Source of the DNA: Methylocystaceae bacterium
Lineage (GTDB): Bacteria; Pseudomonadota; Alphaproteobacteria; Rhodospirillales; Terasakiellaceae
NCBI GenBank assembly: GCA_013373205.1
Contig: JABXIG010000003.1
Coordinates: forward strand, 1,033,853 to 1,097,852
Direction: 5' to 3'
Length of the DNA: 64,000 bases
Below are positions 1 to 64,000 of this stretch, in pieces. The notes beneath the pieces were generated by a model, which did not search any database, was not told where the DNA came from, and worked only from the letters and a program-made list of their open reading frames with translations. Made by a program: the position numbers and the translations under genes. Each line of letters starts with the position of its first letter. The first letter of the stretch is position 1.

Positions 1-215
1 AAAGCGGCGTCAAAACGACATGGGAAAAAATCAAAAGCAGTAATTCAGACATTGTCAAAGGACTGTCTGCCAATATCGTAAAAGCCGATCTTGGCGATAA
101 AGGAATTTACTATCGTCTGCGTCTTGGCCCCGTTGCAACTGGGGATGAAGCAAAAAATATTTGTTCTAAATTCAAAAAACGCGATGTGGGGTGCTTCATT
201 GTCCGCGTACAATAA
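1..215 (+). CDS. SPOR-domain protein, C-terminal fragment
   Basis: Reading from base 3 gives about 70 residues ending at TAA 213-215. The text includes IYYRLRLGPVATGDEA and ends GCFIVRVQ, which is the second half of a SPOR (sporulation-related repeat) domain; such domains bind denuded glycan strands of peptidoglycan at the septum. The start and the N-terminal part, which usually carry a membrane anchor, lie outside the window. The gene sits directly before nagZ, the usual place for a SPOR protein in alphaproteobacteria, and its 3' end overlaps the chosen nagZ start by 32 bp. The SPOR assignment rests on pattern recognition of the fold's short motifs. Confidence 0.8.
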   Translation, partial: SGVKTTWEKIKSSNSDIVKGLSANIVKADLGDKGIYYRLRLGPVATGDEAKNICSKFKKRDVGCFIVRVQ

Positions 216-1236
216 TTCAAATCCACAAGCTGCCATTTTGGGCTGCTCTGGACTGGAACTGACCGATTGGGAACGTGATTTTTTTCGCGATCTCAATCCT
301 CTGGGCTTTATATTGTTTGCACGTAACATTGAAGACCCGTATCAAGTACAAGCTTTATGTGATGATTTACGTAGTTGCGTCAGCCACCCGGATGTACCAA
401 TCCTGATCGATCAGGAGGGTGGTCGTGTCGCCCGACTTCGCCCCCCCCATTGGCGTGAAGCCCCGTCATCTGCAAAAATCGGTGAACTGGCTGTTTTTAA
501 TCTGGAAATGGGGCTGGAAGCTGCGCATTTAAATGCCAGACTTTTTGCTTCAGAATTATTGAATTTGGGAATCAATGTAGATTGTGCCCCCGTATTGGAT
601 ATCCCGGCAGAAGATGCTGATCCGATCATTTCGGATCGTGCTTATGCACCTCACCCAGAACTTACTGCTGTGATGGGACGTGCTGCTTGTCGTGGATTTA
701 TGGCTGGTGGCGTTTTGCCTGTAATCAAACACATTCCCGGGCATGGCCGTGCTTTGGTTGATAGTCATAAAGCCTTGCCCGTTGTTGATACGGCATTTGA
801 CATATTGGACAGTGTTGATTTTCGACCCTTTGTTGAACTGGCCGATATGCCTTGGGCCATGACAGCCCATATCGTCTATAGCGATATCGACCAATTTGCC
901 CCAGCCACCATGTCCCCACGCTTGATTGAAGACGTGATTCGCAACCATATTGGTTTCAACGGCGTTCTCATTTCAGACGATCTTTCGATGCATGCATTAG
1001 AAGGTGACTTCAATGCGCGGGCAGAAGCCGCCCTTGATGCAGGCTGTGACCTTGTTTTGCACTGTAACGGCGATAAAGACGAAATGCTGTCTGTCGCAGA
1101 TGGTTTACGTCCAATCACAGATGAAACCGATGACCGCCTTGAAGAAGGGTGGAAAATGACCCGTGAAAATCTGGAAGAGATCGATTTCGATCAGGCTGAA
1201 AACCGCTTTAACACCTTGATGGAACTCGTCACGTAA
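184..1236 (+). CDS. nagZ: beta-N-acetylhexosaminidase NagZ (GH3)
   Basis: This cytoplasmic enzyme of muropeptide recycling removes N-acetylglucosamine from GlcNAc-anhydroMurNAc peptides. The 350-residue product shows the GH3 landmarks: an AAILGCSGLELTDWE start, DQEGGRVARL, the KHIPGHGRALVDSH loop with the Asp-His pair used in acid/base catalysis, and SDDLSMHAL with the nucleophilic Asp. ATG 184 was chosen because it gives the usual family length; reading further upstream would run through the SPOR gene. Even so it overlaps that gene by 32 bp and no good ribosome site is visible, so an alternative TTG at 199 is possible. The stop overlaps the next start by one base (TAATG). Confidence 0.93.
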   Translation: MWGASLSAYNNSNPQAAILGCSGLELTDWERDFFRDLNPLGFILFARNIEDPYQVQALCDDLRSCVSHPDVPILIDQEGGRVARLRPPHWREAPSSAKIGELAVFNLEMGLEAAHLNARLFASELLNLGINVDCAPVLDIPAEDADPIISDRAYAPHPELTAVMGRAACRGFMAGGVLPVIKHIPGHGRALVDSHKALPVVDTAFDILDSVDFRPFVELADMPWAMTAHIVYSDIDQFAPATMSPRLIEDVIRNHIGFNGVLISDDLSMHALEGDFNARAEAALDAGCDLVLHCNGDKDEMLSVADGLRPITDETDDRLEEGWKMTRENLEEIDFDQAENRFNTLMELVT

Positions 1237-1928
1237 TGGATTTCTCCAACATCCCCTTTTTATTATCTGTATGGATCCTGCCGATCATCATTGCAGTCAC
1301 ACTGCATGAAGCTGCCCATGGTTGGGTTGCGTATCGTTTAGGCGATCATACGGCTTACATGCTGGGTCGTGTAACCTTCAATCCAGTTAAACATGTTGAC
1401 CCTTTCGGTACCCTATTGATGCCGGGATTGATGCTGTTGCTTTCAGGTGGGAAAATGATGTTTGGTTATGCCAAGCCTGTTCCCGTCGATATTCGAAATA
1501 CCACAAACCCCAGACGTGACATGGTGTTAATTGCAGCAGCTGGGCCGGGGGCAAATATATTAATTGCCTTGATCTCAGCCCTTTGCTTTTATCTCTTGCC
1601 ACTTTTGCCGCAGGATGTTGATTTATGGGTTGCACACAACCTTGCAAACTCAATTAGAATCAATATTATATTGTGCGTCTTTAACCTTTTACCTTTACCC
1701 CCTTTAGATGGTGGGCGCATTGCGGTTGGCTTGCTTCCACGCCCCCTTGCGTTACGTCTGGCAAGTCTGGAACGCTATGGCATGGTGATCTTGTTGGGGA
1801 TGATATTTCTGGTACCCTACATAGGCGGTATGTTTGGATTAAACCTGAATATCTTCTGGTATCTGGTCGGTGTTCCCGCTGAAGTTTTGACCGAATTTAT
1901 CGTCAACCTCACCGGGATCATCAATTAG
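1236..1928 (+). CDS. Site-2 protease family (M50) membrane metalloprotease
   Basis: A 230-residue integral membrane protein of the M50 family. Residues about 20-30 hold TLHEAAHGW, the HExxH zinc site within a membrane helix, and FNLLPLPPLDGGRI supplies the third ligand Asp in the NPxPxLDGG-type motif. About five or six hydrophobic segments are visible and no PDZ domain is present, so it belongs to the short group rather than to RseP. Members cut membrane-bound substrates, but the substrate here is unknown. It is translationally coupled to nagZ by a one-base overlap and followed 14 bp later by scpA, suggesting one transcript. Confidence 0.88.
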   Translation: MDFSNIPFLLSVWILPIIIAVTLHEAAHGWVAYRLGDHTAYMLGRVTFNPVKHVDPFGTLLMPGLMLLLSGGKMMFGYAKPVPVDIRNTTNPRRDMVLIAAAGPGANILIALISALCFYLLPLLPQDVDLWVAHNLANSIRINIILCVFNLLPLPPLDGGRIAVGLLPRPLALRLASLERYGMVILLGMIFLVPYIGGMFGLNLNIFWYLVGVPAEVLTEFIVNLTGIIN

Positions 1929-1942
1929 AAAATGAGGCGCTG

Positions 1943-2734
1943 ATGGAACGACTTATTGACCTTGATCAGCATGAAGATGACGATCTTCGCCCCAAGAAAA
2001 AAAGCGCCCTTATTATCGATCTGGAAGGCTTTGAAGGCCCGCTAGATATCCTGCTGGAACTGGCACGGGATCAAAAAGTTGACCTGATCCATATTTCCAT
2101 TCTGCATCTTGCTGACCAATATCTTCATTGGGTAGCAGAAGCGCGTCGTAAAAACCTTGAACTTGCGGCAGATTATTTGGTCATGGCAGCTTGGCTTGCC
2201 TATTTAAAAAGCCGCCTTCTGATCCCGGAACAATCAAGTGAAGAAGAACCAAGCGCCGAAGAAATGGCCGCTGCCCTTGCTTTTCAACTGCAACGACTAG
2301 AAGCTATGCGTAATGCGGGCGAAATGTTGATTGATCGCAGTATTCTAGATCAAAAAGTATTTCGACGTGGGCAACCGGAAAGCTTTGGCAAGATGGATGA
2401 CGTTTCTTATGACGTTACGCTTTATGATCTGATGAAAGCCTATGGCGACCAGATGAATAAACATGTCGATCAAACCCTTCATATAGAACCAACGGATCTT
2501 TATTCTATGGATATGGCCATTGAGCGCCTTCGTCATTTCTTAGGCAAGATTCCTGAATGGACGCAGTTATTGAAATTTTTGCCCGATGATCTTAAAAACT
2601 CGCTCCATACCCGTTCTGCCATTGCATCAACTTTTGCTGCCGCTTTGGAAATGGCGCGTGATGGTAAAGTTAAAATCAGACAATCTGAAACCTTTGGGGC
2701 AATTTATGTGCAAAGCCCGGATGAGGAGAGCTAA
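1943..2734 (+). CDS. scpA: Segregation and condensation protein A
   Basis: ScpA is the kleisin subunit of the SMC-ScpA-ScpB condensin that compacts and separates the chromosome. The 263-residue protein has the family start LEGFEGPLDILLELARDQKV, then LAADYLVMAAWLAYLKSRLL in the N-terminal SMC-neck binding part. The C-terminal winged-helix segment (from about residue 215) is expected to contact the SMC head. An acidic linker (EEEPSAEEM) separates the halves. It is followed two bases later by scpB, its obligate partner. Confidence 0.94.
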   Translation: MERLIDLDQHEDDDLRPKKKSALIIDLEGFEGPLDILLELARDQKVDLIHISILHLADQYLHWVAEARRKNLELAADYLVMAAWLAYLKSRLLIPEQSSEEEPSAEEMAAALAFQLQRLEAMRNAGEMLIDRSILDQKVFRRGQPESFGKMDDVSYDVTLYDLMKAYGDQMNKHVDQTLHIEPTDLYSMDMAIERLRHFLGKIPEWTQLLKFLPDDLKNSLHTRSAIASTFAAALEMARDGKVKIRQSETFGAIYVQSPDEES

Positions 2735-2736
2735 CA

Positions 2737-3375
2737 ATGAATGAAGACCTCTCACTGGAACATTTGCGTCTGTTAGAAGCCGTGTTATTTGCCAGTAAAG
2801 AACCTTTGGGTGAAAAGAAACTTGGCAATTACTTCAAAGAAGAAGTTGAGGTCAAACCCCTCTTGCGGCAGTTACAACAAGAATATGAAAAACGTGGGGT
2901 CAACCTTGTTCAGGTTGGCTCTGCCTGGGCGTTTCGCACGGCACCTGATATGGCCGAACATTTAAGTGAACATCGAGCCAACGTAAAAACATTGTCACGT
3001 GCAGCAATTGAAACCCTTGCCATTTGCGCCTATCACCAGCCCGTTACCCGTGCAGAGATTGAAGAAATTCGTGGTGTTTCTCTTTCCAAAGGGACGCTTG
3101 ATGTGCTGTTCGAAGCCGGATGGATCAAACCAAGAGGTCGTCGTCGCACCCCCGGTCGGCCTATGACATGGGGCACAACAATCGCTTTTCTGGATCAATT
3201 TGGTCTAGAGAAAATAGATGATCTGCCCGGTATAGAAGAACTTAAAACAGCCGGCTTATTGGACGCACGCCCTGCAATTAATGCATATAGCGTGCGTGGT
3301 GAGATGGAATTACCTTTGGATCACCCTGATCAAAATGACGATGATGATCTCCCAGAACCATTAGAAGATGATTAA
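2737..3375 (+). CDS. scpB: Segregation and condensation protein B
   Basis: ScpB dimerises and holds the kleisin ScpA in the SMC condensin complex. The 212-residue protein shows the tandem winged-helix pattern: LRLLEAVLFASKEPL at the start, LSRAAIETLAICAYHQPVTR followed by AEIEEIRGVS in the middle, and RGRRRTPGRPMTWGTT before the end of the second wing. The C-terminus is a disordered acidic tail. The start ATG 2737 has GGAGAG just upstream, inside the end of scpA. In many alphaproteobacteria tatA follows directly; here an iron-type transporter lies between. Confidence 0.94.
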   Translation: MNEDLSLEHLRLLEAVLFASKEPLGEKKLGNYFKEEVEVKPLLRQLQQEYEKRGVNLVQVGSAWAFRTAPDMAEHLSEHRANVKTLSRAAIETLAICAYHQPVTRAEIEEIRGVSLSKGTLDVLFEAGWIKPRGRRRTPGRPMTWGTTIAFLDQFGLEKIDDLPGIEELKTAGLLDARPAINAYSVRGEMELPLDHPDQNDDDDLPEPLEDD

Positions 3376-3442
3376 AGGCATAATTATTTTGTGGAATAGC
3401 CACATCAATGTTTGATTTCTGCTAGAATTTGTATAAAAGTAA

Positions 3443-3465
3443 ATGCAAGTCATTTTCAACTGCAT
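3443..3465. promoter_or_regulatory. Candidate Fur-type operator
   Basis: A 23-bp imperfect palindrome beginning ATGCAAGTCATTT and ending CAACTGCAT lies 21 bp before the GTG start of the iron-type permease. The ATGCA/TGCAT ends and ATT-rich centre resemble Fur boxes of the TGCAA-ATNATT-TGCA type described in alpha- and gammaproteobacteria. Its position before an iron-type transporter fits repression by Fur with iron. No binding data are available; another iron regulator is possible. Confidence 0.5.
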
Positions 3466-3486
3466 GTTAAAGAGCCTGAAATCAAC

Positions 3487-5157
3487 GTGTCTGCCAGCTT
3501 AACAACAATAAAAATCAAACAGCTGCTTAATGGCTGGTCACTTTTCACCGTAATCACAGCGTTGATTATCGCCTCCCCCGTATTTATTGTTGTCGCCTAT
3601 GTCTTTGTACCTTCTGGTGAGGTTTGGACGCATCTGGCAAATACGGTCCTGCCCAATTACATAAGCAACTCGGTGATATTATTAATCGGTGTTGGTCTGG
3701 GGACTTTGATCGTCGGTACAGGGTGCGCTTGGCTTGTAACAATGTGTGAATTCCCCGGTCGAAAGATTTTTGAATGGGCTTTGTTGCTACCACTTGCCGT
3801 TCCAGCTTATGTCATTGCCTATACCTATACCGGACTTTTGGATTATGCAGGGCCTGTACAAGAATTTCTTCGGGAATTATTTGGCTGGCGTAGTGCTCGC
3901 GATTACTGGTTTCCTGAAATTCGCACACTTTGGGGGGCGACAACCATGTTTACACTGGTGCTCTATCCATATGTGTACATGCTGTCACGTGCTGCCTTTT
4001 TGGAACAATCCATTTGTGTCTTAGAAGTCAGCAGAACCTTGGGCCGAACCCCTTGGCAATCCTTTAAAGACGTGGCATTTCCCTTAGCACGTCCTGCTAT
4101 TGCAGCAGGCACTGCCCTTGCCTTGATGGAAACGCTTAATGACTTTGGCACGGTCCACTTCTTTGCTGTTGATACCTTCACAACTGGCATTTATCGCACC
4201 TGGTTTGGAATGGGGGAACCCGCAGCCGCTGCCCAATTGGGCGCATGCATGTTAATATTTATCGTTTCTCTAATCGCGCTTGAAAGATATTCTCGCGGGC
4301 AAGCGGCCTATCACCATACGACCGTTCGCTATCGTGCTTTGCGAAAATTGCAAATTAACGGCATCAAGCAAATTCTTTGCCTGATCGCTTGTATCTTACC
4401 GGTCTTTCTCGGATTTGTTCTCCCTGCCGGAATCTTACTGAATTGGACTTTTGCGACAACAGAATGGTGGATGACACTGCAATTTTGGGAATTTGCCTTT
4501 AATAGCTTTATTCTTGCAACTGTTGCTGCCCTATTAGCCGTCGTCCTTGCTGTGTTGATGGCATATGGCGCACGTTTACAACCATCACTTTTTACCAAGA
4601 TCGGCGTGCGCGCTGCCTCTATCGGTTATGCCGTTCCAGGGTCTGTTTTGGCCGTTGGGATTATGCTGCCTTTTGCCTGGACAGATAACCTGATTGATAG
4701 CTGGGCGCGCGAATATCTCGGTTTTTCTACAGGATTAATTCTTTCAGGCACTATTGTTGCGGTTGTTTTTGCCTATGTGGTCCGGTTCCTATCCGTATCA
4801 TATAATGCAATCGAAGCCGGACTTGGCAAAGTGACAAAGAACATGGATTGCGCCGCGCGTACATTAGGCCATGGACCGGGGGAAACCTTACGCAAGGTTC
4901 ACCTCCCTCTCATTCGGGCCAGCATGTTTAGCGCAGGTATTCTGGTTTTTGTCGATGTAATGAAAGAACTGCCCGCAACGATGATTATGCGGCCCTTTAA
5001 CTTCACGACATTGGCTGTTCGCACTTTTGAACTGGCAAGTGATGAACAATTAGCCGAAGCTTCCAGTGCAGCGCTTGCCATTGTTCTCGTCGGTATCATT
5101 CCGGTGATTATGATCAGTCGCACCATTGCAAAATCCCGTCCTGGACATGAAAGTTAG
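3487..5157 (+). CDS. Iron(III)-type ABC transporter permease, fused double permease (FbpB-like)
   Basis: This inner-membrane protein would form the channel of a ferric-iron type importer. The 556 residues contain two homologous permease units with about twelve membrane helices and two cytoplasmic EAA loops, LGRTPWQSFKDVAFPLARPA and LGHGPGETLRKVHLPLIRAS, which dock onto the ATPase. GTG 3487 is chosen as start: reading from an upstream TTG at 3412 would place the candidate Fur operator inside the coding region. The ATPase follows 9 bp later. No periplasmic binding protein gene (fbpA) is adjacent, so it must lie elsewhere. FbpB and thiamine permease ThiP share this fold; the possible Fur site favours iron. 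Confidence 0.82.
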   Translation: MSASLTTIKIKQLLNGWSLFTVITALIIASPVFIVVAYVFVPSGEVWTHLANTVLPNYISNSVILLIGVGLGTLIVGTGCAWLVTMCEFPGRKIFEWALLLPLAVPAYVIAYTYTGLLDYAGPVQEFLRELFGWRSARDYWFPEIRTLWGATTMFTLVLYPYVYMLSRAAFLEQSICVLEVSRTLGRTPWQSFKDVAFPLARPAIAAGTALALMETLNDFGTVHFFAVDTFTTGIYRTWFGMGEPAAAAQLGACMLIFIVSLIALERYSRGQAAYHHTTVRYRALRKLQINGIKQILCLIACILPVFLGFVLPAGILLNWTFATTEWWMTLQFWEFAFNSFILATVAALLAVVLAVLMAYGARLQPSLFTKIGVRAASIGYAVPGSVLAVGIMLPFAWTDNLIDSWAREYLGFSTGLILSGTIVAVVFAYVVRFLSVSYNAIEAGLGKVTKNMDCAARTLGHGPGETLRKVHLPLIRASMFSAGILVFVDVMKELPATMIMRPFNFTTLAVRTFELASDEQLAEASSAALAIVLVGIIPVIMISRTIAKSRPGHES

Positions 5158-5166
5158 GAATATGAC

Positions 5167-6222
5167 ATGACCTTGCATCTTGAAAATGTCGAACTTGCTT
5201 TTGATAAGCTCTGTGTCCTTAACAGTATCAATCTAACAGTTGAAACTGGAGAATTCGTCTGTCTACTCGGCCCATCTGGTTGCGGTAAGACTTCCACCTT
5301 GCGAGTTTGTGCCGGATTGGAAACACCCAAAAAGGGTCGCGTCATTGTCGATGATGTGGTGATGACAGATGGCAACAAAGTCATGGCACCTGAAAAACGC
5401 CAGATCGGTTTTCTCTTTCAAGACTTTGCCCTGTTTCCTCACCTCAATGTCTATCATAATGTTGCTTTTGGTTTAAAGGGCTGGAAAAAAGCCGATATAG
5501 ATGATCGTGTGTTTGAGGTCCTGAAGCAGGTCCGCATGGATAAATATGCAAAGGCGCTGCCTCATCAATTATCTGGCGGACAACAACAACGCATCGCCCT
5601 TGCCCGTGCCATGGCACCAAAGCCGAAAATCATTTTACTTGATGAACCCTTTTCGGGACTAGATTCGGGTTTGCGCGCAGAAATCCGTGATGAAACGCTG
5701 CATGTTCTTAAAACATCAAATGTGGCCGCAGTCATGGTCACGCACGATCCTGAAGAAGCCATGTTCATGGCAGATCGTATTGTCTTGATGAAAGCCGGAA
5801 ATATTGTTCAGGACGGCACACCAAGTGAGCTTTATGCCAATCCGGTTGATCATTTTGCCGCTTCGTTTTTTGGTGAGGTGAACACATTAAAAGGTGTCAT
5901 TCAGAACAACCAAGCCAAAACAATTTTAGGCTACGTACCGGCAGAAGGTTTTCGCGAGGGTGAAAAAGTTGATGTGCTGGTCCGTCCACAAAATATCAAA
6001 ATCCAAACCATTACAGATCAAATCAAGCCAACAGAACAAGCTCATATTGAAGCCGCTCGGTATCTGGGGCGTGAAAGCCTGCTTCATATCCGCCTTGAAA
6101 ATGGCTCAGGTGAAAGCACACATATACATGCCCGTGTTGAAGGCCATAGACTCCCTGAGGAAAATGAAAGCATCATGGCTGTGATGGATTATGAACATGC
6201 TTTGGTTTTTCGTGCGAGTTAA
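5167..6222 (+). CDS. ABC transporter ATP-binding protein, iron(III)-type (FbpC-like)
   Basis: ATPase partner of the preceding permease. The 351 residues contain Walker A GPSGCGKTST (about 37-46), a Q-loop (FQDFALFPHLNV), the signature [14 protein letters not shown], Walker B IILLDEPFSGLD and the switch His in MVTHDPEEAM. The C-terminal hundred residues form a TOBE-like regulatory domain (VDVLVRPQNIKI), as in FbpC, PotA and MalK. The start ATG 5167 follows AGGAATATGAC. The pair is not preceded by its own binding-protein gene. A role in iron(III) uptake is inferred from the permease type and the upstream operator. Confidence 0.85.
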   Translation: MTLHLENVELAFDKLCVLNSINLTVETGEFVCLLGPSGCGKTSTLRVCAGLETPKKGRVIVDDVVMTDGNKVMAPEKRQIGFLFQDFALFPHLNVYHNVAFGLKGWKKADIDDRVFEVLKQVRMDKYAKALPHQLSGGQQQRIALARAMAPKPKIILLDEPFSGLDSGLRAEIRDETLHVLKTSNVAAVMVTHDPEEAMFMADRIVLMKAGNIVQDGTPSELYANPVDHFAASFFGEVNTLKGVIQNNQAKTILGYVPAEGFREGEKVDVLVRPQNIKIQTITDQIKPTEQAHIEAARYLGRESLLHIRLENGSGESTHIHARVEGHRLPEENESIMAVMDYEHALVFRAS

Positions 6223-6346
6223 CTAACAAGAAGATATTACATTTAAATGTTATTAGTCATTTAAGAATTATTGGCATTGCGGGTCGCGTTTCAATCTGCC
6301 ATTATCCGTCGAAAGATTTTAATTTTTAACACGGAGAAACTTTCCT

Positions 6347-6580
6347 ATGATGCCAAGTCTTCCACAACTACTTGTCGTTTTGTTAATCGTAGTTGTCATT
6401 TTCGGTTTGGGTAAATTTCCAAAAATTGCTGGTGACCTTGCAAAAGGCATCAAAAGCTTCAAAAAAGGCATGAAAGAAGACGACGCTGAAGTTTCTTCAG
6501 AAGAAAAGCCTTCTATTTCTAAAAGCGAAGAAAAAGTAACCGATAACACTGGTACTGCGTCTGAAAAGAAAGACGCTTAA
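6347..6580 (+). CDS. tatA: Sec-independent translocase protein TatA
   Basis: TatA oligomerises to form the protein-conducting element of the twin-arginine pathway that exports folded proteins. The 77-residue protein has one N-terminal membrane helix ([20 protein letters not shown]), the FG hinge, the amphipathic helix [17 protein letters not shown] and an acidic disordered tail. ATG 6347 has GGAG ten bases upstream; ATG 6350 is an alternative. It opens the tatABC operon, 124 bp after the transporter ATPase, so a promoter probably lies in that gap, though none is convincing. Confidence 0.95.
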
Positions 6581-6606
6581 TCCCACTCTAGAATCTGGAT
6601 ACAAAG

Positions 6607-6984
6607 ATGCTTGATATCGGTTGGACTGAAATCGCTATTATTTTAGTCATCGCTATTTTGGTTGTCGGGCCTAAAGACTTGCCCAAAGCCATGCGAAGCG
6701 TGGCAAAAATGGTTGGTAAGGTCAAAGCAATGATGCGTGAATTCCAAAGCAACATTGATGACATGATAAAAGAAACTGAATTGGAAGAAGTCAAAAACCA
6801 AATCAGTTCGGCCCGTCATATGAATCTAGATAATAAAATATCTGAAACGATTGATTCTGATGGGGAACTCAAAAAGTCCATGGATTTTTCCAAAGAAACA
6901 GACGATTTCAATAAATCCATGCAGGAAACTGATAAACCTGCCAAAATCACATCTGATCCAGATTCAAAAGATAAAACGAGCTAA
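6607..6984 (+). CDS. tatB: Sec-independent translocase protein TatB
   Basis: TatB pairs with TatC to form the receptor for twin-arginine signal peptides. The 125-residue protein opens with MLDIGWTEIAIILVIAILVV, the characteristic early Glu followed by a single membrane helix, then GPKDLPKAMRSVAKMVGKV as the hinge and amphipathic helix. The remainder is a long charged, mostly helical tail. It lies 26 bp after tatA and 3 bp before tatC. Confidence 0.93.
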   Translation: MLDIGWTEIAIILVIAILVVGPKDLPKAMRSVAKMVGKVKAMMREFQSNIDDMIKETELEEVKNQISSARHMNLDNKISETIDSDGELKKSMDFSKETDDFNKSMQETDKPAKITSDPDSKDKTS

Positions 6985-6987
6985 GCT

Positions 6988-7809
6988 GTGAACGATCCGC
7001 AATCAGCCACAAATACAATGCCCTTGATGGAGCATTTGATTGAATTAAAAAACCGTCTGACTGTTGCTATGGCAGCTTTGCTTATTGCATTTATAGGCTG
7101 TTTTTATTTCGCAGGTGACATTTACGCCTTTTTGGTGGAACCGTTAGCACAGTTGCTTCACGAATTGGGCGGTAACCGCCGGATGATCTACACGGCTTTG
7201 CATGAAGCCTTTTTCACCCAATTAAAAGTCTCTTTCTTTGCTGCATTCCTGGTCGCTTTTCCCATTATCGCCACACAGTTTTGGCGTTTTTTGGCCCCTG
7301 GTCTTTATAAAAATGAAAAAGCCGCACTGGCGCCATATCTTGTGCTTTCACCTATTTTGTTTTTGCTCGGCAGTGCTCTTGTTTATTACTTCATCATGCC
7401 AATGGCGTGGAAGTTTTTCCTCAGCTTTGAAACTATGGGGGTGGATGGATCATTACCGATCCAGCTGGAAGCCAAGGTCAACGAATATCTCTCTTTGGTG
7501 ATGAAGCTGATCTTTGCCTTTGGCATCAGTTTTCAGCTGCCTTTGGTTCTTACCCTTCTCGCACGTGTAGGCTTTGTCACCTCACGGGGGCTTGTGGCAA
7601 AACGTAAATATGCTGTGGTCATTACTTTTGCCTTTGCAGCTTTTATGACCCCGCCGGACCTTATTTCGCAAGTCGGGCTGGCAATTCCTATTCTTTTTCT
7701 TTATGAAATCTCCATCTTCTCTGTACGTGCAATTGAACGCAAGCGTGCAGACGTCGAAGAAGACGATGATGAAGATGAATTTGAAGAAACAGATTTCAAC
7801 ATGACTTAA
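6988..7809 (+). CDS. tatC: Sec-independent translocase protein TatC
   Basis: TatC is the multi-spanning core of the Tat signal-peptide receptor. The 273 residues show the N-terminal [14 protein letters not shown] motif (with the conserved Glu contacting the twin-arginine motif), six hydrophobic helices, and the [14 protein letters not shown] and [10 protein letters not shown] segments found throughout the family. It starts at GTG 6988, three bases after the tatB stop. The C-terminus is an unusually acidic tail ([13 protein letters not shown]). Confidence 0.95.
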
Positions 7810-7820
7810 GGCCGAAACCT

Positions 7821-9098
7821 ATGTTCGATATTAAATGGATCCGCGATAACCCTGCTGCTTTTGATGCCAGCATGGCTAAAAGAGACTTGGCTGCACAAAG
7901 CGAGGCATTGATTGCTCTGGATAGTGAACGCCGTGACCTGCTAACACAAGCACAAGACGTTCAGGCAGAACGAAACAAGCTGTCCAAAGAAATCGGCATT
8001 GCCAAACGCGAAGACCGCGATGCCAGCGATATCATGGAACAGGTTTCTAAATCCAAAAGCAAACAGGCCGAGTTGGAAGAACTGGCCAAAGCCAAAGATG
8101 TGGAACTTGAAAACGCCCTTATGTCCTTGCCCAATATCCCTGCTGATGATGTTCCAGAAGGGGCTGATGAGAACGACAATGTTGAAATCAGAAAATGGGG
8201 CGAGGTCCCGTCTTTTGACTTTGCCCCCAAAGAACATTTCGACATTGGTGAGTCCCTTGGTCAGATGGACTTTGAAACAGCTGCAAAATTATCCGGTTCT
8301 CGTTTCGTTCTATTGTCTGGTGCTTTGGCACGCATGGAACGCGCACTTGCAGCCTATATGCTTGACCTGCACACCATGAAACATGGCTATACAGAAGTTA
8401 ACCCACCTGCCCTTGTTAAAGACGCTGCCCTATACGGTACAGGTCAATTACCCAAATTTTCCGAAGACCTTTTCCGAACGGAAGAAGGTTTCTGGATGAT
8501 CCCGACCGCAGAAGTACCATTGACCAACATTGTCAGCGATGAAATTCTTGCAGAAAACGATCTGCCGCGTCGTTTTACAGCGATGACCTGGTGTTTCCGT
8601 TCTGAAGCAGGATCGGCGGGTCGTGATACACGGGGTATGATCCGTCAACACCAATTCACAAAAGTCGAAATGGTCAGCGTGGTCAAACCTGAAGAGTCTG
8701 ATGCAGAGCTGGAACGTATGACAGGATGTGCAGAAGCCGTCCTACAAGGTTTGAATCTACCATATCGCGTCGTCACCTTATGTACAGGTGACATGGGCTT
8801 TTCTGCACGTCGTACCTTTGATATTGAAGTCTGGTTGCCCGGACAAGATCAATATCGTGAAATTTCATCCTGTTCGACAACTGGTGATTTTCAGGCACGT
8901 CGAATGAAGGCGCGTTATCGTAAAGAAGGTGAGAAAAAACCAGTCTTTGTCCATACTTTAAACGGATCTGGTCTTGCGGTTGGACGTTGCCTTGTCGCTG
9001 TGCTGGAAAACTATCAACAAGCCGATGGCAGTGTGATTGTCCCTGAAGTCTTACGCCCATACATGGGTGGCCTTGAGGTTATAGAGCCAAGCAAATGA
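7821..9098 (+). CDS. serS: Seryl-tRNA synthetase
   Basis: Charges tRNA-Ser with serine in the cytoplasm. The 425-residue class II synthetase has the N-terminal coiled-coil tRNA-binding arm (about residues 25-100), motif 2 ([19 protein letters not shown]) and motif 3 ([19 protein letters not shown]). The start [15 protein letters not shown] is typical. It is 11 bp downstream of tatC and overlaps surE by four bases (ATGA), an order shared by many alphaproteobacteria. Confidence 0.97.
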
Positions 9099-9865
9099 TT
9101 GATCTTTCAAACGCCCGTATCCTGATTTCCAATGATGATGGCATTCACGCACCGGGATTGAAAGTCTTAGAAGAAATTGCAAAATCCATTTGCGATGACG
9201 TTTGGGTGGTTGCACCCCAAACCGAACAAAGCGCAAGTGGACATTCTTTAACCCTGCGCCGCCCTTTACGTATCCATAAACATGGTGATACCCATTACAG
9301 CGTGGATGGCACCCCAACCGATTGTGTCCTTCTGGCCTTGAATGAGATTATGAAAGACCATAAGCCGAACCTTGTCTTAAGCGGTATAAATCGCGGGGGC
9401 AATTTAGGGGAAGATGTAACTTATTCCGGCACCATCGCAGCTGCTATGGAAGCGACTCTTCTCGGGGTTCCCGCTATCGCATTATCTATGTATTTTGAAG
9501 ATAGCAATGATGTGAAATGGCAAACCGCAAGCAGTTGTGGTGCGGATATCATCAGGCAGCTTGTTAAAAACACATGGCCTAGCAATACGTTAATGAATGT
9601 GAATTTCCCCGATGTGGCAGCCCAACGAGTCAAAGGCATTGAATTCACCCGCCAAGGCCGACGCAAAATCGGTGATGACCTTGCTAGAGGGCTTGATCCA
9701 CGCGGTGAAGAATATTTTTGGATTGGCGCTTTACGTAGCGAAGAAACCTTTAACAAAGGCACTGACCTACACGCTGTGGTCAACCATTATATCTCTGCGT
9801 CCCCCATCTCGTTAGACTTTACCGATTATAATACGTTGGAACGTCTGAAAGGGCAGTCAACGTGA
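9095..9865 (+). CDS. surE: 5'-nucleotidase SurE
   Basis: SurE dephosphorylates nucleoside 5'- and 3'-monophosphates and is linked to stationary-phase survival. The 256-residue protein has the metal-binding [16 protein letters not shown] near residue 10, [31 protein letters not shown] and [20 protein letters not shown], all diagnostic. It overlaps serS by four bases and pcm by four bases (GTGA), so the three genes are translationally linked. SurE next to pcm is a classical pairing. Confidence 0.97.
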
Positions 9866-10497
9866 GTATTGAAACGGCAAAAATTCGTTTGTTAATGGAA
9901 CTGCGTCGTCAAGGCATTACAGATACAGCTGTCTTATCAGCCATCGAAACCATCCCGCGTGAAAAATTTGTCACCGATACTTTTTTCGATCAGGCCTATG
10001 AAAACATCGCCCTGCCCATTGGATATAATCAAACGCTCAGTCAGCCCTATATCGTTGCCTTGATGACCGAAAGGTTACAGGTAAAGGATCGGATGAAAGT
10101 GTTGGAAATCGGCACCGGTTCTGGCTATCAGGCCCTTGTTCTGGCAAAACTCTGTCGTCGTCTTTATACGATTGAACGCCACAGCCCCCTTTTAGAACAG
10201 GCCAAAGCCCGTTTTGATATGTTTAAACAAACCAACATTGTAACAAAAGCTGGTGACGGCACCTTAGGTTGGCAGGAACAAGCCCCTTTTGATCGGATCA
10301 TGATAACGGCCGCAGCCGAAGATGTTCCCCCTGCCCTGGCGGACCAATTGGCTATTGGCGGGATCATGGTTGCACCAATTGGTGAAGATAAGGCCGGACA
10401 ATACCTGATCCGAGTGACGCGCACCGAAAGCGGTTTTGATGTAGAAGAATTAGAACAGGTCCGTTTTGTTCCCCTTATTCCCGGTTTACCAGAATAA
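9862..10497 (+). CDS. pcm: Protein-L-isoaspartate O-methyltransferase
   Basis: Repairs proteins by methylating isoaspartyl residues with S-adenosylmethionine. The 211 residues include the substrate loop LSQPYIVALMTERL, SAM motif I VLEIGTGSGYQALVLAKL, and DRIMITAAAEDVPPAL followed by GGIMVAPIG. The GTG start at 9862 overlaps the surE stop. A second, more divergent homologue lies at 19753-20421; this copy keeps all the expected motifs and is therefore the likely repair enzyme. Confidence 0.95.
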   Translation: MSIETAKIRLLMELRRQGITDTAVLSAIETIPREKFVTDTFFDQAYENIALPIGYNQTLSQPYIVALMTERLQVKDRMKVLEIGTGSGYQALVLAKLCRRLYTIERHSPLLEQAKARFDMFKQTNIVTKAGDGTLGWQEQAPFDRIMITAAAEDVPPALADQLAIGGIMVAPIGEDKAGQYLIRVTRTESGFDVEELEQVRFVPLIPGLPE

Positions 10498-10535
10498 AAT
10501 TGCAAGCTGTTACGAGCTTGGGCATAATCCGCAGC

Positions 10536-11504
10536 ATGAAATCAAAATGGATATATATTTCGCTTGTTATTGTCGGCTTTAGCTTGTCATCCTGTGGCTG
10601 GGTGGAAGTCCCGGCAGATGGACAATCAAAACCAGGCTATAGCCGTAGCCCATCGGCGCAACAATCAAAAAGTCGTCAAAGTGGCTTGCGTGAAATCCCG
10701 GGGACCATCATCGTTCAAAAAGGTGATACGGTCTATGCTGTATCACGGCGCACCGGAGCATCTGTCCGCGATATTATCGATACCAATAACCTGCAACCCC
10801 CGTTTCATCTAAAAGCGGGGCAACGTTTGCATTTACCGCAGGACCCTGTCCATATTGTCCGTGAAGGAGATACTCTTTATTCAGTTTCGCGAGCATATCA
10901 TACAGATGTCTATCAGTTGGCAAAGGTGAATAACCTATCTTCGCCCTTTACCCTTATTCCGGGGCAACGACTAAAACTTCCCAATACGAATAACCTGACG
11001 ACAGCATCAAAGTCGATAAATCAACAAGCACGCGTTAGTGCAACACCGATACAAAAACCAAAAGCTGTTGCAAAAATAGCCCCGCGTATCAGTAAAAAAG
11101 CCATCCCGACACCACCACCACGTTCAAGCAGTCGTTTTTCATGGCCCGCACAAGGCAAATTATTATCTTCTTTTGGCGCCAAAAAAGATGGTTTGCGTAA
11201 TGATGGTATTAATATTGCCGCCCCTAAAGGCACCCCGATTAAGGCAGCTGAAAATGGCGTCGTGGCTTATAGTGGCAATGAACTGCGCGGATTTGGCAAT
11301 ATGGTTTTACTAAAACATTCTGGTGGTTGGATCACAGCCTATGCCCATGCAGATAAAATTATGGTCACACGTGGGCAGAAGATCAAGAAAGGTCAGAAAA
11401 TTGCTTTGGTTGGCAGTTCTGGCGGCGTAACAAGACCACAACTGCATTTTGAAATCCGCAAAGGGATGAACCCGGTTAATCCAAAGAAATATTTGGGTGG
11501 GTAG
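10536..11504 (+). CDS. NlpD-like lipoprotein with two LysM and a degenerate LytM (M23) domain
   Basis: A 322-residue envelope protein. MKSKWIYISLVIVGFSLSSC is a lipoprotein signal with lipobox LSSC. Two LysM peptidoglycan-binding repeats follow (IIVQKGDTVYAVSRRTG and HIVREGDTLYSVSRAYH), then a basic, Pro-rich linker and an M23 domain. The zinc ligands are replaced: NDGINIA stands where active enzymes have HxGxDx, and QLHFEIR where they have HLHFE. E. coli NlpD is degenerate in the same way and activates amidase AmiC rather than cutting peptidoglycan; the same role is inferred. ATG 10536 is chosen over an upstream TTG because it yields the signal peptide. Confidence 0.88.
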   Translation: MKSKWIYISLVIVGFSLSSCGWVEVPADGQSKPGYSRSPSAQQSKSRQSGLREIPGTIIVQKGDTVYAVSRRTGASVRDIIDTNNLQPPFHLKAGQRLHLPQDPVHIVREGDTLYSVSRAYHTDVYQLAKVNNLSSPFTLIPGQRLKLPNTNNLTTASKSINQQARVSATPIQKPKAVAKIAPRISKKAIPTPPPRSSSRFSWPAQGKLLSSFGAKKDGLRNDGINIAAPKGTPIKAAENGVVAYSGNELRGFGNMVLLKHSGGWITAYAHADKIMVTRGQKIKKGQKIALVGSSGGVTRPQLHFEIRKGMNPVNPKKYLGG

Positions 11505-11514
11505 TCCTGTCATC

Positions 11515-11533
11515 TTCCTGCGTAAGGCAGGAA
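11515..11533 (+). terminator. Possible terminator after the nlpD-like gene
   Basis: A perfect 7-bp stem TTCCTGC/GCAGGAA with a 5-base loop begins 11 bp after the stop codon. Only a weak pyrimidine run (CCTCTT) follows, so termination efficiency is doubtful. Confidence 0.35.
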
Positions 11534-11561
11534 CCTCTTAAAGCTGATATAGATTAAAGAG

Positions 11562-11584
11562 GTCCCTGTTGTTTACACAGGGAC
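11562..11584 (-). terminator. Probable ilvD terminator
   Basis: A perfect 8-bp stem GTCCCTGT/ACAGGGAC with a 7-base loop lies 8 bp beyond the ilvD stop. Read on the minus strand it is followed by CTCTTTAAT, a modest T-rich run. Confidence 0.5.
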
Positions 11585-11591
11585 ACACTTA

Positions 11592-13445
11592 TTAACCTTC
11601 AATCTTTGACACATCGCGAACCGCGCCTTTATCGGCACTGGTTGCCATGGCCGCATAGGCACGCAGTGCCATGCTGACTTTGCGATCGCGTGGTTTGGCT
11701 GGTTTCCATGCTGCATCACCTTTGGCTTCCATGGCCTCACGGCGTTTAGCCAAATCATCATCACTAATCTTTAGATTGATGGAACGGTTGGGGATATCGA
11801 TTTCAATCGTATCACCTTCTTCAATCAAACCAATGGCCCCGCCGTTGGCTGCTTCAGGTGACGCATGGCCAATAGACAGGCCAGATGTGCCACCAGAAAA
11901 CCGCCCATCGGTCAACAAGGCACATTCTTTTCCAAGTCCCATAGATTTCAGATAACTGGTTGGGTAGAGCATTTCCTGCATACCCGGACCACCTTTTGGA
12001 CCTTCATAGCGGATAATAACAACGTCGCCTGCTTTGACTTCCCCTGCCAAGATACGGGCAACGCCTTCATCCTGACTTTCACAAACGCGTGCTGTTCCTG
12101 TGAATGTCCAGATGCTTTCATCCACACCTGCGGTCTTAACAACGCAGCCATCAACGGCTATGTTTCCGTAAAGAACGGCCAAACCACCGTCTTTGGTGAA
12201 AGCACTTTCTACATCACGTACAACACCACCAGCACGGTCTGCATCCAATACTTTATAACGTGCACCTTGTGAAAAGGCTTCTTGCGTTGGGATTCCACCG
12301 GGTGCCGCTTTATAAAAGGTTTGAACCTCATCTGAATCATTGCGAACAATATCCCAATGATCGATTGCTTCCCCAATGGATTTGCTGTGAACAGTTGAAA
12401 CATCGCGATTAATCAACCCACCACGGTCCAATGCCCCCAAGATCCCCATGATCCCGCCTGCACGGTGCACATCTTCGATATGAACATCTGCAACAGCTGG
12501 GGCCACTTTGGACAAGCAAGGTACTTTGCGGGATAAGGCGTCCATATCTTTCATGGTGAAATCAACTTCAGCTTCGCGTGCAATTGCCAAAAGGTGCAGG
12601 ATCGTATTTGTTGATCCACCCATGGCAATATCCAAGGTCATCGCATTTTCAAAGGCTTCATAAGTCGCAATTCCGCGTGGGGTGACGCTATCATCGTCTT
12701 GTTCATAATATCGTTTACAGATTTCAACCGCTGTACGGCCCGCATTTTCAAACAAGGCACGACGGTCTTCATGAGTTGCGACAATAGTGCCATTACCAGG
12801 CAGAGATAAACCCAAAGCTTCTGACAGGCAGTTCATGGAATTGGCTGTAAACATGCCTGAACAAGATCCGCACGTCGGGCAAGCCGAACGTTCAATCGCA
12901 TCGACTTCTTCATCAGATACGTTGGGGTCAGCTGCTTTCACCATGGCGTCAACCAGATCAAGCGCGTGCTCCACATCATCGATGGTGACTTTACCCGCTT
13001 CCATCGGACCACCGGACACAAACACAGCCGGAATATTCAGGCGCATCGCAGCCATCAACATCCCCGGTGTGATCTTGTCACAGTTTGAAATACAAACCAT
13101 GGCATCAGCACAATGGGCATTGACCATATATTCAACGCTATCAGCGATCAAATCACGTGATGGCAGGCTGTAGAGCATACCATCATGCCCCATTGCAATA
13201 CCGTCATCCACAGCGATTGTGTTAAATTCTTTGGCAACACCGCCTGCTTTTTCAATTTCACGTGCGACAAGCTGACCGAGGTCTTTCAGGTGGACGTGAC
13301 CGGGTACAAACTGTGTGAACGAGTTGACCACTGCAATAATCGGTTTGTCAAAGTCCCCATCTTTCATCCCGGTTGCGCGCCATAATGAACGGGCGCCCGC
13401 CATATTGCGGCCATGTGTCGTCGTACGTGAACGATATTCAGGCAT
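11592..13445 (-). CDS. ilvD: Dihydroxy-acid dehydratase
   Basis: Catalyses the dehydration of 2,3-dihydroxy-3-methyl(butanoate/valerate) in valine, leucine and isoleucine synthesis, using an Fe-S cluster. The 617-residue protein carries the cluster cysteines in [15 protein letters not shown] and [19 protein letters not shown], and the C-terminal [23 protein letters not shown] 13445 gives [19 protein letters not shown], matching the E. coli-type start, with AAGGA upstream; a TTG three codons earlier is rejected. It stands alone, with a terminator on each side. Confidence 0.97.
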
Positions 13446-13470
13446 AGTCTTCAATCCTTACGATCTTGGC

Positions 13471-13503
13471 AAAAATAAAGCCCTGCACTATTAAAAGCAG
13501 GGC
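13471..13503 (-). terminator. Rho-independent terminator downstream of the HAD-like gene
   Basis: Read on the minus strand, GCCCTGC, a 10-base loop and GCAGGGC are followed by TTTATTTTT. It lies 37 bp past the HAD-like gene stop and before ilvD, so it separates the two transcription units. Confidence 0.8.
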
Positions 13504-13540
13504 GTCTAACATAGCTATGTCTTTCGCATTTGTAAAAGTC

Positions 13541-14062
13541 TTATACCGATGTTGCGATATAATCTGGCTCGATCCCAAAGTCAGAACCATTTTGATCTAT
13601 TTCATTCGTAATGAGCAATGTTGTTAGACCCTGCGCCTGACCCAACGCGACTTCTGTAATAATGTCTGAACAGACCATCAAAATGCGGCTTTTATGAGCC
13701 AATGGGAACTTGGCTTTTAGATTGTCGAAATCTTCAGTCAACAAAATACGTTCTGGCGCAAAGGACAGACCAAGATAATTGACATGTTTTGCCACTTCTT
13801 CCCTTGAAAGATATGGATCAGCTGAAAACATGGCCAATTTCCGTTCCATACGACGAAGGGATGGCACAAGTACGGCGCCTGCCGGATGGGTTTTTCCGTT
13901 TTTTGTTAATGTGTCTTCTGTACTAAACAAAATCACATCAAAATCACGCGCGATTTCCAAAACACCGGAAATTCTTTTTGTATCAACCGGATGCGCTTTA
14001 CACAAACCAGGCAATATCCCCCCGTCAACAGCAGGTGGATTAACCAAAGTTTTAAACCTCAT
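13541..14062 (-). CDS. HAD-like protein with a degenerate active site, function unknown
   Basis: The 173-residue protein is not confidently recognised. Its layout resembles the HAD fold: a hydrophobic strand DVILFSTEDTLT where hydrolases have FDxDGTL, a middle LRRMERKLAMFSADPYLS region, and ILMVCSDIITEVALGQAQGL resembling the GDxxxTDxxxAxxAG motif. The nucleophilic Asp is replaced by Ser and the second Asp by Glu, so phosphatase activity is unlikely. ATG 14062 has GAGGTG just upstream; the GTG two codons earlier overlaps that site. It is a single gene with its own terminator. A role as a binding or structural protein is only a guess. Confidence 0.5.
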   Translation of the reverse strand: MRFKTLVNPPAVDGGILPGLCKAHPVDTKRISGVLEIARDFDVILFSTEDTLTKNGKTHPAGAVLVPSLRRMERKLAMFSADPYLSREEVAKHVNYLGLSFAPERILLTEDFDNLKAKFPLAHKSRILMVCSDIITEVALGQAQGLTTLLITNEIDQNGSDFGIEPDYIATSV

Positions 14063-14147
14063 AATCACCTCGCATATTCCCTAATATTTGTCAGCCGATA
14101 CTAATAAGTAGGAAAAATTAATGATGTTTCAAGTGGGAAAATAAAGA

Positions 14148-14654
14148 TTATTTAGGCGGGATCGCACGGCCCATTGCTGTAAGTGTTTTTTCTAACTCAT
14201 TTGCCTTATTTTTTAAGTCTTTTTCCATTTGCTTAATCTGACGATCCAAGGAAACAGCATTTCTATAAGATCGTTCACGCTTTGCCCGGGCTGCCTTTTT
14301 CAAAGCTTTTCGTCCTGCCCATTCTCCAGCATGAGCCAAAACAACGATACCGGCAATCAGGCAAATCATGCCAGCAAGCATATAATCAAGCTTACCAAAA
14401 GCAGCCGCAACGCCCCAAAATCCGATGGTTGCGATAGATGAACCAATAATAAACAACATGCGACGGCTGATCTGATCTTCCGTTTGATGCGTCTTTTCAA
14501 TGTCTTTCATGGAATTTGCAATTTCAACACGGGCAAGCTGTTGCCATTTGTTAAAATTCATTCCCTTAAAAGGTTCGCGATTTTCGCGGATAAACAGTTC
14601 AAGGCGCTTGACGATATATTCTGCGCGTTCTTCTGGAGTTGGTTCGTGAGCCAT
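14148..14654 (-). CDS. Hypothetical membrane protein with two helices and a C-terminal coiled coil
   Basis: A 168-residue protein of unknown function. Residues 1-65 are hydrophilic and helical (PEERAEYIVKRLELFIREN), followed by two closely spaced membrane segments (about 68-88 and 90-112). The rest is a strongly basic and then mixed-charge helix (GRKALKKAARAKRERSYRN, and QIKQMEKDLKNKANELEKTL) likely to form a coiled coil. Both ends would be cytoplasmic if the hairpin model holds. It lies between the HAD-like gene and valS without overlap, and has its own start. The N-terminal pattern PEERAEYIVKRLE occurs in small alphaproteobacterial proteins, but I cannot name a family. Confidence 0.7.
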   Translation of the reverse strand: MAHEPTPEERAEYIVKRLELFIRENREPFKGMNFNKWQQLARVEIANSMKDIEKTHQTEDQISRRMLFIIGSSIATIGFWGVAAAFGKLDYMLAGMICLIAGIVVLAHAGEWAGRKALKKAARAKRERSYRNAVSLDRQIKQMEKDLKNKANELEKTLTAMGRAIPPK

Positions 14655-14671
14655 AATTTTTCACTTCCATA

Positions 14672-14704
14672 GAAAAAGCCCTACCCTTTTCCTTGGGTAA
14701 GGCT
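14672..14704 (-). terminator. Rho-independent terminator of valS
   Basis: On the minus strand, AGCCTTACCC pairs with GGGTAGGGCT (one mismatch, 8-base loop) and is followed by TTTTTCT. It begins 32 bp after the valS stop. Confidence 0.8.
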
Positions 14705-14736
14705 TTTACTTTAGTCAAAAAGTTACAAACAATCCG

Positions 14737-17373
14737 TTAAAGGGCACTGACCAGACGAGCCAATGCTTCTTTAAATTTGTTGTTCTTTTCTGTCAGTTCG
14801 GCAACCTTGGTGCGTTCAGTTTCAACAACTTCAGCCGGCGCATTACTGACGAATTTATCGTTCGACAGTTTTTTCTCTTTACCGCCTATAATTTTATCAA
14901 GATTTGCGATCTCTTTTTCAAGTCGCGCTTTCTCCGCTGCGACATCCATATGGTCAACAACATTGATAAACACAGTTGCATCACCCACAACTTCTTGAAC
15001 ACATCCTTGGGCAATAGCTTCAGCGACAATTTCGACTTTTTCCAAGCGTGCCATACGCAGGATCAGGTCCTTATTACGTACCAAACGTGCTGCAGTTACG
15101 TCACTAGCACCATGGAGATAGACATCTAGCTTTACACTGCCTGGAACGTTTAATTCTGAACGGGTGGTGCGGATGGTAGAAATCAGGTCTACCAGCCAGT
15201 CCATTTCAGCGTTGGCATCTGCATCATCCAGTACTTTTTCCGGCCAGGCACTGCTAATCAATTGATTTGCACGTTCATTGGCCATGGATTCCCAAAGTTC
15301 TTCAGAGATATATGGCATAGTGGGATGCAGAATGTGCAAAATTTGATCGAGGACCCAAGCGGTTGTTGCTTTTGTTTCTTCAATAGCTGCTTCGTCTGAA
15401 CCTGCAAGAATTGGCTTTGTAAATTCCAAGTACCAATCACAGAACGTCCCCCATGAAAAGCCATAGATGGAATTAGCCGATTCGTTGAAACGATATTCTT
15501 CGATTTGACGACCAACCTCTTCGGCAACATCACCGACTTTCCCTACAATCCAGCGGTTAACCGGGTGTTTTACGTTTGCGGCATCAAAGCCAGCATCAGG
15601 CTGGCAGCCGTTCATCTGGCAGAAACGAGCAGCATTCCAAAGTTTTGTTGCAAAGTTGCGATATCCTTCAACCCGGCTTTTTGCAAGTTTAATATCACGA
15701 CCTTGTGCAGCCATTGCTGTCAGTGTGAAGCGCATCGCATCCGCGCCAAATTCATCGATCATTTCCAAAGGATCAATAACATTACCTTTAGACTTTGACA
15801 TTTTCGCACCATGTTCGTCACGTACAAGTGCGTGGATATAAACATCTTTAAACGGAACTTCCCCCATAAAGTGGATACCCATCATCATCATGCGGGCAAC
15901 CCAGAAGAAGATGATATCAAACCCTGTGACCAACACATCAGTGGTATAGTATTTTTCAAGCTCTGGTGTTTTTTCAGGCCAACCTAATGTCGAAAAAGGC
16001 CAAAGCGCAGAAGAAAACCATGTATCAAGCACATCGGTTTCACGGGTCAGTTGCACCCCTTCACCCGCTGCTTTCTGCGCTTCTTCTTCTGTCATTTCAA
16101 CATAGACATTTCCGTTTTCGTCAAACCATGCCGGAATTTGATGACCCCACCAGATCTGACGGGAAATACACCAGGGCTGGATATTGCGCATCCATTCGTA
16201 ATAGGTGTTTTCCCATTGCTTAGGTACGAAACGGGTTTTACCGGTTTCGACGGCTTCCAACGCTGGTTTAGCAAGAACATCCGCTTTAACGAACCACTGA
16301 TCCGTCAGCCATGGTTCAATCACAACACCAGAACGGTCCCCATAAGGCACGGTCATTGGGTTTTCTTCGATCTTCACCAACAGGCCAAGGCTTTCCATTT
16401 CATCAACAATGGCTTTACGTGCATCAAAACGATCCATGCCCTGATATTTTTCAGGCGCATTTTCGTTAAGTTTTGCATTCATATCCAAAACGTTAATGAT
16501 TTCCAGATCACAGCGTTTGCCAACCTCATAGTCATTGAAATCATGACCCGGTGTAATCTTAACCGCACCAGAGCCTTTTTCAGGATCAGCATATTCATCT
16601 GCAACAATCGGAATCGCGCGGTTTACAATCGGCAGGATAACGTTTTTGCCAATCAGGTCTTTGTAGCGTTCATCATCAGGATGTACAGCGACACCGGTAT
16701 CACCTAACATGGTTTCTGGACGGGTGGTCCCTACCATTATGTATTTACCGTCTTCACCTTCCAACGGATAATTGAAATACCACATTTTCCCGTTTGTTTC
16801 GCGCTGTTCGACTTCCAGATCAGAAATGGCGGTATGTAATTTAGGGTCCCAGTTGACCAGTTTTTTATCGCGATAGATTAGACCTTCTTTATAAAGCTGT
16901 ACAAAAACTTTACGAACAGCTTCAGAACAGCCGTCATCCATTGTAAAACGTTCTTTTGCCCAATCCGCAGAAGCCCCAAGACGACGAAGCTGTTTGACAA
17001 TTGTCCCGCCAGATTCTTCTTTCCATTCCCAGATTTTATCGATGAATTTTTCACGGCCCAAATCATGGCGAGTAACTCCTTCGCCTTCCAGTCGTCGTTC
17101 AACAACCATTTGTGTGGCAATACCAGCGTGGTCTGTTCCCGGTTGCCACAAGGCGTCTTTACCTTTCATACGGTTATAACGGATCAAAATGTCCTGCAAG
17201 GTAAACGTCAAAGCGTGGCCCATGTGAAGGCTGCCAGTGACATTCGGTGGCGGCATCATGATGGTATAGGGATCTTTGCCGGATGTATGATCAGCGGCAA
17301 ATGCGTTGTTATCTTCCCAAAGCTTATAGTGCTTTTCTTCAACGGCTGCGGGGTCGAATTTTTTGTCCAACAT
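14737..17373 (-). CDS. valS: Valyl-tRNA synthetase
   Basis: Charges tRNA-Val. The 878-residue class I synthetase has the HIGH-type motif in [15 protein letters not shown] (about residues 41-55), an editing (CP1) domain with [19 protein letters not shown], the [12 protein letters not shown] loop, and a C-terminal coiled coil ([20 protein letters not shown]) that contacts tRNA. Length fits the short alphaproteobacterial form. It follows popZ on the same strand, with a strong terminator between, so it may have its own promoter in 17374-17430. Confidence 0.97.
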
Positions 17374-17430
17374 GATTGAGAAGGCCTTCTTCTTAAAAAG
17401 TTTGCAAATTTAAAATATGTAATAAACGCC

Positions 17431-17460
17431 AAAACGCCCGAGGACAACCCCGGGCGTTTT
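17431..17460 (-). terminator. Rho-independent terminator of popZ
   Basis: A perfect 10-bp stem AAAACGCCCG/CGGGCGTTTT with a 10-base loop lies 22 bp beyond the popZ stop. The T run is at the end of the stem on either strand. Confidence 0.75.
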
Positions 17461-17482
17461 GTTTTCATGATTATTTGTCGCT

Positions 17483-18034
17483 TTAGTCTTCGAGACGTTC
17501 CGCGCGGTTGATCATAATATCGATTTCTTTCTTCACCAAACGTTCGATCAAGTAAGGCAAGTTGCGATCCAACCATTCTTTCAAAAGTGGGCGTAACATC
17601 TCACGGGTTAGCCCCTCTAATGTCACATCACGTGTACCAACTGCGATATCACGTTGATCCAAAATTGCTTTTGCCAGTTCAGAAAGTACATCTGTGGAGG
17701 CATCAACAGTTGGTGGAGAAACGATTCGATTTGCAACATCAGAAGCCGTTACAGGCTGAGGGACGAATTCCGGTTCCGGCTCTTCCTCTTCAATCATCAT
17801 ATCTGATGTCAGATCAAGAATATCGTCATCAATATCAATTTCATCAAAAATAGGTTCAGGTTCAGGTTCCGGCTCGGGCTCTGGTTCAGGCTCGGGTGCT
17901 GCTTCTGCAACTGTTTCACCACCTTCTGCGCCTTCTTCCTCATCTTCAGAAAGAATTCGACGGATAGAGGCAAGAATATCCTCCATCGACGGTTCTGCAC
18001 CGTCTTCCGTGGCTTCTGTGTTTTCTTCACTCAT
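17483..18034 (-). CDS. popZ: Polar organizing protein PopZ-like (DUF2497)
   Basis: PopZ forms a polymeric matrix at the alphaproteobacterial cell pole that anchors ParB-parS and polar signalling proteins. The 183-residue protein shows the three expected parts: a short N-terminal helix PSMEDILASIRRILSEDEE that binds clients, an acidic Pro/Glu-rich disordered middle containing an eight-fold Glu-Pro repeat, and a conserved C-terminal oligomerisation region with LTREMLRPLLKEWLDRNLP and LVKKEIDIMINRA. The order tolC-popZ-valS is common in alphaproteobacteria. Assignment to the family is firm; the polar role is by homology. Confidence 0.9.
   Translation of the reverse strand: MSEENTEATEDGAEPSMEDILASIRRILSEDEEEGAEGGETVAEAAPEPEPEPEPEPEPEPIFDEIDIDDDILDLTSDMMIEEEEPEPEFVPQPVTASDVANRIVSPPTVDASTDVLSELAKAILDQRDIAVGTRDVTLEGLTREMLRPLLKEWLDRNLPYLIERLVKKEIDIMINRAERLED
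17853..17898 (-). repeat. Glu-Pro codon repeat inside popZ
   Basis: About eight imperfect 6-bp units (GAR-CCN; seen on the plus strand as GGTTCAGG/GGCTCGGG) encode alternating Glu-Pro. Third positions vary, showing protein-level selection rather than recent slippage. Repeat number may vary between strains. Confidence 0.8.
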
Positions 18035-18112
18035 CTTTAATCACCCGAATTATTAAACGTAATCATAAAAGAATTTATGCGATTCTTAAAATTATACGCT
18101 GCCTCACCTTAA

Positions 18113-19510
18113 TTAATTGTTATCAACTTCCTGCATTTCGTCAACATCACCAACAGAAGACGTGCCGACCCAGGCATCGCGTACTTCGTTATAGTGAACG
18201 TCAGGGTCGTAAATACCCGTATCAAGCCCTAATTTTTCTGCTGTTAAATCACCTATCGCTTGCTTTAATTCAAACACGGCAACCAGTTCATCACGTTGGG
18301 CACGAACCAAGCTTACTTTCGCGTCAAGCAGTTCCTGTTCCGCGTCCAAAACGTCCAAAACCGTACGTGAACCGACAGCGGCTTCACGCTGGACCCCATC
18401 CAAAGCGACTTCTGCGGCGCGAATTTGTGCAAGGTATGATTGGATACGCGCCTGTGCAGTAACGAGCCCTTCCCATCCACTGTGGGCAGCTTCGACCGCA
18501 TTACGACGGGCCTGTTCCATATCCATGCGTTTCTCTGCAGCTGTTTGCTTGGCTTCGCGCACTTGTGAATAGACACTACCTTTTTGGTAGAATGGAACTG
18601 TTAACTTGAGGCCAATTTTAGCCTCATCAGAACGTGAACCCTTGGACGAAGATTCAAAATTCGTTGATTGACTGGCTTCCAGATTCAATTCCGGTAATAA
18701 CTTCCCGGCAACCTCATCAATGTTTTCCAAGGCAGCTTCTTCATCAAAATAGCTTGCCAGGAATTCCGGGTTATTTTTCTGTGCACGCTCAATGGCTTCT
18801 TCTGCACTTGTCGGCAGATCCGATGGTAAACTTGGAACCTGAAGATCAACAGGCAGATCACCTATAATATTTTGATAGTTTGCACGTGAAATTTCCAAGT
18901 CACCTTCAGATTGGATACGGTCTGCTGTTGAGTTGGCCAAACGCGATTCCGCTTGGCTAACATCCGTTCGTGTCAGTTCTCCAACTTCAAAGCGATCTCG
19001 TGTGGCTTCTAACTGTCGTGTCAAAACGGCTTCGTTGTTTCTATTCAGTTCAAGTACAGCGATATCACGCACGACATTGGAATAAGCTGTCACAGCGTCA
19101 ATGAAGGTTGATTGTTCCTGATCTACCAAGCGCCAGCGTTCCGCACTCACATTGGCTTCTGCTTCAGCCGTTGCAGAGATTGTCTGAAAACCACGAAATA
19201 AAGGCTGAGTTACTGTAAAGGTACTCGACATCGGGGTCAGTGTTTGCGTACGGTCATCCCCGGTACGAGAGTTACTTTCATTTTGCGAGCGATAGATAGA
19301 GCCTGACCAAGACACATCCGGGCGCCAGTTCGACAGTGCCTGAGACACCCCTTCATCAGTAGCACGCAAAGAAGCACGTTCAGATTTAAGCGTGGGGTTG
19401 TTCAGATACGCCTTAACGAGTGCCTCTTCTAATGTTTCTGCCTTAAGATCAGTAACAAACAGAAGAGTGCTTGCAGCTACACTAAACAGAAAGGATTTTT
19501 TAAAGTTCAT
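18113..19510 (-). CDS. tolC: TolC-family outer-membrane efflux/secretion protein
   Basis: Forms the outer-membrane channel and periplasmic tunnel for type I secretion or RND efflux. The 465-residue product has a signal peptide (MNFKKSFLFSVAASTLLF, cut after LKA), ETLEEALVKAYLNNPTLKSE as the first repeat and the second repeat near SAEEAIERAQKNNPEFLAS. VGSRTVLDVLDAEQELLDAK is typical of TolC itself. ATG 19510 is chosen because it begins the signal peptide; ATG 19522 is four codons upstream. It lies between a Pcm-like methyltransferase gene and popZ, the usual order in this class. A second TolC-family gene lies at 25445. Confidence 0.92.
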   Translation of the reverse strand: MNFKKSFLFSVAASTLLFVTDLKAETLEEALVKAYLNNPTLKSERASLRATDEGVSQALSNWRPDVSWSGSIYRSQNESNSRTGDDRTQTLTPMSSTFTVTQPLFRGFQTISATAEAEANVSAERWRLVDQEQSTFIDAVTAYSNVVRDIAVLELNRNNEAVLTRQLEATRDRFEVGELTRTDVSQAESRLANSTADRIQSEGDLEISRANYQNIIGDLPVDLQVPSLPSDLPTSAEEAIERAQKNNPEFLASYFDEEAALENIDEVAGKLLPELNLEASQSTNFESSSKGSRSDEAKIGLKLTVPFYQKGSVYSQVREAKQTAAEKRMDMEQARRNAVEAAHSGWEGLVTAQARIQSYLAQIRAAEVALDGVQREAAVGSRTVLDVLDAEQELLDAKVSLVRAQRDELVAVFELKQAIGDLTAEKLGLDTGIYDPDVHYNEVRDAWVGTSSVGDVDEMQEVDNN

Positions 19511-19693
19511 TTTATTTCTCATGACACTCACATAAAATTTTAGCACAGTCTAACCATCTGCGACGCGAAAGGCAAAGGTTTCAGACACTTAATCGTTCAT
19601 GTTTTTTAAACACAAAAACCTAAATTAAGTGTTTACATGCAAAACGTTTGTTTCGTTGGTGATATTTGTCACACTTCTTTTATTAAAAAAAAC

Positions 19694-19737
19694 AAAAAAA
19701 CGCCCCATATGTCGCAATCGACAAGAGGCGCTTTTTA
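19694..19737 (-). terminator. Strong terminator after the Pcm-like gene
   Basis: Read on the minus strand, GCGCCTC and GGGGCG arms enclose an inner stem GTCG-ATTG-CGAC, followed by TTTTTTTG and more T. It lies 16 bp after the stop at 19753 and also has T on the other side, so it may act in both directions. Confidence 0.8.
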
Positions 19738-19752
19738 TTTAATTACAATATC

Positions 19753-20421
19753 TTAGAAAGAAAAACCTTTTTTTTCTTCAAAACCAGGCAGAACAGCTAC
19801 ACCAGCTTCCAGCACATCACGCTTTGAAAAAATTTCATTGTTGCGCGTATAAACAGAAACAGTCGACATTGTTGCCTTTCCAGCCGTGACAACAACCATT
19901 CTTCCCCCATCACTCAATTGATTTTTAATAGAATCAGGGACTTCATTGATCGAACCGTTAAAAATAATAACGTCAAACGGGGCTTGTTTTTCAACACCAG
20001 CATGCAAATCGCCACTTACAATGACTGCATTATCTATACCGACAGATTCAAGATTTTTGCTCGCTTGATCGGCAAGATCCTGGTCACTTTCAAGACCTAC
20101 AACTGTACTCACAATTTTTGCTAAAACAGCGGTGCTGTATCCTGTGTTACACCCGATGTCTAACACAATGTCATTTTCACTAAGTTCTGCAGCTTCCAAC
20201 ATGCGCGCTAAAACCATCGGCTCCATCATAAAGCGCCCTTTGGCAACTTTGATCGCATCATCTATGTATGCGACGCCTTTTTTAGCGGCAGGTACAAATG
20301 CTTCACGGGGGACATCTGCCATTGCGTCCAGAACATAAGGGTCAGTCACCCTGTTGGTTTTGATTTGACCTTCAATCATATTGAAGCGTGAAAGCGCGTA
20401 ATCCATATCGAACACCGTCAT
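19753..20421 (-). CDS. Divergent protein-L-isoaspartate O-methyltransferase-like protein
   Basis: A 222-residue SAM-dependent methyltransferase of the Pcm family. SAM motif I is VLDIGCNTGYSTAVLAKI, and the N-terminal part MIEGQIKTNRVTDPYVLDAM is shared by the tolC-linked group. Compared with the canonical Pcm at 9862, the substrate loop LSQP is replaced by MMEP and the TAAA motif by FNGSINEVP, so repair of isoaspartate is uncertain. ATG 20421 is chosen; ATG 20406 and a TTG at 20454 are alternatives. It is separated from tolC by a terminator and has a good promoter upstream. Confidence 0.82.
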   Translation of the reverse strand: MTVFDMDYALSRFNMIEGQIKTNRVTDPYVLDAMADVPREAFVPAAKKGVAYIDDAIKVAKGRFMMEPMVLARMLEAAELSENDIVLDIGCNTGYSTAVLAKIVSTVVGLESDQDLADQASKNLESVGIDNAVIVSGDLHAGVEKQAPFDVIIFNGSINEVPDSIKNQLSDGGRMVVVTAGKATMSTVSVYTRNNEIFSKRDVLEAGVAVLPGFEEKKGFSF

Positions 20422-20482
20422 AAAAGATTTCAATTCATGAGACTCAGGCGCCAAGTCATCAAAAACAACTTGAAGCTTGTGG

Positions 20483-20511
20483 TTTTATAATCCTCAAATC
20501 CATATATAACA
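20483..20511 (-). promoter_or_regulatory. Predicted sigma-70 promoter of the Pcm-like gene
   Basis: On the minus strand TTGTTA and TATAAA are separated by 17 bp. The -10 end lies about 60 bp before ATG 20421, a normal leader length. Confidence 0.6.
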
Positions 20512-20584
20512 ATGCCAGAGACACATGAAAAGCCAAGTTTTTTGAGGCTTATAAAAAAAAACGTAAAAAAAATGAAAAAAGCCA

Positions 20585-20613
20585 TTGACCCCAGACACTC
20601 ATATGACTAATTT
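20585..20613 (+). promoter_or_regulatory. Predicted sigma-70 promoter of the tRNA cluster
   Basis: TTGACC and TAATTT are separated by 17 bp. Transcription would begin near 20620, leaving about 55 bp of leader before tRNA-Cys; the following TCCGCCGACGGA is GC-rich, which may fit a stringent discriminator. Confidence 0.6.
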
Positions 20614-20673
20614 CCGCTCCGCCGACGGATGCACCTCGCCATCCTATCTGCCCAATAACTTGGACAGAGAGAG

Positions 20674-20747
20674 GGCGCGGTGGTAGAGTGGTTATGCAGC
20701 GGATTGCAAATCCGTGAACAGCGGTTCGAATCCGCTCCGCGCCTCCA
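20674..20747 (+). tRNA. tRNA-Cys (anticodon GCA)
   Basis: Acceptor arms GGCGCGG and CCGCGCC pair fully. The anticodon loop TTGCAAA sits between CGGA and TCCG, giving GCA. The T arm is GCGGTTCGAATCCGC, and CCA is encoded. Confidence 0.96.
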
Positions 20748-20751
20748 CTAA

Positions 20752-20826
<75 letters not shown>

Positions 20827-20872
20827 ATATAGAGGCTTGGTGCATGCGTCGGCAATATAGATCATTTTTTGA

Positions 20873-20947
<75 letters not shown>

Positions 20948-20956
20948 ATTTTAAAA

Positions 20957-20987
20957 AGCGTCTCAGTCACATGAGGCGTTTTTTTTG
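20957..20987 (+). terminator. Rho-independent terminator of the tRNA cluster
   Basis: GCGTCTCA pairs with TGAGGCGT (two G-T pairs) around a 6-base loop, followed by eight T. It lies ten bases after the last tRNA. Confidence 0.85.
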
Positions 20988-21026
20988 TTTGCGAGTGCGC
21001 AAAAAAATATGTTGATGCACAATTTT

Positions 21027-21055
21027 TTGTGTTTTTTTCGAGACAAGCGTATAAA
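21027..21055 (+). promoter_or_regulatory. Predicted promoter of the HTH regulator gene
   Basis: TTGTGT and TATAAA are separated by 17 bp, about 100 bp before the ATG. The AT-rich surroundings make chance matches likely. Confidence 0.4.
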
Positions 21056-21159
21056 AATCACCTATAGTTCTACCTATGGATACATAACAACCGTAAAAAT
21101 GGTTGAGAAATTCAACTTTAAAAACACACGCCGTTACATAACATAAAAGGTTTTAGACA

Positions 21160-21624
21160 ATGGCCAAAACAGCCGCTAAAGAAATTCTCCCTGGAACACG
21201 CGGAAGCGACACTCCCCACCCTGTCGACGTACATGTAGGTCAACGCGTTAAACTTCGCCGAACACTTATGGGTATGACACAAGGTAAACTTGGTGAAAGC
21301 ATCGGCCTGACTTTCCAGCAGATTCAAAAATATGAACGTGGTGCAAACCGCGTCAGTGCAAGCAAACTCTGGCAACTTGGTAATGTATTGGATGTTCCAA
21401 TATCTTTCTTCTTTGAAGATATGCCCGAAAGCATCCGCGAATCATTCCCGGGTTATGAAGGCGAAACCGCAGAAAGCGATATCCCTGAAGAGCACCTGAC
21501 ACTGCACCGCCGCCAGACACTTGAATTGGTTCGTACCTTCTCTCGCTTACAGGATCCTGTGATCCGTAAGCGCGTCATTGATGTGGTACGCGCCATCGCT
21601 GAAAGCGAAACAGTAAACGCATAA
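21160..21624 (+). CDS. XRE-family helix-turn-helix regulator
   Basis: A 154-residue DNA-binding protein. An N-terminal tail of about 25 residues precedes a Cro/CI-type HTH: VGQRVKLRRTLMGMTQGKL, then LTFQQIQKYERGANRVSASK, where the recognition helix lies in LTFQQIQKYE. After LDVPISFFFEDM there is a 60-residue helical C-terminal part (QTLELVRTFSRLQDPVIRKR). This layout is common and widely conserved in alphaproteobacteria, often in several copies per genome; its target is unknown. A strong terminator follows. Confidence 0.9.
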   Translation: MAKTAAKEILPGTRGSDTPHPVDVHVGQRVKLRRTLMGMTQGKLGESIGLTFQQIQKYERGANRVSASKLWQLGNVLDVPISFFFEDMPESIRESFPGYEGETAESDIPEEHLTLHRRQTLELVRTFSRLQDPVIRKRVIDVVRAIAESETVNA

Positions 21625-21642
21625 TGCCTGCACTGCATTGTT

Positions 21643-21676
21643 AAAGGCCGTTCAAAACCATGAGCGGCCTTTTTTG
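21643..21676 (+). terminator. Rho-independent terminator of the HTH gene
   Basis: AAAGGCCG and CGGCCTTT pair around a 14-base loop and are followed by TTTT. It lies 19 bp after the stop codon. Confidence 0.85.
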
Positions 21677-21810
21677 CGTTTTGATTTTTTTTAGAGTTTT
21701 TCTATTCCATTTAAAAAGAAAGTCTGTAAGATATAGGCCAATTTTTAAAAGAATGACTTTAAATCCCTTAAGAAGCTATTCATTCTAAAGAATAATCAAC
21801 CAGAGGAAGC

Positions 21811-22542
21811 ATGGGCATTCAAGGTAAACCTGTTAATGTTAATAAATGTGGGACCTGTGGCGGTGGTTTGGAAGACTCCTCGCTCTGTGCTCTTGCCAAT
21901 TCCGGTTTACCGGCTAAAGACCTCCAACGTGCAAACAGAAGCTATAGTGTCGGTCAAAATATTTATTTTGAAGGCGATAGCAGCGAGGGTGTTTACTGCC
22001 TGAAAAAAGGCCTCATTGCCATCAGAAAAACCGATGTAAATGGTAATTCGGCAGTGGTACGACTGGTCCAACCCGGCGAAGCCTTTGGTCATAGATCCTT
22101 TCTCGCCAATGAAAAGCATGCTGGTAGTGCCGAAGTCTTACTTGATGCAAAACTCTGCTTTATTCCAAAGGCAAGCCTGGACCATTTGTTATCTCAATCA
22201 CCGGATGTGGCCGTACGATTCACACGTCGGGTAGCAAGAGATTTGCGTGAAATTGAAGAGCTCTATCTGCTCACAACGACACAACCTGTACGCAAGCGCC
22301 TGGCTCATTTGCTGTTAGGTTTACGTACGCGTTATGCTCAGGAAGACCGCCATAGTGACGAGGTTACGCTGGAACTTCCCCTTTCACGTCAGGAGCTTGC
22401 TGCAGCCATTGGTACACGCCCTGAAACGATTGCACGTACGATTAAAAAAATGGAAGAAGACGGGCTTGCTTTGTTTAAAGGTCGCCACGTTACCATCCCC
22501 AGCCACCACAGGTTGTTGGAAGATCTTGAATCTGATATTTAG
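21811..22542 (+). CDS. Crp/Fnr-family regulator with N-terminal cysteine cluster
   Basis: A 243-residue regulator. The N-terminus has Cys at 13, 16 and 26 (KCGTCGGGLEDSSLC), a cyclic-nucleotide-binding-type beta barrel follows (YFEGDSSEGVYCLKKGLIAI), then a long dimer helix, and a winged HTH with LSRQELAAAIGTRPETIART. In FNR proteins an N-terminal Cys cluster plus one internal Cys holds an oxygen-labile 4Fe-4S cluster; internal cysteines in VYCLKK and KLCFIPK could supply the fourth ligand. The spacing CxxC-x9-C differs from E. coli FNR. AGAGGA precedes the ATG. Oxygen sensing is an inference. Confidence 0.87.
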   Translation: MGIQGKPVNVNKCGTCGGGLEDSSLCALANSGLPAKDLQRANRSYSVGQNIYFEGDSSEGVYCLKKGLIAIRKTDVNGNSAVVRLVQPGEAFGHRSFLANEKHAGSAEVLLDAKLCFIPKASLDHLLSQSPDVAVRFTRRVARDLREIEELYLLTTTQPVRKRLAHLLLGLRTRYAQEDRHSDEVTLELPLSRQELAAAIGTRPETIARTIKKMEEDGLALFKGRHVTIPSHHRLLEDLESDI

Positions 22543-22657
22543 CAAATAAATCTAAAAAATAAATCTTTCATCGTCAAAACTTGATCTGTGCAATGAATCA
22601 AGTCATTCTTCATGCTATTGCGATGCAACATGCAGCGTACAACATCGGGGAATGATG

Positions 22658-25324
22658 ATGAGTATTCGACACCTAAATAAAATGTTTGCACCAAAATCAA
22701 TTTGTATCATTGGTGCAAGCCCAGAAGAAAAAAACACAGGGTATCGTCTAATTAGAAACCTAATGCTTGGGGGCTTTGACGGCCCCATTATGCCAATTTG
22801 TTCCCCGTCAAAATCAATTGCCGGAATTCTGACCTATCCTGCATTAAATGACCTACCCTTTCTGCCCGATTTATGCATCTTTATCGCAACATCGAATAAA
22901 TACATTGAACAATTGGAAGAACTTGGAACGGCTGGGCTGAAAGCTGTTATGCTGATTAATGATCAGTCACATTACGTAATGTATGATACTGACCAAATCA
23001 GACAGATTTCTCTTAAATATAAAATGCGTATCTTGGGACCCAATAGTATGGGGGCTATGATCCCCACCAAACGCTTGAATGCAAGTGCCCTACACCTGCC
23101 GATTGAAACAGGAAAAGTCGCTTTTATTTCGCAAAGCTGCTCCATGTCCACCAGTGTACTGGATTGGGCCCATGCCCATGGTGTCGGTTTTTCCCATTAT
23201 ATCTCGTTAGGGACGGGAGGAGATATCGATATTGGCGATGTTATTGATTATCTTGGCAGTGATCCATTTACCCGTGCCATTCTTATATATATGGAATCGA
23301 TTTCTGAACGACGAAATTTCATGTCTGCCGTGCGAGCATCTGCCCGTAACAAACCCATCATTGTGATGAAAACCGGTAAATATGAACAAGTCAGACAAGT
23401 CATCCAATCCCATACCGGGGCAATGGCGAGCAGCGATCTCGTTTATGATGCCGTTTTTGCGCGCGCCGGCATGTTACGCGTGAACAGCATTGCAGAACTC
23501 TTTGCTGCCGCTGAAACACTATCGATGACAAAACCATTTAATGGCAAAAGATTAGCGATCCTTTCAAATGGCGGTGGCTTGAATATTATGGCAAGCGATC
23601 ACCTACTTGATTCTGGTGGTGAGCTGACTGAAATCAGTAAAGAAACAACAAATCAGCTTAAAGCAATTCTTCCCAAAGCACCAAATCTGACAAATCCGGT
23701 TGATATTGGTTTAAATGCAACGCCACAAAACTTTGCAAAAGCCTATGAAATTCTGGCAAAAAGCAAAGAGGTCGATTGCGTCCTTATCCTTTATGCTCCG
23801 ACGATAGACGATAACGCACTAGACTGTGCGCAAGCTATTATTGATATTCAGAAAAAAGTTAAATCAAACTTGATCAGCTGCTGGATGGGTGAAGAGACAG
23901 TTGGCAAGGCCCGAAGCCTTTTTGAAGAGAATAAAATCCCTGCTTATTCTTCTCCGCGTATGGCTGTCAGTGCATTTATGCATATTGTTCAGTTCAGAAA
24001 GAACCAAATTTCATTAATGGAAACACCTGAACGCGTTCCCGGCGACATCAAACCTGCACGTACCTTGGTGCGCAAGATAATTGACCAAGCTCTGGATGCG
24101 GGTCACGTATGGTTAACAGAAAAAGATACAAAAGCCATTCTCAAAGCCTACGCTATTGATACGGTTCAACCCTCTGTCGTTAAAACAGCTGAAGAAGCTA
24201 AAAGGGCTGCTCGTGAGATTGGTTTCCCGGTGGTGGTAAAAGTAATGTCACCCGACATCATTCATAAATCTGAAGTCGGCGGTGTTGTTCTGTCCCTGCA
24301 AAGCGAAGAACGTGTCGAACAAGCCATTAAAGATATTACAGAAAGGGTTCGTAACTTCAAACCTGAAGCCAAGATAGACGGTTTCATTTTGCAAAAAATG
24401 TATGATCGCCAACATACACATGAGCTCATCATGGGGATGAAACACGATAAAGTTTTTGGACCTGTGATCTTGTTTGGTCAGGGGGGCACAGCTACAGAAA
24501 TTATTGCGGATCGGGCCATTGCACTCCCCCCTTTAAATATGCAATTGGCAAAAGAACTTATTTCACGCACGAAAATCAGTAAACTTCTGAAAGGGTATCG
24601 TGACCATCCAGCAGTTGATATGGATGCCCTTTGCCATGTACTTATTGAACTATCTGAAATCTGTATTGATTTTCCAGAAATTCAAGAAATGGATATCAAC
24701 CCCATTTTCAGCTCACATAAAGGGGCACTAGCAGTTGATTCACGCATGCGCATCCAACGCATTACCCATAAATTCCCAAACCGCCGCCTGACCATTCGCC
24801 CCTACCCCGCTGAATTAGAAGAAGAATTCACTTTACGCAATGGTCGTCAGGTTTTGATCCGCCCCATCCGTCCTGAAGATGAACCCGCTCATAACGAGTT
24901 TGTGGCTAAAATCACCCCGGAAGACATTCGGTTTCGTTTCTTCGGCTCTGTGCGTGAACTACCACACAGCGAAATGGCCCGTTTGACCCAATTGGATTAT
25001 GACCGTGAAATGGCCTTTATTGCACAAGCGCCAAATGAAGACGATGGACATATGGAAACCTTGGGCGTTGTTAGAACAGGTACGGACCCCAACAATGAAA
25101 ATGCAGAATATGCAATTTTGGTCCGCTCCGACCTAAAGGGACAAAAACTTGGCTGGAAGCTCATGAACAAGATGATTGACTACTGCCGGTCACGCGGCAC
25201 AACCTACTTTACAGGGCAAATTTTAAGAGAAAATCGCACCATGATTGAAATGGTAAAGGCTATGGGATTTGAAGCACATACCCAAGTGGAAGATGATATT
25301 GTAGAGGTTCGTCTTAAATTATAA
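22658..25324 (+). CDS. ADP-forming acyl-CoA synthetase/GNAT acetyltransferase fusion (Pat/PatZ-like)
   Basis: An 888-residue multidomain protein: CoA-binding domain (PKSICIIGASPEEKNTG), succinyl-CoA-ligase-like domains to about residue 450, an ATP-grasp domain (about 480-700, with AREIGFPVVVKVMSPDIIHK), and a C-terminal GNAT domain (RNGRQVLIRPIRPEDEPAHN). Pat/PatZ enzymes acetylate lysines, classically inactivating acetyl-CoA synthetase. In Salmonella Pat the synthetase His is replaced by Asn; here SHTG is intact (His 252), so CoA-ligase activity is possible. Three ATGs stand in tandem at 22652, 22655 and 22658; GGGGA spacing favours the last, giving the usual MSIRHLN start. Confidence 0.88.
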   Translation: MSIRHLNKMFAPKSICIIGASPEEKNTGYRLIRNLMLGGFDGPIMPICSPSKSIAGILTYPALNDLPFLPDLCIFIATSNKYIEQLEELGTAGLKAVMLINDQSHYVMYDTDQIRQISLKYKMRILGPNSMGAMIPTKRLNASALHLPIETGKVAFISQSCSMSTSVLDWAHAHGVGFSHYISLGTGGDIDIGDVIDYLGSDPFTRAILIYMESISERRNFMSAVRASARNKPIIVMKTGKYEQVRQVIQSHTGAMASSDLVYDAVFARAGMLRVNSIAELFAAAETLSMTKPFNGKRLAILSNGGGLNIMASDHLLDSGGELTEISKETTNQLKAILPKAPNLTNPVDIGLNATPQNFAKAYEILAKSKEVDCVLILYAPTIDDNALDCAQAIIDIQKKVKSNLISCWMGEETVGKARSLFEENKIPAYSSPRMAVSAFMHIVQFRKNQISLMETPERVPGDIKPARTLVRKIIDQALDAGHVWLTEKDTKAILKAYAIDTVQPSVVKTAEEAKRAAREIGFPVVVKVMSPDIIHKSEVGGVVLSLQSEERVEQAIKDITERVRNFKPEAKIDGFILQKMYDRQHTHELIMGMKHDKVFGPVILFGQGGTATEIIADRAIALPPLNMQLAKELISRTKISKLLKGYRDHPAVDMDALCHVLIELSEICIDFPEIQEMDINPIFSSHKGALAVDSRMRIQRITHKFPNRRLTIRPYPAELEEEFTLRNGRQVLIRPIRPEDEPAHNEFVAKITPEDIRFRFFGSVRELPHSEMARLTQLDYDREMAFIAQAPNEDDGHMETLGVVRTGTDPNNENAEYAILVRSDLKGQKLGWKLMNKMIDYCRSRGTTYFTGQILRENRTMIEMVKAMGFEAHTQVEDDIVEVRLKL

Positions 25325-25379
25325 GGTGTTAACGCTGGAAAATTAATTAAAATTGTATTCTTTAAGGGCTTATTAGGGT

Positions 25380-25408
25380 TTGACCTTTATATTATATATA
25401 ATTAAAAT
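25380..25408 (+). promoter_or_regulatory. Predicted promoter of the type I secretion outer-membrane gene
   Basis: TTGACC and TAAAAT are separated by a 17-bp AT-only-like spacer, about 37 bp before the GTG start. Confidence 0.5.
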
Positions 25409-25444
25409 CCCTTGTATATTTACTTAACGTTGGAGGTCGGACCC

Positions 25445-26764
25445 GTGCGGGCTCGTTATTTTTTAAGCAGCTGCGTCGGCGCCCTGATGGCGTTTTCTGT
25501 TAGCACACAATCCCAAGCTGCTAGCTTGGAAGCAGAACTTAGCGCTATGTTGGTTGAGCACCCGTCTTTGAAGGCTGCACAAAAAACCACAAAAGGGACG
25601 CAAGAATCTATTGATGTTGCGAAATCCGGCAACCTTCCAACTGTGGCATTCAATGCTGATTACGGGTATGAGTATATTACAAACCCATCAGAACGTGCGA
25701 ATTCAGATACCAAAAACGATTCAAGCCGGATGCGTGAAGTAGCAGGCTTGACTGTTACGCAAAATCTTTATGATGGAAATGCAACAACATCGGCCATTCG
25801 CTCTGCACGCTTGACATCAGAAGCCACTAAAAAAACGGAAGAAATCACCGAACAATCACTTATCCTTGAAGGTGTGACGGCATATCTAAACGTTCTAAAA
25901 CAATCCAGTCGGATCAAACATGCACGTGAGAATGAAGCGAACATCAAAAAACAGATGGAGCTTGAAAATGAACGTGTTCGCCGTGGGTCTGGTATTGGCA
26001 TTGATGTCCTGAACGCAAAATCACGTCTACAGACTGCGATTGAAAAACGCGTTGAGTATGAAGGTGAACTGGCCAAAGCAACAGATCAATATATCCAGAT
26101 ATTTGGTCATGCTCCCGATCTGGCAGCCATGATCGCCCCTTCACCACCTTTAAATTATTTGCCTGAATCATTGGAAGATGCGATTGAAATAGCAGTTCGC
26201 AACAATCCTAATGTTCAGAAATCAGAATTTGATGCTGAATTGGCTGATGAAAATAAAAGATCAATTGAGGCAGAATATCATCCTACAGTTGACCTCGTTG
26301 GCTCCTGGAACTTTGAAAACGACAAAAATGCCACTATCGGCACACGTCGCGACTATTCTGTTCTTGTCGAAGCAAACTGGGATCTGTTCAGTGGTTTCTC
26401 TACAGAATATTCCATGAAGAAAGCCGTTTACGATTATTCAGCGAGTAAAGACACCCTAAGCCATGTGACCCGCAAAATTGTTGAGGCAACACGTATTGCC
26501 TGGCATACCCTGGAAACCTCGCGGGAACGTTTGTCACTGGTTGAAAACGACGTCATCCTGAAAGATGAAATTTTCTTGTCAACACGTAAGCAACGTGAAT
26601 CCGGTGCCGAAGGCGTTGATGTTCTGAATGTGCTAGACCGTGAAAAAGAAGTCTATGAAGCCAAGATTAAATATGCTGAACTTTTCTATGACACACGTCA
26701 GGCTATCTACAGTGTGCTCATGACCACAGGGCAGTTAAGCCCAGAGGTTCTTGCACTAAACTAA
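25445..26764 (+). CDS. TolC-family outer-membrane protein, type I secretion candidate
   Basis: A 439-residue outer-membrane channel protein. GTG 25445 has GGAGG eight bases upstream and opens a signal peptide (VRARYFLSSCVGALMAFSV, cut after SQA). The two TolC repeats are visible, beginning ASLEAELSAMLVEHPSLKAA and SLEDAIEIAVRNNPNVQKSE, and the C-terminal part has SGAEGVDVLNVLDREKEVYE. It is not a close copy of the TolC at 18113. The nearest transport genes are the type I ABC exporter and HlyD protein 2.5 kb downstream on the same strand, so it probably completes that system. An opposed cyclase gene lies between. Confidence 0.88.
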   Translation: MRARYFLSSCVGALMAFSVSTQSQAASLEAELSAMLVEHPSLKAAQKTTKGTQESIDVAKSGNLPTVAFNADYGYEYITNPSERANSDTKNDSSRMREVAGLTVTQNLYDGNATTSAIRSARLTSEATKKTEEITEQSLILEGVTAYLNVLKQSSRIKHARENEANIKKQMELENERVRRGSGIGIDVLNAKSRLQTAIEKRVEYEGELAKATDQYIQIFGHAPDLAAMIAPSPPLNYLPESLEDAIEIAVRNNPNVQKSEFDAELADENKRSIEAEYHPTVDLVGSWNFENDKNATIGTRRDYSVLVEANWDLFSGFSTEYSMKKAVYDYSASKDTLSHVTRKIVEATRIAWHTLETSRERLSLVENDVILKDEIFLSTRKQRESGAEGVDVLNVLDREKEVYEAKIKYAELFYDTRQAIYSVLMTTGQLSPEVLALN

Positions 26765-26783
26765 TGCTAACCTTGTCCGTAAC

Positions 26784-26817
26784 AAAAAAGCCGCTGGGAA
26801 ATTCCAGCGGCTTTTTT
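26784..26817. terminator. Bidirectional terminator
   Basis: AAAAAAGCCGCTGG and CCAGCGGCTTTTTT form a perfect 14-bp stem with a GAAATT loop, between two convergent genes ending at 26764 and 26837. Poly-T follows on both strands. Confidence 0.92.
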
Positions 26818-26836
26818 GTTGGTCGTTGCGACAAGC

Positions 26837-29101
26837 TTATTTACTTGTCGCAATAAAGACACCATCCCAATCCGCACCCGGCGGGTTCTTTTCATAATCC
26901 TGCATACGTTCTTCATACAGATCATAAAGACCATGGTGTTCCATCTTTAAGCCGTCAATCATCTGATTAGCAGAAACAATCATCTCACGCACCTTCTCCC
27001 ATTGTTGATCACGATAGGCTTTTAACAGTTCTGCATGATGTTCTGCGTATTGAATAAAATCAGGTTTCTGCGCAACTTTATCATCACCAAGGACTGAGAA
27101 AATACGTACAGCTTCCGTCTTCCCTTTTACTTGAATAAGATCAAGTTCGATACAGGCAAGGTCTTGCACATTCTTATAAGTGCTTTCCCCGATTACGATT
27201 GTCACACCGTATGTTTTAGACTGCCCTTCCAGACGAGAAGCCAAGTTTACCGGATCCCCAAGGACGGAATAATCAAAACGTTGATCTGACCCCATGTTGC
27301 CGACACAACATACCCCAGTGTTAAGGCCAATCCCGATACGTAAAGGGATATGTGGACGACCTTCTTCTTCGGCTTCTTTTTCCAGTCGTTCATTGACCTC
27401 TACCAAACTATCAATCATTTCAAGGGCGGAAATACAGCCTTCCCTTTCATGGTTTTCAACATCCAGTGGTGCATTCCAGAACGCCATAATGCAGTCACCC
27501 ATATATTTATCGATAGTGCCTTGGCGGTTAAGGATTACGTTGGTCAATGGGGTTAGGAACTTGTTGATGAGCTTGGTCAAACCTTCTGCATCAAACAGTT
27601 CCGAAATTGATGTAAACCCACGAACGTCACAGAACAACAATGTCATGGAACGGTTTTCCCCACCCAACTTCAATCCGCTAGGGTCTTCGGCTAAACGTTC
27701 AACAAGGGCTGGTGACATATAGTGAGAGAAAGCAGAACGCACCTGTTTTTTCTGCGCCTCTTCTGCCGCATAGCCCATATAGGTTAATTGCACATAAATC
27801 CCCAAGGTAGAGATCATGGCAAACCCTGCATCGAAGAGCAGTTTTTGCTCACTAAATAGATACCAAGATGTAGCCCCTGACCCACCAGCAATCAGCGCAA
27901 ACAAAATCAACGTCCATTTCGCCCCGATCATTGGCACCAGAATAATCATGATTAAACCCGCACCTAATGTCAGCAGGAACTCTGCACCATTCATATTGTT
28001 CGGACGGCTCAAGAAAGCCTTATCGACTACAGACTCAATAACGTTTGCGTGAACTTCAACCCCGGGTAAAGTACCTTCAACCGGGGTAGCCCGGATATCA
28101 AGAAGACCAACAGCAGATGTCCCGACGATGATCAACTTTCCTTTGATCATTGCTGGATCAACCACACCAGACAGGACATCACGAGCCGAAACGTATTTTG
28201 CTTTGTCGTGTTTAGAGAAATGTGGCCAGACACGGCCCTTTTGGTCTGTTGGTAAAACCAGCCCTTTTGCAATGGCAACACTTTGGACACCATTCTGGTT
28301 GGTTGTTGCTAAAATTGTCCGCCGACCTGTTGCAACCCGCAGCATTTCAATCGCAAGACCTGTATATATATTGTTATCAAATTGAAAGAGCGTGGGAACA
28401 CGTCGCACGATACCGTCCGTTTCCGGAAACAGGGAGAAAAAACCATGGCCAGCCGCGACTTCTTCAATTTCCGGGACGTTTCGGACCAATGACGGCAGGA
28501 TGGGAACAAAGCGATGTGGCTTTTCTCCTCTAAAGCCAATGGATTTTTTTACGGGTGGGCGATGGACTTGATCTTCAATTTCACGATCAAAGCCTGCTTG
28601 GCCTAACACCACACGGGTTTGTTTAATAATATTCGCAAAATATTCATCATTACTGGGCAGTTTGCGTAGTTCAGCTTCTAGCGCAGCATCAAGCCCGGTT
28701 ACGTTATCTGCAATTTTGCTAGGCGACAGGCGGTCTGGTTCTGGAAACGCCATATCGAATGCGACCACCCCAGCCCCCATTCTAAAGAGGTTGGCAACCA
28801 TATCGCCAACAGTTGAGCGTGGCCACGGCCATTGACCGATGGTTGCCAGACTTTCTTCGTCCAAATCTACAATCGTAACCGGACGGCTGATCACTTCACG
28901 CGGTTGGGCGCGTTGATACATGTCGAACGTTTTGTTACGCATAAACTCAAGTGGGTAAGGATTTACCACCTGAATTGCCAACAAACCTAATAAAAGAAGA
29001 AAACCCGTTAGACGAGTCATAGAAAAGAATTTGCGAATTCTCCCCGGTTTCTTTTTTTCTTTTTTCACCTTATCTGCCACAGCCAAAATCCCCTTATCCA
29101 T
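26837..29101 (-). CDS. CHASE2-domain adenylate cyclase (class III)
   Basis: A 754-residue membrane sensor that would make cAMP. A basic N-terminus precedes a first membrane helix (TGFLLLLGLLAIQVV), then a periplasmic CHASE2 domain (about 50-345, with RPVTIVDLDEESLATIGQWP), three membrane helices, and a cyclase domain from about 480. Metal-binding Asp residues occur in LLFCDVRGFTS and KYMGDCIMAFW; Lys in TIDKYMGD and Asp in VLGDPVN suit adenine, and NLASR gives the transition-state Asn and Arg. A C-terminal helical tail follows. The CHASE2 ligand is unknown. The gene is opposed to the type I secretion genes on both sides, facing a shared upstream region with the ABC gene. Confidence 0.9.
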   Translation of the reverse strand: MDKGILAVADKVKKEKKKPGRIRKFFSMTRLTGFLLLLGLLAIQVVNPYPLEFMRNKTFDMYQRAQPREVISRPVTIVDLDEESLATIGQWPWPRSTVGDMVANLFRMGAGVVAFDMAFPEPDRLSPSKIADNVTGLDAALEAELRKLPSNDEYFANIIKQTRVVLGQAGFDREIEDQVHRPPVKKSIGFRGEKPHRFVPILPSLVRNVPEIEEVAAGHGFFSLFPETDGIVRRVPTLFQFDNNIYTGLAIEMLRVATGRRTILATTNQNGVQSVAIAKGLVLPTDQKGRVWPHFSKHDKAKYVSARDVLSGVVDPAMIKGKLIIVGTSAVGLLDIRATPVEGTLPGVEVHANVIESVVDKAFLSRPNNMNGAEFLLTLGAGLIMIILVPMIGAKWTLILFALIAGGSGATSWYLFSEQKLLFDAGFAMISTLGIYVQLTYMGYAAEEAQKKQVRSAFSHYMSPALVERLAEDPSGLKLGGENRSMTLLFCDVRGFTSISELFDAEGLTKLINKFLTPLTNVILNRQGTIDKYMGDCIMAFWNAPLDVENHEREGCISALEMIDSLVEVNERLEKEAEEEGRPHIPLRIGIGLNTGVCCVGNMGSDQRFDYSVLGDPVNLASRLEGQSKTYGVTIVIGESTYKNVQDLACIELDLIQVKGKTEAVRIFSVLGDDKVAQKPDFIQYAEHHAELLKAYRDQQWEKVREMIVSANQMIDGLKMEHHGLYDLYEERMQDYEKNPPGADWDGVFIATSK

Positions 29102-29263
29102 GCAGAAACTTTTAGCTATGACAACAGTTCATCCCCACAAGGTCAAGAAAACATGTGTATTTATGAAAAAATAAACGAGTAAAACAAACTTATAGTGTCG
29201 TTTTTTGAATCATTTTGCGTTACCTTTCCAGTCTATAAGAATAACTACGTACCGGAATCGATA

Positions 29264-31096
29264 ATGCTGCCTAAAAGTTTTGACTGGCTTAAGCCTATCA
29301 TCAAGCCCCTGATGAAGACTTTCCGTGAAGTCATGGGAATGTCGTTTTTCGTCAATATGCTGGCTTTGGTCGTTCCTGTCTTTGTCTTACAAGTCTATGA
29401 CCGTGTCGTTTTTCACGCAGGGATCGAAACCTTGCAAGGCTTGGTTATAGGCGTTTTATTGGTTTTGTTATTTGACTATTCTTTACGTCAAGCAAGATCA
29501 AAGGTTATGCAGCGTGTCGCGCTTAAGATCGATGTCGAAGTCGGGCGAAAACTATTTAAACAATTTACCCAAGTCCCATTACAAACTTTGGAAAGCAAGC
29601 CCGCTGCTTATTGGCAGACCTTGTTTCGGGATGTCGATACGGTCCGCAACACCTTAAGTGGCGGTACCGCTATTTTGCTTGTTGACCTGCCCTTTGTCTT
29701 TTTGTTTCTAGGCCTCATTCTGATGCTGGCTTTACCCATTGCTTGGGTATTTCTAATCATCCTGCCCTGCTTTTTATTTGTGGCATGGCGTTCCGGGAAC
29801 GTGATGAACGCCGCCAATCAGGAAGAAAAGAAAACCACCCTCAGCCGTGATGACCTGATTGCTGGTGTCATTGCCGGGCGGACAACCATCAAAGCCCTTG
29901 CAATGGATAAAACCTTGGAAGGCACATGGGAAGACCGCCACGCTGACAACATTGAAAATTCAATCATCCGCGGGGGCAAAGCAGATGCTTATACCAACTT
30001 GGGTCAAACCCTAACCCTGATGACCACCATTTCTTTGACCACCGTTGGGGCAATTGCCATCATTAATCAGGAACTGACCATGGGAGCATTGATCGCCACC
30101 AACATGTTGTCCGGTCGCTTACTTGGCCCGATGAACCAGCTTGTTGGTTCTTGGCGTGCCTTTGCCGGCTTTAAACAGTCTGTTGAGCGACTGGGACAAT
30201 TATTTGAGCTGCCTATTGAACGCCAAACCAGCGAAGTCAAAATGAACCGCCCTCAAGGTCACATCAGTCTTGATAAAGTGACATTTAAATATAGTGAGGA
30301 ATTAGAACCTGTTGTTGATGGCGTTAGTTTCAGCTTAAAACCCGGGGCATTAACCGCCTTGGTTGGTAGAAATGGCAGTGGTAAAACCACCCTCATTAAA
30401 CTTATTCAAGGGTTATACATCCCTCAAAGCGGGCGTGTACTTCTGGATAAAGCGGATATCAAACAATTCACTCGCTATGAACTCGCCAGCTGGATTGGTT
30501 ATGTGCCTCAAGAATGCGCTTTGTTGCATGGTACCGTGCGTGAAAACCTTGTATTTTCCAGACCTGAGGCCAGTGATGATGAAATTATCGAAGCCTGTAA
30601 AGCAACCGGCGTTCATGAAACCATCATCGATTTACCCGAAGGTTACGGCAGTGACATTGGTGAAGCCGGGCGCAGATTATCCGGCGGGCAGAAACAACGT
30701 TTGACCATTTCACGTGCCTTATTGGGTAATCCGCCCGTTTTGCTTTTGGATGAACCTTCCGGCAGTCTTGATCGTCAGGCTGAAGAAGAATTGCGTGATC
30801 TTTTGGCAAATTTGGCAAAAGACCACACAATTATCTTAGTAACCCACAGCCCTGTCTTACTTGGTGCCTGCGCAAATATGATTGTGATGGATCATGGTCG
30901 CGTTGCTCTGGCGGGGCCTACAAAAGATGTATTGCCCAAACTGGCCGCAAGTGCGCAAGCTAAAAAGAAAGAGGCGGCACCAGCTGTTTCAAAGCCCCAA
31001 GCCAAACCAGCTCCTCCTGCACCACAACCAGCAAAACCCGTAAGTGCACCAGTACAACAACCTAAAGCCCCTGCCCCGGCTATTAATAAAGGGTAG
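29264..31096 (+). CDS. Type I secretion ABC exporter (PrtD/LapB-like permease-ATPase)
   Basis: A 610-residue inner-membrane exporter. It begins with a membrane domain (about 20-310) without a C39-type peptidase domain, as in PrtD. The ATPase domain has Walker A GRNGSGKTT, signature RLSGGQKQRLTISRA, Walker B VLLLDEPSGSLD and switch His LVTHSPVLL. The last 50 residues are a Pro/Ala/Lys-rich tail (APAPAINKG end), unusual for the family. ATG 29264 has CGGA at good spacing; a GTG at 29195 would add 23 residues that do not look like a domain. The HlyD partner begins 7 bp later. No RTX substrate is nearby. Confidence 0.9.
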   Translation: MLPKSFDWLKPIIKPLMKTFREVMGMSFFVNMLALVVPVFVLQVYDRVVFHAGIETLQGLVIGVLLVLLFDYSLRQARSKVMQRVALKIDVEVGRKLFKQFTQVPLQTLESKPAAYWQTLFRDVDTVRNTLSGGTAILLVDLPFVFLFLGLILMLALPIAWVFLIILPCFLFVAWRSGNVMNAANQEEKKTTLSRDDLIAGVIAGRTTIKALAMDKTLEGTWEDRHADNIENSIIRGGKADAYTNLGQTLTLMTTISLTTVGAIAIINQELTMGALIATNMLSGRLLGPMNQLVGSWRAFAGFKQSVERLGQLFELPIERQTSEVKMNRPQGHISLDKVTFKYSEELEPVVDGVSFSLKPGALTALVGRNGSGKTTLIKLIQGLYIPQSGRVLLDKADIKQFTRYELASWIGYVPQECALLHGTVRENLVFSRPEASDDEIIEACKATGVHETIIDLPEGYGSDIGEAGRRLSGGQKQRLTISRALLGNPPVLLLDEPSGSLDRQAEEELRDLLANLAKDHTIILVTHSPVLLGACANMIVMDHGRVALAGPTKDVLPKLAASAQAKKKEAAPAVSKPQAKPAPPAPQPAKPVSAPVQQPKAPAPAINKG

Positions 31097-31103
31097 AAAT
31101 ATC

Positions 31104-32393
31104 ATGTCGAGATTAGATACACTTGTAGCTGCCAATCCCGTCCAATCCAAAAACCCCCTTGTCTTTGGTGTTATCGGTTTGCTTATCGCCTTTATCGTCT
31201 GGAGTTTCTTTGCCTATCTTGAAGAAGTCTCCGTCGCTATGGGGGAAGTCGTTCCACAAGGTAAAGTCAAAGTCATTCAACACCTTGAAGGTGGGATCAT
31301 CACCGATATCCATGTTCAAGAAGGTGATATGGTCAGAAAAGACAGTGAACTTGTCCAACTTGACCTTGGGACAGGCGGTGTAAATAAGGAAGAATTGGAA
31401 GTTAGACTGGATGGGCTTTTCTTAAATCGCGAACGATTAAATGCAGAGGCCAACGATACAGACCTTGTCCTGCCCAAAGAGATTGTTGAGCATCGTCCCG
31501 CGATGGCTGCGGCGGTCGAACGGTCTTATCAAGCGCGCCTGCGTGATTTAAATTCACGTTTAAATGTCCTTAAAGATAAAGTGCGCCAGAAAGAACTTTC
31601 AGTTAAAGAGCTGGAACAAAAACTGGACAATACTGAACGCGACCTAACCTTATCCAAACGACGCTTTCGTATGTCAACGGACCTGTTGAATGACAAGCTT
31701 ACGTCAAAAATGGATCACCTGAAGCTCGAGTCAGAAGTACAAAAGCTGGAAGGCGAATTACGCACCCTTAAATCTTCGATCCCTAAAGCAAAAGCAGCTA
31801 TGCGCGAAGAATTATCCAAGATAGATGAAGAAAAAACCGCCTTTCAGCGCGAAGCCCTAGAAGAACTCGGAACTGTTGAACAGACAATTGCCCAGACTCA
31901 AGAACTGCTGTCAAAAGCAACGGATCAAGGTATTCGCGCCTTAATCAAAAGCCCGATTGATGGCGTTGTTAAAAACATGACCTACAATACAATCGGTAAC
32001 GTTGTCACTGCTGGGGAACCGATTATGGAGATTGTTCCCATTGGGGAAAATCTGGTGATTGAAGCTCGCCTGAACCCGATTGACCGAGGTTATGTCGAAG
32101 AAAATCAAGATGCGGTCGTCAAAATCAACACGTATGACTTTGTGCGTTACGGCAGCCTTGATGGCAAGGTGATCCATGTTGCACCCGATTCGACCACAAC
32201 CCAAGAAGGCGAAACCTATTTTAGGGTAATTGTGCAAACAGAAAAAACATACCTAGGTGACAAGGAAGGCGTCTATGCCATTACACCAGGTATGGAAGCC
32301 ACGGTAGACATTCATACGGGGGAAAAATCCGTCATTGAATATCTTATTAAACCTGTATTAAAGATGAAGCATGAAGCTTTCAGAGAAAGATAA
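31104..32393 (+). CDS. HlyD-family membrane fusion protein of type I secretion
   Basis: Bridges the ABC exporter to the outer-membrane channel. The 429 residues contain one membrane helix (PLVFGVIGLLIAFIVWSFFA, about 19-38), a split lipoyl domain (VIQHLEGGIITDIHVQEGD and ALIKSPIDGVVKNMTYNTIG), a long coiled coil (about 125-280) that builds the periplasmic hairpin, and the C-terminal barrel with RFRVIVQTEK-like text (YFRVIVQTEKTYL). The start ATG follows GGGTAG within 7 bp of the ABC stop, so both are cotranscribed. Confidence 0.92.
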   Translation: MSRLDTLVAANPVQSKNPLVFGVIGLLIAFIVWSFFAYLEEVSVAMGEVVPQGKVKVIQHLEGGIITDIHVQEGDMVRKDSELVQLDLGTGGVNKEELEVRLDGLFLNRERLNAEANDTDLVLPKEIVEHRPAMAAAVERSYQARLRDLNSRLNVLKDKVRQKELSVKELEQKLDNTERDLTLSKRRFRMSTDLLNDKLTSKMDHLKLESEVQKLEGELRTLKSSIPKAKAAMREELSKIDEEKTAFQREALEELGTVEQTIAQTQELLSKATDQGIRALIKSPIDGVVKNMTYNTIGNVVTAGEPIMEIVPIGENLVIEARLNPIDRGYVEENQDAVVKINTYDFVRYGSLDGKVIHVAPDSTTTQEGETYFRVIVQTEKTYLGDKEGVYAITPGMEATVDIHTGEKSVIEYLIKPVLKMKHEAFRER

Positions 32394-32494
32394 TTGCTAA
32401 ATGCGTTATCGTTTTGTTAGTATTTTGCATGCATAATACTGTGTAATAGCTTATTATGTAACGAATTTGTAAGAATGAAACAGAAGGCAAAACC

Positions 32495-33295
32495 ATGTCG
32501 TTTGCAACGATTGTAGGGATTATTGGCGGGATCGGCCTCTTCGTCGGGGCCATCCTGTTAAGTACAGATAACTTCCTGATGTTCTTGGATTTGCCAAGTT
32601 TCATTATGGTTATCGGTGGTACCTTTTCAGCCACCTTTGTTTCTTACGAACCACGTTATGTCTTTATGGCTATCAAACTGATTGGGCGTCTTGTTTTCGC
32701 CCCGAAAGTTGCACGTAATATTCTAACAGCAGAAGTTGGACGCATTATCAAATGGGGCTACACCGTACAAAAAAACGGGATCCCCGCTCTGGAGGCTGAA
32801 TCTAAAAAAGCTGCAAAAGCAGATCGTTTTTTAGGTTTTGGTATTGAAATGGTCATCAGCGGCTATACGGGCACAGAAGTCCGTGAAATTCTGACAAACA
32901 CCATTGAAACGACATTTGTACGTAATACTATTCAGGCCAATATCTTGCGCGCCATTGCCGCCACCTGCCCCGCCTTCGGTATGATCGGCACATTGATCGG
33001 TCTGATCATTATGCTGGATGGTATGGGTGGTGATCCCAGCCAATTGGGTGCGGGTCTTGCTGTTGCGCTTCTGACGACCCTATATGGTGTGTTATTTGCC
33101 CGTATGATCTTTTTGCCAGCAGCAAATAAAATTCAGCAACGAGAAGAGATCGTGCGCTTTAGAAACTATCTGGTCGCTGAAGGCCTGTGCCTTCTAGCAG
33201 ACCGCAAAAGCCCACGTTATATTCAAGACCGTATGAACAGCTTCCTTGACCCAGCCATTCACTACAACCTTGATAAAATGATGAAACGTAAATAA
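32495..33295 (+). CDS. MotA/PomA-family ion-channel protein
   Basis: A 266-residue membrane protein with four membrane helices. The start TIVGIIGGIGLFVGAILLS and the segment PAFGMIGTLIGLIIMLDGM, with Pro before helix 3, are near-identical in style to PomA; VALLTTLYGVLFARMIFLP is helix 4. MotA-type proteins, with MotB, convert ion flow into mechanical work, normally at the flagellar motor. No other flagellar gene is in the window; it lies 101 bp after the HlyD gene and 17 bp before its MotB-like partner. It may therefore energise something else, perhaps the type I exporter (see findings). AAGG precedes ATG 32495. Confidence 0.9.
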   Translation: MSFATIVGIIGGIGLFVGAILLSTDNFLMFLDLPSFIMVIGGTFSATFVSYEPRYVFMAIKLIGRLVFAPKVARNILTAEVGRIIKWGYTVQKNGIPALEAESKKAAKADRFLGFGIEMVISGYTGTEVREILTNTIETTFVRNTIQANILRAIAATCPAFGMIGTLIGLIIMLDGMGGDPSQLGAGLAVALLTTLYGVLFARMIFLPAANKIQQREEIVRFRNYLVAEGLCLLADRKSPRYIQDRMNSFLDPAIHYNLDKMMKRK

Positions 33296-33312
33296 GGATT
33301 TGAGGTAGACAC

Positions 33313-34095
33313 ATGCCACCTCCAGCCCCCAAGGAAGAACCAGAAGACGAATCATGGCTTGCGACCTATGCCGATGCCATTACGCTGCTTATGGCTTTCT
33401 TTGTGTTGTTGGTGGCCGTTTCTAAAGTTGACCTTGCCCTTTATGAAGAAGTCGCCGAAGGTATCAACGAACAGGTCAACAAGAAAGAACGACAAGCACC
33501 GTCTAAAAACCTAAAAGACGAAGCTGCTGAAATCGTTCAGGAAATGACTGACGGTAAAGTCTTAAAGCTTGGCGTTGATGACAGCGGTATCGTGCTGGAA
33601 TTTGATAGTTCTACTTTCTTCAAACCCGGTACAGCTGAAATCATCGAAGCTGCCTACCCTATTATTGCCTCATTGGCTGAACTGGTAAATGCACCACAAT
33701 ACGCTATGTTCAATATGGATATCGAGGGGCATACAGATGATGACCCGATCAGCACATTACAGTTTCCGTCAAACTGGGTGCTGGGTGCAGCACGATCTGC
33801 CTCTGTGTTAAACGTTTTGAATGAAAATGGTGTAGATGTAAAACGGATGCGTGTTCTTTCTTATGCAGCCACCCGTCCGAAAGTTCCAAACCGAATGGAC
33901 GATGGTACACCGATCCCGGAAAACAAAGCGCAAAACCGTCGCGTGGTCTTACGTATTCACCAGAAACCTTTTGAATATTCTCCACCAAAATATGTGCCTG
34001 TCACCTCTATTGCGCGTGATTACGACCCTACACAGGATCAACCTGCACAAGAGACACCACAAGAACAAGATCCTGCGCAGCAGTCACAAGAATAA
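33313..34095 (+). CDS. MotB-like stator protein with OmpA domain
   Basis: A 260-residue partner of the MotA-like protein. After a Pro/Glu-rich start comes WLATYADAITLLMAFFVLLV, the single membrane helix with the ion-binding Asp (about residue 21). A linker follows, then a peptidoglycan-binding OmpA-like domain from about 110 (FNMDIEGHTDDDPI, LGAARSASVLNVLNENGV, and NRRVVLRI). A Gln/Pro-rich tail ends the protein. The catalytic layout is complete, so the pair should conduct protons or sodium. GAGG precedes ATG 33313. Confidence 0.9.
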   Translation: MPPPAPKEEPEDESWLATYADAITLLMAFFVLLVAVSKVDLALYEEVAEGINEQVNKKERQAPSKNLKDEAAEIVQEMTDGKVLKLGVDDSGIVLEFDSSTFFKPGTAEIIEAAYPIIASLAELVNAPQYAMFNMDIEGHTDDDPISTLQFPSNWVLGAARSASVLNVLNENGVDVKRMRVLSYAATRPKVPNRMDDGTPIPENKAQNRRVVLRIHQKPFEYSPPKYVPVTSIARDYDPTQDQPAQETPQEQDPAQQSQE

Positions 34096-34110
34096 GTCGC
34101 TATTGTTTTT

Positions 34111-34932
34111 TTAAATTTCGACTTCCATAAAGTCTTTTGCGGCAAAGCAATGGGGCCATTCTGCCATCGCTTTTGCCTCAATTTCACGCATGATCTCATC
34201 TGTATGTTCTGGATCATGATGGAATAAGGCCAGTCTTTTTACATTCGCGGCCTTACACAGTCGAATAGCTTCCTGCCATGTAGAATGCCCCCAACCAATC
34301 TTGGCTTCGAAAGTTTCATCACTATAGGTCGTATCATAAATGACAAGATCAGCGCCTTCAATTAGACCCAAAACATTCTGGTCTGGTTTGCCTATTACAT
34401 GTTCTGTATCAGTGACATAACATACTGCCTGACCTTCATATTCAATTCGATAACCTGTTGCCCCATTAGGATGATTGAGCGGGGCTGTTTTTACATTCAC
34501 TCCATCATAAAATGAAAACTGGTCTCCTGCCCTGAAATCTTCAAAGGTCAGGTTTGCCTGCATCACTTCCAACGGGACAGGAAATGTCGGGTTTGCCATC
34601 TGATTGGCTAGAACCTGCCGAATCCCACCTAATTCAATGAGGTGACCCGCCATCACATGAAAGCTGTTACCGGGCACATAAGCTGGTGTAAAGAAGGGAA
34701 AACCATTGATATGGTCCCAATGGGTATGTGTTAGTAAAAGGTGCGAATTTTTGTGGCCGGATTTTAAAAGTTCCTGACCCAGATTACGAATACCTGTACC
34801 AGCATCCAATATAAAACGGTAATCACCCGCTTTTACCTCGATACAGCTCGTATTGCCGCCATATTCTACATGTTCAGGTGATGGACAAGCAATCGATCCC
34901 CGGACACCCCAAAATTTAACAGCGAAAGTCAT
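34111..34932 (-). CDS. MBL-fold metallo-hydrolase
   Basis: A 273-residue metallo-beta-lactamase-fold enzyme. The opening KFWGVRGSIACPSPEHVEYG with GGNTSCIEV is typical of one large subfamily; LLTHTHWDHINGFPFF is the HxHxDH metal motif, CYVTDTEH and LVIYDTTYSDE give further ligands and ALFHHDPEHTDE the last His. Substrates in this subfamily are mostly unknown; some related proteins cleave cyclic nucleotides. It ends 15 bp from the MotB-like gene, on the opposite strand, and follows the DUF62 gene after 96 bp. A link to the cAMP cyclase nearby is only a guess. Confidence 0.85.
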   Translation of the reverse strand: MTFAVKFWGVRGSIACPSPEHVEYGGNTSCIEVKAGDYRFILDAGTGIRNLGQELLKSGHKNSHLLLTHTHWDHINGFPFFTPAYVPGNSFHVMAGHLIELGGIRQVLANQMANPTFPVPLEVMQANLTFEDFRAGDQFSFYDGVNVKTAPLNHPNGATGYRIEYEGQAVCYVTDTEHVIGKPDQNVLGLIEGADLVIYDTTYSDETFEAKIGWGHSTWQEAIRLCKAANVKRLALFHHDPEHTDEIMREIEAKAMAEWPHCFAAKDFMEVEI

Positions 34933-35028
34933 GTTACTTCTCCGGCATTACGCCTTAATTATCTTTTTGTATGTGTGTATTAGTACAGATTTAACTTGTA
35001 CCTACAACCCTGTTTTTCAAATTCAGCG

Positions 35029-35757
35029 TTACTTTTTAATCGTAAAGCGGGATCCCAGTGCTATGTTCAACTGCTGTGCTCCATGTCCCTGGTTCTTTGC
35101 AATTTCTACAAACCCTGAAGAATTAACATACCAAAAAAGTGTCCCTACCGCTGTGTCGCTGAACACACGTGAGAATGAAATTTCGATACCATTATAGATA
35201 ATTAGATCGGATTTACTCAGTGTTGTGGCATCAATGTCTGTCCAACAGTTCCCATAGCAATCAATATAAATCACCTGCCCCGGTTCATCTTTATCATCTA
35301 ATTCAACCAATGTATCTTTATCGATAAGATTCTTTTCAAATTCCTGCTGACTTGCAAGCATCGCCGCAACAGGCCCAAAGAGATCACGTCCATGGAAAGA
35401 CGATGATAATTCATCAGGTCGCCAGATGATTTCATAAACCATAGAAGACGAATCATTCCTGATGATATATTCAAAAAGACCATTATCCGGGCCAACAAAC
35501 CAACCATACTGCGTTTTAATACAGAGTGCGCGTCGATCAGAACCAACACCGGGATCAACGACACACACATAGATAGCTTCTTTCGGCATTGGTTTAACCA
35601 AACCTGCCAATAACTTGGCAGACGCCGACACATTAAATGCCGGGGCATCCACCATCAGATCAATGATTTGTTCTTTTGACGCTAGGTCCTGTATACGCGC
35701 ACGCATCTGTCCCATATAAGGGCCGGTCGTCCCAAAATCTGTGAACAGCACAATCAT
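35029..35757 (-). CDS. SAM hydroxide adenosyltransferase (DUF62 family)
   Basis: Enzymes of this family split S-adenosylmethionine into adenosine and methionine using water; fluorinases and chlorinases are relatives. The 242-residue protein shows IVLFTDFGTTGPYMGQMRA at the start, VCVVDPGVGSDRRALCI with the conserved Asp and Arg, and SSSFHGRDLFGPVAAML with the His, the D-R-H set that activates water in the hydrolase group. It overlaps the preceding fatty-acid-hydroxylase gene by four bases. Its physiological reason is unclear; removal of SAM or supply of adenosine are possibilities. Confidence 0.88.
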   Translation of the reverse strand: MIVLFTDFGTTGPYMGQMRARIQDLASKEQIIDLMVDAPAFNVSASAKLLAGLVKPMPKEAIYVCVVDPGVGSDRRALCIKTQYGWFVGPDNGLFEYIIRNDSSSMVYEIIWRPDELSSSFHGRDLFGPVAAMLASQQEFEKNLIDKDTLVELDDKDEPGQVIYIDCYGNCWTDIDATTLSKSDLIIYNGIEISFSRVFSDTAVGTLFWYVNSSGFVEIAKNQGHGAQQLNIALGSRFTIKK

Positions 35758-36560
35758 TTTGTCGTTCCTTTAAACGGTTGGATCAACAGTCTATCCAGAC
35801 GAAGGTCCGAGGGGTCACGGAAATATTCTAAACCGATCGTCATATTTTCATGACCATTTTGCGGTTGCGCGACATATGTGTGAAAGAACCGATCCCATAA
35901 GCTGATATTAAAGCCATAATTGCTGTCTGTTTCAGACTGAATACTGGAATGATGGACACGGTGCATATCCGGGGTGACAAAAATGAGTCTCAGGACACGA
36001 TCAAGACCAAGCGGGAGCCTGAAATTCGCATGATTAAACATCGCCATTCCATTCAAGATAACCTCGAATAAAACAACGGCCACAGGATCAATGCCTGTAA
36101 TCAGAATTATGCCCATTTTGTAGAGTAAAGAGAGAATAATTTCTATAGGATGAAAACGTATACCCGTTGTCACATCATAATCCAAATCAGCATGATGAAG
36201 ACGATGGAGCCGCCACAGGACAGGAACCTTATGCATTAATACATGCTGAACATAGATCATGAAATCCAGCATAATGATGCCCAAAGCTATAAAAGCTGGA
36301 CCAATTAATTCAAAATGATGAAAGAGCCCTATTGAGTTTTGTTCAGCATAAAGCGCAACCCCAACAGGAGCCCATGGTAAAATAAGACGTGCAATTAATG
36401 CCCCTAAAAACAAAATCCCAAGATTTGAAAACCATCTTTTCGGGCGTTTAAAGCGTTGAATACGCCGTGGTCTTATCGTTTCTAGAACAGCCATGAGCAA
36501 AAATAATCCGGCAAAAACAGATAGCCGAATTGTACTTTCATTTTCTAAAATAAAATCCAT
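35754..36560 (-). CDS. Fatty acid hydroxylase/sterol desaturase family protein
   Basis: A 268-residue membrane di-iron enzyme. It has about four to five membrane helices and the His clusters HVLMH, HRLHHAD and HRVHHSS required for the di-iron site. The substrate is unknown; relatives act on lipids, carotenoids or sterols. It overlaps DUF62 by four bases (ATGA) so the two are translationally coupled. Its start is 58 bp after the EamA gene end. Confidence 0.85.
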   Translation of the reverse strand: MDFILENESTIRLSVFAGLFLLMAVLETIRPRRIQRFKRPKRWFSNLGILFLGALIARLILPWAPVGVALYAEQNSIGLFHHFELIGPAFIALGIIMLDFMIYVQHVLMHKVPVLWRLHRLHHADLDYDVTTGIRFHPIEIILSLLYKMGIILITGIDPVAVVLFEVILNGMAMFNHANFRLPLGLDRVLRLIFVTPDMHRVHHSSIQSETDSNYGFNISLWDRFFHTYVAQPQNGHENMTIGLEYFRDPSDLRLDRLLIQPFKGTTK

Positions 36561-36618
36561 TGCTCACTCACTTTATCGCGCCTTACATACATAAGAACTT
36601 GGCTCGAAAAAAGAAAGG

Positions 36619-37473
36619 CTAGCTTGCTTTTTTTGCCTGTCTGTATTGAATAACACCAACACCCAGCAAGGTCATTAAACCGCCGATCACTTTATAGTGA
36701 GTTAAGGTTTCGTCTAACAAAACCACCCCGGCTGTAACACCTACAACCGGAACAAGTAAGGTAAAGGGCACAACCTGATTTAAATCAAGGCGTTTAATCA
36801 GACTATACCAAATATGATAGGCTAAGAATGAAGACGCCCCAATCGTATAAGCCAGCATCATCCATACCTGAATGGATGAATGCTCAATAAACATAAGATG
36901 GTTATCTTCCAGTACGTAAGACATGGCACCAATCACCGGACTGGCAAATAACCCCATCCATCCCATGATGGCAAGAGGTGGCACTGATTCAATCCGTTTA
37001 ATCAGGATATTACCCCATGCCCAACAAAAAGCAGAAAACAAAAGTGCGGCCAAAATAGGCAAGCTTGCGCCTTTAGGCTCCCCTGCCAGTAAAGCTGCCC
37101 CGGCAAAAGCAAGCCCCATTGCAAGACTGCGTCTCCAGCCGAGGTGGTCTTTCAAGAAAACTGCCGCAAGGATTGAACTAAAAGGCACCCCGAGTTGGAT
37201 CATGAGGGCAGAAGTTGCAGCATCGGCCCCTGAGAGCCCTACCATTAACATGCCAAAATGCCCTACCCCCATGACCAAACCAACATAAAACACCTGCTGA
37301 AACTGCCCCCGCTTTAAACGAAAGAATGGCAGCAAGATCGCAGCTGTTAATGCAAAGCGAATAGTCGATAATAATAAGGGAGGAATTTCTGTCACGCTGA
37401 GCTTTATCGCGACAAAATTAAACCCCCAGACCACCACAACCAATAAGGCCTGTAAGAGATCACGGGGGTTCAT
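36619..37473 (-). CDS. EamA-family (DMT) transporter
   Basis: A 284-residue inner-membrane protein with ten predicted helices in two EamA repeats (first LLQALLVVVVWGFNFVAIKL, second beginning near ASLPILAALLFSAFCWAWGN). Members export amino acids or metabolites; WGFNFVAIK and VTAGVVLLDETLT fit the YdcZ/EamA-like drug/metabolite group. ATG 37473 is chosen; a GTG nine codons upstream is also open. It is 41 bp after phoB on the same strand, so it might be co-transcribed with the phosphate genes. Confidence 0.85.
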   Translation of the reverse strand: MNPRDLLQALLVVVVWGFNFVAIKLSVTEIPPLLLSTIRFALTAAILLPFFRLKRGQFQQVFYVGLVMGVGHFGMLMVGLSGADAATSALMIQLGVPFSSILAAVFLKDHLGWRRSLAMGLAFAGAALLAGEPKGASLPILAALLFSAFCWAWGNILIKRIESVPPLAIMGWMGLFASPVIGAMSYVLEDNHLMFIEHSSIQVWMMLAYTIGASSFLAYHIWYSLIKRLDLNQVVPFTLLVPVVGVTAGVVLLDETLTHYKVIGGLMTLLGVGVIQYRQAKKAS

Positions 37474-37514
37474 ATTTTTAATCCAATGCAAATCATGCAC
37501 GGACTATGCATCGT

Positions 37515-38204
37515 TTAGACAGTGGAGTCTAATGAATATCCGGCAGCGCGTACGGTCCGAATAAAGTCTGGTTTATTGTCAACACCCAACGCTTTACGCA
37601 AGCGACGAATGTGTACATCTACAGTTCTGACTTCCACATGGATGTCACGACCCCAGACTTTATCCAGTAATTGTTCACGGGAAAAAACACGACCCGGACG
37701 TTCCATCAAAACCCGTAATAGTCGATATTCAGTCGGGCCTAAATGAACAGGTGTGTCATCACGCAAGACTTTATGTTCAGATAAATCCATGGAGATATCT
37801 TCATAGGCCAATTTGTCTTCATTCAAAGTCGGGCTAGAGCGGCGCAATACCGCTTTCGCACGCGCGATTAACTCGTTTGGTGAAAACGGCTTGACGATAT
37901 AATCATCGGCACCGCTATCCAAACCCCGAATACGATCACTTTCTTCCCCACGCGCCGTCAACATGATGATCGGCAGGGACTTTGTGTTTTTACGATCACG
38001 CAGGCGGCGGCATACTTCGATACCGCTTAAGCCCGGTAGCATCCAGTCAAGAATAACCAAATCCGGTTCTTCTTCTTCGACCAAAAGCATTGCTTCTTCG
38101 CCATCACCAACACACAAGGCACGAAAATTTTCTTTTTCGAGGTTATAACGAACCAATTCTGCCAAAGGCGGCTCATCTTCAACCACTAAGACTAAAGGAT
38201 CCAT
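37515..38204 (-). CDS. phoB: Phosphate regulon response regulator PhoB
   Basis: A 229-residue OmpR-type regulator. The receiver has acidic residues in VVEDEPPLAELV, the phosphorylated Asp in LVILDWMLPGLSG (about 54), Thr in IIMLTARGEE and Lys in DYIVKPFSP. The C-terminal winged HTH includes VWGRDIHVEVRTVDVHIRRL and ends AGYSLDS. PhoB-P binds Pho boxes such as the one before pstS. It is the last of the phoR-pstSCAB-phoU-phoB run and lies 5 bp after phoU. Confidence 0.95.
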   Translation of the reverse strand: MDPLVLVVEDEPPLAELVRYNLEKENFRALCVGDGEEAMLLVEEEEPDLVILDWMLPGLSGIEVCRRLRDRKNTKSLPIIMLTARGEESDRIRGLDSGADDYIVKPFSPNELIARAKAVLRRSSPTLNEDKLAYEDISMDLSEHKVLRDDTPVHLGPTEYRLLRVLMERPGRVFSREQLLDKVWGRDIHVEVRTVDVHIRRLRKALGVDNKPDFIRTVRAAGYSLDSTV

Positions 38205-38209
38205 GGTCG

Positions 38210-38920
38210 TTACTCTTCAATACCTGCAAAGCTTGCATCATCGTCTTTTGGACGTTCTTCTTCAGGATGTTCACCTGTCACGAGGAAGTGGACATTTTCA
38301 GCAATATTTGTTGCATGGTCACCCGCACGTTCCACATTTTTTGCAATAAACAAAAGATGTGTACAAGGGGTAATGTTACGCGGATCTTCCATCATATAGG
38401 TCAGAAGTTCGCGGAACAGACTTGTATGCAGCTGATCGACAACTTCGTCTTGTTGACGAATATCCAAAGCTTTACGTTCATCACGTTCCAGATAAGCATC
38501 CAAAACGTTATGGATCATGGATTGAACCAGTGATGACATGCGTGCAATGGTATGTACCGCGCCGATTGGTGTTGCATTCGACAATGTGATTGTACGTTTG
38601 GCGATATTTTTAGACAGATCACCAATGCGTTCCAGATCAGAAGATGTCTTCAATGCAGCAATAACAGCACGAAGGTCATCTGCAACCGGTTGACGCAACG
38701 CCAGAATGCGGGTGACTTCAGAATTGATTTCCATTTCCAATTCGTCAACTTTTACGTCGTCATGGATTACATCTGCAGCCAGTGCCGTATCACGTTTGAC
38801 CAGTGCTTCTGAAGACCGACCTAAAAGTGATTCAGACAAGCCCCCCATCCGTGCAATTGCATTATCAAGGTGTGTCAGTTCTGAATCATAAGATTTAACT
38901 GTATGTTCTACTGTGTTCAT
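38210..38920 (-). CDS. phoU: Phosphate signalling protein PhoU
   Basis: PhoU links the Pst transporter to PhoR and keeps the regulon off when phosphate is plentiful. The 236-residue protein has two PhoU repeats with metal-binding helices: ITHDDVKVDELEME-type text (VIHDDVKVDELEMEI) and the second near RQQDEVVDQLHTSLF, plus ERIGDLSKNIAKR and ERAGDHATNIAENV. It is 9 bp after pstB and 5 bp before phoB. Confidence 0.95.
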   Translation of the reverse strand: MNTVEHTVKSYDSELTHLDNAIARMGGLSESLLGRSSEALVKRDTALAADVIHDDVKVDELEMEINSEVTRILALRQPVADDLRAVIAALKTSSDLERIGDLSKNIAKRTITLSNATPIGAVHTIARMSSLVQSMIHNVLDAYLERDERKALDIRQQDEVVDQLHTSLFRELLTYMMEDPRNITPCTHLLFIAKNVERAGDHATNIAENVHFLVTGEHPEEERPKDDDASFAGIEE

Positions 38921-38929
38921 GGTTCAACC

Positions 38930-39805
38930 TTATCCGAAGCGACCTGTGATGTAGCCCTTAGTGCGCTCATCCTGTGGTGATGTGAAGATTTGTTCTGTTT
39001 CGCCATATTCAACAAGGTTACCCAAGTGGAAAAAGGCTGTTTGTTGGGACACACGTGCAGCTTGCTGCATAGAGTGTGTCACAATTACGATTGTGTATGA
39101 TCCACGCAACTCATCGATCAATTCTTCGATCTTTGCCGTTGCAATCGGGTCAAGCGCAGAACAAGGTTCATCCATCAAAAGGATTTCAGGATCAACTGCA
39201 ATCGCACGCGCAATACACAAACGTTGTTGCTGACCACCAGATAAACCTGTGCCTGGTTCCAAAAGACGATCTTTGACTTCTTTCAACAGGCCAACTTTTT
39301 CAAGGCTGGTTTCAACAATTTCATCCATATCGGATTTGCTGTTTCCAAGACCATGAAGACGCGGACCATAAGCAACATTGTCATAGATAGATTTTGGGAA
39401 CGGGTTTGGTTTTTGGAAGACCATGCCGATCTTGGCACGCAACAAAACCGTATCCACCTGTTTAGACAGGATATCAACCCCGTCCATATGGATGTTACCT
39501 GTTACAGAACAGCCATCGATGGTGTCGTTCATGCGGTTTAGGCAACGTAAGAACGTTGATTTACCACACCCAGACGGGCCGATGAATGATGTTACTTTGC
39601 TTTGTGGGATATCTAGGTTGATACCAAACAGAGCTTCTTTTTCACCGTAACGTACACGGACATCTTCTGCTTTAATTTTGACTTCTTCCGCAGGAATTTG
39701 CAAAGAAGATACTTGCGGATTAGTCATCTCGTTATTGATATCGACAGATTTGTCGATATCAATGGCATTCTCTTTAGTCATTGGTTTCATAGCTTTCGTT
39801 TCCAT
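38930..39805 (-). CDS. pstB: Phosphate ABC transporter ATP-binding protein PstB
   Basis: ATPase of the high-affinity phosphate importer. The 291 residues have Walker [21 protein letters not shown], the signature [15 protein letters not shown], Walker [14 protein letters not shown] and [13 protein letters not shown]. There is an N-terminal extension of about 40 residues before the usual start of the domain. ATG 39805 lies two bases past the pstA stop; ATG 39790 is an alternative. Confidence 0.95.
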
Positions 39806-39807
39806 TA

Positions 39808-41094
39808 TTACCAACGTCGTTCCAACTTTTTACGCAGAAGGACCGCCAAGGCGTTCATAGTGATGAGGAAGCCCAGCAACACCATAATAGCAGCAGAAGT
39901 CTTTTCTACAAAGGCTCGTTCTGGACTGTCAGCCCATAAATAAACCTGAACAGGTAATACAGTTGCAGGGTCATTAATCCATCCTGGTACATCGGCGATA
40001 AAGGCCACCATACCAATCATAAGGAGGGGTGCTGTTTCACCGAGCGCCTGTGCCATACCGATGATTGTCCCTGTCAGGATCCCCGGTAAGGCAAGCGGCA
40101 GTTGATGATGAAAAACAGCTTGCATCTTGGATGCGCCAACCCCAATCGCCGCTTCCATGATTGAAGGCGGAATGGACTTAAGGGCAGCACGTGATGCGAT
40201 AATAATTGTTGGCAAGGTCATCAAGGCGAGCACGAAACCACCCGCGACAGGCGCAGATCGAGGCATACCGAAAATGTTCAGGAAGATTGCCAGACCCAAC
40301 AGACCAAATACGATGGACGGTACAGCAGCCAAGTTGTTGATATTAACCTCGACAATATGGGTGAATTTGTTTTTCGGGGCAAATTCTTCCAGATAGATCG
40401 CAGCCATAACACCACAAGGGAAGGACAATGCCAATGTGATCAACATCGTCAGGGCAGAACCCATCAGTGCGCCGCGAATACCAGCTTGTTCTGGTTCACG
40501 CGAGTCGCCTGCTGTAAAGAAGTTAGTATTAAAACGTGTTTCAATACGATTTTCGCTTTCATATTTCTCTACCCATGCAATCTCTTTATTGGTGATCGGA
40601 CGGGTGCTTTCATCGTCTTCTCGTTTAAAAACGTTTTTGATGAGCATATCAACTTCGTCTGACGCCATAACCCAAACCGATTGGCTTGTTCCAATCAAAC
40701 TTGGATCGGCTACGACCATATCGCGCAATGTGTAGGCGGCGTTACTGCTAACAAGATTTGACAAAGTACGCTTATCACCGCGTTTTTTGACGTCTGGAAA
40801 GAAATCGTAAAGTGATTGTTTCACAATCTTACCGTAATCAGCACGATTGAGTGTATCAAAGTCACGCTTACCTTGTGGGTCAATAACGCTTTCGTCAAAT
40901 GTAATATCGATTTTCATATAGCTTTGACGAAAACCTGTGTAACCGTTGGAGATAATGCTGCTAAACAGCATCACAACGCACAGGAATGCAAAGACCAGTG
41001 CACCAATACCAAAAGCTTTGAAGCGCGTTTCGGCAGCATGGCGTTTTTTCAAACGCGCTTGTGCCTTTTGCATAGATTCTTTTAACTCAGTCAT
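39808..41094 (-). CDS. pstA: Phosphate ABC transporter permease PstA
   Basis: Inner-membrane permease subunit. The 428-residue protein has one N-terminal membrane helix, a periplasmic domain of about 170 residues, and five or six C-terminal helices with the permease loop [21 protein letters not shown]. coli PstA lacks the large insertion; long forms are common in alphaproteobacteria. ATG 41094 overlaps the pstC end by eight bases and is preferred over a TTG at 41115. Confidence 0.93.
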
Positions 41095-42469
41095 ATTTTT
41101 CTCTGTATTTAGCAACCACGCGAAGGGCTACAACGTTGAGACAAAGCGTTACGCAGAACAGCACCAAACCAAGGGCGAAAGCCGCCAAGGTTTTCGGGCT
41201 GTCAAATTCCTGGTCACCAACGAGCAAGGTCACCATCTGCACAGTGGCCGTCGTCACCGCTTGTAAGGGGTTTGCCGTCAAGTTTGCTGTTAGGCCAGCA
41301 GCCATCACAACGATCATGGTTTCCCCAATCGCACGCGATGCCGCAAGCATCACCCCACCGACGATGCCGGGAAGCGCTGCAGGCAGAATAACCTGTGTTA
41401 CAGTCTCTGACTTTGTACCGCCCAATGCATAGGACCCATCACGCAAGGCTTGCGGTACGGCACGGATCACATCATCTGATAAAGAAGAAACAAACGGGAT
41501 AATCATAATCCCCATGACAAGACCAGCAGCGAGAGCACTTTCAGATGAAACATCCAAGCCCCATGCTTCACCAAAACCTCTGATTGTCGGTGCCACAACC
41601 AAGGCAGCAAAGAAGCCATACACAACGGTCGGAATACCCGCCAGAATTTCCAACATCGGCTTACCAATGGCTCGGACTTTTGGAGTTGCATATTCAGACA
41701 TATAAATCGCAGACAACAAACCAACAGGCACAGCCACACATAAGGCAATGAAAGAGATCAACATCGTGCCGGCAAAAATCGGCACAGCCCCGAATGACCC
41801 TTGACTTGCGACCTGGTCTTTACGAAGCGCGATTTGCGGGCTCCATTCCAGACCGAATAAGAAATCTGTAAAAGGCACCTTGCCGAAGAAGCGAATAGCT
41901 TCAAACAACAAAGAGCCTACAATTCCGATAGTGGTTAGAATGGCAATGACAGAACTGGCCAAAAGAACCCAACGGATTAAACCTTCGACCTGATTACGGG
42001 CTTTCAAGTCCGCACCGACACGACGGCTACCGATCACCAGACCTAAAATAGAAAAAGCAATAATTGCAACAGCAAGACTAGCCGTCCCCACCGTTTTCAG
42101 GTGAGTATAATGTTCGGCAGCTGCTACCATTACCGGATCGTCTGCCCCACGGCCAACACCGTTGGCAGCCAGAAACTTCACATCACTCAGGATACGGGCG
42201 ATCACCGCACTAGATGCGTCCGGGTCAATATTTGGAACGCCAGAAAGAACCAATGTGTTTACGATATATGGCTCAAATAACATCCACAGAACACAAAGGA
42301 CCAAGGCAGGAACACCACACCACAAGGCAACAAAATATCCATAGTGGCGCGGCAACGAGTGTAATTTACGTACATCCCCGCTTACCGTCGCTACGGCGCG
42401 GGAACGGCCCATGTAATAGCCGATAAAGGCTAAAAGCAGGACTGTAAATGTAAAAATCGTAGTTTGCAT
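41087..42469 (-). CDS. pstC: Phosphate ABC transporter permease PstC
   Basis: Partner permease of PstA. The 460 residues have two to three extra N-terminal helices and a periplasmic insertion before the standard six-helix domain, which includes GSLLFEAIRFFGKVPFTDFL and the loop YALGGTKSETVTQVILPAAL. Long PstC proteins of this kind are usual in alphaproteobacteria. It is separated from pstS by a terminator. Confidence 0.93.
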   Translation of the reverse strand: MQTTIFTFTVLLLAFIGYYMGRSRAVATVSGDVRKLHSLPRHYGYFVALWCGVPALVLCVLWMLFEPYIVNTLVLSGVPNIDPDASSAVIARILSDVKFLAANGVGRGADDPVMVAAAEHYTHLKTVGTASLAVAIIAFSILGLVIGSRRVGADLKARNQVEGLIRWVLLASSVIAILTTIGIVGSLLFEAIRFFGKVPFTDFLFGLEWSPQIALRKDQVASQGSFGAVPIFAGTMLISFIALCVAVPVGLLSAIYMSEYATPKVRAIGKPMLEILAGIPTVVYGFFAALVVAPTIRGFGEAWGLDVSSESALAAGLVMGIMIIPFVSSLSDDVIRAVPQALRDGSYALGGTKSETVTQVILPAALPGIVGGVMLAASRAIGETMIVVMAAGLTANLTANPLQAVTTATVQMVTLLVGDQEFDSPKTLAAFALGLVLFCVTLCLNVVALRVVAKYREKYD

Positions 42470-42509
42470 TTAAGCTGTCACAACTTCTAAAATTAATAAA
42501 ATAAAATGA

Positions 42510-42546
42510 AATGAAAAAGCGGCGGTCTGATCACAAACCGCCGCTT
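42510..42546 (-). terminator. Intercistronic terminator between pstS and pstC
   Basis: On the minus strand a perfect 10-bp stem AAGCGGCGGT/ACCGCCGCTT with a 10-base loop is followed by TTTCATTTCATTTTATTTTA. It lies 15 bp after the pstS stop and about 40 bp before pstC. Partial read-through would give more pstS than pstCAB mRNA. Confidence 0.88.
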
Positions 42547-42560
42547 CCCCAAAAAGTGGC

Positions 42561-43592
42561 TTACATGCCAGCACCCAGTGCTTCAACAGCTGCTTTATAT
42601 TTAGCGCGCTCTTCTTGTGGCATCGGGATCAGACCTTTGTCTGTCAGGTAACCTTCGTCGCCCCAAGCTTTGTCAGCTGTGAACTCAGCTAGGTACTCAA
42701 GCATACCCGGTACTTGACCGATGTGAGCGTTTTTCACGTAGAAGAACAGCGGACGAGAAACAGGGTAAGAACCGTCAGCGATCAGTTCGAATTCAGGTGA
42801 CTTACCGTCGATCAAAGAACCTTGAACAGAGTCAGAGTTTTGGTCGAGGAAGGAGAAACCGAATACGCCGAAAGCGTCAGGGTTAGCATTCAGTTTTTGA
42901 ATGATCAGGTTGTCGTTTTCGCCAGCGTCGATGTAAGCGCCGTCTTCACGAACAGAGTGACAAACAGCTTTATATTTCTTTTTGTCAGTCTTTTTCATAG
43001 CTTTGATGTCAGGGAATTGCTTACAACCGCCTTCGAGGGCCAGTTCAGCAAATGCATCACGTGTACCAGAAGTCGGCGGTGGGCCGAGAACTTCGATTTT
43101 CACGTCAGGCAAAGAAGGATCTACGTCAGACCATTTTTGGTTCGGGTTTGGAACCAGTTTACCTTCTGCATTCGGCACATCTTTAGCCAATGCAAGGAAG
43201 ATTTGCTTACGTGTGATTTCCATTTTCTTGCCTTGCTTAGAGTTAGCAAGAACAATACCGTCGTAACCAACTTTTACTTCGGTGATTTTATCAACACCGT
43301 TTTTCGCACAACGCTCGATCTCAGATTTTTTAACAGCACGAGAAGCGTTAGTGATATCCGGGTGCTCTTCGCCAACGCCGGCACAGAACAGTTTGAAACC
43401 ACCGCCAGAACCGGTAGATTCGATCACAGGTGTTTTGAAGCTTGTGCTTTTACCGAAATTTTCTGCAACAGAAGTTGCAAACGGGTATACGGTAGAAGAA
43501 CCAACGATACGAATTTGATCGCGTGCTTCAGCAGCGCCAGCGGCTACAACAGAAGCGAGAGCTGCGACAGCAAGCGTCTTCTTAATGCTCAT
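42561..43592 (-). CDS. pstS: Phosphate-binding periplasmic protein PstS
   Basis: Captures phosphate in the periplasm and delivers it to PstCAB. The 343-residue protein starts with signal peptide MSIKKTLAVAALASVVAAGA (cut after AEA) and shows IRIVGSSTVYPFATSVAENF, ESTGSGGGFKLFCAG and GPPPTSGTRDAFAEL, the loops that hold the anion. ATG 43592 has GGAGATA eight bases upstream; an in-frame ATG 12 codons earlier would break the signal peptide. It is preceded by a Pho box and followed by a terminator. Confidence 0.95.
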   Translation of the reverse strand: MSIKKTLAVAALASVVAAGAAEARDQIRIVGSSTVYPFATSVAENFGKSTSFKTPVIESTGSGGGFKLFCAGVGEEHPDITNASRAVKKSEIERCAKNGVDKITEVKVGYDGIVLANSKQGKKMEITRKQIFLALAKDVPNAEGKLVPNPNQKWSDVDPSLPDVKIEVLGPPPTSGTRDAFAELALEGGCKQFPDIKAMKKTDKKKYKAVCHSVREDGAYIDAGENDNLIIQKLNANPDAFGVFGFSFLDQNSDSVQGSLIDGKSPEFELIADGSYPVSRPLFFYVKNAHIGQVPGMLEYLAEFTADKAWGDEGYLTDKGLIPMPQEERAKYKAAVEALGAGM

Positions 43593-43699
43593 AAGGAGTA
43601 TCTCCGAAATAATAAAGTGGTGAAACATTGTTTCTTAAAGGAAAACACTTCATGTGAATTCCTTGTGAGACCAACGTAGGATTTCTTAGATACGCTTTT

Positions 43700-43726
43700 A
43701 TGACGAAAGTGTTACAGTTTAATGAC
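43700..43726 (-). promoter_or_regulatory. Pho box before pstS
   Basis: On the minus strand GTCAT, GTAAC and GTCAT recur at exactly 11-bp steps with 6-bp spacers (plus-strand ATGAC at 43700, GTTAC at 43711, ATGAC at 43722). This matches the direct-repeat form of PhoB sites (CTGTCAT-type). It lies about 108 bp before the pstS ATG and 15 bp after the phoR stop. Confidence 0.82.
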
Positions 43727-43741
43727 GCCGCCAGAGAAAAG

Positions 43742-44839
43742 CTAGTTTTTTGTAGGTAAAATCACACGAAAGACAGACCCTTGACCCAGCTTACTTTCAA
43801 CCTGTAACCTTCCGCGATGGCGAGCAATGATATGCTTTACAATGGCTAAGCCCAAGCCAGTTCCACCAAGTGTACGTGAACGTGCTTTATCAATCCGGTA
43901 AAAACGCTCCGTCAGGCGGGGTAAATGTTCTTCATCGATCCCTTCCCCATGATCCCGAACATCCACCGAGATGGCTGGCACATTTCTGTCCGGCATCCGG
44001 TCTAGTGTATGAATATTAATATCAACGACTGTATTGGTTTTACCATACTTAATGGCATTATCTATAAGGTTTTGAAAAACCTGCGTAATTTGATCTGAAT
44101 CCCCCCGAATCCAATATTCTTTATTCTTTGGCGCATTAAGCTTTAGTGTCATTTGGCGATTTTCTGCTTTGAGAGATAGAATATCGACAATGTTCTGCAA
44201 GACGACATTTAAGTTTACTTCATCATCAGGGGCAACATGTTCCTGAATTTGCACCCGAGACAGGGACAAAAGATCATCAATTAAACGCGCCATACGATTG
44301 GCTTCCTGAATCATAATGTTCAGAAAACGCTCCCGAGCGTCACGGTCATCTTGCGCAGGGCCTTGTAATGTCTCGATAAATCCCATTAGAGCTGATAAAG
44401 GTGATCGTAATTCATGACTAACATTTGCGACAAAATCGGAATGCATTTCCTCTGTACGTTTAACGATTGTCGTATCACGAACAGTCAGCACAACCCCTTC
44501 CCCATCCTTAATTAAGGCTACATGCAAGCTGAGGTGTCGTTCAACGGGTGCCGGAAATTTGACTTCTCCAACCCAATCTTTTTTGCTGGCAAAAACTTTT
44601 TCAACAGCATCGACAACATGCGGTTGGCGTAAACATTGTACGATATTACGTCCGATCAAAACACGGCCAAAAAGCTTTAATGCCGCATTGTTTGCGTGTT
44701 TTACAACACGTTCTTTATCAAGGATCAATATGGGATCAGCCAAAGCTGCAATAACAGCGCCACTGTCATTGATGGCAGAGACCGCCAAAGGTTTTTCAAC
44801 CCGCGGAATTGTTTCTGCTTTTTTCTTACGGAACAACAC
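43742..44839 (-). CDS. phoR: Phosphate regulon sensor kinase PhoR, without membrane helices
   Basis: A 365-residue histidine kinase for PhoB. A PAS domain occupies about residues 25-120 (ADPILILDKERVVKHANNAA), followed by the H box FVANVSHELRSPLSALMGFI, N box LIDNAIKYG, and ATP-lid motifs DHGEGIDEEHL and GTGLGLAIVKHI. E. coli PhoR has N-terminal membrane helices; none is visible here, so it may be cytoplasmic and receive its signal only through PhoU/Pst. It starts MLFRKKKAET, and the stop lies just before the Pho box of pstS. Confidence 0.9.
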   Translation of the reverse strand: MLFRKKKAETIPRVEKPLAVSAINDSGAVIAALADPILILDKERVVKHANNAALKLFGRVLIGRNIVQCLRQPHVVDAVEKVFASKKDWVGEVKFPAPVERHLSLHVALIKDGEGVVLTVRDTTIVKRTEEMHSDFVANVSHELRSPLSALMGFIETLQGPAQDDRDARERFLNIMIQEANRMARLIDDLLSLSRVQIQEHVAPDDEVNLNVVLQNIVDILSLKAENRQMTLKLNAPKNKEYWIRGDSDQITQVFQNLIDNAIKYGKTNTVVDINIHTLDRMPDRNVPAISVDVRDHGEGIDEEHLPRLTERFYRIDKARSRTLGGTGLGLAIVKHIIARHRGRLQVESKLGQGSVFRVILPTKN

Positions 44840-44923
44840 GATGTGTACTCATGATTTAAAATAAGGAAGGTTGGCCGCACTATATGTCAATTTCATTTCG
44901 TTTTTATGACGTATGCAGAAGTT

Positions 44924-47900
44924 TTATGAAAACTCTTCTTCAACACGGGCCCATTCCAGCGGCACCTGTCCACCATGACAGGGTTTTGCATATAAGAACC
45001 CCTGTACTATGTTACAATTTATAGACTGAAGAAATTCGACCTGTTCTTTGTTTTCCACACCTTCTGCAACAATACTGATCCCGAGTTCATGTGCCATTGA
45101 AACAATAGCAGACACAATGGCCGCATCATCATTGCCCGGTTTCAGGTCACTGACGAAAGACTGGTCGATCTTGAGAATATCAACAGGAAAACGTTTGAGG
45201 TAATTTAAAGAAGAATAGCCAGTGCCAAAGTCATCAATAGATATGGTCAGGCCCATCTCTTTGAGATCCTGTAAGATCTGAATTGCACCTTCCACATCTT
45301 CCATCATCATATTTTCTGTAACTTCCACCTCCAGCATATCACTTGTGATGTGATGATCTTCCATGGCCTCTTTTATATCGGTGATTAGGTTTCGGTCTCT
45401 GAACTGTTGTGCTGACAAGTTAATGGCAACGGTGCCAAAATCAAATTGCATGTCCTGCCACATCCGGGCCTGAATACAACATTGCTGAATGATTGCTGTT
45501 CCCAAACGAACAATCAAGCCATTTTCTTCGGCCACTGGGATAAAATCAGCAGGTGATATCTGTTTGCCATAATCATCTGTCCAACGCGCGAGAGCTTCCA
45601 CACCAACAGGCTTGCCGCTTTTGCAATCGACTTTAAGCTGATAATGAGGAATGATCATGTTTTTATTCAACGCGATGCGTAGCTGATTAGCAAGTGACAG
45701 CTGATTTTGTACCTGATCATTCATCGTCACATTAAAGAACTGGTAATTATTTCGACCTTTTTCTTTCGCATGATACATCGCCACGTCAGCATTGCGTAAC
45801 AAATCGGCACTATTATCGCCATCTGTTGGATAAATTGCGATGCCTACACTTGCTGAAATAAAGAGTTCATGCCCTTCAAAGAAATACGGCGCCCCAACAG
45901 ATTTAACAATGCGGGTTGCCACCATTTCGATATCTTCATCGCTGGTAAGATCTGTAAGAATAACCGTAAACTCATCTCCCGACAGTCGTGCCACCGTATC
46001 AATTTCGCGCACACTTGTTTGCAATCGTTTAGACACTTCCTTAAGCAGCAAATCACCGACCCGATGACCAAGTGAATCATTGACTTGTTTAAAGCGATCA
46101 AGATCCACAAACAAAACGGCCAAATGTTCTTTATCTCTTTTGGAGCGAGCCAGAGATGTATAAAGCCGATCCTGAAACAACACCCGGTTAGGAAGACCTG
46201 TTAAAGGGTCAAAATGGGCAAGTTGTTCAAGTTTTTCTTCATTTTGTTTTTTGCCTGTGATGTCAGAAAACACAGCTACATAATTCGCGATGCGCCCGCT
46301 ATCGGCACGCGAAGCACTGATCGACAGCATTTTGGGGAATTCTTCGCCATTCTTGCGCCGATCCCATATTTCACCTCGCCACAGGCCGTTTTGCATTAAC
46401 TCCTGCCACATCTCTTGATAAAATTCTGTCGAATGGCGACCAGATTTCATCATACGCGGATTTTGACCAATGACTTCTTCACGGGCATAGCCTGTAATGT
46501 CAGTAAAGGCGGTGTTGACATCAACAATATCACCTTTGTCATCCGTAATCATGATGGCTTCAACCGCACTGTCAAATACCTTTGCAGCCAAACGCAGGCG
46601 CTTTTCTGCCAATCGACGATCTGTAATATCCTGGCCTTGGGCAACCCCTCCAATAATATTTTCCTTGCTGTCATAAAGGGGGGATAGGTTCCAGACATAG
46701 AATTTGTTCGTGTGGTCAATTTTCAGAACGGTCTCAAGAGCCTGCGTATTTTTACCTTTTTTGGCATTTTCTAAAGACTGAATAATTTGGGTATTATTTT
46801 GCAGACGTAAAATAGTGTCTACGTCCTGCAAGTTTTCAAGACTACCAAAAACATCAAGCGCGGCCTGGTTTTGAAGTGTTATCTTGTCTTTACCATCCCA
46901 CGCAAAGGTTGGAGAATTAGTCGCATTAACTAAATCAACAATATATTTAGACTGTTCAGATAAATGGTCGACAAGATCGCTCAGCACTGCGCCAACTTCA
47001 TTAAATTCAACAAACGAGCCGTTCCTGTATGTCGTCTGTTCATCTCCCTGACGAACAGCTTGGGCAAAACTTAACAGTTTCTGCAATGAATTGTGAATTA
47101 AACGACGTAGAAAGAAGGTACCCAGAATCGCAATAAACAAAACGAACTGAATACCTAAGATAGCAGATTTTCGAAAAGAACCACCCCAAGTTTGGGTCCC
47201 TTCAGATGTCATCACAGAAACAAGAAAAAGGCCTCTTGGACCATTTTCAATTTTCAAAGGATGAAAATCGCCGCTAAAAACATTTTCCTGTGTCGAAAAA
47301 ATGGGGCCAAACTCTTGCATGATCTGATCCCGAACCAATGACACACCCGGTTCTAGAGATGTTGATTCCGCAATCACATTACCATCGTAAACAATTAGAT
47401 GGGCATTTGCATTGCTTACGCTTCGTAGTTCATTAATCAAGGGCGTATTATTTTTAAGAAAAATACCGGCCTTAAAAATCCGTACACCTTTATAGCCACT
47501 ACTATCTTTAAAAATTTTCTGAAACTGATAGCTCAGGGAAAGGCCACGTTCTGTTTTTTCAAGAAACCAACGCTTGTTTTGTGAAAGTATTGTTTTAGAA
47601 GCAGGTGTGACTAAACCAAAGCTATTTTCCACAACAGGTTCTTCATTTATTTTTTTATCAAATACAATAAAATAATCCCAGACCATATCCTGAAAGAAAT
47701 GATTAGGAATCCCCATCTGTTCACGAGGCATTGCTGAAGCAACCGTTTCCAGTAATTTTCGGCTTTCTTCAATTTTATAGTTAAAATGTTGTTCTGCTAG
47801 TTTATGGGTTTGTTCAACTTGGTTTAATTGTTCAAACTGCAGTGCCGTTTCCGCATTCTTATAGGTCGTCCAAAGCAAAAAGCTGCCGACGCACATTAAC

Positions 47901-47947
47901 GCGCCCATAAAAAAAAACAAAACGACCGGAGTAAACCGGAAAATCAT
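44924..47947 (-). CDS. Membrane GGDEF/EAL c-di-GMP enzyme with PAS domains
   Basis: A 1007-residue signalling protein. A first membrane helix (VVLFFFMGALMCVGSFLL), a periplasmic sensor of about 230 residues and a second helix (LFIAILGTFFLRRL) precede two PAS domains (near 350-450 and 465-575). The GGDEF domain has VDLDRFKQVNDSLGHRVGD and RLSGDEFTVIL, an SGDEF variant compatible with cyclase activity. The EAL domain has VEALARW, DDFGTGYSS and AEGVENKEQ, so hydrolysis of c-di-GMP also looks possible. It is divergently placed from the PAS kinase at 48063. Its signal is unknown. Confidence 0.93.
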   Translation of the reverse strand: MIFRFTPVVLFFFMGALMCVGSFLLWTTYKNAETALQFEQLNQVEQTHKLAEQHFNYKIEESRKLLETVASAMPREQMGIPNHFFQDMVWDYFIVFDKKINEEPVVENSFGLVTPASKTILSQNKRWFLEKTERGLSLSYQFQKIFKDSSGYKGVRIFKAGIFLKNNTPLINELRSVSNANAHLIVYDGNVIAESTSLEPGVSLVRDQIMQEFGPIFSTQENVFSGDFHPLKIENGPRGLFLVSVMTSEGTQTWGGSFRKSAILGIQFVLFIAILGTFFLRRLIHNSLQKLLSFAQAVRQGDEQTTYRNGSFVEFNEVGAVLSDLVDHLSEQSKYIVDLVNATNSPTFAWDGKDKITLQNQAALDVFGSLENLQDVDTILRLQNNTQIIQSLENAKKGKNTQALETVLKIDHTNKFYVWNLSPLYDSKENIIGGVAQGQDITDRRLAEKRLRLAAKVFDSAVEAIMITDDKGDIVDVNTAFTDITGYAREEVIGQNPRMMKSGRHSTEFYQEMWQELMQNGLWRGEIWDRRKNGEEFPKMLSISASRADSGRIANYVAVFSDITGKKQNEEKLEQLAHFDPLTGLPNRVLFQDRLYTSLARSKRDKEHLAVLFVDLDRFKQVNDSLGHRVGDLLLKEVSKRLQTSVREIDTVARLSGDEFTVILTDLTSDEDIEMVATRIVKSVGAPYFFEGHELFISASVGIAIYPTDGDNSADLLRNADVAMYHAKEKGRNNYQFFNVTMNDQVQNQLSLANQLRIALNKNMIIPHYQLKVDCKSGKPVGVEALARWTDDYGKQISPADFIPVAEENGLIVRLGTAIIQQCCIQARMWQDMQFDFGTVAINLSAQQFRDRNLITDIKEAMEDHHITSDMLEVEVTENMMMEDVEGAIQILQDLKEMGLTISIDDFGTGYSSLNYLKRFPVDILKIDQSFVSDLKPGNDDAAIVSAIVSMAHELGISIVAEGVENKEQVEFLQSINCNIVQGFLYAKPCHGGQVPLEWARVEEEFS

Positions 47948-48062
47948 TATGCGCCCTTTCGTGACCTTTTTCTATAAGCTACACTGTGAATCCAAGCTCG
48001 CCAAGTCTGAGATCGTTTTTTTCTGCATAAATCCCTATAATTTTCAATCGTCGCTATACACA

Positions 48063-49979
48063 ATGAAAAACAACGAAAAAAAATCTGAACGTTCAGAACC
48101 CCAACAGATGCAAATGCATTCTCCAGAAGCAGAACGTCTCAGACGACTTGAAACATGTGCAAACCTTGGCATGATTGAGTGGAATATAGAAAATGGAACC
48201 TTTTGGTGTTCAGAACAGATCTGCCCTATTTTGGATATCAAAGACACAACACCCGATAATTTTCAGTCATTCATCGGTTTCTTTCATCCCACTGACCAGA
48301 TAAACGTTCAAAAAGCCTTTGAACAGATCACACAGGACCGAGCCCCCTTTCAAATAACCAGTAAAATCATAACAACATCAGGTTCTGAAACCCCTATCCT
48401 CTTAAAAGGCACCCATAATGAAAGCCTGCCTGGGATTATTGGATATATCCAAGACATAAGCTCTGATTTTCAAGAACGCGAATCCCTGTTGGGTACCCTG
48501 GCAAAATATCGTGGGGTCATGGACAGTGCGGGCGATGCGATCATTCTAATTTCGCAAAAAGGTACAATCCTGGAAGGAAACCCCAAGGCTTGCGAACTTC
48601 TTGAAGTCAGTGAAACAGAAATATCCAATTTGAGCGTTGATGACATCCACAAAGCAGAAAGCCTTGAGGTCATGATGGGGCATTATCAAGGCATGATCTG
48701 GGGGCAAACCGAACGTGTGGAAAGTACGATCCTTGGCCAAAAAGGCAAAGAAACAATTGTCGAAATTACGGGACGCCCAGTTACAATTGCCTCACATGAA
48801 ATGATCGTAGTCATTTATCATGATGTTACTCTGCAATATCAGGCTCAAAATGCCCTAAAACGCAGTGAACAACGCTATCGCAGCTTGGTAGACGAAGCAC
48901 GCGAGGGCATATTATTGCTGAATGAAAACGGTAAAATTCTAGCTGCTAATCCCAAAGTTTGTGAAAGCTTGAAGATAAAAAGGCGAAACCTGCTCAATCA
49001 TAACTTTCTGGAAATCGCAGATTTTGATCTAGATCTCAGCCCGATTGAAATATTAACTAAATCTTCAAAGCGTCAGTCTATTCATATGGAAGGCCACTTG
49101 ATCACCAAGCATAATGAAATGCTACCAACCGGATTTAACGTTGCGCGATATATAGAACAAGGCAAGGTCCGATACAGTGTGACCGCTTATGATCTTAGCG
49201 AAGTCCGCGCAGGTGAGGAAGACCGACTGCAATTACAGAAACAATTGTTTCAATCGCAAAAACAAGAACTCATGGGTCAGCTAGCCGGAAGTTTGGCCCA
49301 TGATTTTAACAACCTTCTTTCCCCTATTCTGCTGGTCAGTGAAACCCTGATGGAAGATACTGAAGAAGACCCATTCTTAAAGAAGAACCTTGGCAACATC
49401 AATCAGGCTGCCCAACGTGCGCGCCGACTTGTTGCACGAATTTTAGAATACACGCGCCCAGAAGACAGCAGTCCAAAACTGTTAAATCTAAAATCAGAGA
49501 TTTCTGAAACTCTCTCGCTTCTTCGTGCCTCAGTCCCACAAAGCATTCAGATTACGGATAGCTTTAGTCATGAAAGCTATCGCTGTTTTGCGGATCCCGA
49601 TCAAATTCATCAGGTCATTATGAATGTAGGGACAAATGCTGCTCAGGCGATTGGTGAAGAAACAGGTCATATTCATTTTTTGATCGAAAAAATCGACATT
49701 ACTGAAAAATGCCCCTTAATGAAAATTCACGAAATCCCAGAAGGCAATTATGCTAAAATTAGCATTTTCGATGATGGCCCCGGTTTTGATGAAAAACATC
49801 TAAATGAAATTTTTGAACCTTTCTTCACCACAAAAACCCAAACAGATGGCACAGGACTTGGGCTTTCCGTCGTAAAAAGAATCATTTCAAATCATGGTGG
49901 ATGCGTAGAAGCTTATAATCAAAACAATGGAGGGGCCTGCCTTTGTCTCTACCTTCCCTTAATAGGGGAGCTGAAATGA
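48063..49979 (+). CDS. PAS-domain sensor histidine kinase
   Basis: A 638-residue soluble kinase. Up to three PAS-like segments (about 30-130, 145-260 and 265-375) lead to an H box of the NtrB type, GSLAHDFNNLLSPIL, an N box (MNVGTNAAQAIGEE) and ATP motifs DDGPGFDEKHL and GTGLGLSVVKRI. No membrane helix is present. ATG 48063 is used; the longer reading from 47949 starts two bases from the divergent gene and looks non-coding. Its end overlaps the response-regulator start (ATGA), marking a cognate pair. Confidence 0.9.
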   Translation: MKNNEKKSERSEPQQMQMHSPEAERLRRLETCANLGMIEWNIENGTFWCSEQICPILDIKDTTPDNFQSFIGFFHPTDQINVQKAFEQITQDRAPFQITSKIITTSGSETPILLKGTHNESLPGIIGYIQDISSDFQERESLLGTLAKYRGVMDSAGDAIILISQKGTILEGNPKACELLEVSETEISNLSVDDIHKAESLEVMMGHYQGMIWGQTERVESTILGQKGKETIVEITGRPVTIASHEMIVVIYHDVTLQYQAQNALKRSEQRYRSLVDEAREGILLLNENGKILAANPKVCESLKIKRRNLLNHNFLEIADFDLDLSPIEILTKSSKRQSIHMEGHLITKHNEMLPTGFNVARYIEQGKVRYSVTAYDLSEVRAGEEDRLQLQKQLFQSQKQELMGQLAGSLAHDFNNLLSPILLVSETLMEDTEEDPFLKKNLGNINQAAQRARRLVARILEYTRPEDSSPKLLNLKSEISETLSLLRASVPQSIQITDSFSHESYRCFADPDQIHQVIMNVGTNAAQAIGEETGHIHFLIEKIDITEKCPLMKIHEIPEGNYAKISIFDDGPGFDEKHLNEIFEPFFTTKTQTDGTGLGLSVVKRIISNHGGCVEAYNQNNGGACLCLYLPLIGELK

Positions 49980-50356
49980 CACCCAAAAATATCTTGATTA
50001 TAGATGATGAAGAACTGGTTCGAGATGCCATTATGATGGTCTTGATGCGCAATGGTTTTGTTGTGTCCGCTACCGGATCAGCAAACGAAGGCCTCAAGTT
50101 GATTGAAACAAACAAATTTGATCTAATCATCACAGATTTAGTCATGCCCGAGATTGACGGGGTGACTTTTATAAAACTGGTGCGGCAAAAAATCGATCAT
50201 ATCCCTATTATGACGTTAACGGGTGGTGCGCGCCCAGGTCAAAAAAATATGAATGACAAAGCCAAGGCTGCCGGTGCCATTGTGACACTGCAAAAACCTT
50301 TAAGTAAAAAGGAACTTTTAGCCGGGATTGATTTAGCCTTTAAAGCCGCGCCTTAA
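49976..50356 (+). CDS. Single-domain (CheY-like) response regulator
   Basis: A 126-residue receiver with no output domain. Acidic residues in LIIDDEELVRDA, the phosphorylated Asp in LIITDLVMPEIDG and Lys in LQKPLSKKEL are present; the switch Thr lies in MTLTGGARPG. Start ATG 49976 with AGGGGAG is preferred to 49943, since it overlaps the kinase by only four bases. Single-domain receivers pass phosphate on or bind effectors; which is unknown. Its 3' end overlaps the opposed LuxR-type gene by 24 bp. Confidence 0.92.
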   Translation: MTPKNILIIDDEELVRDAIMMVLMRNGFVVSATGSANEGLKLIETNKFDLIITDLVMPEIDGVTFIKLVRQKIDHIPIMTLTGGARPGQKNMNDKAKAAGAIVTLQKPLSKKELLAGIDLAFKAAP

Positions 50357-50968
50357 CGCCAGCCCGACAGCCTGCGTTCGACTGGAAACCCCAAGTTTCC
50401 TAAAGACACCTTTCAGGTGCGCGCGCACGGTAACTTCTTGTAATTCAAGAATATTGGCGATCACTTTGTTGGAATGCCCCTCAACCAAATACTTTAAGAC
50501 TTCACGTTCACGTGCCGTCAATTCATTAAACAGGCGTGGATCTGTTTGATCATCAAATTCATCCTCCGCATCAGTTGAACAAATGACGGAAGGGATGAAT
50601 TTTTCTCCATTCAAAACCAGGTTAATCGCATTAATCATTGCCTGACCACCCAATGTTTTCGGAATAAAACCGGCAGCCCCTTTTTCAATGCAAGTCAACA
50701 CATCGGCGCGGCGATACGCACCAGACATCACAACAACAAGTTGGTCCTTTGCAATCTGAACAATTTTTTCAACTCCATCCAAACCATGTACGCCCGGCAT
50801 TTTAAGGTCGAGCAGGATTAGGTCGTACACCTCGCCAGCAGACAGAAGTTGTTCGGTTTCCGGCAACGTTGTTGCTTCTACAACCTCGATATTCGGTTGC
50901 AGTTTATTAAAAATAAGCTTGATCCCTTCCCGAAACAGGCCGTGATCATCAGCCAACAGAAACTTCAT
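50333..50968 (-). CDS. NarL/LuxR-type response regulator
   Basis: A 211-residue regulator. Receiver: LLADDHGLFREGI, Asp in LILLDLKMPGVHG and Lys in AAGFIPKTLGG. Output: LuxR HTH with LTAREREVLKYLVEGHSNKV and EVTVRAHLKGVFRKLGVSSR. The C-terminal 24 bp overlap the 3' end of the CheY-like gene. No kinase is directly paired with it; the PAS kinase next door could serve. It lies 47 bp after bioD on the same strand. Confidence 0.93.
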   Translation of the reverse strand: MKFLLADDHGLFREGIKLIFNKLQPNIEVVEATTLPETEQLLSAGEVYDLILLDLKMPGVHGLDGVEKIVQIAKDQLVVVMSGAYRRADVLTCIEKGAAGFIPKTLGGQAMINAINLVLNGEKFIPSVICSTDAEDEFDDQTDPRLFNELTAREREVLKYLVEGHSNKVIANILELQEVTVRAHLKGVFRKLGVSSRTQAVGLALRRGFKG

Positions 50969-51015
50969 AAATTCAAGTCCTTACCTTAGGCGATGGTAAA
51001 ATAAAGGTGTCATCG

Positions 51016-51618
51016 TTATAATTGAAATAACGGCTTTTCCAACATTAAAAAATCCCGTTTTTCCAGATACGGGATTTCCCCTAGAATACGCACCTTTCCA
51101 AATTGTTCAATGGCCTTTTTATTTTTTAAGTTCACAGGCCCATTTAAAATAACACCCGTAATTGCAATACCCTTATCACGTAAGGCTTTCAGGGTTAAAA
51201 GCGTATGATTGATGGTACCAAGACCACTTCGTGCAACAACAATTGTTTCGCAGTTCATCTTTTCAATCAGATCAATCATCATATGATCATTATTGATTGG
51301 AACATAAACGCCCCCCGCTCCTTCAATGATAAGGTTACCTTCTACTTCCGGCTTTTCAATCTCATCAAGCTTGATTTCAACCCCATCAATACGGGCAGCT
51401 TCATGGGGAGATAACGGTTCGGTGAGTTCATAACGACACGGTAAAATACGGCTTTCATCTATGCCGACCAATTTCATAACTTCATTTTTATCTTCAACAT
51501 CATTGGTGCCACTTTGGATTGGCTTCCAATATGTTGCATTTAATTGATCCACCAATAAAGCTGACACAACTGTTTTTCCAACATCTGTGTCTGTTCCTGT
51601 TACAAAATAGGTCGTCAT
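51016..51618 (-). CDS. bioD: Dethiobiotin synthetase
   Basis: Carboxylates diaminopelargonate to dethiobiotin with ATP. The 200 residues begin TYFVTGTDTDVGKTVVSALL (P-loop variant of the family) and include KPIQSGT and IIEGAGGVYVPIN. It overlaps bioC by four bases and ends the biotin run; it is followed by the LuxR-type regulator. Confidence 0.95.
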   Translation of the reverse strand: MTTYFVTGTDTDVGKTVVSALLVDQLNATYWKPIQSGTNDVEDKNEVMKLVGIDESRILPCRYELTEPLSPHEAARIDGVEIKLDEIEKPEVEGNLIIEGAGGVYVPINNDHMMIDLIEKMNCETIVVARSGLGTINHTLLTLKALRDKGIAITGVILNGPVNLKNKKAIEQFGKVRILGEIPYLEKRDFLMLEKPLFQL

Positions 51619-52382
51619 CTATCCTCACATCGTGTGATATGCCCTATGATAATCTCATAGGTCATGCTGCAGTCTGTATATTCTTCCAAATGCGTCAACG
51701 CATTGCGCATCATCAAAGGCCCCATGGGTTTGTAATCCGCACGTGGTGCATGGGCACCGATCAGTTTTAGCGCACGTAGAAAAGACAGCCCGTCGTCATA
51801 AGGTTGCTTTTTGATATAGGATGTAAATTTTGTTGTGCATCCCTTAAAGGCAACAGCCCTCATTTCTTCGATTGTTTGATAAGTATGTAAGCCTACTGGC
51901 ACATGTAAATCTTCAAGTGTTTTTCGCCATTCACAAAAACTTTTCTGCCCCAGAGTGCTAAAAACAAGATGTCCACCGGGCTTTAACAAATCACAAAGCC
52001 GATTTAAACCGTCTTGCAAACAGTCAAACCATTGAACAGCTAGACTACTTACAATCAGATCAAACTTTTGTGCCACATCAGGATATTCACCATCCATGAC
52101 CTGAAAACAGGCGCGTTCACCTACACGGTCTTTACAACTCTCCAACATCTCTTGGGACAAGTCAGTAATGAACCACTCTGACTCAATGTTTTGTGCTAAC
52201 ATATGTTCTGTCAAAAAACCTGTGCCACAACCAATTTCCAGACCCTTAAAATTATTGGGCAACACACAGTTTTTGACATGGTCCGCAACCAGCGCGGCCG
52301 TCCATTTCTGAACGGGGGCTTCCTGGTCATAGGTGGCAGATGCCTTACCAAAGCTGTTTTGAATATGGGATTTATTAATCAA
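51615..52382 (-). CDS. bioC: Malonyl-[ACP] O-methyltransferase
   Basis: Methylates malonyl-ACP to disguise it for pimelate synthesis. The 255-residue SAM enzyme has IQNSFGKASATYDQEAPVQK at the start, motif I LEIGCGTGFLTEHML, and LIVSSLAVQWFDCLQDGL, the BioC-type segment. It overlaps the BioH-like gene by eight bases and bioD by four. Confidence 0.93.
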   Translation of the reverse strand: MINKSHIQNSFGKASATYDQEAPVQKWTAALVADHVKNCVLPNNFKGLEIGCGTGFLTEHMLAQNIESEWFITDLSQEMLESCKDRVGERACFQVMDGEYPDVAQKFDLIVSSLAVQWFDCLQDGLNRLCDLLKPGGHLVFSTLGQKSFCEWRKTLEDLHVPVGLHTYQTIEEMRAVAFKGCTTKFTSYIKKQPYDDGLSFLRALKLIGAHAPRADYKPMGPLMMRNALTHLEEYTDCSMTYEIIIGHITRCEDR

Positions 52383-53004
52383 GTTGATCCAAAAATTCTT
52401 GAATATGACGCACGCAATCTGTGCTGTGACTTAACGGCAGCAGATGTTTGGCCTCTTTATACCAGATGATATCTCTTTCGAAAGAGGCAACTGTCAATTT
52501 TTCAGTGACAATCGTATCCACTCCCCCTGCCAGAATGAATTTCGGACAGGTAAGACTTTGATATTTCTGTCGGACATCTACACTCAACAAATATTCCAAG
52601 CCTGTTTTTAAACCATTTGTATCAGCCTCATCTGGATAAATAGGAGCGTCCAGTCCAGAATTTTTCATAAATTCGACCCATACTTTTTCAGGGGCACGGT
52701 CAAACTGACGGATCATACGTGTGAGCATTCGTTCAGCGACCCCATCCGGCCAATCCGTGGAGGCACAAAATTTGGTAAAGCCATTGATAACCACCAACGC
52801 CTCAACATGATTTGCGCGTTCTAATGTCCAAGCTAGCCCCATAGAATGGGTTATATATATGGCGTCATCCGGCAGTGTCTTATTTTGCAGACCGAAAAAT
52901 CCCATATCGACACACTGGATATCACACCCCGTTATTTCTGACGCAATACCTTCCCAAAAAGAGGCATCAAAGCCCCAGCCATGCACAAAAACCACATTCT
53001 TCAT
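52375..53004 (-). CDS. BioH-like pimeloyl-[ACP] methyl ester esterase
   Basis: A 209-residue alpha/beta hydrolase expected to release pimeloyl-ACP from its methyl ester. FVHGWGFDASFWEG gives the oxyanion region, THSMGLAW the nucleophilic Ser, LAGGVDTIV the Asp and KHLLPLS the His. BioH, BioG and others fill this place in different bacteria; the sequence is shorter than E. coli BioH and the nucleophile motif differs from GWSLGG. Its position between bioF and bioC, overlapping both, gives the role. Which subfamily it is remains open. Confidence 0.82.
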   Translation of the reverse strand: MKNVVFVHGWGFDASFWEGIASEITGCDIQCVDMGFFGLQNKTLPDDAIYITHSMGLAWTLERANHVEALVVINGFTKFCASTDWPDGVAERMLTRMIRQFDRAPEKVWVEFMKNSGLDAPIYPDEADTNGLKTGLEYLLSVDVRQKYQSLTCPKFILAGGVDTIVTEKLTVASFERDIIWYKEAKHLLPLSHSTDCVRHIQEFLDQLD

Positions 53005-54173
53005 GATTTAAAGGCACCGATAACAGCACAAAGATAATCGATATCTTCATCGCTATGTGCCGCACTTAACGCAAAGCGGATACGACTTGTCCCTTTCGGC
53101 ACAGTTGGTGGCCGAATAGCAATACCGAGAATATTTTCCTGTTCAAGTGCATTTGCCATTTTTAGGGTCTTTTCTTCCTCTCCAATAATCAATGGAATAA
53201 TCTGTGTGGAAGAGTCCCCCACATCAAAACCACTTTGTTTAAAAGAGTTTCGAACTTTTTGTGCATTAGCAAGAAGACGTGCACGTTCAGCATCAAGGCG
53301 GGGAACAAGTTCAAGCGCCGCATCCATAGCCCCCAGGACAGCTGGCGGCAGGGATGTCGAATAGATCATGCCACTACATCGGTTAATCAGATAGTTTTTC
53401 ACCGCCTGTGAACAAACAAGATAAGCGCCAAATCCACCTAAAGCCTTTGAAAAGGTCCCCATCTTGAAAGAAACTTTTTTACCTGCACACAAACCAAAAC
53501 CATTTTCGCCTAAAACACCTGTGGCATGGGCTTCATCAAGATAAAGCTCTGCACCATAATGATCGGCTAGACCGATTAACGCATCAACATCGCTTTGATC
53601 CCCGTCCATGCTGAACACACTTTCACTCAGGATAAACTTGGGCCCCGGATTGTCACTATGCTTTTGCAGTAGCTCTTCCAGATGGTTCAAATCATTATGG
53701 CGATAACGGATTTGTCGAATACCACCAGCTTTAAGACCATGATGCATGCTCGCATGGTTTAAGCGATCACAAAAAACCAAAGCCTCATGGCCCAAGACGT
53801 CTTTATCAAACAAGCTTGCCAGAATGGCAGAATTTGCCTGAAAGCCGGAATTAAAGATCAGGGCCGCTTCCCCACCCTTTGCTTGGATAAGGCGTTCTTC
53901 CACACGTTCATGTAACTCCATCGTGCCACAGACAAGTCTTGAGGCCATAGACCCCGTGCCCCAGTCTTGTGCCCATTCCTGGCTACGCTCAATCAACAAG
54001 GGATGTTGAGCGAGCCCCATATAGTTATTGGACGAAAAATTAATGACCTCGCGCCCCTTAAGGGTCGTGCGGCCATGATACGTCTTTCCCACAGAACGCA
54101 AACGTCTGCGCAAGCCCTTTTCTTCAAGGCCTGAAACGTAATCTTGATAACATTTATTCAAATCAAAGCTCAT
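53001..54173 (-). CDS. bioF: 8-amino-7-oxononanoate synthase
   Basis: PLP enzyme condensing pimeloyl-ACP with alanine. The 390 residues include the PLP Lys in GTFSKALGGFGAYL, the GSMASRLVCG loop, DEAHATGVLGENG and INFSSNNYMGLAQHP near the start. It overlaps the esterase gene and the BioH-like gene by four bases on each side. bioA and bioB are not in the window. Confidence 0.95.
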   Translation of the reverse strand: MSFDLNKCYQDYVSGLEEKGLRRRLRSVGKTYHGRTTLKGREVINFSSNNYMGLAQHPLLIERSQEWAQDWGTGSMASRLVCGTMELHERVEERLIQAKGGEAALIFNSGFQANSAILASLFDKDVLGHEALVFCDRLNHASMHHGLKAGGIRQIRYRHNDLNHLEELLQKHSDNPGPKFILSESVFSMDGDQSDVDALIGLADHYGAELYLDEAHATGVLGENGFGLCAGKKVSFKMGTFSKALGGFGAYLVCSQAVKNYLINRCSGMIYSTSLPPAVLGAMDAALELVPRLDAERARLLANAQKVRNSFKQSGFDVGDSSTQIIPLIIGEEEKTLKMANALEQENILGIAIRPPTVPKGTSRIRFALSAAHSDEDIDYLCAVIGAFKS

Positions 54174-54967
54174 GGCAGAAAATCACTTAAGGCTTTCATG
54201 AAATCATGGGGTTTTTCAGCATGAAGCCAATGACCAGCCCCTTCAATGGTCTGGAAAGTGACTTTCGGGAAAAGGTGTTTGATTAACTGATGCTGGCTCG
54301 ATTGCACATAATCTGAATTCCCCCCATTAATAAACAAACAAGGGCCGTCATATTTCGCATCTGGTCGGATGGCTGGTACACCACCGATACTGTCCATCTC
54401 TTTTCCCAATGTCTCAAGATTGACCTGCCAACGAAGACCTTCAGATGTATTTTCCAAATTCCCTAACAAGAAAGCGCGCACAGCCGGACTTTCAATTACA
54501 TCACTAATCAGCGGGTCAACTTCATTGCGGCGCTTAACACTGGTTAAGTCAACGGATTGTAGTTTATCGACATAGGATTTAAAGGTCATGCGCGGATATT
54601 TGACAGGGGCAATATCAGCAACAACAAGACTTTTAACGCGTTCCCCTGCTTTAAGGGCAGTGGTCATAGCCACCTTGCCACCCATTGAATGTCCAACAAT
54701 ATGGGCCTGATCTAGCCCACGTTGATCCAGAAACTCCACTATATCTTCAGCCATTTCCACATAGGACATGGTATCTGTCCAAGGCGAAGACCCGTGATTG
54801 CGCAAATCGAGGGTAAGGATACGGTAAGACCGCGCCATTTGCTTCGCGATCGAATTCCAATTCTTTGCTGCACCGAATAACCCGTGCAGGATCACGACAG
54901 GTTCGCCGTCCCCAATATCTTGAAATGCCAGTTCCATCTCTGCGTCTTTACCTTGTTGCAATTGCAT
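54170..54967 (-). CDS. Alpha/beta hydrolase, YbfF-like esterase
   Basis: A 265-residue hydrolase. VVILHGLFGAAKNWN gives the oxyanion segment, IVGHSMGGKVAM the Ser nucleophile, FINGGNSDYV the Asp and GAGHWLHAEKP the His. The physiological ester is unknown. It heads the biotin operon and overlaps bioF, so a part in biotin synthesis is possible, though YbfF-like proteins occur widely apart from biotin genes. ATG 54967 has AGG at good spacing; ATG 54937 (MELAFQD) is the more usual family start. Confidence 0.85.
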   Translation of the reverse strand: MQLQQGKDAEMELAFQDIGDGEPVVILHGLFGAAKNWNSIAKQMARSYRILTLDLRNHGSSPWTDTMSYVEMAEDIVEFLDQRGLDQAHIVGHSMGGKVAMTTALKAGERVKSLVVADIAPVKYPRMTFKSYVDKLQSVDLTSVKRRNEVDPLISDVIESPAVRAFLLGNLENTSEGLRWQVNLETLGKEMDSIGGVPAIRPDAKYDGPCLFINGGNSDYVQSSQHQLIKHLFPKVTFQTIEGAGHWLHAEKPHDFMKALSDFLP

Positions 54968-55011
54968 ATCAGACCTATTAGAACAGATCGACCACAGCGT
55001 AAACTTATTTA

Positions 55012-55425
55012 ATGGACAAGACTATGTGTTCTAAAACTGATACACCTGAAGATATCGTGAATGCTCTAAAATACAATAGCGATGGATTAATTCCTGCTAT
55101 TGCCCAGCAACATGATACAGGCGAAGTCCTGATGATGGCATGGATGAATAAAGATGCTGTAGCCGAAACCTTGCAAACAGGTCGCGTCTGTTATTATTCA
55201 CGTTCGCGCAAAAAACTGTGGCGAAAAGGTGAAAGTTCCGGTCAGCAACAGGAACTGATCGATTTTCGCACAGATTGTGATCTTGATACGGTACTTGTAA
55301 AAGTCAACCAAACAGGCGTTGCCTGCCACACAGGTCGTCGCAGCTGTTTTTCATGGGCTGCACGTGATGGTAAAGTCGAAGTCGTTGAAGACGTCATAGT
55401 CTCGCCTGACGAGCTTTATTCTTAG
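55012..55425 (+). CDS. hisI: Phosphoribosyl-AMP cyclohydrolase
   Basis: Third step of histidine synthesis. The 137 residues have MMAWMNKDAVAETLQTGRV, YYSRSRKKLWRKGESSG, and the metal sites FRTDCDLDTVLV and ACHTGRRSCFSW. It stands alone without hisE fusion and is divergent from the biotin operon. The next gene is convergent and ends one base away. Confidence 0.96.
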   Translation: MDKTMCSKTDTPEDIVNALKYNSDGLIPAIAQQHDTGEVLMMAWMNKDAVAETLQTGRVCYYSRSRKKLWRKGESSGQQQELIDFRTDCDLDTVLVKVNQTGVACHTGRRSCFSWAARDGKVEVVEDVIVSPDELYS

Positions 55426-55426
55426 G

Positions 55427-56065
55427 CTATGCCCGACGCATGCCCCTACCGGATGGCTCAATAGACAGACAGAACGGTTTTTCAGCTGTCTGTGTTGCCA
55501 TCCATTCTACTGCCGTAGGATAAGCCTGCCCCCGAAAGAGAGCAGCACCATAATTGCTAAAGCTGCGTTCATCCTTATCCTTTGGCTGACGGAATGTGAT
55601 ATCAATACCGCGATAGGTTATCAGCATCTTTAAAGCTGCCGGATCGGATTGAAACTCAGATGGCAGGTCCGGGTTTATCTTGACTAAAAAATCACGCGAG
55701 CGTGTTTGATTAATTAAAACCCGTACCCAAGATGCAATATCGTTGACCAGAAACTTGCGGCGCAAGTCATCTTCTTCATTTTGCAAAACCAGATGTTTAT
55801 TCAGCAAGCTACGCAATCGGCTTTGGGCTGAAATAAATTGTTCACTTTCAAAACCTTCATCAGCCATCTGATCCAAAAAGCTTTCAATCGCACGGATGGG
55901 GCGCCGACGCTGAACCACGCCATTAATTTCAGGTGCATGAATGGCATTCCATTGGGTTTCGTTTTTACAATCGATCACCATCATTTTGACAGGTTGATTG
56001 CGATCCTTTAACGGGCGCAGGCGTTTCATGGACGTTGGGCTGACGACAGTTGGTTTTAATGTCAT
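55427..56065 (-). CDS. Unrecognised 212-residue protein
   Basis: I do not recognise this protein with confidence. It has no signal peptide or membrane helix. Visible features are a basic start (MKRLRPLKDRNQPVKMMVID), IHAPEINGVVQRRRPIRAIE, RRKFLVNDIASWVRVLINQT, LKMLITYRGIDITFRQP, and a C-terminus PFCLSIEPSGRGMRRA. The TYRG segment and a preceding Asp-rich stretch vaguely recall DUF1826. It overlaps mnmC by four bases, so the two are translated together. The convergent hisI ends one base away and no terminator is visible between them. Confidence 0.65.
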   Translation of the reverse strand: MTLKPTVVSPTSMKRLRPLKDRNQPVKMMVIDCKNETQWNAIHAPEINGVVQRRRPIRAIESFLDQMADEGFESEQFISAQSRLRSLLNKHLVLQNEEDDLRRKFLVNDIASWVRVLINQTRSRDFLVKINPDLPSEFQSDPAALKMLITYRGIDITFRQPKDKDERSFSNYGAALFRGQAYPTAVEWMATQTAEKPFCLSIEPSGRGMRRA

Positions 56066-58002
56066 AACTTTCCCTTTATAATATCACGTATTAAAAAGCG
56101 CGCCGGATGCAAGGCTTCACGAATCGTGTTTTCTACTGGACAAGGTGTACCCGCAATATAGGATGAAAGAATATCAGCCAGCAATGGGGCCGTTTGCACA
56201 CCCCGCGCGCCTAGCCCGCAGATGGTAAATAATCCATCAATATATTCAGCCCGGGCAAATTTTTTAGCCCGCGGGCCATGTTTTAAGCGATGATATTCTT
56301 CTCTATACCAATCTTTTGAAAAAATCGGACCGACCATAGGGTGATGATCCCCTGTCATAGCACGGATGGATGCCCGCCCACCTGTCACTTCTAAATTCTG
56401 TGTATCCATCAGACCTTGAAGGATGTTCAGGTTATGTATGTGGCTTTCATCTGTAACGTCTTCGAAAGAATGGTCAAAAAAGTCCGGCCAATATTCAAAA
56501 CTTGCCCCCACAATATGCTCACCATCTTTAGCAGGTAATAGATATCCGCCATAAGAAACGGCATGGGCCAGTGATTGACTATGAGCATGGGCCTTGACGT
56601 AACTGACCTGCCCGCGACGCCCTTGCATGGGAAGGTCACAATATTCATTTAGCGCCGTATTTTCCCCAGCCGTGGCCAGAACAACACAATCACCTGTAAA
56701 AAGAACATTATCCCCCTGATAGACCCGCCAGCCCTCATCCTGCTTTTCTATCTTCGTAATCTTGCTTTCATATTCTACATCTAATAATCCTGCAATTATC
56801 CGACATAAAGGGGCAGGTTCGACGCAGCCGCTTCTTGGATACCACAAGCCCCCGCGTTCGACATTCAGGGACAGGCGCTTGCTGGCCTGTTGTGCAGACA
56901 GGTAAATCAAATCATCCGATGGCAAGATTTCACGCGCCGCCAATTCTTTCATATGGTCTTCATCTTTCTCATTCTTAGCAACTTGAAAAAGACCACGATC
57001 TCCATGCCATGGCGTGTCATCAAACCCATCATAAAATTGCAACGCATGAAGATAAGCAATTGTGTTAAAACGTGCTGGACCTTCCTGATTTAAGAACAGT
57101 TTTGGTTTAATCAAACCGATGCGATTGCCAGACCCTTCCATCCCTGCCTGTGCATTTCGTTCAAAGACAGTCACGTCATGACCATCTGCTTGTAAACGAT
57201 AAGCAGCATGTAATCCGGCAACACCTGCCCCGATGACGGCAATTTTTTTGCGCTTGGAGATGTCATACGTTCTAGCATACCACAGTGTTTTTGTAATCGT
57301 TTCTTCTGCCTCAAATACACCTTGGAGACATTCACGTTTACGCCCAAACCCCTTGCGCTTTACCATTGTAAAACCTGCGTCATCAAGGCCACGTTTTACA
57401 AATCCTGCTGCTGTAAAGGTAGACAGGACAGTCCCTGTTCTGGAAAGGCGCGCCATCTGTTCAAAGACTTCTGTCCGCCACATTTCTGGGTTTTTCTGAG
57501 GGGCAAAACCATCAAGATACCAAGCATCCACCTGACAGTCTAAATCAGAAAGCATGTCCACAGCTTCGCCCAGCAACAAAGTCAGTTTGACCCGCCCGCC
57601 TTGTAAAACAAGGTGATGAAAGCCCGGAGTTAACGTCGGATAAACGCTCAGCAGTTCTTCAGTAAAAACATCCAGCCCCGGAAAGTTTTTATAAGCAGAC
57701 CGAAGCTGGTCTTTGGTTAAAGGGAAACCTTCAACAGATATGTAATGCATAATGCAATCTGTCTGGGTTTCCTGCCATGCTTTTAGGGTCAAAAGAAAGT
57801 TCAGCCCGGTGCCAAAGCCTGTTTCTGCGATGGTGACATGATCTTTACCATCAAATGATTCAGAGACACCACATCCGTCTAAAAACACATATTGCGATTC
57901 CGCCAGCCCGTCGTCCGCAGAAAAATACACATCGTCAAACCGTGCCGATACGGGTGTTTTTGCATCTTTCCATTCAAGTTCTGGGCTTTCAAGTTCGCTC
58001 AC
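56062..58002 (-). CDS. mnmC: Bifunctional tRNA mnm5s2U34 methyltransferase/FAD oxidoreductase MnmC
   Basis: Makes the last two steps of the mnm5s2U modification at the tRNA wobble base. The 646-residue protein has an N-terminal methyltransferase domain (SARFDDVYFSADDGLAESQY, ETGFGTGLNFLLTL, WYLDGFAPQKNPEMW) and a C-terminal FAD domain from about 250 (AVIGAGVAGLHAAYRL, VGASFEYWPDF, SIRAMTGDHHPMVG, ICGLGARGVQTAPLLA). Both active sites look whole. Length fits E. coli MnmC. Confidence 0.95.
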   Translation of the reverse strand: MSELESPELEWKDAKTPVSARFDDVYFSADDGLAESQYVFLDGCGVSESFDGKDHVTIAETGFGTGLNFLLTLKAWQETQTDCIMHYISVEGFPLTKDQLRSAYKNFPGLDVFTEELLSVYPTLTPGFHHLVLQGGRVKLTLLLGEAVDMLSDLDCQVDAWYLDGFAPQKNPEMWRTEVFEQMARLSRTGTVLSTFTAAGFVKRGLDDAGFTMVKRKGFGRKRECLQGVFEAEETITKTLWYARTYDISKRKKIAVIGAGVAGLHAAYRLQADGHDVTVFERNAQAGMEGSGNRIGLIKPKLFLNQEGPARFNTIAYLHALQFYDGFDDTPWHGDRGLFQVAKNEKDEDHMKELAAREILPSDDLIYLSAQQASKRLSLNVERGGLWYPRSGCVEPAPLCRIIAGLLDVEYESKITKIEKQDEGWRVYQGDNVLFTGDCVVLATAGENTALNEYCDLPMQGRRGQVSYVKAHAHSQSLAHAVSYGGYLLPAKDGEHIVGASFEYWPDFFDHSFEDVTDESHIHNLNILQGLMDTQNLEVTGGRASIRAMTGDHHPMVGPIFSKDWYREEYHRLKHGPRAKKFARAEYIDGLFTICGLGARGVQTAPLLADILSSYIAGTPCPVENTIREALHPARFLIRDIIKGKL

Positions 58003-58095
58003 GACCGATCTCTTTCAAAATATATTTTGACCAGATTGAAACGTTTATTCTGCAATATCTGATTTATCAAGCCTCTTTCATAAATCGCACAAACA

Positions 58096-58125
58096 AAAAC
58101 CCCCGATCATGTGAGCGGGGGTTTT
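58096..58125 (-). terminator. Rho-independent terminator of the oxidase operon
   Basis: AAAACCCCCG/CGGGGGTTTT forms a perfect 10-bp stem with a 10-base loop. On the minus strand TTTTTGTTTG follows. It lies 20 bp after the small gene that ends the oxidase run. Confidence 0.88.
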
Positions 58126-58145
58126 CATTGTTGGGCTTCATTCCA

Positions 58146-58259
58146 TCAAGGTCCAAAGAAATAGACCCGGATATAGACACCGACATAGGCCGTCAGGGCA
58201 ATCGCTGCTAATAAAAGTCCAACTTTGCCTTTTGACGGAAGGTTGCGTTTATCATTCAT
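58146..58259 (-). CDS. Small single-helix membrane protein of the oxidase operon
   Basis: A 37-residue open frame 12 bp after ctaD: a polar start (MNDKRNLPSKGKV), one membrane helix (GLLLAAIALTAYVGVYIRVY) and a short end FFGP. The ATG has GAGGGTTTGTG upstream. It lies between ctaD and the operon terminator, so it is probably translated. Small helices in this position occur in other oxidase operons as accessory subunits (CtaF/subunit IV-like), but no family is certain. Confidence 0.7.
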   Translation of the reverse strand: MNDKRNLPSKGKVGLLLAAIALTAYVGVYIRVYFFGP

Positions 58260-58271
58260 CACAAACCCTCA

Positions 58272-59915
58272 TCATTCTGCCGGTTTTACTTGTGCTGGAA
58301 ACCCCGGATCCGTGGTCGCAGCCATATTGGCTTCACGATCATCATATCCATAAGGTGACCAATCATCCGTCACGCTTGGGGGATTGGGGAAGTTTCCTGC
58401 TTGCGGGCAGTTTGGTGCATGGGTCCATTCCATAGAGCAAGATTTCCATGGATTTTCCGGTGCGACTTTACCTTTAAAAGCGGCCCTTACCCAGTTCAGG
58501 ATCGTAATTGCCATCCCGGTTGCGACCATAAAGGCCCCAACGGTTGCCACCTGATGATAGGGTTCAAACTGTGGGAACATCTGATAATCCCAATAGCGCC
58601 GTGGCATACCTTCCACCCCGATAATAAACAGGGGGATAAAGGTGACATGCACCCCGACGATATTAAAGATAAAGCCCGTCGTTGCCCATGGTCCATCTGC
58701 AAAACGGCCAAACATTTTCGGAAACCAGTAATAAATCCCCGCAAACATTGCAAAGGCAGAAAACATCGCCATAATGAAATGGAAATGCGCATGCACAAAG
58801 GACGTTTCCGATAAATGGATCGTAATTGCTGTCAAGGCAAGCGGAATACCCGTCAAGCCCCCCGAAAGGACGAGAAAGAGGCAGGATACGGCATAAAGCA
58901 TCCCCGTATTAAAGGTAATCGCCCCTTTATAGAGCGTCCCCCACATGGACATGACCAACAAGCCAACAGGGACCGAGATCAACAAGGTCGTCACCATCTG
59001 ACCGATGCGCAGCCAGTCCGGCATGCCCGATACATAAAGATGATGCACCCAAACAAAACCTGAAATGCCGACAATACCCCAAATACCACCATAAACACAG
59101 GCCTTGTAGTTGAAGACCCGGTTTTTGCACATGGTGGCAAAAATCTCAAACAAGATGCCACAGGCCGGAAGGAAAATCACGTACACGGCTGGATGTGAAT
59201 AGAACCAGAAGAGGTTTTGATAAAGCAACACATCCCCACCGGCTTCCGGATTAAAGAAGTTTGTACCGAGATATTTATCAAACAACAACATGGTCACAGC
59301 AGAAGCCAGAACCGGAATAAAGATCAGTTGCAGAACAAAAGCCGCCACTGTCGTCCATGTAAAGATGTTCAGCTGGTTCCATTTCATGCCCGGTGCACGC
59401 ATGTAAATAACAGTCACCAGAAAGTTCACCGCGCCCAAAACAGAACTAAATCCGAGTAGATGGAGGGTAAAAACATAAAAGGCTGTATTGCTCGTTGTTG
59501 AAATTGAATATGGCGGATACCCCGTCCACATAACATCAGGCGGGTCCGGGATCACAAAGCTTAACATCGCCAGTATAATCGCGCCATAGAACAGCCAAAT
59601 CGAAAAGGCATTAATTCGTGGAAAAGCAACGTCCTGCGCGCCGATCATCAGCGGCAGGAAATAGTTTGCAAAGAACCCCGTTAGCCCGGGGATCAGGAAG
59701 GCAAGAACCATGGCAGCCCCATGGAAATAAAGCCAACTGTTATATTCATTTGGGTTATCCGTGATGGTCGGTCCAAGATTGGACTGTTCCAGCCGGATCA
59801 ACAAAGCCATTAGCCCGGCAACCACAAAGGCCGCCATGGAACCAACGAGATACATAATCCCGATGCGCTTATGATCTGTTGTAAAAAACCATTCTTTGAA
59901 AGTCTGCATAGTCAT
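58272..59915 (-). CDS. ctaD: Cytochrome c oxidase subunit I, A2-type
   Basis: Catalytic subunit of a heme-copper oxidase reducing oxygen to water. The 547-residue protein has about twelve helices. FANYFLPLMIG and AQDVAFPRIN keep the D-channel Asn and Asp. The helix VI motif reads FYSHPAVYVIFLP: A1-type enzymes have Glu (GHPEVY) there; Tyr-Ser in YSHPxVY with no Glu marks A2-type, as described for Rhodothermus. HAHFHFIMAMF supplies heme ligands. It is 16 bp after ctaC. Confidence 0.95.
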   Translation of the reverse strand: MTMQTFKEWFFTTDHKRIGIMYLVGSMAAFVVAGLMALLIRLEQSNLGPTITDNPNEYNSWLYFHGAAMVLAFLIPGLTGFFANYFLPLMIGAQDVAFPRINAFSIWLFYGAIILAMLSFVIPDPPDVMWTGYPPYSISTTSNTAFYVFTLHLLGFSSVLGAVNFLVTVIYMRAPGMKWNQLNIFTWTTVAAFVLQLIFIPVLASAVTMLLFDKYLGTNFFNPEAGGDVLLYQNLFWFYSHPAVYVIFLPACGILFEIFATMCKNRVFNYKACVYGGIWGIVGISGFVWVHHLYVSGMPDWLRIGQMVTTLLISVPVGLLVMSMWGTLYKGAITFNTGMLYAVSCLFLVLSGGLTGIPLALTAITIHLSETSFVHAHFHFIMAMFSAFAMFAGIYYWFPKMFGRFADGPWATTGFIFNIVGVHVTFIPLFIIGVEGMPRRYWDYQMFPQFEPYHQVATVGAFMVATGMAITILNWVRAAFKGKVAPENPWKSCSMEWTHAPNCPQAGNFPNPPSVTDDWSPYGYDDREANMAATTDPGFPAQVKPAE

Positions 59916-59931
59916 TTTACGGGCATCCTCT

Positions 59932-60666
59932 CTAACCTTGTGTGTTGTCGTTCAGGGAAGCGGCCTTTGCCTCTTCCTTTACCTGTTCGAACCAGGCATC
60001 ATATTCTTCCTGTTCGACAACACGCACGTTGGTTGCCATTTCAGCATGGGCGGTCCCGCAATATTCTGTGCAGGTATGAACATATTCACCCACTTCTTTT
60101 GGATTAAACCAGACATAGGTGACCCGCCCGGGCATCACGTCTTCTTTAACGCGAAATCCGGGGATATATAGTGAATGAAGCACATCTTCAGAGGTCATGC
60201 GCAATACAATCGGCTGACCTTTGGGGACCACCAGTTCTTCTGTGATGATTTCATCACCATAATCGAATTCCCAATACCACTGATAAGCCGTGACACGGAT
60301 TTCTTTGGCTTCATCTGGAATGCGGCGGTAATCGTTCCACAACGTCCAGCCCTTTGCAGATAAGAAAAAGTCATCTGCCATAAACAATGACGCCGGGATC
60401 AATACCCAGGCAATGGCAGCCGCTTTGGATAACTTAGGTGCTGTGCCTACCGCATTTTCATCTTTTGTGCGATATTTCCAGACCATCCAAATGGCTGCGA
60501 TACTAAAAATAATGCCGATGACGGTGATATCGATGACAATCTCATGCCAAAGATAGTCCCATCCGGCAGCCGGGTCACGTTCGTACCCGTCTTCTTGCGC
60601 GAACGCAGGAGCAGCAGCAATCAATCCTAAGATGGACAGGCTCATCTTCCCTAACAACGTTCTCAT
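59932..60666 (-). CDS. ctaC: Cytochrome c oxidase subunit II
   Basis: Receives electrons from cytochrome c through the binuclear CuA centre. The 244 residues have a signal peptide (cut after AFA), two membrane helices (about 42-62 and 82-100), AYQWYWEFDYGDE and the CuA ligands HSLYIPGF and CTEYCGTAHAEM. There is no fused cytochrome c domain. It overlaps the sco gene by four bases. Confidence 0.94.
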   Translation of the reverse strand: MRTLLGKMSLSILGLIAAAPAFAQEDGYERDPAAGWDYLWHEIVIDITVIGIIFSIAAIWMVWKYRTKDENAVGTAPKLSKAAAIAWVLIPASLFMADDFFLSAKGWTLWNDYRRIPDEAKEIRVTAYQWYWEFDYGDEIITEELVVPKGQPIVLRMTSEDVLHSLYIPGFRVKEDVMPGRVTYVWFNPKEVGEYVHTCTEYCGTAHAEMATNVRVVEQEEYDAWFEQVKEEAKAASLNDNTQG

Positions 60667-61511
60667 GACAATCCCTCCCTTTTTCGTTGTCGTCGCTTAT
60701 AGGCTAAAATGGATAAACCTAATGCACTCATACCGATGATGAGCGAGCCAAAAGCAACGAACATGGGGATGTTAAATACATATTTGCCGTCCTTGTAACT
60801 GTAGCTGTAACAAAGAGAGACGGCATAATTGATGATCTCGCTGGGTTTAAAATTGCCCTGTTTTGAATCCAGGACAGCCAGCTCGATGTCATTAGCCTCG
60901 ATATCATGTGCGTATAAAATACGGGCCAGTCGCATTTCCGGCGACAGAACCATATAAACAGTGGGATGAAAAAACGTGCGATCCTGTGCAGACCAGAAAA
61001 ACCGAAAGTCATAACGATCGGTAAATTCCTTGATGTTCTGACCTTGGCTTGCCACCGCAAAGGTCCATCCATCAGCCACGTTTTGATCTAACCCAACAAA
61101 TTTACGAAATTTCTGCATGGTATCGACCGTATCGTTCTTATCAAAGGATACCGTCACCACATCAAAATCCCGACCCGGCTTTATGCGTCCCGTCTTTTCC
61201 AGTTCTGACAATCGATCCCCCAGTTCAATATTCACCGAAGAACAAACCCCATCACAGGTATAATAGGACATCACCAAGACCAATGGCTTGCCTGTACGAT
61301 CTTGAAACGTAAAGACATCGCCATGTTGATCAATAAAGCTGAAATCGCGCTTGGGTTTTAACCCTAACACCTTGGCTTCATTGATCCTTAGGGATTCAGG
61401 ATCGATTACAGATTCAGGGATTTTAAAAGTCTGTGTTGCCTGTGCCGGAAAGGTTCCGAGCAGACAAACACAAATCCCCAAGATCATGTAAATCGAATAT
61501 CGCATACACAT
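60663..61511 (-). CDS. SCO-family copper chaperone with C-terminal membrane helix
   Basis: SCO proteins deliver copper to CuA of subunit II. The 282-residue product has a signal peptide (MRYSIYMILGICVCLLGTFP, cut after AQA), a thioredoxin-like domain with YYTCDGVCSSV (Cys-x3-Cys) and the copper His in FFHPTVYMV, and a C-terminal membrane helix (MFVAFGSLIIGMSALGLSI), unlike classical Sco1, whose anchor is N-terminal. ATG 61511 or 61505 starts the signal peptide; longer readings enter the ctaE gene. It overlaps ctaC by four bases. Confidence 0.9.
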   Translation of the reverse strand: MCMRYSIYMILGICVCLLGTFPAQATQTFKIPESVIDPESLRINEAKVLGLKPKRDFSFIDQHGDVFTFQDRTGKPLVLVMSYYTCDGVCSSVNIELGDRLSELEKTGRIKPGRDFDVVTVSFDKNDTVDTMQKFRKFVGLDQNVADGWTFAVASQGQNIKEFTDRYDFRFFWSAQDRTFFHPTVYMVLSPEMRLARILYAHDIEANDIELAVLDSKQGNFKPSEIINYAVSLCYSYSYKDGKYVFNIPMFVAFGSLIIGMSALGLSILAYKRRQRKREGLS

Positions 61512-61525
61512 ATGATCTCGCAGCC

Positions 61526-62287
61526 CTACCAGAAATAAATCTGGGATACGACAAAGAACCAAACCACATCGACAAAATGCCAATAGACCGAGGCACAGGT
61601 AATAAATGTCTTGTTCGTCATACCCTTAAAAGCTGGGATAAGAACGCAGACAAATATCCCCAAACCGCCGATCACATGGGAGGCGTGAAAACCTGTCAGG
61701 CTAAAGAAAACAGTCCCAAACGCATTTGTGTCAGGATAGAAATCTTGATGAAACAGGTGATTATATTCGTAGAAAGTCATCCCTACGAAAATGAACCCCA
61801 ATGCCATGGTGATCATCAACCATTTGCGGAAACCCGCTTGATCGTCATGTTCATATTTTTCTTCTGCCACATGAATTGTGATCGAAGAAGAAACCAAAAC
61901 TACTGTCATGATAAGCGGTAATGTTACCGGAAAATCCGGTGTGCCTTCCGGCGGCCAGGATTCAGCACCTAAGCGCATCATCCAATAAGTCGCAAAGAAA
62001 GACAGGAAGATAAAAATTTCCGAAACAATAAAAATCGGAAGTCCGACCCCGGCGACATCGGCAATTAACGGCTTGACCGTCAAACCTTCGTTGACCCACA
62101 TGGCAATACCAGCAAGCAACATCGGCGTCCCAAGTCCGGCAAAAATCGCGGCTAAAAGCGGATCTTGATACTGGAAATAGGCTGCAAATGTTAACGGAAC
62201 CAGAAAGAAAACACCTGTAACAACCCAAAACGGAGCCTGGCTCCATTCCCAGTGATGTTCATGTGCGTGTGAACTTTCAGTCGACAT
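61526..62287 (-). CDS. ctaE: Cytochrome c oxidase subunit III
   Basis: A 253-residue membrane subunit with about seven helices that stabilises subunit I. Family features are the FFATYWMMRLGAESWPPEGT loop, a HVAEEKYEHDD-like turn and SLTGFHASHVIGGLGIFVC with the conserved His and Glu region, plus DVVWFFVVSQIYFW at the end. It precedes the sco gene by 14 bp. Confidence 0.93.
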   Translation of the reverse strand: MSTESSHAHEHHWEWSQAPFWVVTGVFFLVPLTFAAYFQYQDPLLAAIFAGLGTPMLLAGIAMWVNEGLTVKPLIADVAGVGLPIFIVSEIFIFLSFFATYWMMRLGAESWPPEGTPDFPVTLPLIMTVVLVSSSITIHVAEEKYEHDDQAGFRKWLMITMALGFIFVGMTFYEYNHLFHQDFYPDTNAFGTVFFSLTGFHASHVIGGLGIFVCVLIPAFKGMTNKTFITCASVYWHFVDVVWFFVVSQIYFW

Positions 62288-62365
62288 TCAGTTTCCCCTC
62301 CCTCATGTCGAAAATTAAAACAAAGGCTTCGATCGCGTTTTGTTGATTTTTTTGATGGTCACTGT

Positions 62366-63226
62366 CTAAAAAGGCAGATGTACATCCATGATAACGACGA
62401 CGAAAAGCCCCCCTAAATATTTCATAGATGCAAAAAAATTGGTCATTGCCGTCACCTCATCCGATGACTTCAATAAATCCAGATTGCATTTTAAGAAATA
62501 GGCACCAAGGCAAGCAGCCCCGATCCCGTAGATATTGCCCAGTTCCCCTAAAAACCAGGGAAGCAGGCTGGATCCAACCAACAAGATCGTGTTGATAAGG
62601 ATATATCGCGCGGTGGTTTTATTACCCACCACCACCGGTAGCATGGGGACCCCTGCTGCGGCATATTGGTCTTTTAGTCGAATGGCAAGCGCCCAGAAAT
62701 GTGACGGTGTCCAGAAAAACAGTACCACCGCCAACAAAGTAGGTAAAAGCCATTGATCCGGGTTGACTGCGGCTGCCCCGGCCAAAACAGCAAAACTACC
62801 TGCTAATCCACCGATTACGATGTTTAGCCAGTTTCTGCGTTTTAGCCAGATCGTGTAAACAACCCCATAAAAAAACGCACCCAAAAAAAGGTGCGCCGCC
62901 ACTACCGGATTAAAAACTAAAGTCGCTAAAGAACAGCCGATCACAAGAAGTCCGGCCGCAATCCATAAAACAAGATTGGGCCGCGTGACACTACGTTGTG
63001 CAAAAGGCCGTTTACTGGTCCGCGTCATTAAACGATCAATGTCACGGTCATAAAAGTGGTTAAAAATGCTGGATGAGGCAGACCCCATCATCATCGCAAT
63101 CACCAACAGTCCCAGATGACCCCAGTCGATCTGTCCCTGTTGCACCGTAGCGAGATATCCCGTTACGGCCGTTAGAGCAATCATCACACCAATTCTTGGC
63201 TTGGCGAGCTGAATGTATCCTCCCAT
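62366..63226 (-). CDS. ctaB: Protoheme IX farnesyltransferase (heme O synthase)
   Basis: Adds farnesyl to heme b to give heme O. The 286-residue UbiA-type membrane protein has IQLAKPRIGVMIALTAVTGY, the metal motif IFNHFYDRDIDRLMTRTSKR and nine helices. GAGG precedes ATG 63226 by six bases; ATG 63229 and 63238 are alternatives. It lies between the two oxidase sets (78 bp before ctaE, 100 bp after the short CuA gene), so it may serve both. Confidence 0.93.
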   Translation of the reverse strand: MGGYIQLAKPRIGVMIALTAVTGYLATVQQGQIDWGHLGLLVIAMMMGSASSSIFNHFYDRDIDRLMTRTSKRPFAQRSVTRPNLVLWIAAGLLVIGCSLATLVFNPVVAAHLFLGAFFYGVVYTIWLKRRNWLNIVIGGLAGSFAVLAGAAAVNPDQWLLPTLLAVVLFFWTPSHFWALAIRLKDQYAAAGVPMLPVVVGNKTTARYILINTILLVGSSLLPWFLGELGNIYGIGAACLGAYFLKCNLDLLKSSDEVTAMTNFFASMKYLGGLFVVVIMDVHLPF

Positions 63227-63325
63227 CATAAACCTCATCTGTTGTGGTTTATTATTTTTTTATTAAATTGATGATAACCTTAAATTAGAATAAGTCCAAA
63301 AGAAAAAACGAAGTGTTTTAATCAA

Positions 63326-63778
63326 CTATTCTAATACGACTAATCTTGTACGCATTTTATTATGTTCAATTCCACAATATTCCGTACATCCGATGGGATA
63401 AATACCAGGCTTTAAATCTTGCAGAATTATGCGATAAATCTGCCCTGGCAACAGAAGAACATCTACAGGGTCACCCATGGCTTTTGCGGGTAGATGAAAC
63501 GAATGAGCAATATCACCTGTCGCCAAGTGTACAATATATTTCCGACCACTGCGCAGGGTAATCTCATCCCCCCAACTCCATTGACGCGCATATATATATT
63601 GATCTTCGTTTGATGGTTGATTGATTTTTGCTTTTTTTTCAAAGTCTGTCAGATCTATTATGTCAAACTGATCAACTTTAAGGTTTGTTTCACCAAGACT
63701 TTTAAGCAAATGAAAACCCAGTCCAAGCGCCAAAAGTATAATCGCAGGCAAAAGAATATAATCACGCAGTTTTTTCAT
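63326..63778 (-). CDS. Short CuA-type subunit II of a second heme-copper oxidase
   Basis: A 150-residue protein: one N-terminal membrane helix (ILLPAIILLALGLGFHLL) and a cupredoxin domain with a complete CuA set, HSFHLPAKAMG and CTEYCGIEHNKM. This is distinct from ctaC, which has two helices and is longer; the single-helix build resembles B-type (ba3) subunit II. It overlaps the preceding subunit I gene by 17 bp, marking them as partners. Confidence is high for CuA, moderate for B-type. Confidence 0.87.
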   Translation of the reverse strand: MKKLRDYILLPAIILLALGLGFHLLKSLGETNLKVDQFDIIDLTDFEKKAKINQPSNEDQYIYARQWSWGDEITLRSGRKYIVHLATGDIAHSFHLPAKAMGDPVDVLLLPGQIYRIILQDLKPGIYPIGCTEYCGIEHNKMRTRLVVLE

Positions 63779-64000
63779 GAAGCCCCCGTGCTTTTATTAT
63801 CCATCGCAATGTCATAATGACAAAAAGCACCCCACCAATAACGGCGATCAAACCACCAACACCCATTAACCCCATACTGAGGACTTTTTCAATGTTATCA
63901 AGTGACTGGGCCTGCCCTGCCGTTTTACGGGGCACGCCTTGACTACCAGCAAGAAACATACCGCTGGCATGCATAATCTGCCCCAGTCCATAAAGCCAAT
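63762..64000 (-). CDS. Heme-copper oxidase subunit I, C-terminal part (partial)
   Basis: The open frame runs off the window end. The visible 79 residues read WLYGLGQIMHASGMFLAGSQ and GVPRKTAGQAQ, then a final membrane helix (GGLIAVIGGVLFVIMTLRWI). The pattern of Gly-rich helix, VPRKT loop and last helix fits the end of a cytochrome oxidase subunit I, and the overlapping CuA gene supports this. Type cannot be told from the fragment. Base 64000 is not its start; the ATG at 63974 is internal. Confidence 0.7.
   Translation of the reverse strand, partial: WLYGLGQIMHASGMFLAGSQGVPRKTAGQAQSLDNIEKVLSMGLMGVGGLIAVIGGVLFVIMTLRWIIKARGLHEKTA

Follow-up and report, generated by a model that had tools for sequence, protein, structure and literature searches.

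A flagellar-type stator pair encoded with a type I exporter in Terasakiella, and its possible role in adhesin retention

Among the described systems closest to the locus analysed here is the SPI-4 system of Salmonella, in which SiiA and SiiB, MotB- and MotA-like proton-channel proteins, are encoded with SiiCDF, the type I exporter of the giant adhesin SiiE. Passages of two reviews state that SiiE secretion persists without siiA and siiB while invasion and surface retention are altered, assign SiiA and SiiB to the retention and release of the adhesin, and call it unclear how SiiAB applies proton-motive force (PMF) to the half-exported protein. Because SiiE is still secreted but its retention changes, "retention" fits these accounts better than "export". 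LapA, another adhesin exported through a TolC–HlyD–ABC system, is described in the literature as being controlled through LapG cleavage, and published accounts place ExbBD, TolQR and ZorAB in a superfamily of PMF-driven motors built as 5:2 pentamer–dimer assemblies.

The window, that is, the whole 64-kb stretch of DNA analysed here from a marine Terasakiella, resembles SPI-4 in encoding MotB- and MotA-like proton-channel proteins together with a type I exporter, in a B subunit that carries a peptidoglycan-binding domain and in a giant adhesin, here a candidate. Unlike SiiE, this candidate is encoded elsewhere, outside the operon; the ABC protein has no counterpart of the C39-like domain that SiiF is reported to carry at its N terminus, the A subunit is a flagellar-type stator, and the host is an alpha- rather than a gammaproteobacterium. 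No chain named SiiA appeared among 41 PDB matches of the MotB protein at E<=1. We consider the chances about even that a flagellar-type motor has been recruited here to control adhesin retention.

The exporter locus and its gene order

A TolC-family outer-membrane channel gene (25412..26764, plus strand; TIGR01844, 245 bits, above cut-off), found in the same position in five further fetched genus members, opens the locus. It is followed on the minus strand by the gene of a 754-aa CHASE2-domain adenylate cyclase (26837..29101; PF05226, 5e-55; PF00211, 2e-18), which intervenes between tolC and the ABC gene, being divergent from the latter. The type I secretion ABC exporter (29195..31096, likely start 29264, plus strand) was recognized by T1SS models, the best being LssB, PrtD and HlyB, all below cut-off; its C-terminal tail is rich in P, A and K, and it is without an N-terminal peptidase-like domain, as Pfam found no peptidase domain and the LssB and HlyB models are matched from their positions 130 and 127 onwards. 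An HlyD-family periplasmic adaptor (31044..32393, likely start 31104, plus strand; TIGR01843, 374 bits, above cut-off) is separated by 101 bases from a MotA/PomA-like channel subunit (32495..33295, plus strand; PF01618), itself followed by a MotB-like subunit (33313..34095, plus strand) with a MotB_plug, an OmpA peptidoglycan-binding domain, Asp21 in the transmembrane segment and an extra C-terminal tail. A promoter and terminator scan, which is not decisive, detected no terminator-like site between the HlyD and MotA genes. Profile matches thus bear out the sequence-only reading, which had placed TolC, ABC, HlyD, MotA and MotB genes on one strand with MotA 101 bases past HlyD; every gene that it named is present, and it omitted the minus-strand cyclase. 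Its statement that no RTX substrate gene lies in the window also holds, the nonapeptide GGxGxDx[hydrophobic] being absent from all six frames. An MBL-fold hydrolase gene (34111..34932, minus strand) often stands to the right of the pair, whether or not the exporter is there too, and serves as a synteny marker whose function is not linked.

The cyclase is a conserved component of the exporter cassette: its gene lies upstream of the ABC gene in 26/31 linked loci of the same taxonomic order (four of the other five stop at a contig edge), and it also belongs to unlinked exporter cassettes in other taxonomic orders. The ABC/HlyD–MotA–MotB order proposed for comparison by the earlier reading recurs in 31 of the 39 loci fetched from the taxonomic order, spread over 20 families, so that a chance neighbourhood can be rejected; three of the 39 (L081–L083) are contig-end or fragmentary. 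Within the taxonomic order, five loci hold the pair with no adjoining ABC–HlyD genes and three hold ABC–HlyD with no pair beside them, the linkage being broken both ways. Outside the taxonomic order, the exporter adjoins none of the 19 pairs with informative upstream sequence. A MotA scan of named genomes gave eight loci, four showing the linked arrangement, in Terasakiella or close to it, three not beside an exporter (58%) and one remote; a plasmid search returned three distant MotA matches only. The idea that exporter and pair always occur together was rejected, each being found without the other in some loci or genomes.

Since the MBL-fold and SAM-dependent neighbours of the pair are conserved as well, simple inheritance of gene order may account for the block. 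This is one element of the main rival explanation, in which the pair serves the flagellum as an accessory stator and lies beside the exporter through an intact inherited block or through co-regulation in a swim-to-attach switch; that the pair is free-standing elsewhere agrees with such a role. The 28 examined clade members not seen beside an exporter, among which L080 and L190 offer just 555 and 67 bases upstream of MotA, would also suit a free-standing envelope motor, acting for example on peptidoglycan or the outer membrane, unrelated to flagella and exporter and incidental in its location. We judge this unlikely, as no neighbour family (own locus and overlapping frame aside) recurs in more than 5/28 of these free loci within about 5–7 kb, and the co-occurrences described below point the same way.

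The channel pair and the flagellum

The pair is stator-like, with a predicted flagellar-type fold and, by its residues, an intact channel. In the MotA tree, the pair falls in a separate clade with support of 100/100. The AlphaFold2 (AF2) model of MotA (pLDDT 83.7) has five helices between TM2 and TM3, corresponding to the torque-interface helices, and its best structural matches are the flagellar stators PomA/MotA (E 3e-11 to 2e-6; TM by query length 0.63–0.83). ExbB and TolQ match far more weakly (E above 1e-2); the pair shares the 5:2 motor superfamily with ExbBD, TolQR and ZorAB but has an A subunit of flagellar type. P151, T158 and T186 (PomA numbering) are invariant in 60 MotA clade rows, and the ion-binding Asp of MotB is present in 59/59 rows (31 linked, 28 free). 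With this fold, these channel residues, Asp21 and the OmpA domain, the earlier description of the pair as close to true stators was well founded. With PomAB/MotAB the pair has in common its fold, the torque-interface helices, the channel residues, the plug and, in MotB, the Asp and the OmpA domain; it differs in forming its own clade, in the loss of R90, in being encoded with an exporter in the taxonomic order and in that no core flagellar gene turned up next to it.

The equivalent of R90 (E. coli numbers), the rotor-contact Arg, is Gln in all 32 linked MotA proteins and Arg in all 21 MotA paralogues; the 28 free clade members have 19 Gln, 8 Lys and 1 Arg. Arg is therefore lost in 59/60 clade members (51 to Gln, 8 to Lys, the latter keeping the charge), G195 being the one that retains it. 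The equivalent of E98 is kept throughout (54 Glu and 6 Asp in 60 clade rows), so that of the two rotor-contact residues R90 is lost and E98 kept. The complete torque interface, the retained E98, the charge-keeping Lys of eight free members and the Arg of G195 are points against an exporter role. MotB and ABC tails are longer in linked members, the MotB comparison covering those rows in which the NRRV motif was clear (29 linked, 23 free); the ABC-tail difference disappears for unlinked pairs (p=0.44), so that the ABC tail marks the pair in linked loci but not in unlinked ones.

Apart from the pair, no flagellar or chemotaxis gene was seen in the 64 kb, as judged from the open reading frame list by eye and by tblastn with the genome's own flagellar proteins; Pfam was applied in addition to six doubtful frames, most others being judged by the first two means. 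The earlier statement to this effect is thus right for the window and does not extend to the genome, which carries FliM/FliN genes and three further stator genes outside it. The pair is not the only stator, a possibility that had been raised against the exporter reading and is now rejected: besides the three here, another stator was found by PF01618 in 8/8 relatives tested, typed by tblastn as E. coli-type MotA with MotB (G006, G008, G053, G026, G031, G027), FliN-type (G012) or PomA-like (G020).

Taking a FliMN_C match as a proxy for flagella, which does not prove a whole flagellum, FliM/FliN are present in 22/23 carriers of the pair in a class-level sample and in 170/266 other genomes (p=7e-4), as well as in 40/40 carriers of the taxonomic-order sample. 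The earlier reading had proposed to see whether the arrangement persists without flagellar genes; carriers free of FliM/FliN number 1/23 in the class and 0/40 in the order sample, so that such persistence is not supported, although the one exception, G195, has both pair and exporter and counts in favour of an exporter role. Nine of the 15 class carriers with a readable FliN–FlhA interval (G272, G201, G281, G117, G216 and G296 among them) have no MotA in it, so those genomes might rely on the clade for their main stator. Together with the complete stator fold and its PomA/MotA matches, these observations favour an accessory stator. Against it stand the loss of the R90 Arg, the three other stators of the source genome and the absence, across 62 clade loci, of any FliF, FliG, FliN or FlhA match in the vicinity of the pair.

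Co-occurrence and candidate substrates

Pair and exporter co-occur beyond physical linkage. In the class sample of 289 alphaproteobacterial genomes, 23 carry the pair, 24 an HlyD match (E<=1e-90) and 10 both (p=1.3e-6), that is, HlyD is matched in 10/23 carriers and 14/266 non-carriers, even where unlinked. This threshold also admits a paralogous exporter (own copy 1e-103); at E<=1e-120, 7/17 HlyD genomes are carriers (p=9e-5). The genomes are related, and the p-values overstate their independence; the family-level test assumes 143 families, estimated from codes. In the n=60 tables the own genome is included and the MotA fragments of G010, G022 and G027 count as carriers. The association persists in FliMN-positive genomes of at least 2.5 Mb (9/14 versus 12/116), which again argues against an accessory stator. 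The absence of an HlyD match from 13/23 carriers, the FliMN genes in 22/23 and the 0/19 adjacency outside the taxonomic order are points against an exporter role. In ten of the 23 class carriers neither HlyD nor a FecR module was matched at the chosen thresholds, which speaks for a free-standing envelope motor, but co-occurrence with the exporter and with FliMN each exceeds chance.

A FecR module is found in 22/24 class genomes with HlyD and in 23/265 without; among 39 HlyD-positive genomes of the order sample, a strong FecR module is present in 34/34 with the pair and 2/5 without. HlyD loci were fetched for 18/22 class genomes besides G000 and G026 (G082, G125, G197 and G279 were left out), and exporter loci were divided into "cyclase cassette" and "substrate-adjacent" types after inspection.

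A giant RTX or BapA-like adhesin gene, which the earlier reading proposed to seek elsewhere in the genome, has a candidate in an RTX protein of ~7,350 residues with a LapA/BapA-like N-terminal module, whose gene lies 29–51 kb beyond the window; giant FecR-module/RTX adhesin-like genes with retention-like N termini occur elsewhere in the genome. Such genes are not part of the exporter cluster in the window, and an RTX gene is adjacent in 1/39 loci (L074, a FecR-RTX gene beside a linked locus); in L120 a FecR-RTX gene adjoins the paralogous exporter. The candidates show cadherin-like, lectin-like and RTX repeats. The LapA retention model NF033682 matches 6/6 scanned proteins at 25–43 bits, below its cut-off of 50, and BapA_N matches 5/26 modules. 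An AF2 model of the module weakly matches the 5ix9 anchoring domain (62 columns, 0.8 A, Foldseek E 0.008), ranking behind FecR-type domains. The locus is like LapA/BapA systems in its TolC–HlyD–ABC exporter and in the retention-module and BapA-prefix similarity of its candidate substrates. A motif check for LapG-type control showed no [TAP]AAG site in the first 900 residues of 4/5 own-genome proteins, with a lone match at 849 in the giant protein. LapA systems are not known to include MotAB.

Gene order and giant candidate substrates, with an open frame of up to 14,707 aa in G001, would also agree with a pair that powers the export step directly, using PMF to boost the ABC exporter when the protein is very long. 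This is very improbable in our view, given the review passage on SiiE secretion without siiA or siiB and the related exporters that adjoin RTX genes in genomes without the pair.

A possible motor for adhesin retention

We favour an adhesin-retention motor, to which we give about even odds, over an accessory flagellar stator placed beside the exporter by inherited order, a reading we hold appreciably less probable. TolC, the CHASE2 adenylate cyclase, ABC and HlyD would form a retention-type type I secretion cassette, paired with a dedicated PMF-driven MotA5MotB2 motor. The giant FecR-module/RTX proteins would be the exporter's substrates, their N-terminal module and the subsequent Ala/Glu/Gln-rich stretch lodged, once export is complete, in the channel and periplasm. 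MotB could anchor the motor to peptidoglycan beside the exporter, MotAB would work without the FliG contact that R90 usually makes, and, in the way suggested for SiiAB acting on SiiE, ion flux through it may keep the half-exported adhesin in place, put it under tension or let it go. The recruitment of a flagellar-type stator clade may have taken place within one large alphaproteobacterial order, and clade members in other parts of the class may still power flagella. More tentatively, and short of even chances, the clade was recruited there as the PMF holding or release motor of a cAMP-associated giant-adhesin exporter, with some lineages perhaps sharing the motor with the flagellum.

As read from sequence, the exporter, the pair, their gene order in related families and the giant FecR-module/RTX genes of the genome are established. 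The exporter probably handles giant, sticky surface proteins, and there are hints that the flagellar-type motor may help to hold or release them. Should the pair prove purely flagellar, it would define a stator clade mostly without the conserved R90 rotor contact, useful to motor specialists. If the favoured reading is true, a widespread, flagellar-stator version with named candidate substrates would make the SiiAB question testable outside a pathogen, and a part of the flagellar motor would be shown changing its job, in bacteria such as Terasakiella.

The exporter–stator block within the order

The tolC, ABC exporter, HlyD, MotA (32495–33295, plus strand) and MotB (33313–34095, plus strand) genes described in the sequence-only reading were all located in the window (G000:C59:1033853-1097852, within a 4.09-Mb genome), together with a gene that it had missed, which encodes a CHASE2 adenylate cyclase on the opposite strand between tolC and the ABC gene (26837–29101). 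The remainder of the window is mostly housekeeping in appearance, judged by eye from the list of open reading frames, and no RTX run was found in it, bearing out the reported absence of an RTX substrate gene there. The window also encodes a PAS–GGDEF–EAL protein (44924–47947) and two PAS histidine kinases (43742–44839 and 47949–49979). Named relatives of MotA, at 92–95% identity, are from Terasakiella brassicae and T. pusilla, on which basis we place the genome in that genus.

Among 60 genomes of the same order, MotA orthologues (about 52% identity or more across near full length) occur in 37, counting the window's own genome, and three further matches are fragments; the other stators that these genomes encode share 28–39% identity with the window MotA. 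Flanking DNA was obtained for 39 loci. A same-strand HlyD gene lies immediately 5' of MotA in 31 of them, representing 20 coded families; five carry the pair without adjoining ABC–HlyD genes, including one (L080) with only 555 bases upstream, and three are contig ends or fragments. The proposed conservation of neighbour order thus holds for most loci of the order, but not for these five pairs, nor for any of 19 outside it (20 pairs, with L190 set aside for having no upstream sequence). The recurring wider block reads cyclase–ABC–HlyD–MotA–MotB–MBL hydrolase–SAM-dependent gene, with the cyclase present in 26 of the 31 linked loci. In genomes G056, G035 and G051, the latter two of one genus, ABC–HlyD adjoins the MBL gene and MotAB is missing; in G026 the pair and the exporter are on different contigs. 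One locus (L057, 13163–14849) has two tandem copies of the MBL hydrolase gene beside the pair. A tie between cAMP and adhesin export is possible; no open-licence PMC paper was found that brings together CHASE2, adenylate cyclase and type I secretion.

Motor features and ancestry of the pair

In the predicted structure of MotA (AF2, pLDDT 83.7), TM2 and TM3 are separated by five helices, and the scheme in PMC12505986 presents a torque interface of such size as a mark of flagellar ion transporters. The best matches of the MotA model among solved structures are flagellar stators (E from 3e-11 to 2e-6), with ExbB and TolQ matching only above E 1e-2. The same source names R90 and E98 of E. coli MotA as the residues that touch the rotor. 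In the alignment column of R90, Arg is found in 21/21 paralogous stators and Gln in all 32 linked members of the clade, while the 28 free members divide into 19 with Gln, eight with Lys and one with Arg; the E98 column holds Glu or Asp in 60/60 clade rows, and the MotB Asp is kept in 59/59. FliN-adjacent stators (L010 7858–8664, L211–L213, L217, L218, L222 and L224–L226) are the reverse of the window clade, with Arg at R90 and Gln replacing E98 in 10/10.

Clade members were detected in 23 of 289 alphaproteobacterial genomes (MotA E ≤ 1e-60). In a MotA tree, for which the program warns of long branches meeting at the root, the clade is recovered as monophyletic (support 100/100), apart from both FliN-adjacent and PomA-like stators. 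The linked state requires five changes on this tree and therefore does not represent one clean gain. Across 62 clade loci, no FliF, FliG, FliN or FlhA gene was detected in the vicinity of the pair. MotB C-terminal tails are longer in linked than in free members (p = 8e-9), and ABC tails are longer in linked loci than in exporters of pair-less genomes (p = 9e-6), though no such difference is seen between pair-less genomes and unlinked carriers (p = 0.44); both differences could be explained by common descent. The C-terminal tails of ABC exporters at linked loci are rich in P/A/K, change fast and reach as many as 354 residues (for example, L061 7243–9999).

Association with exporter and flagella

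The pair goes with both the exporter and flagella. In the class sample, a HlyD match at E ≤ 1e-90, a threshold that also lets in a paralogous exporter, was found in 10/23 carriers versus 14/266 other genomes (p = 1.3e-6), in 9/22 carriers with the window genome left out (p = 6.7e-6), and, at E ≤ 1e-120, in 7/23 versus 10/266 (p = 9e-5), these co-occurrence p-values, like those below, being guides that treat family relatedness only crudely. Among genomes of at least 2.5 Mb with FliMN_C matches, our stand-in for flagella, the counts are 9/14 versus 12/116; at family level, with 143 families assumed, the two groups of 15 and 19 have nine in common. FliMN itself accompanies the pair in 22/23 carriers versus 170/266 others (p = 7e-4), and neither exporter nor the FecR-like module discussed below occurs in 10 of the 23. 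In the order sample (n = 60), 34 genomes have the pair and HlyD, six the pair alone and five HlyD alone; all 40 pair carriers have FliMN, and all six FliMN-less genomes lack the pair.

As to whether the arrangement persists without flagellar genes, a single genome, G195, has pair and exporter and no FliMN, but its pair is unlinked. Its MotA retains Arg at R90, which weakens the loss of this residue as a mark of non-flagellar use. In six unlinked carriers (G195, G079, G219, G192, G121 and G298) the exporter is a TolC–cyclase–ABC–HlyD cassette, and no giant RTX gene was found in the stretch beside it; G342 has this cassette and no pair. The CHASE2 adenylate cyclase is thus also kept beside this exporter type in unlinked cassettes of other orders. 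In the carriers G308 and G147 the HlyD match adjoins RTX genes.

The strongest rival reading is that of an accessory flagellar stator that happens to sit within an inherited block. In nine of the 15 class carriers with a readable interval, no MotA lies between FliN and FlhA (flagellar operons L247–L253, L255 and L256), and the clade might therefore drive the flagellum there, whereas the remaining six do have a MotA in that interval.

Candidate substrates and a proposed role in retention

What might such an exporter carry? In genome G034 (locus L074), the gene immediately before the ABC gene codes for a 1,438-residue protein that combines a FecR-like domain at its N terminus with RTX repeats. 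At E ≤ 1e-3, 52/60 genomes of the order hold relatives of this protein's N-terminal module, many of which lie within very long frames, and the window's own genome encodes five module proteins at E ≤ 1e-30. The gene of one of these is a candidate for a giant RTX adhesin gene elsewhere in the genome: it encodes about 7,350 residues and lies 29–51 kb past the window's right end (L114 1–8957 and L115 4905–17999, minus strand). The protein, analysed as two pieces, has the module at its N terminus (FecR, 1.5e-9, with the first 300 residues scanned alone; no Pfam family was found when the N-terminal 2,985-residue piece was scanned entire), followed by cadherin-like, laminin-G-like and RTX repeats. 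A stretch of some 2,500 Ala-rich residues accompanies the retention-like module and the lectin-like and RTX repeats, and relatives include open frames of up to 14,707 residues (G001).

The modules score 25–43 bits against the NCBIfam LapA retention model, under its cut-off of 50, and match BapA_N weakly. The best matches of a predicted module structure (AF2, pLDDT 83.4) are FecR-type signalling domains (E 2.5e-6); it also aligns with PDB 5ix9, entitled 'Cell surface anchoring domain', over 62 columns at 0.8 Å, with an E of only 0.008. We take that structure to come from the ice-binding adhesin of Marinomonas, as its anchoring domain. A LapG-type [TAP]AAG site is absent from the first 900 residues of four of the five own-genome module proteins, and four of the five have an Ala-rich, mostly Ala/Glu/Gln stretch after the module, as judged by eye and composition. 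SiiE, the adhesin of the Salmonella SPI-4 exporter, is reported in PMC6272769 to need an N-terminal coiled coil for retention; its likeness to the Ala/Glu/Gln-rich stretch is suggestive only.

The module (E ≤ 1e-30) is present in 22/24 class genomes with a HlyD match (E ≤ 1e-90) versus 23/265 others, and hence exporter type and FecR-module proteins belong together. It accompanies the pair in 12/23 carriers versus 33/266 others, and among the 39 HlyD-containing order genomes a strong module match (E ≤ 1e-40) is found in 34/34 with the pair and 2/5 without. By inference, the 7,350-residue protein would be a substrate of the exporter in the window. The second exporter most similar to it in this genome (ABC 46%, HlyD 41% identity), a natural comparison, lies with TolC and a divergent, adjoining FecR–RTX gene at L120 3927–12312; no MotAB was found in that stretch.

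Judged by title and abstract opening, none of the open-licence PMC papers listed for this subject describes such a MotAB pair together with an exporter of an alphaproteobacterium; the related literature there includes papers on SiiAB, the MotB/MotA-like proteins of the SPI-4 exporter, and general motor phylogenies, and we further drew on PMC12607715, PMC12204202, PMC13090378 and PMC8125075. According to review passages on the Salmonella system, SiiE is still secreted without siiA or siiB, whereas invasion falls; uncoupling reduces surface SiiE, and SiiF binds SiiB in two-hybrid tests. We favour a model in which an exporter whose giant adhesins are retained has recruited a flagellar-type stator, which would act on their retention rather than on their export.
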